DNA of 64,000 nucleotides from Owenia fusiformis. Lineage: Eukaryota; Annelida; Polychaeta; Sabellida; Oweniidae. Every line of letters starts with the position of its first letter. The first letter of the stretch is position 1. The stretch covers positions 25,843,915 through 25,907,914 of the forward strand of contig CAIIXF020000001.1 of NCBI GenBank assembly GCA_903813345.2, in the 5' to 3' direction. Made by a program: the position numbers and the translations under genes. The notes under the pieces were generated by a model that worked only from the letters and a program-made list of their open reading frames with translations, made no database searches and was not told where the DNA came from. Positions 1-64,000 of this stretch are shown piece by piece.

Positions 1-530
1 AATGGCGGCCATTTTTCAAATTTTTTTTCAAAATGGCCACCTTCTACCAAAAGTGTCACAGGACTGTGTGCCATGCTTATAGTATTCACATACCAAATAT
101 GAACAAAATCGCTCCACTACTTTTCGAGTTATAGTAAAATACGTTAAAATGGTGGCCATTTTTCAAAATGGCAGCCTACTACCCAAAGTGTCATTAGACA
201 GTGTGCCATGCTTATAGTATTCACATATAAAATATGAAACGTACCAAATATATGAACAAAATCGCTGAACTACTTTTCAAGTTATAGTGAAATACGTTAA
301 AATGGGGCCAAAATGGCCACCTTCTAATGGCGGCCATTTTTCAAATTTTTTTTCAAAATGACCGCCTTCTACCAAAAGTGTCTTTAGACAGTGTGCAATG
401 TTTATAGTATTCACATACCAAATATGAACAAAATCGCTCCACTACTTTTCGAGTTACAGCAAAAATTGTAAAATAACGAGTAAACGCCGCCATTTTTCAA
501 GATGGCTGCCATGTGCTTTTTTAATATCTA
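1..530. repeat. Tandem-like repeat rich in 'atggcggccatt' blocks, in MSH6 intron
   Basis: About three diverged units of roughly 150-190 bp. Each has an ATGGCGGCCATTTTTCAAA-like block, then 'accaaaagtgtca', 'ttatagtattcacata' and 'atgaacaaaatcgct'. It sits in the MSH6 intron downstream of the last visible exon. No coding potential is seen. The unit resembles the internal repeats of the element at 57453-58932 in its 'gccattttg' and 'aaaatcg' blocks, but I cannot prove common origin by eye. Confidence 0.7.
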
Positions 531-574
531 CATTTGCAGCTTAATTAATGTCCTTTATAATTTTTTTACATTTA

Positions 575-838
575 AAACATATTGCTATTACAGTTTTACA
601 TATTGCACCTAAATTACTGTAAAATCGGCACTAAAATGGCCGCCATTTTGAAATGAGCGGCCATTTTGAAAATCGGCTTTCGAACAGAACTTCTACCTCC
701 ATAGGGTATATGTGTACAAAATATGAACAAAATCGGGCCAACGGTATTTGAGTTATTGCCGGACGGACAGACGGACATACGTACGGACGGACGGAGGCGT
801 TCCCTATATCCCTCCGAACTTCGTTCGATGGGATAATT
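575..838. repeat. Dispersed repeat with 'ggacggacggac' run, copy A (uninterrupted)
   Basis: This is the reverse complement of the repeat at 53450-54265 and related to 18355-18590. Shared landmarks are 'attactgtaaaatcggc', 'catagggtatatgtgtac', 'aaatatgaacaaaatcg', the ggacggac run and 'cgaacttcgttcgatggga'. This copy has no insertion at the 'atatgtgtacaaaatatg' site, so it is the empty-site reference for the LINE insertion in copy B. Confidence 0.85.
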
Positions 839-910
839 AAATATAGGTTGTAGAAATCTATAATTGTAGTTCATCATATCAACAATTTGAAAATTTGAGA
901 TTTTTCTTAC

Positions 911-3900
911 AGAATCTGGGGCCGAAAATGCACTGAGTCTAGACTTGGTAGCTTCATGGCATACTGTTGGTGTCTTCATTACACTAGGTGTACTTGGGGT
1001 CTTTGCGATGCTAGGTGTAGCAGGGGTCTTCGGTGTACTTGGTGTACTGGATTCTGCACTAAAACTGGCTAAAGCTGCTTGGGATTTTGAAGCAGTAGGG
1101 GGAGCATCTGATGAATTCTTTGCCACATTGTCCTTTCCACGCTTTCTCTTACGACTCTCCTGAAAATAAGAACATCTTTTTGTTAGCATTACCAAAAATA
1201 TCCAATTTAATAGTTCAGACTTTAATTTTGTGTCTGATGATGAACAGTTGTGGAAGAACAAAGTTTAATTCATTGTGGGAGGGGGGAGAGTGCTGCTTTT
1301 TGGAATATTTATGTCAATAAGCGGAAGACTAAGTCAGATTTTTAAATTTTGTTATATGAGGGAAGAGTCAAACAATAACGAGATAAACTTTCAACAATTT
1401 TGATAACTTACTGTATACCTCTAATTGTAAATGTAAAGTGACTGTACCCTTGTTAATATCAAACATACCTTAAAATCACTGTAACAACATAAAGCCCTGC
1501 TTTGAGAAATAAATGACCACAGAGGCCTTAATAATTTGTTGGTTTTTAGCAATAAGTTTAAAAGCCACAAAAGCTTTTTTAGCATATGGCGAAGATTTGG
1601 ATCTAAAGATTTGCAAATATGGAAATGATCTATGAACAAAAACTACCTGAGAAACAGGAAAATCATCAAAAACAAATTTAATTATCTAGACCACTGCATT
1701 TCTTGTGTTTTGTCACATTATTTTTGACAAACATTTACCTTCACTGGTGATTCAGCTTCATCAAGAGACTCAATATCTGAGATGTTTTCATCAACACCAC
1801 TGCTCTCATCATCTGAGCTTTCTGGAGCTGTCTTATCAGGGTTGTACTCATCACCTGGATATATGTTATCCACATTAGTGAGGGCATTCATAGTTCAAGC
1901 TACAGATTTCTAACAATAAAATTTCCCTGACCAGACTTGGAAACCAGTGAAAAACTGAAGCAAGTGGCAATAGGCAGCATAATAGTACTAATGATCACAC
2001 CAACACTGTGATTTAAAGGAATAAGAAGAACTTGGACTCAGTGATAAAAGTAACTTTTTTACAAGTTCAAAGTCCAATGTTCAGTTTAATAATTTATTGT
2101 TTCATTGTTTTCAGATGTTGACCTTTGTACATTCCCAGTCTTTATGGAGCATCACTATTTCTATACCTCAATTCCAATCATTACTATTTACACAACATGA
2201 CTTGAATCCCTGTAATTTTGGACACATTGCCAAACATATGCAAAGAATATATTAGTATAGACATGAAGACTTGGACATACCTGATTCTTCATCCCCAGAC
2301 TCAATGACAACTTTTCGTTTCTTAGCTGTTGACCTCATTGGTCGACCATTCTTTTTCTTTGGTGTCTTTTTTGGTGTACTTTTGGGGGACTATAAATATG
2401 TAAAGCATTTTAATATAACAACAGTACAGGAAGAGAACCAAATATCAACAACTAGACTGTAATTCATTGGATTATTCATTCTTTTTTTTTTATCTACACC
2501 CATAATCATATGTACCATACTGTACTAATATTTTGTACTATGAATAAAGGACTCAAGGCACACAGTAGACTATCTGTTTGGCAAGCTGTCTTATATCTTT
2601 AAATAAAGTAAGTGAAATTCCAAAAATTTTCAAAAGCTGGGAGGACTTTGGTATTGGTGGTATTGGTGGTATTGGTATTAGTGTAAAATAGACACTAAGG
2701 ATAGAATTTACAAGTTTATAATTTACATGCAGTCTAAAGTCTTAAAAGCAATTTCCACTAATACTGATTGATGTGTGGACTGACAGATAGATGGACCGAT
2801 GAATGGACAGACTGAAGGATGAATTCCTAGTCTCTCATAGGCTCACTGTATGAGGCAAAAATTCACCCAATTTTCACGAAATGAAATATTGAATATAATG
2901 AGATACTAAAATCAATATTTTTACAGAATCAAAACTGATTCATTTCCCCAAAATGAATCATTGCTTTGCTGCAGAAATACTCTAGTTATATCATCTACCT
3001 CCTTACCTTCACTTTATCAGATGTAGAGCTGGAGTCCAACTGATGGTTCTCCTTACTATTGTTTCCCTCCTCCTCTTCCCCTACTTCATCATCAAATATG
3101 TCAGCTTAAAAAAGTATGTGTGCGCTACATCAGCCAATCATAATTATGGTCTACATTAATTTACACATTAACGGGAATAAGTACATGATTGTATGTATAT
3201 GATTGTATGTTTGTTTATGTATGTATGCAGAGCAATTGTGAAGTGATTTAAGAACAAATCTGAAATACTGTACCCTATATTGATTAATTAGAGTACATGA
3301 ACATGTAAAAAAGACACAATTCAAACAATTATACGCTTGGGTAAACCAAATGCCTATCTCAATCCCCAGTACAATTTATGTATAGTTATGTATAGAAATG
3401 AGTCAATGAGACTTAATCGTACCATTAAAATCCATCTTTTCACAATGGACTGGTTCATCCTCCTCAGATGAGGATTCCAGCTCCATGACAAGCATCATCC
3501 TATCTTCATGAGACATGGACATTGCTTTGTCAGCCTCTGCAGCAAACTTCTGACACTTAGCATCATAAGTGTGGTATTTACCTCCACGTTGGAAACTATG
3601 GTCATCTGATCCAAGAAATTTATCCACAAATCTTTAAAAAAAGAATTTTGATAATTTTTAACATGTATGTCTAAAATTTTTAAGTTCTACACTACACATT
3701 CATATCACTACATTTTAATTTTAATTAAATAGAAATATTTTTAATACTAAATACATATAAAATTATTACAATCACAGTATACAGTTATGGAAAAGCACAT
3801 ATCCAAAATCAAATACTTTTTTATATCTGCCTATTACCTTCAGAAATTAATGAATTTCAGTTTTAGTAGAGGTGTACAACATACGCAGTTTACATCACAG

Positions 3901-6380
3901 AAGATGCTATGTTCCCTAAATGTGGTATTAACCTTTTAATAGTGCTCTAAATGTAAACTTATACTTAAAATGCAAATACCTTACCTTGTTTTAAGCCAGG
4001 CCCGAGAGATTGGGTCGTCAAAGAACTGCAAATGAACCTCTGGTTTCTTTCCAAGCTTGTAGTATTTACCAGATGGACTTTTGCACACAAGGGCTGGCCA
4101 CCAAGGGTAGCCATCTAGCTTGCCCCATACTATATCACACTCTTTGAACTCTGGAATATAAATAAATCTGTATCATATCAGCAGAGACATATAAAACAAT
4201 TTTGTTGTTTTGTTTTGTTTTTTGTCTCCGATATCAGTTAAGTATTTGTTTCTGGGAATAACATCTACATATAATTTTCATATATAATTTTCATATCCTA
4301 AATCGTATAAACATTCACTACAAACATTGTATTATGTTAAAACTCCAGGTTTTGTTTCTTAATTTCTAATTGATATAATTTTAACCCTCATATTCCATAT
4401 TTTTCACCCATATCCCATCTTTCAAACAAAGCCATATTCCCTCCCTACAAACATATAATATACAACCAAATTGCATACAGGTACATGTTCGCTCACACGC
4501 ATTAGAACCTATTTTGAGTTTTTATACAGTTTTTTTGGAATAAATATATAAACCAGATTCACTTTTTCCATTTGCTAGATTTATATATTAGATTTATCTA
4601 TTTTGTGATGCATGTGCAAAAGTTAATAAAAGTAAATTCACGCTCTAGGCAGCAATTTCACACAGGAATAGCCTGACAACGGTAAAGTCAAATCCCGGGA
4701 GTCAAATAGCGTGACATAACTGTCACTTCAACTGTTTAATCACTTGGTCCTGATTTCATGGGATTTTATCGTCGCTAATTCTGTGCATGTATTAAGCTCT
4801 TGTGATAATCTATCATATGAAATCCCATTTTCGATCAAATTGGGTCGTGCATCGCCACAATATAGGTTCTTCGATATCGTCAATGACAACTGAATCTGAA
4901 TTTGAGTAATTTAGAAAGACAACGGCACATGGTAATAACAGTGTCCGTTGTCCCATATCTCATTTTGATTGGTTAAATTAAAGACTTTATTTCGATGGTA
5001 GAACATCATTAACTGTACAATGAGTATTAAGACACTTTGATTGATTGTTGTTCCAAAGGAATTTAGTCTATACTCTAAAAACCCTGGTGTTCGACAATCA
5101 AGAAAATCTATTTATTCTCTCATTTGGCCTTATTCTTAAGTATTCCCTGCATGTATAATAAGTTTGGCCGATGCCTTATCTAGCGCCACCTACCTTTTGC
5201 CAGTTAATCACAGGAGATTGAATCGAATATAAGTAGGCTGAATGATTTAGAAGGAATACATGAACTTTTTCAGAAAATGGATTTTTTGATCATCGAACAG
5301 CATACTTTTTAGAGTACAGGTGCTCTATTAAACATACAGTTCATGAAAATCTAATTGAAGCGATGGTTTTGTCCGCAATTTGTGACAACGGCATCTGACT
5401 TTACCGTTGTCAGGCTATTCCGGGGTTAATTTTGAATTTAGTGAGGCACGATTCAGAAAAACAATACCATAAATATGATCTAAAGTGGGGGACAAAAATA
5501 AATCTCAACCCTCAAAAGTTGTCACAATGAGCTAAATTCTAAGTTTCATGTCTCAAACTCTCCCAAGTGGTAGAAAAATAATTCCCATCCACTTTAAGTA
5601 GCACAATAAATGAATCCAAAGCCTCATACCTGCAAATGATGGATAAATCCCTACCAAATCGGACTAATGTTTTCATGAATCGCCATGTTTGTGATCCAAG
5701 GAGGATTGACTCCCAGAATGCAACATCAAGTAACCTTATTTATTCGTGGCGTATTTCAAAACGGCGGAATGGCATTTTGAAAGCTGACACGTGTCATGTT
5801 GCATTCTGGGACCCAACCCACATTGCGGCGTAATCTGGCTCCAAAATCACCTCAACATTTGAAGAGTCGGCATTAACATGTGAATTCCACATCAAATTTT
5901 TAAGTTCTAATTTGTCATTATGGACACAAATTCCACTATATCTGGACTTACTATGACGGAGAAAATAGAGCACTGAATACACTGAGGTAAGAATTTATTA
6001 CATATGCGACAACATGTAATTTCCATAGGTTTTGTAATTCTTTATGCCCCCCACTGTACTCTAAAAGTCGTCGATGTAACCTAGCAGGAGGGATGACATA
6101 GAACAAACTGCTAAGTAGACACACGGTAACATTTCATTATTTCGTTATTATCACCATATGAACTTATTCCGAAAATAAGTGTTTTGATTCTACCTGAGGT
6201 TTCTGAACCATCATCCTTTGGAGTTTTTCCAGCAGGCACAGGATTGTTTTCTTTGATCAAGTCATCATTACTATTTTTTGCATTCAATACATTCGATTTA
6301 TTGTCACCAGAAATATTCTCTGTTTTGCTCGGCGTAGGCACTTTCTTAAAGTAAGAGAATAGTGTGTTTACTTTAGGCAT
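911..6380 (-). CDS. MSH6: MSH6 DNA mismatch repair protein, N-terminal part (7 exons, partial)
   Basis: MSH6 pairs with MSH2 in MutS-alpha, which recognises base mismatches and small loops in the nucleus. Exons, in transcription order: 6380-6194, 4150-3985, 3631-3423, 3104-3007, 2389-2281, 1854-1739, 1159-911. Phases close at every junction, giving 378 residues. Residues 1-15 resemble the MSH6 PCNA-binding N-terminus (VNTLFSYF, where the usual first Gln is Val). Residues about 63-120 are a PWWP domain (GYPWWPALV, then HLQFFDD). Acidic, SP/TP-rich linkers with KKRK-type basic clusters follow, and the last exon ends RLSAFSAPDS, matching the human AFSAP block just before the MutS core. The mismatch-binding, lever, clamp and ATPase domains must lie left of position 1. 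The start is the only ATG before the PIP-like peptide. Identification is from family knowledge and is firm; single exon ends are inferred from GT/AG and phase. Confidence 0.93.
4665..5421. mobile_element. Inverted-repeat DNA element (757 bp) in MSH6 intron 1
   Basis: The first and last 26 bases are exact reverse complements (left end begins GGAATAGCCTGACAACGG; right end finishes GTTGTCAGGCTATTCC). There is no transposase reading frame inside, so this looks like a non-autonomous DNA transposon (MITE-like). No clear target duplication is visible at the ends. A 'ctattaaacatacagttcat' block inside (about 5329) recurs at about 24813, which supports its dispersed nature. Confidence 0.75.
5699..6045. 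repeat. Dispersed repeat, uninterrupted copy (partner of 39702-41070)
   Basis: Begins 'gaggattgactcccagaatgc' and carries an internal inverted pair 'cccagaatgcaacat' / 'atgttgcattctggg'. It runs through 'gaagagtcggcattaacatg', 'tttgtcattatggacacaa' and 'gagaaaatagagcact' to 'gaggtaagaatttat'. The same order of landmarks occurs at 39702-41070, where two later insertions split it. It lies in MSH6 intron 1, just before exon 1. Confidence 0.85.
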
Positions 6381-7247
6381 ATTTTCTTGATTTTGTTGAT
6401 TTTTCAGATGTCAACAAATCAACATGTGCAATGGCGGCTCCATAAAATAGAATCGTCTCCATGAGGGGGTATAAAATTGTTTTCGTATTAAAAGATCACA
6501 TTATATTCAGAGTTTTGAGTTATGTGAAATTGACCGGTATTTCACTTATTCAAAATGGAAGATCATGATTAATCCGTCATTATTTTATTTCGAATTAAGC
6601 TGAGTGAAGTTATTAAATGAAAAGCTTCCACCCCTATTGAGTGATATTTGAAGCCTATCTCTAATTTCGCGGGAAATTTTAAGAGGATGTTCAAGGTCAT
6701 ACAACATTTTCAACCAATCAAATATCGGTCTCAGTCCAGCCCACCAGAGTACAACAACAAGCTTGACTCCTTTTTGATTGAAGGTAAGATCTGAATGTGT
6801 TATTCTGCATCTTTCGCTTCGTAATTGACATAGACAGTAATTAGGTCTCAGTCATCATTATCATCGGTTTCAGGAGTATAAGGCTGGGTGCTTGTGTGTT
6901 CCTCCCTTTCAAATATAGATCAATTAATCGTGCTACTTTGGTAGATCTATTTTATTTCCCAAAGTTGCTGTTTTGTAGCCTAACAATGTTGTTACAGCAT
7001 GACAAAACTTAGTCATATAAATCTGACCCTCGTATGATGTTATTTGTTGTTATTTTTTCCGATTTGGATATTTATTTTTTCTTATTTTCTTGCATACTAG
7101 GGTCGTATATGCTAAGAAAATGATAAAAAATAAATATCCAAATAGGAACAAGGAATATCGAAGAACAGCATACAACGGTCGGATTTATATGACTAGACAA
7201 AACTAGACTGAACTGGTATTTGACAAACAAACCTAATTTGCCTTGAA

Positions 7248-8390
7248 TTCATCTAGTGTCAGAGACAGCTATTTCTGGGAGGTTGTTCCAGTCGTTGATG
7301 ACACGCTGGCTAAAGAATCCTTGTCTTAGGGCAGTACTTGTTCTGTTCTTGTAGAATTTCAGGTTGTTGTAGCCTCTGGTGGTGTTGTGGTTCAGTGTGA
7401 AAAACTGTGAGTGATCTATGTTGTCAATGAAGTTCATCAGTTTCTATACATGGATCAGGTCTCCCTTGTTCCTTCTGTAGTCCATCGAGAAGAGGTTTAG
7501 CTGTTTGAGCCTCTCAGTGTATGGCAGTTCAGACATATTGGTTATCATTTTGGTGGCTCTTCTTTGGATCTACTATATTTTGTTTATGTCCATATTATAT
7601 CTTGGGCTCCAAGCAACAGTACAGTATTCAAGGTGGGGGCGGACAAGAGTCTTGGAAAGGGGGAGAAGGATGTCTGGGTCTTTATTGGAGAATGTCCTCT
7701 TGATGGATCCTAGGATTTTGTTGGCCTTGTTGGTGCAGTTAGAGACATGATCATGGAATTTCAGCTCAGTATCTATTGTAACACCAAGGTCGCATTCTTC
7801 CGTATCTTCTTGTAGTGGAACTTGATTTTCGAGTAGTGTCAGTTGTTGTTTTTCCCTAGATGTAGGACCTTGCATTTACTGGTGTTGAACTTAAGCAGCC
7901 AATCGTTGGACCATCGCAACAAGTGCGTCTATATCTGATTGAAGCTGCTGGATATCAGGTTCTCTGAGAATTGCATTATACAGTTTGGTGTCGTCTGCAA
8001 ATATTTTGACAGTGGATAACACATGATCAGGTAGGTGGTTGATGTATATTATGAATGCCAGTGGTCCAAAGCTGGTTCCCTGAAGGATGTCACTCATCAC
8101 TTTGGTCCAGCCTGATACACAGTCATTGACTTTGACTGGTTGCCTTCTGTTTGTAAGGAATGCAGTGAGCCACTTCAAGAGGTCACCTTTGAAGCCGTAA
8201 CTGCTTAGTTTGTCGATCAGTCTTTTGTGCGGTATGCTGTCAATCACCTGGGAAAACTCAAAATAGATGACGTCTATTGTCTCACCCGAGTCGAGTAAAC
8301 TGGTCCAGTCCTCTAGCACAGTTAGGAGTTGAGAGCGGCCAGGCACAAACCTGTGATGGACGTCTGTTATGAGGTTGTGACTGGGCGAAG
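7248..8390 (-). mobile_element. Non-LTR retrotransposon remnant (reverse transcriptase, CR1/jockey-like)
   Basis: Minus-strand reading gives the second half of a LINE reverse transcriptase: IDVIYFEFSQVIDSIPHKRL (finger/palm), LQGTSFGPLAFIIYINHLPD, the catalytic-box variant FADDTKLY, then ECDLGVTIDTELKFHDHV, HLEYCTVAWSP and a VINDWNNLPEIAV C-terminus. The frame shifts around 7870-7920 and stop codons separate the blocks, so it is dead. The 5' part (endonuclease, ORF1) is missing. At 8391-8412 a 21 bp copy of its own 3'-end sequence (gacagctatttctgggaggtt, also 7264-7284) abuts the 5' edge, suggesting a second fragment. Confidence 0.88.
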
Positions 8391-8461
8391 ACAGCTATTT
8401 CTGGGAGGTTGATGATGTCAAATGGATAATACACATCTTTATCATGATTTTTGAGATTTGG

Positions 8462-8700
8462 CAGTCAAACAGGCCTGAGATAACACCCGAAAGGATCTAG
8501 AAAAGCATATTTCATACCTCAATCATTTGTAGTGTTATCTTATGGCAAGATAATACTGCAAATGTAAGCACTGCAAAATTAGTAAAATGATCCGTGCTTC
8601 ACCTTCTGACCAATCACATTGCGGGACGCATGCGCAGTATCCATGTAGAAATGAAATTCTACATGGATCTTTTGTAGCCTGATATTTCTTCCAACAACCC
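8462..8700. repeat. Dispersed repeat, copy 1 (inverse of 16713-16912)
   Basis: Contains 'aggcctgagataacaccc', 'catatttcatacctcaatc', 'ttatggcaagataatactgc', 'gaccaatcacattg' and a small palindrome 'ccatgtagaaatgaaattctacatgg'. All of these recur in reverse complement at 16713-16912, and the first block recurs at about 24221. It is therefore mobile or repeat-derived even though it sits just upstream of ALDH8A1. Confidence 0.8.
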
Positions 8701-9053
8701 TGACCCTTTGGCAAAAGGTAAATGTGGTAATGTGGTTGTATATGGCTTGTTTAACATCATTTCAAATGTGGTATTCTTGAATTTGTTGAGTTCCTTATAC
8801 ACATATGTTATAACTTAAAAGCTATCTGTCCTATCAAACAGCAGTCAGTACCATAATCAAACTGCCCCCATAAATGTGAGGGATGATTTCTATACCTACA
8901 TGTATAATGTATATAGGCTAGTTGAATTTACATTCAGATTTGTTGGGTCAAATGTCAAAAATAAGAAACGCAAACCAATCACATACATTTATTTATTTAC
9001 ATGTACAGTAACATGTATGTTATATTGCAGATTCTCCTGAGAAAACAAACAAG

Positions 9054-12000
9054 ATGGCTTGTCCTGATGCAAATGGACTTCTTACAATTCAGAACTTTAT
9101 TAATGGAGATTTTGTGCCATCTAAACAACACATCGACAGCTATGACCCATCAACTGGGAAAGTCTATGCAAAAATTCCAGAATCTTCCAAAGAAGAAGTG
9201 GATGCAGCGGCTCAAGCTGCAAAAAGAGCATTCCCTTTGTAGGTTTTATAAGATTAAACAGTTGTAAAAAATTCAACAAACATTTTCTTTGATGAACGAT
9301 AAACTAGTGTAGCTATATTTATCATAGGGATCAATTAGATATTACAAAATATTTACAAGTTGCACATGATACAGGAACCAAGTTTATAACTTTTTTATGA
9401 CATGACATGATAGAAATCAGAAGCTAAATTTTTTTTGAATGTTTGGCACACTTTAACTGCATGTACAGTATTAAGTACATATCCTCTATACTGTTTGTAT
9501 TGACTTGTAGCCCCATACATTTAGTACTATAAAAGGAAAAAGGTCCTTGTAAAGTATAACATCAATCAAAAGAATTTAAATTTTAAGTGAACTGTTGTAA
9601 GACATTAAGAACAGAGGATTATCATTTGCTAATTTTCTAGATGGTCCCTCACAGAAGCTAAGGAAAGATGTAGAATTATGATCAAGATAGCTGACATCCT
9701 CGAGTCACGTCTGGCAGAGTTTGCAGCTGCAGAGTCCAAAGACCAAGGCAAGACAATCGCCACAGCAACCATAGTTGATATTCCCAGAGCTGTCCATAAT
9801 ATGAGATTCTTTGCAACTACAATCCTGCATGATGTCAATACGTAAGTGTTTCTCAGTGAAAACAAAAATACCAGTCAAGCTTGACTGAGTAAAGTGAGTA
9901 TGCAAACTAAGCTTGATTTGCGAATACAACTAATGCCTGTCGGCTACCAGATTAACCTACTATTTTATTGGAAATTCATTTAAATATGGATAGTACATGC
10001 CACTATTCCGTTCATATTTAAATGAGTTGGTCTTAAAATGCTAGGTTAATCCGGTAGCTGACAGGCATTCGCGAATACAAGGTTAGATACAGAGGCAATG
10101 GGCAAATGGCGCATAACAACCTATTTGCTCATCTGGGTAAGATTTACAATTTAGGATATCTGGAGTCGTTGAGACAAGTGTGACCAGAACAATAAAGTTC
10201 TGTGTATATACTTGATGATGATCATGATAAGTCAATTATCAGATGAATGATATAACCCAAAATCGACAGGAAATGAATTCTAAATCTAGATACTTTATCA
10301 CAGGTCAAGTACAGTAGATAAACTAGGCATAGTCAACTACACAACGAGGGAGGCTTGTGGTGTTGCAGGGTTGATCAGCCCCTGGAACCTTCCTCTTTAC
10401 CTGCTTACCTTCAAGATTGCCCCAGCTATTGCATGGGGGAACACAGTGGTAGCCAAACCAAGTGAGATGACCTCTGTCACCTCATGGATGTTTGCTAAAG
10501 TATGCAAAGAAGCAGGTTTGTTGAACAGTATATTAGTCAGAAGCTCTGAATTTGTTTTTGCACATAAATAAGTTCTTTGCATGCAAACACCTCTCTAAAG
10601 TGAACACTTTCAGGCCAACAATTCAGTTGTCCCATTGATTCCCATGTTATCAAAATCCCTCAAGGGTATTTTTCTTTGTTAGCATTATACATGTACTATG
10701 TTTTACGTTCTCAAAATGTAAACGAGGAAAAAATTCTTGGGAGAACACTACTTGTACCAATCACATTGTTATCTAGGGTTGCCTGATGGAGTTCTCAACT
10801 TCACATATGGGACTGGTCCAGTGACAGGAGATGCCATTGTATGTCACCCAGACATACATCTTATCTCATTCACTGGAAGCACACTCACTGCAGAGAGAAT
10901 ACAATCAGCCAGCTCACCATTCTGTAAGAAACTTTCCCTTGAGGTAGGAAATCTGAAAGTACAACCTTTCATCTCTCATCTAATATTTATTCAAAGTTCA
11001 GGCCAGTAGCCAGGTGGGGGAGGCGTTGGAGAACAAAAAATCTTTCAAAATCATGCAGTTTTTCACCCTTCAGAGCACTTTTTGATTGATTTTGGCCAAG
11101 ATGTGAAGTTGTGAACCCCCTGGCACTATTTAAAAAGCAAACCCCCTTGGTAAAAGCTGGCTACAGGTCACATTTTTTATATGCTATAGTGTATTTAGAG
11201 TAAAAGAGATATTTAATTATGGCTGAAATAAATGTGATTGGATCATCAATAAATTATTAAATAAGGCATTTCATTGGCCAAGATGTGAAGTTGCGAACCC
11301 CCTGGCACTATTTGAAAAGCAAACCCCCTTGGTAAAAGCTGGCTACGGGTCACATTTTTTATAAGCTATAGTGTATTTAGAGTAAAATAGATATTTAATT
11401 GTGGCTGAAACAAATGTGATTGGATCATCAATAAATTATTAAATAAGGCATTTCATTTTCCTTATATATACAGAAAAAAACTAAGATGTGAAGTTGCGAA
11501 CCCCCTGGCACTATTTGAAAAGCAAACCCCCTTGGTAAAAGCTGGCTACGGGTCACATTTTTTATAAGCTATAGTGTATTTAGAGTAAAATAGATATTTA
11601 ATTGTGGCTGAAACAAATGTGATTGGATCATCAATAAATTATTAAATAAGGCATTTCATTTTCCTTATATATACAGAAAAAAACTAATTGTTAAATTCAT
11701 ATGCACACATATAAAATTTAGAGTTCTTGTTTATTTTTCAAAGCTATTATATTGGAGGGTATGTGATAGTTGTAAAGATGATTTTACTAAGAAATGGTGA
11801 CATGGTGTAACAGTCACTATCTATTTGATTAGCGTTCAGCACCATTGTTACATGTAACAAAGGTTACACTTTTGTAATTGCAACCGGTGTCTTGAATGTC
11901 ATTATGAGGAGCCACTTTGCATTTTGTTATAATACATTGATACAGAATATTGATTTCCAGTTAGGAGGGAAGAACCCAGCTGTGATATTTTCTGACTGTG

Positions 12001-14183
12001 ACTTCAAAAAAGCTGTTGCTACTACAGTCCGCTCAAGTTTTGCAAATCAGGGAGAAATCTGTCTTTGTACCAGTAGAATATTTGTAGAGAACACCATTTA
12101 CCAGAAGTTTGTAGAGGAATTTGTAAAACAAGCCAAGTAAGTGTTAATATATTGCTATATAATTTAGGCAATAATACAAGTTCTCAATGAAAATCTGTAT
12201 TATTTCCACAGAGTTCCATGACCTTCTCTGTATTGTATGCATATTTTTTTCAATTTTACCATGACAAGTACATGTATTTATTGTACTTTATACATGTATA
12301 AATAACATACAATCACCAATACTGAGTCGTACATAACTCTCTTAAGTTTGAGTGCTTAGATATGCTGCACCATACTGTATATTGCTCAAAATTTTCTTCC
12401 AGGGAGTTCAAGACTGGTCCCCCTGGTGATCCATCCAGTAGGATGGGGGCTCTAATCAGCAAAGAACACCTTGCTAAAGTGAGAGGCTTTGTGCATTGGG
12501 CGCAGGAAAATGGTGGAACAATACAATGTGGTCTTGAAGAATTAAACCTACCAGATGAGAACAAAGAGGTAAGAAAAGCAAAATTATTCTTTAAGCTTTT
12601 GTCCCTGGGAGTACATAAGGGCTTGATACAAGACTAAATATGTACATCTGGGAGTACATAAGGGCTTGATACAAGACTAAATATGTACATCTGGGAGTAC
12701 ATAAGGGCGATACAAGACTAAATATGTACATCTGGGAGTACATAAGGGCTTGATACAAGACTAAATATGTACATCTGGGAGTACATAAGGGCGATACAAG
12801 ACTAAATATGTACATCTGGGAGTACATAAGGGCTTGATACAAGACTAAATATGTACATCTGATACTGACACTACCAATGGTATTTGACTTATAAAAGAAT
12901 TACATGTACATGTATATGATTAGAATAATGAGTTATACTCAGTCATGCATCACTTTAGTTTCCAATCATTAACAAATGGAATATTTGTTGTAGGGTTATT
13001 TTATGGCAGCCACTGTTATAACAGACGTTGCTGACACATCAAAGGTTATGCAAGAGGAGATATTTGGTCCTGTAACATGTATTGTACCATTTTCAACAGA
13101 AGAGGAGGTGAGGCTGTATATGTTTTCATGAAATGTTTAAAAGCATGCTAACAGATATATATGAGCCAGGCCACAGGAAAAGGGGTCTTATCACAGATTT
13201 TATCAATATTCTGATTTTTTGTTTATCTTAGAAAGCACAAAGAGACCTTTCAAATGAGCCATGGCTTATGTCTTAACAATTTCGGATTTGAATTTAGCAC
13301 ATTTTCCTCTTAATCTTGGGCACATTTTTGGCTCTGTAGCACAATTCTAATTTTTGTGATAAGATCGGTTTTCCTATGGCCAGGCTCATATATATATATA
13401 TTTAGACGGATATATTTCAATATGTTGTTGCAATATGCCACATGTAGTTTAGTTTACTGTTCCAAAGTCAGAAAGCCAATTTGTGATTGCCTTCACCACT
13501 TGACTTAGCCAGGATGTGATGTTTCACTTGTCCTGTTGTTATAGGTAATTGAGAGAGCCAATGGTGTGAAATATGGCTTAGCAGCAACAGTGTGGTCCAA
13601 AGATGTAGGCAGAGTACATAGAGTAGCTCGCAAATTACAGGTATGTTCATAATGTCATCATGATGTAGACTTGAAGTGGACTTCATAATTCTTTCCATGA
13701 CTTAGATTGTGAAAGGACTTGTGACAGTGTGATCATGTTAAAAATTTATTCAGAACCAATTTTATTTGGAACCAGTTGCCTAGGAATAAAGTATTCATTG
13801 ATAAAATATAATAGGAGTGGAACTTCAGCATGAGCTAGGGGTCAAATCAAAACCATCTAGTAAGAAATCTATAAATCTCAAACCACAAGTTGAATAACAT
13901 TGACTCTCTACCCTATCATCAGACTCACACATCTTTCTGTCTGTCCTCTAAAATTGTTGTATGGATGGACCTCCATATGTTGGAACTTATACTATGCCAA
14001 TACATCCTCGAATTGCACTGTGTATTATTCCAGACTGGCACTGTGTGGACCAACTGTTGGTTACTAAGGGACTTAAACATGCCATTTGGTGGCATTAAGG
14101 CCAGTGGTATAGGCCGAGAGGGTGCCAAAGAGTCTGCTGAATTCTTCACTGAACTGAAAACTATAGTGATTGCTGTTGATTAG
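9054..14183 (+). CDS. ALDH8A1: ALDH8A1, 2-aminomuconic semialdehyde dehydrogenase (complete, 9 coding exons)
   Basis: NAD-dependent cytosolic aldehyde dehydrogenase. The human orthologue oxidises 2-aminomuconate semialdehyde in the kynurenine (tryptophan) pathway and was earlier described as a retinal dehydrogenase. Coding exons: 9054-9238, 9641-9841, 10304-10515, 10777-10943, 11961-12136, 12403-12568, 12994-13107, 13545-13640, 14034-14183. All phases close, giving 488 residues against 487 in human. Signatures: SWNLP-type block LISPWNLPLYLLTFKIAPA, cofactor loop FTGSTLTAERI, general-base Glu255 in LSLELGGKNP, catalytic Cys289 in FANQGEICLC, EEIFGPVTCIVPF and the C-terminal PFGGIKASGIGREG. An acceptor (ttatattgcag, ending 9030) lies 23 bases before the ATG, so at least one 5' noncoding exon exists upstream. 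No frameshift or lost catalytic residue is seen. Confidence 0.97.
9930..10070. mobile_element. 141 bp MITE with 10 bp target duplication in ALDH8A1 intron
   Basis: The inverted ends are AATGCCTGTCGGCTACCAG at the left and CCGGTAGCTGACAGGCATT at the right, with 'gattaacct' and 'aggttaatc' continuing the match. The element is flanked by identical direct repeats GCGAATACAA at 9920-9929 and 10071-10080. A 9-11 bp duplication is typical of Mutator-like elements; that assignment is inference. Confidence 0.8.
10999..11690. repeat. Inverted-end dispersed repeat plus threefold ~190 bp tandem array in ALDH8A1 intron 5
   Basis: A left end CAGGCCAGTAGCCAGG at 10999, like the elements at 45178 and 55843, leads into a block containing 'aaccccctggcactatt', 'aaacccccttggtaaaagc' and 'gattggatcatcaataaat'. 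That block is repeated three times, with starts at about 11099, 11281 and 11484 (spacing 182 and 203 bp). Copies 2 and 3 are nearly identical and copy 1 is a little diverged, so the last duplication is recent. Confidence 0.85.
12606..12859. repeat. 43/41 bp minisatellite, six copies, in ALDH8A1 intron 6
   Basis: The unit begins CTGGGAGTACATAAGGGC and ends AAATATGTACAT. Six head-to-tail copies alternate between a 43 bp form (gggcttgatac) and a 41 bp form (gggcgatac) in the order long, long, short, long, short, long. Copies are almost identical, so the array is young and likely length-variable. It begins about 38 bp after the exon ending at 12568. Confidence 0.93.
13161..13389. mobile_element. 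229 bp MITE in ALDH8A1 intron 7
   Basis: Inverted ends: ATGAGCCAGGCCACAGGAAA at the left; 'ttttcctatggccaggctcat' reads as its reverse complement with few mismatches. 'gtcttatcaca' and 'tgtgataagat' extend the pairing to about 38 bp. The flanks are TATATA on both sides, consistent with a TA-type target. No coding sequence inside. Confidence 0.75.
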
Positions 14184-16423
14184 AGTGGTCTCTATTGGAC
14201 AAATGTGAAATATACTCATACTCATTCTGATTTGCTATAGACAGAATGTTTAACAATCAATTGGTATTACCTCAATTTACAAAATATGATTTATTAATGC
14301 TTTTGACAAGTCATAACAGCTGAAAACAAATTATATTTTACATTTTATAAGATGATCCGTCCTGGATACATGAATTATGATTTACTCTTCCATTTTATGA
14401 TAGCTATGTATTACTATTGTATGTATGTATAGCGTTATTGTCCTAATTTAATTAGGAGATTCATAGTATTTATATGCAATTGTAACAATTATGAAAAATG
14501 TAATATATAAATATTTTACAGTTAATCATAGGTAAAATCATGATTTTGCTAGTCACCTACTGTTGATAATATATAGACAAATATATATACATTCAGCGAA
14601 ATCATATCATCATGTCCAGTGTATTTATTTATATAATATTTATCCAACTTATACTCACCTTTTCAAATGGAAAACTGAAGGAGTTAATTGCCTCAAAAAA
14701 TTGTACATATTGTAATAAGGAAGATTCATATGACATTGTACACTTTTTCTTTTCATGCAAAAGAGTAAAGCTTTTATGGAAATAAGTAGAGTGCAAATTA
14801 AATGCTAGATTTGGGCACAGAATTAGACTAGGACACAAACACATTTTATTCAAGTATGAATGTAAAACAAAAAAGGAAGAAGACTACATCAATTATATTA
14901 CTGTTATTGCAAAGAATTGTATAATTGTTATTGCAAAGAATTGTATAAGTAAGTACAAATATGGGGATCATCCCAATTTACTGTGCTTGTTTGATCAAGA
15001 ATGTAATATTAGAAATGTATAAAATAATATAAAATAATTGGAGAAAATAAATCACAATAAAAAATCATCATCATGTCCAATGTATGGGGTTGATATGATC
15101 CTTTAAAAGGAGCTTCTTAACTTATGTACCTGTACTGTACATGTATTTGTTAAATATTTTTTATGTACTACATGAGGTAATTCCAGAAATGATTTGTACA
15201 ATGTTGCTACAACATAGATTTACAATTTTAACAATTTTTCCATTCATTTTCTGAAATTAGGTTTCCACATTATCAGAATGACAATGAAACATACAGTCAC
15301 TGACTACTTCGTGATACTTTCATCAAAAATATGCTAAATCTGAACAAGGTGCATCATACAGATTTTAGTCATTTTTAGATCAAATGATCAACATTGTCAA
15401 CAGTTTCCATTTAGATTTCCTAATGTACAGTAAAATGTGTCAAAATGAACACCTCTCTCTTATCTGGTGAACATGTCTAGTGGACACCCCTCCTCCGCAC
15501 ATACTCTACAGATTATGTATAAATTACCCTCTCTAGCTCTTTGTGACCACCTATGTACCAACAATGGACATTTTTTGTTCAATATACACAGGGTTTACTG
15601 GATAAGCTAACCCACAATAATAGAATTAACCGACTTGAAATTTTGCAAGTTCACTTTTTGCTCAAATATAACAATGAATGTATTTTACCAGATAACATTA
15701 AAAAAATTAACCTTTTAACCTGACTATACATATTGAATAAGAAATAAATTAATTTATCTAAAAATGTCTTCTGTTTTTTGAACATTTAATTATTTTATGA
15801 AAATATATACATTATGCTCCCTTAAATATTTTTTTGTCAAAGATTGTAAAGTCCAAATTGATAATTATTCATAGTTGCATGAAAGTTCAAAGAAAGGCCA
15901 ATATCAATCATTATAGCCACAGGGCAGTATGCTTTATGCAGAAAATATAAAATATATTAGCCTGAAAACCAAAGCTGCTGCAATGATGTGTTTTATCCTA
16001 AACACACAATCGAGTACACAAATGAAATGAGTCCTCAATCTAAATAGATGCACTGAGTGACTAAAATGAACATCACCCGGGTAATGTCAAAAAATTGTAA
16101 GAAGCACCGCACGAAAATAAAAACAGTACACATTCTATATTTTTACCATTTATAAATTTGCAAACATTGCTATTTTTATGACAAAAAATTCCTATGGTTT
16201 TAATTAATTATTAAATATTTGATCTGATGTTCTTTACTTGACTATTACTTGAAATATTGTGTGTCGAGAGGACATCATTTATTGGACTGTGTTAATCTGG
16301 AAGTTTTACTTCCGGTTTATTTTCGACACGTTAAGTTTTCACATTTTTTATTTATTGAGTCTCTACAGCATTATAGAAGAACGATATATATGTTTGAAAG
16401 ATAAGTTTAAAGAAGTTAGCAAG
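14184..16423. other. ALDH8A1 / ERGIC3 intergenic region
   Basis: Contains the ALDH8A1 3' untranslated region (end not fixed; no clean AATAAA seen before the LINE), a truncated LINE at 14606-15085 and AT-rich sequence. Nothing gene-like is seen in 15086-16250. An ETS-like ACTTCCGG at 16308-16315 lies about 110 bases before the ERGIC3 ATG and is a plausible promoter element. Confidence 0.5.
14606..15085 (+). mobile_element. 5'-truncated LINE 3' end with 19 bp target-site duplication
   Basis: Plus-strand reading of about 14693-14900 gives a LINE C-terminal zinc-knuckle (zf-RVT type): CTYCNKEDSYDIVHFFFSCK followed by RVKLLWK, one stop, then VECKLNARFGHRIRLGHKHI. The body ends in an A-rich tail at about 15040-15066. 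Near-identical direct repeats ATCATCATGTCCAGTGTAT (14606-14624) and ATCATCATGTCCAATGTAT (15067-15085) flank it, one mismatch in 19. This is a classic target-primed insertion, now mutated. Confidence 0.85.
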
Positions 16424-19400
16424 ATGACAGCTCAGGATTTACTCAATCGGTTGCGTCAGTTCGATGCTTATCCTAAAACACTCGAAGACTTCCGAATAAA
16501 AACATTTGGGGGAGCTATTGGTGAGTTTTCTTTTTATTCTACAATTTTTTTCCAATTTTGAATACATGTTTTAAACAGAATATTACCTTGAGTGGGTGAA
16601 GTGACCACAGTTTACCTTCTATCGAAGCCGCCACTGTAGTCCGGCCTTGTGAGTGTACTACACGGAAGTTTGAAGTTCAATACAGTAAGTAATAAATAAC
16701 AGGTTAGGAAAGATCCATCTAGAATTTCATTTCTACATGGATACTGCGCATACATCCTGCAATGTGATTGGTCATAAGGCGGACCACGGATCATTTTAAC
16801 AATTTTGCAGTGCTTAGATTGGCAGTATCATCTTGCCATAATAGCAAGATTGAGGTATGAAATATGTTTTTCAAGATCCTTGAGGGTGTCATCTCAGGCC
16901 TGTATGACTAGGGATGTCACGGTTTCCTGATATTGTCCCGTCCCTTGAGGCTTTGGTCTCGGGACAAACGGGACAACCCTTGTGTACTGAAGATTTCGGT
17001 CCATGTTCAGGATATACTATATTTGTCCTGTATATGACCCTTAAACTTCCCAAATGCACAATAAATATGATCTAAACTAGAATTTTCTTTCATTTTTACA
17101 ACTTATCTGCCGGATTACGTTCATGTGTAAATGCCATCTAGTGGCAATCACTATAATATTGTGATAATGATGCGATTATAATAAACGGAAGTTCAGGACA
17201 GAACATGCAGTTTTATTGATAACATCGAAATATGCTTTAATTTAAGTGATAACAAAGAACGTCATCGGTGAGAAAGGTAGCATTACTTAAAATCAATCCA
17301 GTGGCGAAGCGTGGGTACCTTGTGAGAGTACGCCAGGAGTGAGCGAAGCGAACGAGCTTTGAGGGGGGGGGGGGATTGGGAGGGTTCTCCCCTCACAAGA
17401 AAATTTGCAAATGAGATTGTATTTGAAGCGTTCTCCATTTTCAAAATGTGGTGCATTCAATATGAAAATCAACTTATTTTTTTTTGAGAGTACGCCATGA
17501 CGTTATATGCGTATATGACGCTACGTCATTGAATCTCAGATTACAAGTTTTTGCGCAACATGAACTGTTTAGAGTATAGCTGTGTAAATGCTTCGCGGAC
17601 CAGCACTTGTCTGATATAACCGTATGCATGGTACATGATATGACCGCCGTCACGGTCTATTACTGGCTATCTCTTATTCTCTATACTATTCTCTTATTCT
17701 CTATTAATGGCTATCTCTTATTCTGGCCCACTGACAAAGAAAAACAATATTTAAGGTCACAGTGAAATCATTAAAAGGTTGGTGAGCATTATTTCTGTCG
17801 ATGTTTCATGGTTTGGGGAGAAGATTCCCGGGGATTTAAGTTGATTTGATTGTGAATATCGGCAGAAATAAGGTACGTTCGGGGGTTTTCTTTGTAGCTA
17901 ATGAAAATAGATGTTAGTCTTGATGTAATTTGATGAAAGTATCCAAACTTTGGTATATTTTGACACTAGGTCCATAATCTTTTGATAATTGTCTCTGCAT
18001 TACTTATTCAACCTTTAATGGTATCAATGGTATACTATGACACCATCTTTAGAAACATATAAACTTAGTATACAGAGTAACTGGGGGACATCTGATCATA
18101 ACAGTGAATGCCAATGGTAAAATATTCTGCATTATTTTCTGTTTATGGTAGTGCTTGGTAGGGGTGAATTTGTCAATGTACAGAAATGTGATCATGTTTT
18201 GCTAATTCATCTTTATAATAGAGTGAAAATTTCACTGAAATTCTTTAAAAATTGATGGTCTGAGATTTGAGAAATTCTAAGTTGAACTTTAAGCTGTAAA
18301 TTTACATGTATGGAACAAAAAGTGAGGAGAGTTCTACCTGTGCCAGCTTAGCCTTACTTATAGTGTTGATTATTCCATCGAATGAAGTTGCGGACTTATG
18401 GGGGTAGAAGTTCTGTTTGAGAGGCAATTTTCAAAATGGCGGCTAAGTTTAAAAATGGCAGCCATTTTAGCACCTATTTTACAATGTATAAAACTGTAAT
18501 AGCAATATTGTTTGAAATGTGAAAAGTTATATAGGACATTAATAAAGCTAGAAATGTTGATATTTAATGGCCGCAAATGTTTTTTACTATAATTCCCTGG
18601 CTAAATCATTGAACATTCCTCCTTTAAAATCAATTTTTATTGTCTTTTCAACAAATTGAAAATCCTCTAAAGTGAAAAAAGTTAAATGTTTAATGAATTG
18701 GATAAACAATATTTTATGATTATTTATTTTATGTTTGCAGTGACCATTGTGAGTGGAATATTGATGATGTTACTCTTCGTGTCTGAATTAAACTTCTACC
18801 TTACAAAGGACGTCCATCCAGAACTATTTGTTGATACATCTCGGGGACAAAAACTAAAAATCAATGTTGATATTACATTTCCGAGAATAGCATGTGCATG
18901 TAAGATGATTATACAAGTTCGGATTTTTTATTTTAAATTTGATGTTTTATCCAATATGAATCATTCTGGATGAGATAGTTATTAAATGATATCATTCTGA
19001 GTAAATATGATTGAAAATATTATAGTAAGTAATTTAACTTCAAGCATATATAAAATAATGAGCTAGTTTGAAAATAAAAGTCTTCTTACAATAATTTTAA
19101 AATCTCAAGTCTTAAAGATTTTATGATTATTCCGACAATAGATAATAAGGATCACAAAATAATAATTGTTATATCTTAATTTTAGATCTCAGTATTGATG
19201 CTATGGATGTCTCAGGAGAGTCACAGATTGATGTTGACCACAATGTATTCAAACAAAGATTAGATCTAGAAGGAAATAAAATAGATATTGAAAAGAAAGA
19301 AGGTTAGTACTTTGTTAACTAAATAAGACAAGGGTCTTGAGAAACCATTTTTTTAATGAATTTGTATTCATGTTTACTGTGGGGATGAAACAAATAGTCA

Positions 19401-22400
19401 AATACTCCTCAGCAAATAGTTAGTAAGCACATTTTATTGAATTTTGATAAATGTCTAATTTGCTGTTACTGCACTTCTACTTAATTTGCCGGTCCTCTTA
19501 ATCCACCAAAATAAGTAGGCCTAGCACCAACAAAGTATTTTATTTTGGAATATTTGGTACAGAACCAGGATCAGTTTAATGAAAATTCAGTACAAGAATT
19601 TGTTTCAGTCCCAGATGTTTAAGACTTGCTATGTATTTGACTTGGGATTGCATCTCCATTCTATAAAATAAATCTGACCAATGCAGGAGTCAAATCTGAT
19701 ACCTGAAATCTGAAAGTACCATTCAATTTAACATTGCTGAATTGTTAAGCCAATGATCTTCTTCAACCAATGTGATCTTTATCCCATACTATGTAAAAGT
19801 TATAATTACTTTAAAGATCTGGGAGACAAGTCAGAAAACATTACAGCAGCAGCCAAAGATGCCTTAGATCCTAAAAGATGTGAGAGTTGCTATGGTGCAG
19901 AGAGTACTGCCATCAAGTAAGTAAAGGACAAGACAAGGCCAAATGTAACTAAATAACATTTCCAATGCATGAAGATTTAAGCATTTGTTTGGAATAAAGG
20001 GATAATTAATATTCTGGATGCTTATTTGCTCATTTATTTTTTTGCTCAGATTTTTTAAATATGTATTTTTGAGATGAATAATAAGGCAATGTTTTGCTTC
20101 AGTTGTCACAATTTAAGATATTAATATGCTTTTTTTTATTTATGTTGTACAAGTAGCATGAGAGAATATTATGTATTGTTATAATGTAACATGAATAAAA
20201 TATTTCAGGTGCTGTAATACCTGTGAGGATGTTCGTGAAGCATATCGTCAGAAAGGATGGGCATTCAAGGATCCTGATGGCATCATCCAATGTTCTCGTG
20301 AGGGTTGGTCCGAAAATATGAAAGAGCAGAAGAATGAAGGCTGCCAGATGTATGGATATTTGGAAGTTAATAAAGTTGCGGGAAACTTTCATTTTGCTCC
20401 TGGAAAAAGTTTTCAACAGCATCATGTACATGGTGAGAAAAACTACCATTCCTTGATATTCTAATATTAATCATAAGAGATGTTTGTTTTTGTAAAGTTT
20501 ACTGATAAACATTCACTGATTAATTAATGTCAAAATCAAAAGAACCTTTGTTCCACAATGCACGCTCATGACATCTGCCCCAAGTGTTGTATGCTCTAAC
20601 TGCATAGGACAGTGATGAAATAATCTCATTTTGTGTAATTTAACTTCCTCCTATTTTATTTCAGTTCATGATTTACAACCATTTGGAGGAAATAAGGTAT
20701 GTACAGATATTGGTTACCACTTCTATCACAAAGGTTTAACTGCATGTATTTTATTATTAAATTATTATTAGGGTTTTTATTGACCTAATGGATCCCATAC
20801 CATGATCCTATCAAAGAATTTGTTCCAGGGTAATATAATAGTAGCTGCCATGTCGATATGTTATTTTCCTCTGTTTTCCTAAAGTGAAAACGCCAAAATA
20901 TTGCATGTTGGTGAACTTCCAGCAAAATATGCAATGTCAGCTCCTTGTTGTGTTTTAGATTTTTCGATATACATGTATAATCAAGCAATATGATACACTT
21001 TTTTGATCAATTACAGTAATTAGAGAAACCATATTTTGATCAAGCACTGTGAGAAACTGAGTTTTGATGAATCATTGTGACCAGTTTTGCTGAAATGTAG
21101 GTGAATGAATTTTGAATTATTGGACCATTTATTTGCTTGAGTTCATACATTGGAACGCATAAGGGGTGAATAATGAAAAATATACCTGTCCACCTAAAGT
21201 GAAGAAAATATGGTACATTTTTAAAAATGTTTGATAGTTTCATTTTTGGTCTGGCTAGAAACTAGAAGTAAATGTGACTAAGATATCCCTTGTCACAAGC
21301 TTGGTTTTTACAGTTGATCCCCTTCAGAGTAGTAGATTGACTGATCGATCTGGCATTGCAGTAAAGGTCCTTGAACTATCTCATACTTACAACTGTACAA
21401 GTTATACTTTGCATTTAGATTGATTTGAAATCAGCTCCTATTTATATCTTGATAATGCTCATATTGATGATATTAAAGTAATTTATTATATTTTCAGTTC
21501 AACCTCAGCCACAATATAAAACACCTATCATTTGGTACAGATTACCCAGGCATGGAGAATCCCCTGGATAAAACTACTACAATTGCAGAAAAAGGTAAGA
21601 ATCGAGCCTTATTTCTATTTCATGTGCCAAGTTTTTCACTTTCTCAAGTTTGGTCATTTCATTCATCTTACATGGGGTGTCATATTGATTTCAGATTTTG
21701 TGGTCATTTAAAAAGTTATTCTGGACCAATCTGCAAGTTTTCTTGTGGTTTTCCTCACCATGGGTCCATTAGATAGTACAATTCAGACATGGTCCAAGCA
21801 ATGGATTGCTTTATTTGGCTCCAAAAATGTTGAGCCTCTGAAATCAGCGACTCATCTATGCTTACTGGCTCACATGTTGGGCCTATGGGATCAACTGAAG
21901 AGTGCATACTCATATCCATTTTATGAGGATCTGAATGAGCTGGTAAATACCATAAGTAATGCCTCCTATTTTTGCTTTTAGACTTGTAAAATGTTATTAG
22001 CAATGATAAAGCTCAAATAACAATTTCAGGATTTATTCCATTGTAATATATAGGATAAATGTATCCGTGAAATATTTGTAAATTGATAACTTAATCTATT
22101 TGAAAAAAAACGGAAATGTGACAAAAAAATGATTTAAACCTGCACATCGCTCCAAAACGCAATATGTTGACATATATTGTTTTTACATTTTTAAGCTCTA
22201 ATATAAAGTTTATGTAAATAAAAATTGTTTTTTTCTGTGTTATATCAAAGAACAATCATTTAGTTAAAAAAAATAAAAAGGCGAATGCGGGATTCGAACC
22301 CGGGCCTCCCGCGTGCTAAGCGAGAATTGTACCCCTAGACCACCGTCTTCTTATGAATGTTGAATGTAATTAAACGCTACTTATTTTGAATGCTATGATT

Positions 22401-25400
22401 CGGAAGTGACGTCACGTTCTTCATTTAGAAACTTTTCCAAAATCATATCGTCGGCGCCGATCGAAGCAATTCAATGAATAATCTTTGAAATGACACATTT
22501 ATCGTAAGTATTTCTACACAAGATTTGCCCCATTTGTTAATCATTCTATAATCTTTCATTAAGCTCAAAATGATAAAGTTCACCCCAAACAACCCAAGAT
22601 TGCGTTTCGGAGCGCAGTCCAGCTTTAAGTAAAATGACATTGTCAAAAAGCAATCCTAATAAAATTGTTGGCTTCTTGGAAATGAGGCCAATTTGTATTT
22701 TTCAGCATGTGAACCCACCAAAAGTGCCATTTTGTTAGTCTCCAACTTTTTTGTGGCAGCAGTTGGTGTTCAGAGTTTGGCATTTGTAACAAATGGCAGG
22801 TGGTCACATTTTGCCCGTTAATGCCCTGTATATACTCAGGATCCCAGGAAATATAAAGGGAAAATCCACTATTTCGACTAATTTTATAGTGCATGTAAAT
22901 GTACAGTTAAACCATACTCAAGATACAAAAACATGAAGTAAAAATTCTCTATTTATTCCAAATGAATTGAACATGTGGAGCTATGAATGTCAATATTACA
23001 CTTGATCCTGCTAATTTTCAACTTCATCGACATCTTTATACTTCTAATAAATAATCTTCAGTTACTAATCACTAATGATCTCCTAGCTCATTCCACTCCA
23101 ATTTGTCAATACAAGTAATTGCCCTGCTTTGTGGCATTTAGTATATTTACATGTCTGTCTACTATGTCCTTACAAATAAATGCCGAGTGAATGCCAGTTC
23201 TTATTGTCACAAATGATGTAAATGTTCTACAACGTTTCTATTTTGGCGATCTTAAGATTGACTATTTATTTATTGATGTTTTATGCTAACATCGGATTCC
23301 AGTTCCAATTGCCATAAATGTTCCAAATGTTCCTCCTCCTTGTATCATCGTTTTTCCTACATTTGATATCAACTCTCTGCCACGCATCCCCATCCTGGAA
23401 GAATATTGTGTACAATATTACATTTTTATTTTCATTTAATTCCTATCAATTAATGAATCATTTTTTATCGTTATGTCCTGCAAGGACACATATTAATACT
23501 GATGTTCATTTGTATTTTTTCACTTATCATTCTAATGAAACTTTCCATTTGCAAAATTGACAAGCAATGCAGAAACTGACATCTTATGGCACAATTACTT
23601 TTTGTTTAATTTTTTGCAATCATTTATCTGTTCATTAATTGTCTATTACTTTGGTCATTTCATATTTCATGAAAAAAGTGAATTCTGACAAATAATAGGG
23701 CCAGGGGACCTAACTAGAAAATACCTCAGAGCTCCAAATCCTCCAAAAATGGCCCCTGAAGCCATTCCGACACAAAATCCAATGGTGGCTCCATATTTCA
23801 CTTTATCCCAACAGCTAGGTCCACCTTGGTGGTAACCTCCGGGTGGTGGTGCTGGCATTATTTAACCTAAGATAAAATGTATCAGTCTTTGTTCAGAAAG
23901 TTAACATTTTATCCAAATAGCCTAAATATATTATTCCAAGGACATAAGAACTCAAAACTGTTGGAAACTTCTTGCTCAAGTCCAGGATAAATCACATGGT
24001 CTTGTAACCCAACAAAATGGTAACTTAAAAATATAAACAAAAAGCAAGGTCATCATGATCATCCACATCTTATTGGAAAAAAATTTTGAAAAAATTAACT
24101 TCCAAAAATTATTATAAAAGGCCACAGCTTTGCTGCACAGTGCTCATTATACATAACTATCTGATTATACGCATCTGTATCATGATTACTAGAATAGTAT
24201 CCAGTTTTGACAGTCATACATGCCTGAGATAACACCCTACAAAAGGAAAAAAATGCGTATAAAAACACCTCTTAAAGGCGCACTATACTTAATTTAGAAG
24301 AAAAAATGAAAAAATAATCATTGAAACATGTTACTCACACACTTGCTCAAATATGACACAAAGTTTGATTTCCTTTAATATCAAACCAAGAAAAAAATAA
24401 CTCACATAGAAAAAAGCATTTGAAGTTCAGAGGTCATAAGACATGCATGCACATGCTAAACACAGTGCATGTTTTAAATTACTATTGATTTAAAAGATGG
24501 CGACACTTCTATAAAAATGAATGTATCATGTAATACAAACAACTTTGCCATCTTTCAATGACATTAATAAAAACTTGATATATAAAGCTTGACAGATCGA
24601 AAATATTTTTTGATAATTTATATTAATTGATGTGGTCCATTTGAGCTGTTGTTGGTGTCAAGTGAAAGATAAGGTTCTTATCAATACATTGGACATACTA
24701 TGAAATTTAAATGTCTTTATTTTGCCCAAAAATTTGAAAATTCCCAAAGAAAGTGTACCTTTAATATTATATAAAGCAGCACTATAAGGCGGGACTTAAC
24801 GCTCCAAGGCGTCGTTAGTCTATTAAACATACAGTTCATAAAAATATAATTAATAGAATGTAATAATATAATTCTGGTGTGAATAGAACAGCAAATATGA
24901 CGTAAATAAAGGGATTACAAGCTTTATTACCAGATTACTGTTCTAGTCTACTGCAAAGAAACGTATGTTTTTACATACACGTTTTTGGGATACCCGGTTT
25001 TTTCGACCGGGTACCAAGTTTGAACCCAGCATGGAGGATTTACTACCCGGTACCCGGTATTTTCTACAAACCCCGGAGATATGAGCAATTAGAGTGTAGA
25101 GTCTCAGATTTCCCTAGATAGGAGCCTGTCTTTTTTCTAAGTAATGCATAGTGAGTGGGAGGGGGATGAACTCTTGTTCCCGTGCCTGTGCTCATGTTCA
25201 TTTGACAAAATAAAATTAAAAAGTAAAAAAAAACTGTGATTTTGTATTCGATCTGGTAATTGTCTTATACCGTTGCATCATTGTGAGCCACTCTTTTGGT
25301 TGTGAAGAAATGTATACTTACCCTTATTTTAATTGTACTTTGATGCCAGTCTTCTTTATAATTAAGTAAAAGAGTAAGTTATTGTGTTTCGAAATTCTAA

Positions 25401-27475
25401 TAAAAATTATGTGATATTTTTTCACATGTCCAGTCCTCACTAAAAGTTGAACTTTGTGAAACGAAATTATTCTAAAATGAGATTATACTTCATTTATGTC
25501 GTAGCTGCGTTTCACATAACAATTCTATGATGTTAATACAATTAAATGAATTAATTAATCATATTTCAACAAAACATGTCTGCTACCTGAAAAAAGTTGC
25601 TAGATCCAATGCTGATCAATATGAAACAAGGATTGACGGTAAATCGTCGATCGGCCAAGTGGTCTAGGGGTATGATTCGCGCTTCGGGTGCGCGAGGTCC
25701 CGGGTTCAATTCCCGGCTTGGCCCAATTTTACCTACTGATTTTATTTTTATTGCATTCAAATGTTTTTAATCATAATTCCTTTTAATTTCAGGTTCTACA
25801 ATGTACCAGTATTTTGTAAAAATAGTCCCCACTACATATGTAAAGGTTGATGACCAGGTAATAATCATTTCCTTCTAAAATAAAATCAGTTTTCAAATTC
25901 ATATCTAATTTTCACGGACGTCAAGTAAGTTTCTGGCGAAAGCCGGAGCATAGATTATTTAGAGGACTGGAAACCAGAATGACCTACCTTTTTATTTCCC
26001 GAATCTCGCCTGAAATTAGCTCATCTTGGTGACTGTAACCTGTATATCTGTATTAATAGAGTCTTTTTGTATCGCATCTGCCTCAATTTTAAAGTTTAAT
26101 TGGTATCTTTAATATGATTTCACTGTTTTTATGGACTGGTACGATTAAGCCAAGCAAATGGCAGCTGATTTGTTCAAAGTACTTTTAGTACTAATTATCG
26201 CAAATGACAATAATTTAGGAAACAAAATTACACTAAATAGATTACTAAGCATCTAAGGTAAGTAAAACTAGATGAACAACTGAGTCAATAGTGAGAAATA
26301 GGCCAAAATGAACTGCCAGAATTGAAATAGACTGCCATCTTGTTTCCAGTACTCTAAATAATCTATGCTCCAGCTTTCGCCAGAAACGTACTTGACGTCC
26401 GTGCTAATTTTATGCAGCACATTGATACTTTGGGCTGAAATGAAAAGCGAATTCTTTTACCAAATATTCAGTCAGCAAATACCCTTTCCATCCCAAATAT
26501 TTACTTGTTGAAAACTAAATAAGTTGCAATGATTTTCAAGATTTGTCAAGTTTTAACTGATTGTAACATTTTGTACTGTCTTTGTAATGGAAATGAATCA
26601 ATGATATTTGTTTGTTTTTATAAATTACATGTTCTGTTAACAATTGTATTTTTTTTAAAAAGCATGTATAACTGTATTTTTGAAATTGATATAACTACAT
26701 ATAAATGCTATTTATTTTAGGTGTTATACACCAACCAATACTCAGTGACTAAACATCAGAAAGTTTCTAATTCTGTACTCGGTGAAGCTGGCCTTCCAGG
26801 AGTATTCTTTATGTATGAGTTGTCTCCTATGATGGTAAAATACACAGAAAAACAAAGGTGGGCTGATTTTTTTAACCCTTTGCTAATTGTTTAATGTTTA
26901 ATATTGAAATGTAAAATCTATGTTTTGCTCATATTTTGATCAAGTTATGTTTAAGAAACATTAGGGATTCTTCTTTCCATGTACATTTGTGTTTTTAAGC
27001 AATTCATGATATAACTATTGTCATGGTAATATAGTATTTTCTTGAATATTCTCCTTGCATAGTTTTAGTAAACCTGTAGTTGTGTATTATTAAATTATTC
27101 ATGGACCTATATGTGATAGTTTTTCTTTTATTTTCAGATCTTTTATGCATTTTCTCACAGGAGTATGTGCAATTATAGGAGGAGTATTTACAGGTGATTT
27201 GCAATATTTGCTTGTGAAACATCCATGAGAAATTTTGATAACAAGGCCTGAAAATGACTTTCTTGTTTGAAAATTGAAGTTGTGCAACTTTATTTATTTT
27301 GAAAATAGTGGTTTATTGATTTTAAATTAAAATTTAAATTGACACTTCATTATTTTTTATGTATTTTTCTTCATCAATTGATTTTCTATTTACAGTTGCT
27401 GGTCTCATAGATTCTGCTATTTATCACTCAGGGAAGATCATTAAGAAGAAAATAGAGATTGGGAAACAAACATAA
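16424..27475 (+). CDS. ERGIC3: ERGIC3 / Erv46-like cargo receptor (complete, 11 coding exons)
   Basis: Membrane protein cycling between ER, ERGIC and cis-Golgi in COPII/COPI vesicles; yeast Erv46 works with Erv41. Coding exons: 16424-16520, 18741-18899, 19186-19302, 19817-19916, 20209-20432, 20665-20696, 21498-21594, 25793-25857, 26721-26857, 27138-27193, 27396-27475. All phases close, giving 387 residues against 383 in human. Landmarks: N-terminal [20 protein letters not shown], first membrane segment [20 protein letters not shown], lumenal cysteines RCESCYGAE and [38 protein letters not shown], second membrane segment [20 protein letters not shown] and the basic tail [13 protein letters not shown]. 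The chosen ATG gives an N-terminus matching human; an upstream in-frame ATG at 16259 would add an unsupported 55 residues. Intron 7 (21595-25792) hosts ROMO1 and a tRNA gene. Confidence 0.97.
16713..16912. repeat. Dispersed repeat, copy 2 (inverse of 8462-8700)
   Basis: Reads as the reverse complement of 8462-8700 across about 200 bp: 'tttctacatggatactgcgca', 'caatgtgattggtca', 'tgcagtgctta', 'ttgaggtatgaaatatg' and 'gtcatctcaggcctg'. It lies in ERGIC3 intron 1. It has no open frame. Confidence 0.8.
18355..18590. repeat. Dispersed 'ccatcgaa' repeat, diverged copy C
   Basis: Shares 'attccatcgaa', 'gggggtagaagttctgtt', 'ttttcaaaatggcggc', 'gccattttagcacc' and 'attttacaatgtataaaactg' with the repeats at 575-838 and 53450-54265. 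It lacks the middle part with the gtccgtcc run, so it is internally deleted. It ends 150 bp before ERGIC3 exon 2. Confidence 0.7.
22280..22350 (-). pseudogene. tRNA pseudogene (Pro-like body, AGC in anticodon position)
   Basis: On the minus strand, A-box-like TGGTCTAGGGGTA and B-box-like GGTTCGAATCC are intact. The anticodon arm is TCTCGC-TTAGCAC-GCGGGA, which puts AGC in the anticodon position. The 5' acceptor strand (about AAGACGG) does not pair with the 3' strand ATTCGCC, and one T-stem pair is C-C. It is therefore not a functional tRNA, although it keeps the internal promoter boxes. It lies in ERGIC3 intron 7. Confidence 0.7.
23286..23858 (-). CDS. ROMO1: ROMO1-like mitochondrial inner-membrane protein, nested antisense in ERGIC3 intron 7
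   Basis: Coding exons 23858-23725 and 23394-23286 give 80 residues (human 79). The first exon encodes [20 protein letters not shown] followed by a Gly-rich membrane helix [20 protein letters not shown]. The second encodes [20 protein letters not shown] and ends [14 protein letters not shown]. These match ROMO1 helices and its C-terminal IRC. ROMO1 is a small inner-mitochondrial-membrane protein linked to TIM23 import, cristae and OPA1 processing, and reactive oxygen control. An acceptor (ttatcttag) ends 8 bases before the ATG on the minus strand, so a 5' noncoding exon lies further right, not located. A reverse-strand AATAAA lies within about 25 bases after the stop (near 23262-23272). The whole gene fits inside one ERGIC3 intron on the opposite strand. 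Confidence 0.95.
24272..24764. mobile_element. TTAAAGG-ended MITE in ERGIC3 intron 7
   Basis: Left end TTAAAGGCGCACTATACTT; right end reads, on the reverse strand, TTAAAGGTACACTTTCTTT. The end match runs about 15-18 bases with a few changes. The interior is AT-rich and noncoding. The TTAA at the ends may be target sequence. Confidence 0.6.
25653..25724 (+). tRNA. tRNA-Pro (anticodon CGG)
   Basis: 72 bases folding as a full cloverleaf: acceptor GGCCAAG/CTTGGCC, D arm in TGGTCTAGGGGTATGA, anticodon stem TCGCGC/GCGCGA with loop TTCGGGT (anticodon CGG, proline), T stem CCGGG/CCCGG around TTCAATT, discriminator base C. A-box and B-box are intact. A TTTT terminator for RNA polymerase III starts at 25727. 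It lies in ERGIC3 intron 7, sense to the host, only 68 bases before ERGIC3 exon 8. Confidence 0.96.
25913..26403. mobile_element. 491 bp TIR element with 8 bp target duplication (hAT-like) in ERGIC3 intron 8
   Basis: Inverted ends of about 60 bp: left CACGGACGTCAAGTAAGTTT then CTGGCGAAAGCCGGAGCATA; right is its reverse complement with a few mismatches, ending GTACTTGACGTCCGTG. The perfect 8 bp direct repeat CTAATTTT flanks it at 25905-25912 and 26404-26411. Eight-base duplications are typical of hAT (and P) elements. No transposase is encoded, so it is non-autonomous. Confidence 0.88.
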
Positions 27476-30400
27476 CATATGCTACAGTTTAGGAATATAA
27501 AAGATCATTTAAAAAGAGATGATTCATTGAAGATGTCTACCATTATTTCATCCATTAACATTGGAGAATGCATAACATGATCATTAAAATTAAATTTTAA
27601 TGATCCAGTTACAAATTTTCCAATTGTCCATATCTGAACTATCACTAAACATCATATCCAATGCAGAGAGAAATGGTGTTCCAAACTTCTCACTCAGTTG
27701 TCCTCTTTGCAATAAACATAATTACTAGGATATTGAGCTAATTTTAGGCCATTAAGGCACTTGCTTTTCCAAAATATTCCTTACTAAGTTTAGTAATGTC
27801 TTACCTAAGTTATCTAGGCCTAATTGTTTTTATCTAGAATTGGGTTCTTGTAATTTTTTTATACATACAGTTATGTATGCTGGCTAACACTGTGAAGGGG
27901 CCTTGCATAAAGTTCTTTCTGTTAGTAATTTTCTCTTATAAAATGCAAGGTGAATGTAAAGAGAATAACTATAAACCTGAAGGATGGCATAGAAATCATG
28001 CAAGACTACCAAACTTGTAACAATGTTTTCAGTCAAATACTAGAAAGATGTAGATGTTTTGTTATAACTAATTTAATCACACTATACATAGGTACATATA
28101 TATACTTTAATTGTAAAGTTAATGCCAAGAACCGAAAGACTATGAAGTCTTTCTAATCTCACATACATTCATTATTTAAACATCTCTCAAGCAGATTATT
28201 CATTGTTCTTTGCGAAAAATACACCGAAGCCTTGAGGTTCAATTTTTTCATTTTAATCCAAAAGTTACACTTAACTGGTACATATGGGAACGCTTGAAGT
28301 GCTCAACTTTATATTTTGAATTTATTTAATAGTATTATATAATCCAGCTACAATGTGAGTACATGTTATCATAAGAAATTCAATCTGCTGATATAGTCTC
28401 TAATATTTCAAGCAATCAGGTTCTAGCATGTTACATTGTATATCATCGTGGTAAGCCACACCCTCTCCAAGAGATGCTTTGAGTATCAGAATGTTGTATA
28501 TAAGGTTATGTGAAACTTAACTTTAAAATGAGATATATTTTTGTTTTTTATTAAAAGCACCTTCCCATGTGAGCCAAGCACCCATGGTACCATTTTTGTG
28601 TAAAATGTACCATTTATTTTTGTTACACAGTGATGTGTGAGGGTATTCAAATTATTTGTACATAGGGTATTACTATTTCCACACATTTCATAAACTATAA
28701 TGTTAATACTTTACAATTGTACTCCGAAATGCATTGATTTACAGTTTGTTATATTCAATTTGTTACTATACTATTTTTGTTGTTGTGATGTATCAAACAG
28801 TGTCAAAGGAAGGATAATTTAATATAGCAAATGGTAAATAATGAAACTTTCATGTAGCAGTTCCCTGTATGATGTTCATTAACATGTCAGTGTTAAACTT
28901 ATGTCATTCACATCTCATGATTTCAATGGTAAGTGTTACATAGCATGGTTAAATTGGTTTGTCAAAGCTCTTCATAACAAAGGATTTTATGCCTTTATAG
29001 CCCCAAAAATCCTTCATTAAGGAACATTTTTTGTCAAAATGTTTGGTAACGAAGCAATTTAACCCAGTGTGTAATGCTAACCAATGAGGAAAAACAGCTG
29101 ATTTTCTGAAGAGATAAATTATAATTTTGCATGATGCTTGATATTTGTCATGCCAGATGGATTCAGTGTCCTAGTATGAGCAATTTTCAACTGCTGATGA
29201 TTGTCCAGCAATTTTTATTATGTGGTCATTCTGATTTAATAATAACCATTGATATATTTCTTTAATAAAGGGCTACTACTGTAGCTGTAATTCTCACCCT
29301 AAATAACCTTAATTTTCCCGAAGTTGAGGTCAAATCTGTATCATAATTGATAACATGTGATAATGAATATATATCATATTTGTGATATTTTACAAATGCA
29401 TTACAAAAACATTTTTTTCTGAATTTGAAAACTTCCAACAATGTGATGTGAATTTTTGCGAGGTGATTTCATGACATCGGGGAATGAATAATCGTGTGAC
29501 TGTTGTTTTGAAATGCTTGGTTTAGTTTTATGAGTGAATCTGTGGAATATGGCAACTATTCCACAGATATCACGACATTTTTTCTGAATTCGAAAACTTT
29601 CAACAATGTGATGTGTATTTTTGCGAGGTGATTTTATGACATTGGGGAATGAATGATCATATGACTGTTGTTTTGAAATGTTTGGTTTAGTTTTTATATG
29701 AGTGAATCTGTGGAGTATGGAGACTATTCCACAGATATCACATTTTTCGAATTTGAAAACTTCCAACAATGTGATGTGTATTTTTACGAGGTGATTTCAT
29801 GACGTCAATGGATGAATGATCGTATGACTGTTGTTTTGAAACACTTGGTTTAGTTTTATTAGTGAATTATGGGATCAATAGAACATCCTATGAATGTTTG
29901 TAATATCATTTTAATCCACTCATCGATAGCAATACCTGCACTCATTCACTACATTCACTCATCCATATATTCATAATCAACTTGTGGATAAAATGATATT
30001 TCTCAAAATCATAGGATATCCAATACATATCTTTAATTCATAATGTTATGTAACTTACACAATCAAGAAACTAGGACAAAAAGATTCTTTTCTATAATGA
30101 TTTTCAGAAAAGGAGTTTTGGTTCCAATTGATTGTATAAGTAACATATTATTATGAATTGAAAATATTTTAGGGTCATTAAGGATGAAGATTACAGCTGC
30201 TGACCCTTTAAATTGGGTTGGGGATTAAAAGCAGCTTGCTACACATTTATTTGCTCTCCACCAGAAATGGTGAAAGGGAAAGCATGTATTTATTTTGATA
30301 AAATCTGAACATGTTGAAGTTTTGATAGATGTTTTGCCGTTCTATTGCACATATATTGTATGAGTTGGGTTTGGGTTTCAATATTAATTCATTATTCATT

Positions 30401-33100
30401 TCATAAGGGTACATGTATTTTTATTAAAATAAAAAATAGTTATTAAATATATATATTGATTTCAAGATTTTATAAATAATATCCACAAAAAAATCATAAT
30501 AAATGATATGTTCTTTGTTATCATCAAAGCTTCACATCACATGAACTAAGGAGTATTGACATTGTAAAGAATATGAATATATGACAATGAGGGTGTGTCA
30601 TAAGGATAAGGATTCCACAATGATTGCTGAAAATTAGATTTTTTACTTGTTCCATACCTACAGTCTGAGAGTAGTATACACCAAATACAATATAGATAAT
30701 TGTACAATACTGTACTGTATAAGTGTTATTTAATCTGAGTGGTTGATTTGCCGAATGGTCAAATATTTTCATTTTCCTGATTTTGATTTTCCTAATGACA
30801 AGAAGAAACTTCCCATTGGATAACATTATGAAGATAATATTTCCGACTTTAATTTTCCAAACCTGGCAAAAATTTGGCAAAATTACCACTTATACAGTAT
30901 ACATGTACATACAGAAAATATCAGCATATGAAAAACTGATTCCAGGCCCCAGGCCAATGCTTACATTATACCCTGCAGTAGTAGCTGCACATGTGCAGAC
31001 TGTAACCAAGTGTATTTTACCATACCAACTTTGCACAATTTTATATAGCCCTAACTCTTATAGAAAATGCATCAATGGAACTGTAACCGAAAAGGACAGA
31101 ATAAAAGAATTTATTATTAATACAAAAATATTTTTATTTAATGTTTTTCAGCTTTACATGAAGTGACAGAAACTAAAATAAATAACTAAGTTTCAAAGTG
31201 GTAAATATGATAAGTGTAAATATGCAAAGTGGCTTTAAAGGCTTTATATTAAGTTTATGCTATAAAAGAATTTCACTTTGCAAAGTCACAACCAGAACAT
31301 GTGCTCTGTACATTGTTTAAAACCTTGTGGTATTTTACATTTCACAGGAGTGTTTAACTCCAGGATAAAATCATTTTGACTCTGCCAAAATTAATTTTGT
31401 CAAGCCAATACTAGTAACATAAGCACATTGATAAGCAGCTCGTAAATATTCTTAATAAAGCATATGTTTTCATGGACATAAATCTCTGATTCAAAATACT
31501 TGCTGAACAAATTCATGTACATTTGAAGCAAGAGCAAAAGCTCAACATTACTTGACACTACTCTTGCATCAATGATCAAGTCTCTTCCTCCTCCCCCTCT
31601 GTCTACTTTAGAGTGTTGAGGGTCACAGGGGGTTGAAGCAAGACTACTTTGGCACCACTTACAGAATACAGGATTTCTATTGCTTCTCCAATCATGTCCA
31701 GATGCGTACTATACAGTACATACAATAATTGCACAATCAATATTGAAATGAAATAGATATTTACAATAATTTTTTAACAATACATTTACATGTGATAATA
31801 AAATCTAGACAAGGCATTTATTGATGTACAAAAGGTCACCACCTGTCATTTGTTACAGACAGCAAACTGTGAACACCGTCAACAAAAACGTTGGAGAATA
31901 TACAAGTGGTGACATAAAAACAGCAATTCCACAGAGCAGCAAATCCCATCAAACAAAATATGTTTCTCAGATCCATTTTGACTAATTCATGCTAAAATGA
32001 AAAAATACACTAAAACTATCTAGTGGAATTCAAGTTATGAGCAATTTTAAAAGAAATGGGACCATTTTGATCTAGCTACATTCTGATACTCAAAGCATCT
32101 CTCTCTGTTGCATCGCAGAGATGGATAGGGCGTGGCTTACCAGAATGATCTATCTAGGCTATAAGTGAACTTTCTTAACCTTCAGAACAGCAGTAATTTT
32201 TAGTAACATCTTATAATGAATGCACTTGACATCCTTCTGGATGTACAACAAACCAAATCTGTAAATGGGTCTTCCAGACATGAATAGAATAATGTCAGAT
32301 ATTTCAGATACGAGCCATTTTAAAAAGTATTTCATAAGCAGACATTCTCCAATTTCCATATTGCATCAACTTGAAAAATGTAGGTAAATCTGATGGAATT
32401 TGAGTTTTGGCCTGGAAACATGGACAGTTGGCCTGTATAAATCCCTACACAAACTTCATTTGGTGGGATAATAAAGAATATAAATTAAATGTTAAATGAA
32501 AGCATTGTGATATCAAAAGTTTAGATATATTTGATTTTATCATTCTCTAAATATTTGAAACCATCCTTCAAGATGAAGCTTCAATGCTATAGCAGCTATA
32601 GAAAGCATTGAAATACCTTTGGACCAAGGATGAGTTCTATCATCATTCAGCAACAAATCACTCATTTATGTCTTCTATAAAGTAATTCTTGAGTGTCTTT
32701 CAGTCATGTGTATTGAAAATTCGTTTTCAGTAAGTAAATCACACCAACTAATAATGAGAAATATTTTCACTGTGCTCTAACCAACCTACTTGACAAATTC
32801 AAGTCCAGAATAATTGTATTCTCAACCAATATGGAGTGTACCAGATTTCCCTCATGTGAAATATAGTAGAGCTTATGTCACTGACTGATCATAGATACTT
32901 CCCAAGTGGAATTACTACAATAAAATTTTGCAACAAGAATTGGAGATAAATACACATATGTACCATCAAAACTAGTCCTGCATCAATTCCTTCTGAGTGT
33001 AACTTACTAACCATCTTGACTTGACGCAAGACTATTTTTTTACATTTTTTGATTGTAAATAAGTTGTACTGTTTTGCTTTAATTTGACAGTACTGAGTGT
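27476..33100. other. Convergent ERGIC3 / FAM8A1 3' region, no further gene seen
   Basis: Both flanking genes end here. A candidate ERGIC3 poly(A) signal AATAAA lies at 27711-27716; others such as 29262 are possible. The stretch is AT-rich with a tandem repeat at 29421-29860 and an inverted pair of dispersed fragments (28441-28498 and 32080-32142, sharing 'aagccac', 'agatgctttgagtatcagaat'). Short open frames at 30524-31166 on both strands are AT-rich and look accidental. Confidence 0.5.
29405..29860. repeat. About 164 bp tandem repeat, nearly three copies
   Basis: 'gaatttgaaaacttccaacaa' recurs at 29421, 29586 and 29749, each followed by 'gatgtg.atttttgcgaggtga', 'atgactgttgttttgaaa' and 'tttggtttagtttt'. 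The repeat keeps a minus-strand frame open over two units, but its codon content is repeat-driven and I do not call a gene. Confidence 0.85.
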
Positions 33101-36100
33101 TTATCTTCTTCTTCTTGGTATGGGGATATCCTCCACAACCATACTGCTGGAGAGGAGGTCATAGGCAGATCTTTTATGTTGGAAAAACAATGATGTGAAG
33201 CAAACAGGGAAAAAGAATGCCATCGAAAAGTTTTTAATTGTACTTCTGACCAGTGCACTGAAATTAAAATAAATGTAATTGTTTAGATCTGACAGTGTTC
33301 CAAAATACAGTAATCAGTCTCTGTAACTAATCCAACTACGATATCTACTTTTTTTGTCCCATACTCTTTAGTCTTTATAACATTAAAAAATTACATACAT
33401 TTACTCATATACATGTATTAGGAGATGGCTGAAGACTGGATGCAAGACTACAAAGGATTAATAAATGTATCATATGTACATACTTGACTTAATTTAGCAA
33501 TTACTCATTTCAAACTTACTTCCAAATGCCTATATTCCCATTTGGGACAACTCTTATAACACTATTGGGCAGCTCTAACACATGGTCACATGACACAACT
33601 CGGATTCCTGCGATTCTCTTCCCAGGAGTTTGGCCTCCAATTTCATTCACCATGCCTCTGTGTAAGCAAAATGTCTAGAAGAAAAACAAAACCTTCCCTC
33701 AGTTTATACTATTACACAAAAAAGTTATTCAAGGCATTAACATGACAAAATGTCACCACCTAGTTGCTCACAATATAATGAGTTCAATCTAAGGTCGGAT
33801 TTGAATTTCTGAGAACTTGTAGATGACTTTGAAGAAATAAATTGGTGAATTTGAAGCAAGTTAAAAAAATTTTTGAACATAACAAGGTCATTGAAGGTGA
33901 AATCTCAAATCTATAGTCAGATTTGAACTTCTGAGAACTTGTAGATGATTTTGAAAAAAAATTGGTCAATTTGAAGCAAGATGAAAAAATTTTTTTGATC
34001 ATGAGAAGGTCACTGAAGGTCAAATCTAAAGTCAGATTTGAACTTCTGATAACTTGTAGATAATTTTGAAAAAAAGATTGGTCAATTTGAATCAAGTTGA
34101 AAAAAGACCTTTTTGACCTTGAGAAGGTCATTGTAGGTCAAATCTTTTATGACCTTGAGAATGTCATTGAATGTCAAATCTATAGTCAGATTTGAACTTT
34201 TGAGAACTTGTAGATGATTTTGAAGAAAAAGATAGGTCAATTTGAAGCAAGTTGAAAAAAAGACCTTTTTTGGAAGGTCAAATCTTTTTTGACCTTGAGA
34301 ATGTCATTGAATGTCAAAACTATAGTCAGATTTGAACTTTTGAGAACTTGTAGATGATATTGAAAAAAATTGGTCAAATTGAAGCAAGTTAAAAAATACC
34401 TTTTTGACCTTGAAAAGGTCATTGAAGGTAAAATCTTTAATATAAAGCCAGATTTGAACTTCTGAAAACTTGTATCATTTTCAAAAAAATTGAAGTCAGC
34501 CTAAACGGTATTTGTTAAGTTATTGGAAGTTGGAAGAATTTGTTACAGACGCCAACCACCAACCGCCGTCAAAAAAACAGAGACCATAACAATATGTCAA
34601 CACTTTTTGGTGGTGACATAAAAATTATATGTAAACAATCGTGGATAGTATCCAAATGTCAACACTTATAAAAAGACAAAGTTAATTTAATTCATGATTA
34701 AAAATCAACATACTGTACTTCATTAATGAAATATACTGATATATATTTTTCTATTATCATTTTTATCTAATATAACATATTGTAACATACACTTTTTTAA
34801 AATTTCACCAATTTATGTACATTTTCCTTGTGTGATTATAAAATACAGTAATTAAACATACAAAAACCATTGTTGTTATTTAGGCTTACTTCAAAAATTA
34901 TGACAAAGATTCTATTCAGGACTTCGACAGCTATGAGTTCATTCATGAGACTGAGAATCTTCTCTGGGTCCACTTCTTCACTGCTCAATAGCATCATGTA
35001 GTCTAGATCATACCTCTCTAGGTTCCTATAATGAAAAACATGAAACTGCAATACTGTACATGGATGGTACAAGTTGGTGCTGCACCCATTTGAGATTTTG
35101 AACTCATTATCACCAACTTGAAAATGTGAGAAACTGCATATTCCAACCATAAGAATTTGCAATCTGGTGAGAATTCTGTCGAGGTAGCACTATCTAAGGG
35201 AACACATAATATTATTCACATCCTTTGGGCTCCTCAGCCTACAGTATAGTACAGGCTTGGCTACAAAATGGAAGTAGAAGTGTATTATACTATAAAACAA
35301 GCTTTTCAGGGTCATTCTTATTCCAGTTACCCATCTGATTAATGTTCTAAACATTTTCCTAGTGCTATTATCAGTTTTAAAGGTGTGAGTCTTACAAGTT
35401 ACACTGACTTTACATTTTATTTAAATCTTGCATTTTTAAACTTACGTGTATCCAAACTTATCAATGGCAATCATTGTTGCACCCAGTTTGACGATGAAAA
35501 GGAGCAGAAAGTCAATGAATTCTGCAAATAGTCTTTTCCATATTGAAGGGATTTTGTAGTCTATACCTGTAACAAAATCATTTGTCATACGCTGTTCAGG
35601 TATTCGAAATTAAGTACATGCAAGTGTAATAGTGTATTTAGGTACAGCCTAGATCAGTAAAATATCAAAGTTGGTCAGTTTACTCCAGTGTATTTTTCAT
35701 ACGTATTCTTATCGCAGATTAGGGACACATTCATGACTAGACTATATTTTACTCAATATATTTGTTCACGCATATCCTATACTGAAATATGTTACATTTG
35801 GAAACAATATGAAAATTCTAAAACAGACATGTACATGTATATGTTACGGCTAAGTTCGGGCTAACAAGGCTACACGAATCCAGAGTCTATGGTTTTGAAT
35901 GTTACATATCTTCCTTGAATAAAGTTATATAATTAGAGTACTTACTTGCAAACTGCTGTGGAGCTTGGTCTGTTTGCTGGCGCACAGCAGGTCGTCTATT
36001 CACATCATTCTGCTGCGGTATCTGGTGAGCGATGTATGGAGAGGCGGGTGGCTGAAGATTGTTCAATCTCATATTCTGTCCATTCATACAACTCATTGCA

Positions 36101-36288
36101 TGAAATGGCATCATACTAGACATCATATTCATTTGATTCCACATGTGATATTGCCAAATCCAAGTCCTCACAGCAGCTGCATATTCTTTTGCATTGACTG
36201 GGGCTGAGGTTACATTTTCGAAAGAATTATTGCAGTCAAGTCCATTCTTTGGCTCACTTGGTTCTGGCCTTATACTTTGACTATCCAT
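33101..36288 (-). CDS. FAM8A1: FAM8A1 (RDD-domain ER membrane protein), complete, 5 coding exons
   Basis: In mammals FAM8A1 is an ER membrane component that binds HRD1 and helps assemble the ER-associated degradation ligase. Coding exons in order: 36288-35946, 35566-35446, 35025-34890, 33674-33520, 33257-33101. Phases close, giving 303 residues (human about 413, with a longer N-terminus). The N-terminus has AKEYAAAVRTWIWQYHMWNQ, the FAM8A1 block before a Met-rich linker. The RDD domain follows: IDYKIPSIWKRLFAEFIDFL with membrane segment LLLFIVKLGATMIAI, then VLNRIFVIIFE, GGQTPGKRIAGIRVVSCDHV, and NFSMAFFFPVCFTSLFFQHK ending RSAYDLLSSSMVVED and four arginines. An upstream in-frame ATG at 36339 would add 17 residues; I prefer 36288. 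ETS-like AACTTCCGGT at 36399-36408 lies upstream. Confidence 0.93.
33749..34621. mobile_element. ATGTCACCACC-ended repeat element with ~120 bp internal tandem units, in FAM8A1 intron 3
   Basis: Ends are inverted: AATGTCACCACC at the left, GGTGGTGACATA at the right. The inside holds about six units of 105-130 bp containing 'agtcagatttgaacttctga', 'acttgtagatgattttga' and 'gaccttgagaaggtca'. The same unit is at 56148-56575 in the other orientation. Shorter relatives with the 'ggcaggtggtgacattttgc' end lie at about 22690-22825, 31833-31925, 42262-42315, 51530-51620 and 62403-62560. Open frames over it are repeat artefacts. Confidence 0.8.
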
Positions 36289-39184
36289 TTTTCTTCCAAT
36301 AATAGGTAATATCGATAGTATTCGAGTTTTATTGAACAAAATAAAAAATATATATTTTAGAAATTACAACTGACCGGATTACGTTCTTCGTATAAGTAAC
36401 TTCCGGTGGGGACCGATCATTAAAATTAGACTCGAAATGTCTTATGAACCTGTTTTACACGCATGGATCTTGATTCCCATGCATTTTTCATTGGTCTAAC
36501 TCAATGCCGAATCGGAATATTGGACTTTGATATCCTATTTATTCGATTGACTGAGATTCTAGGTGAAAATGAAGACTTCCTGTCTGATAAAACTGAATGG
36601 GATTGGGATTTTTACTTTGAGAATTGTTACCCCTTTCGGGGTTAGAAAAATAAGTCTATAGACTCATTATAATGTTCCTCTCCACGGAAATCTTTAGTAA
36701 AAGGCGAAAGATTTATGCGTGGATGAAGAGAAACCAGAGTGCCTTGAAAAGAAAATTTTGGATATATAAATAATCCTTGTAGCAATAAAATATGGTGTTT
36801 TATTAAAAGTGCTTACATATTTATCAGGTTTAAAACAAGTATGAAAACACAAAGTTATTTATGATTGTGTTCAGCAGTTTTGTCAAAAATGTAATGACAA
36901 TTTGGTATAAAAATCTTTTGGTTTTACTGAAGGAACAAATTGATACACTGGCTTTTTGATAACACTATATTTTTACATCCAGGATCCCATACATTTAGTC
37001 ATTCAAACAATTTTCGTTTTGCCTTTGAAAAGTAGTCAAGCTTCAAGCCCTTGTAAGCCCTCCCCCTCCCATCGGACATACCTTGTGTTGGTGACATATA
37101 AAGTGGGGGCACAAAAGCTTTCGAACCCCTCACTCCCTTCGGTCGTTTGGGAAAACCTTTGTGTCTAGCCCTGTGGGGTGTATTCAACAATATTACCCCT
37201 GCTCTTCGGTCTATATTTCTTAACTAAAACATGCGTTTTCTCTTCTTTATTTAGCTTTCTATCAGACATTGATATTTTGATGCCGCCCCTTTCAGTGACA
37301 ATGTTGAATGACTCATTTGACTTGATATTATTGGCATGCAAAAGATACACTCCTCTACCATAAGTTTTCAATGGATAGCCAATTTATGTTTAATAATTTT
37401 GATCCTAATAGACTAGATGCGAGTAGAAACAATCTTGATATTTATCATGAAAATTCAAATGTGACTTCTTAGTCAGGGAGATTCCCAATAGACCCCATTA
37501 TATAAAAATCACAAAAAGTGAAATATATTTTTTTGTATTGGAAAAATAATATTTTCTTTTATTGGATCTATTTTAATTTCTATAACAATCAGATACACAA
37601 GGGTAATATGAAAAATGAACCACTAAAACTTATGAATATTCAAGTATAAGGGAACTTTCTAAATACCTGCCATGTTATCGGACCCAAATGAGCCACCTGG
37701 TGATGAAACTGCTAACTACCTACTCGCATCTGAGTTATTACAAAATTTATGACGAGGAATTGATGAATTTTTTAAATCTCCAAATATAATCAGGCTTTCA
37801 TCTGTGATTCAATAGGGACTTCTGGTTTCTGGTTGGAGGGGAATATTTGTTTGTTCTCCTTTGTAATTTTTGTGTCACTCTCTTGTAAATTCATAATCTT
37901 ATACATGTTATAAAACTCAAAAAACTTCACTTGGAATATGGTCCAGTTATTTAATTCTTACCAACTAAAGATTTGCTGGATTATGTTTATCATTTTGATG
38001 ATGATGGCCTGTAAAGGGTTGACATACCAACTTATATGCTCTATTTTGTAGGAAAATAATTTCCATTACTCATGGGACACTATGTATCTAACTTATTTGA
38101 TCCACATTCTTTTGATAATTTACCAATTTCAAGCAATTTTTGTCAAGGATGCTCGCTAGATCTGAACCTTTAACAAACTAGAATATAACACTGTTTTGCC
38201 AAAGTGCACATTTTATTTATTCAGTATTAAATATTATATTATTCCAAACTGAACATTTAAAAATCTACAAAGTTGCATATTGACTCATAGAATACAATAT
38301 TGTACATCAATGTAAAGATATTTTGAATTCCTAACAATTTTGCATACCAGTGTATTATCATGGTTTATCCTCAACAAGAACATTCTATTACACAATTTGT
38401 AAAGTCAGAAGTTTGGGTGTAATTTTAAATATCTGAGAAATAAATGTTTTGTTCTTCCTGAGTCTGACACTCCTGACTTTATATAATATTTTAGGTGATG
38501 TCATTTTTTTCATTTTTCAAAAAGATATAGGCTACATTTGGACGAGGGAATATGTGAAACTATTCTTGTAAATCAATGATAACAGTGATATAATAGCCAT
38601 TTATGCTCAGCTGAACCCTGGAGTCCACCTTCTTAAATGTATTTTTGATATACAAAATTATAATTTATGTTGATTTCAGCTATACATGTCAATTCATGAC
38701 AACAATTTTCTTGTTCATCAATGATAACAGTGATATAATAGCCATTTATGCTCAGCTAGAACCCTGTAACCCCCTTCTTTAATGTAATTTTAATTTATAA
38801 AATTATAATTTATGTTGTTGTCAGTTATACATGTTAATTCATGACAACATTTTGATTCATACCAATAGTTCTGTTGTTCAGTGAGTTCATATCCTTAATG
38901 AAAATATCAACAAAGTACCAGGCTACCAGCTCTTGAAGTTTAATGGAGTTGAACTGAAGTAAAACATCCATCTTCAATAGCATATCTGATCTCACTCAGT
39001 GTCCAACATAAGATAGATATGTTTATCCCGAGAACTCTATGATCACAATATTGCAATGTAAATCATTTGAGTTCTAACTAAGTATAATGATGATTGTAGT
39101 GAGTGTTGATCTATCTCGAATCCTGTATATTAAGATATTCTTATGAGTATCCATTATGTCCTAAATCCCAGTACAATTAGACCT
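36289..39184. other. FAM8A1 / CENPW intergenic region
   Basis: Holds the FAM8A1 promoter and probably the CENPW 3' untranslated region. A 60-codon plus-strand frame at 36463-36645, divergent from FAM8A1 and followed by AATAAA at about 36785, matches nothing I know and is left uncalled. A tandem duplication of about 140 bp is at 38571-38850 (sharing 'tcaatgataacagtgatata' and 'ccatttatgctcagct'). The remainder shows nothing gene-like. Confidence 0.5.
38571..38850. repeat. Two-copy ~140 bp tandem duplication
   Basis: 'atcaatgataacagtgatat' followed by 'aatagccatttatgctcagct', 'gaaccctg' and 'aaattataatttatgttg' occurs twice, starting near 38572 and 38716. The copies differ at scattered positions. 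Confidence 0.8.
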
Positions 39185-41238
39185 TCATTTGTGGCACATC
39201 TTCAAAACCTTCTGAAATGAAAATTGGTAAATTCATGAGAATTACTATTAGTACAACTTTTATATAAGTTAAGGTTCCATTTTTCGACAACATTAACAAA
39301 TATTGGGCTCCTTCAAAATCAAATTTTAAATCCAATATATACTGGCTAAGCAAACACATATGTGTACAAAGAAGTAATAATAAAATGCATCCAGACAATA
39401 AACTGTTTTACCTTTTTCACAGCTCTCACATGTTCATCTGTGATTTTCTTTACTTTGCGTCGCTCTGCCTCTGATTTGGCTGCTTGAACTAGCCTCCTTA
39501 CAAACATGACATAGTCAAGGTACATCTGAAAACAGTAACATATAGTATTAAGATAACGCTTGAAAAAGTGAAACACAAGATTACTTACGGGTTTTGCACG
39601 ACAGTTTGCTATCGGCAACAGAAATATCAATGTCGTTATAGCCAAACAATGGAATCTCACTGTCGTTCAGGCACTAGGTGTAACAAAAGATTAAATGTGA
39701 AGGAGGATTGACTCCCAGAATGCAACATCAGTTAAACTTATTTACTTGTGACAGGTTTCAAAATGGCGGAATGGCATTTTGAAAGCTGGCACGTGTCATG
39801 TTGCATTCTGGGAGCCAGAGCCAATCCTTCTTGCGGCATAATCAGGCTCCACAATCACCTCATCATTTGAAGAGTCGGCATTAACATGTGAATATTACAG
39901 TGCTGGTATATATTAATTGATCAGTCGTTTAATTGGCATATTTTCTTGAATTTTAACATTTTATGTCCCAAACTCCCACAAACTGCAGAAAAGTATACCC
40001 CATAAATCATATTTACCAAAATGAGTGTCTCCAAGGCTTCACACCAGCGTATGCATAATGCATTTGTCACGAGTTTGAGCTGAAATTTCTCCAAAATGAA
40101 GTAGGCTAAGGGTAGTCACTGCCAGCTTTGTTTATTGTGGTAAGCTTGTAAGTGCTCAGAAGCAACTAATTCATATGCGCAAAATAATCAAATAATCTGA
40201 TTGGTCTAAACTTTGCTGCACATGCGCACAATGTGTGCCATGTTTTTTTCTAGTGATTTCGTTTCGTTTCATGGAGTTTGCGTTTCAGTGTAACTTCCGC
40301 AAAAATGGCGTGACATGGACAGAATTAACAGGTAAAATCACTTCGAAATTTCAAGAGAACTTTTTACCTATAATAGCAAAATTTTTGTTTTATTTGTGCA
40401 TTCTATCTATCAGATAAGAGTCTCAGGGGTATGTAGGCAAATTCATTTTGATAGGAGCACTCTGTTTAGTTTGAAAACGCACCCTTAATTATTATATATC
40501 AGCACTGTAGTTCAAATTTTTAAGTTTCTATTTGTCATTATGGACACAAATTCCACTATTTTTATACCTTCCGGGACGGAGAAAATAGAGCACTCAACTC
40601 ACTGAGGTAAGAATTTATGACATATGTGACAGAATGTCTTTTTCATAGTGTTAGTAATTAAGGTACAGCTGGAAAGTAACATTTTGGTAAAAAATTGCTA
40701 TACCTGCACATGTTATTTTCTGGTACAAAATAAAGTATGAAGGCATGTATCAATTTCCTTACTTTTTTCAGGAAAGTATCATTACATTGTCTTCTTTTAA
40801 AATATCTGGTAGGCGTTCAAAGGGAACTCCAGGGAATTCTGATATTTCACACTTCCTGTTTTTCCAAATTTTCTTTCAAAGTTTCCAGACAACACAGGAG
40901 CTACCATTGACCTGTTTCCAGGTTTACTAAAAGTAGACAGTGTAATGATACTTTCCTGAAAAAAGCAAGGAAATACACACATGCCTTCATACTTAATTAT
41001 GTACCAGAAAATAACATGTGCAGGTATAGCAATTTTTTACCAAAATGTTACTTTCCAGCTGAACCTTAATTATGTTCACCACTTTAGTTTTTAGGAGAGT
41101 GGAATCAAATTTGAAACCCTAGAATCAATTCATCGAAATATGAATACAAACCAAAACGTCTACATTCGCCTCTAAATGTCTAGGAGTTTGTTCTTTCAAT
41201 ATACGCTTCAGAGTTGATCGTGGAAATGGTTTCTTCAT
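39185..41238 (-). CDS. CENPW: CENPW centromere protein W, histone-fold kinetochore subunit (3 coding exons)
   Basis: CENP-W forms a histone-fold dimer with CENP-T in the CENP-T-W-S-X DNA-binding complex at the inner kinetochore. Coding exons: 41238-41152, 39525-39412, 39211-39185; 29, 38 and 8 codons plus stop, 75 residues (human 88). The first exon reads MKKPFPRSTLKRILKEQTPR then HLEANVDVL. The second reads MYLDYVMFVRRLVQAAKSEA then ERRKVKKITDEHVRAVKK. The third reads KVLKMCHK. These align with human GFLKRVFKRKKPQLRLEKSG, LLFVHRLAEESR and INKEHVLAAAKVILKK. The last acceptor is a tandem NAGNAG (ttcag|aag), so isoforms differing by one Lys are expected. The N-terminal basic tail is shorter than in human. 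Small size makes this less secure than the larger genes, but the full histone-fold pattern is present. Confidence 0.85.
39898..40507. mobile_element. 610 bp MITE with TA target duplication
   Basis: Ends CAGTGCTGGTATATA and TATATATCAGCACTG are inverted; TA flanks both sides (39896-39897 and 40508-40509). Removing it restores continuity of the host repeat, compared with 'gtgaattccacatcaaattt' in the copy at 5880-5900. A TA target suggests the Tc1/mariner group. No transposase frame is inside. Confidence 0.83.
40658..41069. mobile_element. 412 bp long-palindrome (foldback) element
   Basis: Two arms of about 130 bp are reverse complements: left begins TTAAGGTACAGCTGGAAAG, right ends CTTTCCAGCTGAACCTTAA. 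Pairing continues through 'ttttggtaaaaaattgctat', 'cctgcacatgttattttctg' and 'aggaaagtatcattacattg' with a few mismatches. The central 150 bp is unique. The flanks are TAAT/ATTA, so the target may be TTAA or TA. It sits in the same older repeat as the MITE at 39898. Confidence 0.85.
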
Positions 41239-41534
41239 TGTTTAATCAACTGAAACTGAAAACAAAATTTCAAATATTTTCAAATTTTAAACCGGATGTG
41301 ATCTTCAAGTGTGACACACCACATATATATCTGAATATACCTAATTTCAGCGTATTTATTAACCCAATTATCGAATAAATTTAAATTTCTAGATGACAAG
41401 GAGCAAAAGACTATAATCGTTCAATAATCTGATAATATTCATATGTGCAATTATGATTATGTTATGATTTGTCCCTTAGTCTAATAATTTTTATGTGGTT
41501 GCTCATAGGTCTAGATTGTTTTTAATTTTTCAAC
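41239..41534. promoter_or_regulatory. Shared CENPW / DDX24 head-to-head promoter region
   Basis: Only 296 bases separate the two divergent start codons, so both transcripts must start here or overlap. An ETS-like ACCGGATGT lies at 41291-41299. There is no TATA box in an obvious place for either gene. The 5' ends are not fixed by sequence alone. Confidence 0.6.
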
Positions 41535-63935
<22,401 letters not shown>

Positions 63936-64000
63936 GTATCCTTTAATACCACTAACCCATTGAAGCTAGATATAAAAGGGTGGCAAAATCTATTAACCTG

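Follow-up and report, generated by a model that had tools for sequence, protein, structure and literature searches.

A probable working ROMO1 gene and a tRNA-Pro gene nested in intron 7 of ERGIC3 in Owenia fusiformis

We analyzed a stretch of 64,000 nucleotides from the Owenia fusiformis genome (hereafter, the window) in which ERGIC3 occupies positions 16424-27475 of the plus strand, downstream of an aldehyde dehydrogenase gene. Splice boundaries were tested up to 6 nt from ERGIC3-like peptides, producing four open models of 384-387 aa that are identical except at the end of exon 2 and near the junction of exons 5 and 6. The longest of these, at 387 aa, comprises 11 coding exons (16424-16520, 18741-18899, 19186-19302, 19817-19916, 20209-20432, 20665-20696, 21498-21594, 25793-25857, 26721-26857, 27138-27193 and 27396-27475) separated by GT-AG introns, and from exon 5 onward its product matches the Pfam family COPIIcoated_ERV (E 2.2e-89). 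All four models place intron 7, which contains the nested genes described below, at 21595-25792 (4198 bp), with a single boundary available on either side, exactly where the original prediction had drawn it. The next ERGIC3 intron carries, at 25907-26409, two 72-nt arms that are 92% complementary and 359 nt apart, which looks like a MITE-type element.

On the minus strand within intron 7, joining 23858-23725 to 23394-23286 yields an uninterrupted 80-aa frame ending in a stop. The first coding exon (23725-23866, with the ATG at 23858-23856) follows a candidate acceptor AG at 23868-23867, whereas the last (23286-23394) closes with the stop at 23288-23286; the intron between them has its donor GT at 23724 and its acceptor AG at 23396-23395. 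The product matches the Pfam family Romo1 over the entire profile (1-66 of 66; E 2.6e-25, 89 bits, cut-off 27.6), placing it in the ROMO1/Mgr2 family, and also matches Mgr2 in PDB chain 9j9b_D (E 4.5e-13). Every ROMO1 coding exon lies within this one intron of the host. A two-exon, 80-residue ROMO1 gene antisense to ERGIC3, with 23725 joined to 23394, had been proposed for this intron, and both the gene and its junction were reproduced here by joining at the sequence level, with an uninterrupted frame, GT-AG ends and the full family profile. Just past the stop, two overlapping AATAAA signals lie at 23265-23274 on the minus strand, the first beginning 12 nt after the stop codon. In the account given in PMC6363466, ROMO1/Mgr2 is a TIM23 subunit; the window protein shares the full-length family match and, at 80 aa, is otherwise unremarkable.

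Among the NCBIfam profiles, a library built for prokaryotes, the ROMO1 protein has no match. Pattern searches for relatives gave 3 ROMO1 matches in viral contigs and 70 in prokaryotic genome contigs, none of which was confirmed, as well as 1 unconfirmed match of an ERGIC3 piece in viral contigs. Because the collections scanned consist of viruses, plasmids and prokaryotes, these misses are uninformative about animals.

Codon usage adds a further view of the ROMO1 frame. Using a score trained on 1028 codons from the other genes of the window, with ROMO1 left out, the two exons of ROMO1 take places 19 and 30 among 1136 open stretches of at least 30 codons in the window; the score is not fully specific, as the training pieces necessarily score high and some frames in the shadow of real exons do so too. 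The sole other stretch above 8 bits that starts in intron 7 (23698-23793, plus strand, 12.4 bits, rank 20) is a shadow frame partly opposite the first ROMO1 coding exon. A sense ORF of 89 aa in the same intron (21712-21981) has a protein-like look and was treated as a chance frame: Pfam yields nothing for it up to E 10, its best PDB match is at chance level (E 1.7), and it is absent from the intron 7 stretches that exceed 8 bits by codon usage.

These features bear on whether the frame might be a silent extra copy, that is, a pseudogene, with the working ROMO1 at another locus. The donor of the coding intron, GTATTT, is weak, scoring 0.49 bits versus 6.57 for the best donor upstream, and this would fit a silent copy; the intact frame, the junction, the start and stop codons, the poly(A) signal and the gene-like codon usage all count against it, and we consider this reading very unlikely. 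Nor is the copy a plain retrocopy, given that its coding part contains an intron. The nested ROMO1 is, judging from the sequence, probably a real, working gene.

The start of the predicted transcript is less sharply defined. An AG lies 8 nt ahead of the ROMO1 ATG; two more occur farther out within ~70 nt upstream, and with three in so short a stretch the acceptor candidate at 23868-23867 could be a product of chance. Scoring donors with a weight matrix, we found the best one on the minus strand of 23860-27500 at 25321 (AAATAAGG followed by GTAAGT; 6.57 bits), which ranks 11th among the 3280 minus-strand GTs of the window. Together, the AG before the ATG and this strong donor suggest a non-coding ROMO1 first exon within intron 7, and on the splice model some non-coding exon upstream of the ATG is likely. 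We place the predicted exon at 25322-25400 on the minus strand, where only the 3' end, set by the donor GT at 25321, is a prediction and the upstream limit is a guess. The runner-up donor at 25987 (6.14 bits) is located outside intron 7, beyond ERGIC3 exon 8, in the stretch bounded by the 72-nt inverted repeats. We prefer 25321 as the modeled end of exon 1 because the whole gene would then stay in intron 7 and would start no more than ~330 bases from the tRNA-Pro gene, pointing away from it; should 25987 serve exon 1 instead, ROMO1 and ERGIC3 would overlap and would not be strictly nested.

That tRNA-Pro(CGG) gene, at 25653-25724 on the plus strand and, hence, sense to ERGIC3, was detected both by ARAGORN and by Rfam (54.4 bits, cut-off 29). 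It folds into a complete cloverleaf with the anticodon CGG, contains an A box and a B box and is followed by a TTTT terminator at 25727-25730, all as expected of a nuclear tRNA-Pro gene, so that the intact tRNA-Pro(CGG) predicted in sense orientation in the same intron holds up. At 22288-22343 on the minus strand, there is a degenerate tRNA-Pro-like sequence that is 80.7% identical to the tRNA-Pro over 57 columns and still has both boxes (A and B) with a T run after them. We call it a tRNA relic because its acceptor stem is non-complementary (as judged by eye), neither ARAGORN nor Rfam reports it, and the T run follows directly; a working tRNA-Ala(AGC) and a SINE head were rejected as readings of the same sequence. 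One guess is that the relic arose from the neighboring tRNA-Pro by inverted duplication. Beside it, at 22195-22594, two 200-base steps have CpG observed/expected ratios of 1.51 and 1.61 (the window as a whole has 0.41), and the plus strand carries the motif CGGAAGTGACGTCA at ~22401 and GTAAGT at ~22504; this region looks like a putative promoter. Elsewhere in the window, a U5 spliceosomal RNA gene is found at 36627-36742 on the minus strand (Rfam 84.4 bits, model positions 1-117 of 117).

The intact frame, the splice signals, the family membership and the tRNA can be read directly at the locus. Beyond these, we infer that ROMO1 is expressed, that it has a promoter and a first exon of its own, and that this is probably the sole copy, although a further ROMO1 locus may lie elsewhere in the genome. 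We have good confidence in the explanation that ROMO1 works here in the ordinary way and forms a transcription unit of its own, antisense to ERGIC3 and contained in its intron 7. RNA polymerase II would transcribe ROMO1 from a promoter toward the 3' end of intron 7, the transcript would be spliced from the non-coding first exon to the two coding exons, and polyadenylation would occur just past the stop. The protein (ROMO1/Mgr2) would serve the TIM23 presequence translocase as its small subunit in the inner membrane, the tRNA-Pro would act as a separate Pol III gene, and ERGIC3 transcripts would drop the entire nested interval as an intron.

As an arrangement, such nesting is not exceptional. 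Among the simple nested pairs tabulated in PMC8467205, 220 in human (74.3%) and 193 in mouse (77.8%) are on opposite strands, and the introduction of that paper, citing an earlier study, states that in animals nests have formed more often than they have been undone. The LRRTM genes in introns of alpha-catenin genes, as portrayed in PMC3933685, are likewise complete genes that lie on the opposite strand in a single intron of a host to which they are unrelated. The ROMO1 of the window has a coding intron of its own, whereas internal genes are described in PMC8467205 as typically short and intronless. The window itself appears to hold a second antisense nest: a minus-strand carboxylesterase gene, seen as three pieces within 49626-52108 (COesterase E 4.7e-40, 2.8e-33 and 3e-11), is flanked on the plus strand by a DEAD-domain exon at 47837-48067 and by Helicase_C exons (from 60610 and 61118). 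We take the DEAD and Helicase_C exons to be one DEAD-box helicase gene that hosts the carboxylesterase; in PDB, the DEAD piece has no match at 1e-10. Antisense nesting being common in animals and present a second time in the window, the nesting of ROMO1 is an ordinary one, and the title of the original prediction made the ROMO1/ERGIC3 pair sound more singular than it is.

What sets the pair apart is its possible connection to gene order in vertebrates. The original prediction had pointed to linkage without nesting in human, where ROMO1 and ERGIC3 share band 20q11.22. The published table for cattle (PMC11331311) lists CEP250, an unnamed gene, ERGIC3, another unnamed gene, SPAG4, CPNE1, RBM12, NFS1, ROMO1 and RBM39, and that for turkey (PMC8470100) lists PHF20, RBM39, ROMO1, NFS1, CPNE1, RBM12, ERGIC3, CEP250 and GDF5; we assume that both follow map order, and neither gives strands. 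If so, ERGIC3 and ROMO1 are un-nested and separated by five genes in cattle and by three in turkey (PMC11331311, PMC8470100), and the vertebrate side of the earlier claim fits these tables. The CEP250-ERGIC3-...-NFS1-ROMO1-RBM39 block in cattle and turkey thus brings together the same two genes that share a neighborhood in the window, but with other genes between them, whereas in the window ROMO1 is nested. The evidence for closeness of the pair comes, for cattle and turkey, from these tables (PMC11331311, PMC8470100) and, among invertebrates, from this window.

With only three to five genes between ERGIC3 and ROMO1 in turkey and cattle, an old linkage is plausible, and we lean toward the view that the pair descends from an older close linkage that was kept in un-nested form in cattle and turkey; ROMO1 would then be nested in a gene that was probably once its neighbor. 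Alternatively, ROMO1 might have reached the ERGIC3 intron by a duplication or move unconnected with the closeness seen in amniotes, which would also be compatible with a working gene. Such a coincidence accords with the statement in PMC8467205 that internal genes often arise through duplication and insertion into introns, and with the content of the window: a Pfam scan of 30 window peptides (selected ORFs, some overlapping) detected no family expected of CEP250, SPAG4, CPNE1, RBM12, NFS1 or RBM39, and the wider neighborhood therefore lends shared synteny no support. A chance landing in precisely the gene that is a near neighbor in amniotes seems unlikely unless the ancestral chromosome was already shared, which is our judgment and not a computed value, and we regard coincidence as rather doubtful.

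The history may also have run in the opposite direction, again with a working gene at the locus, if the nest goes back to the ancestor of bilaterians, or of a major subset of them, and a local rearrangement in vertebrates took ROMO1 out of its host. One such rearrangement could give the spacing of three genes in the turkey table and five in the cattle table (PMC8470100, PMC11331311), but the excess of nesting over un-nesting events in animals, as reported in PMC8467205, favors the reverse order of events, and we find ancestral nesting unlikely. In the literature searched, which largely lacks subscription papers, we found no description of ROMO1 nested in ERGIC3. To our knowledge, there is no second example. 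In its boldest form, which we hold to be similarly improbable, ROMO1 was inside or beside ERGIC3 in the bilaterian ancestor, and the nest was kept for more than 500 million years in some lineages and undone on the way to vertebrates; if this were true, the vertebrate block of a few intervening genes would represent a rare, documentable un-nesting.

The broader value of the locus depends on how the pair is arranged elsewhere. Should nesting or adjacency of ERGIC3 and ROMO1 prove widespread among invertebrate phyla, the two genes would cleanly mark ancient gene order and allow the formation and dissolution of nests to be studied. Antisense nesting is well known; what is new here is another instance of it, made modestly interesting by its link to the order of genes in amniotes. 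As it stands, the locus adds a further housekeeping gene to the known antisense nests, and its main use is in getting annotation right, because a gene of 80 residues on the strand opposite a host intron is easy to overlook.

The window also contains traces of mobile and repetitive sequences. A reverse-transcriptase (RVT_1) match at 7894-8394 and a zf-RVT match at 53668-54222 (both Pfam, minus strand) represent remnants of LINE-like elements. Within intron 7, the segment at 22732-22829 is an interspersed repeat, shared with 31829-31905, 42269-42319, 51586-51615 and 62501-62571.
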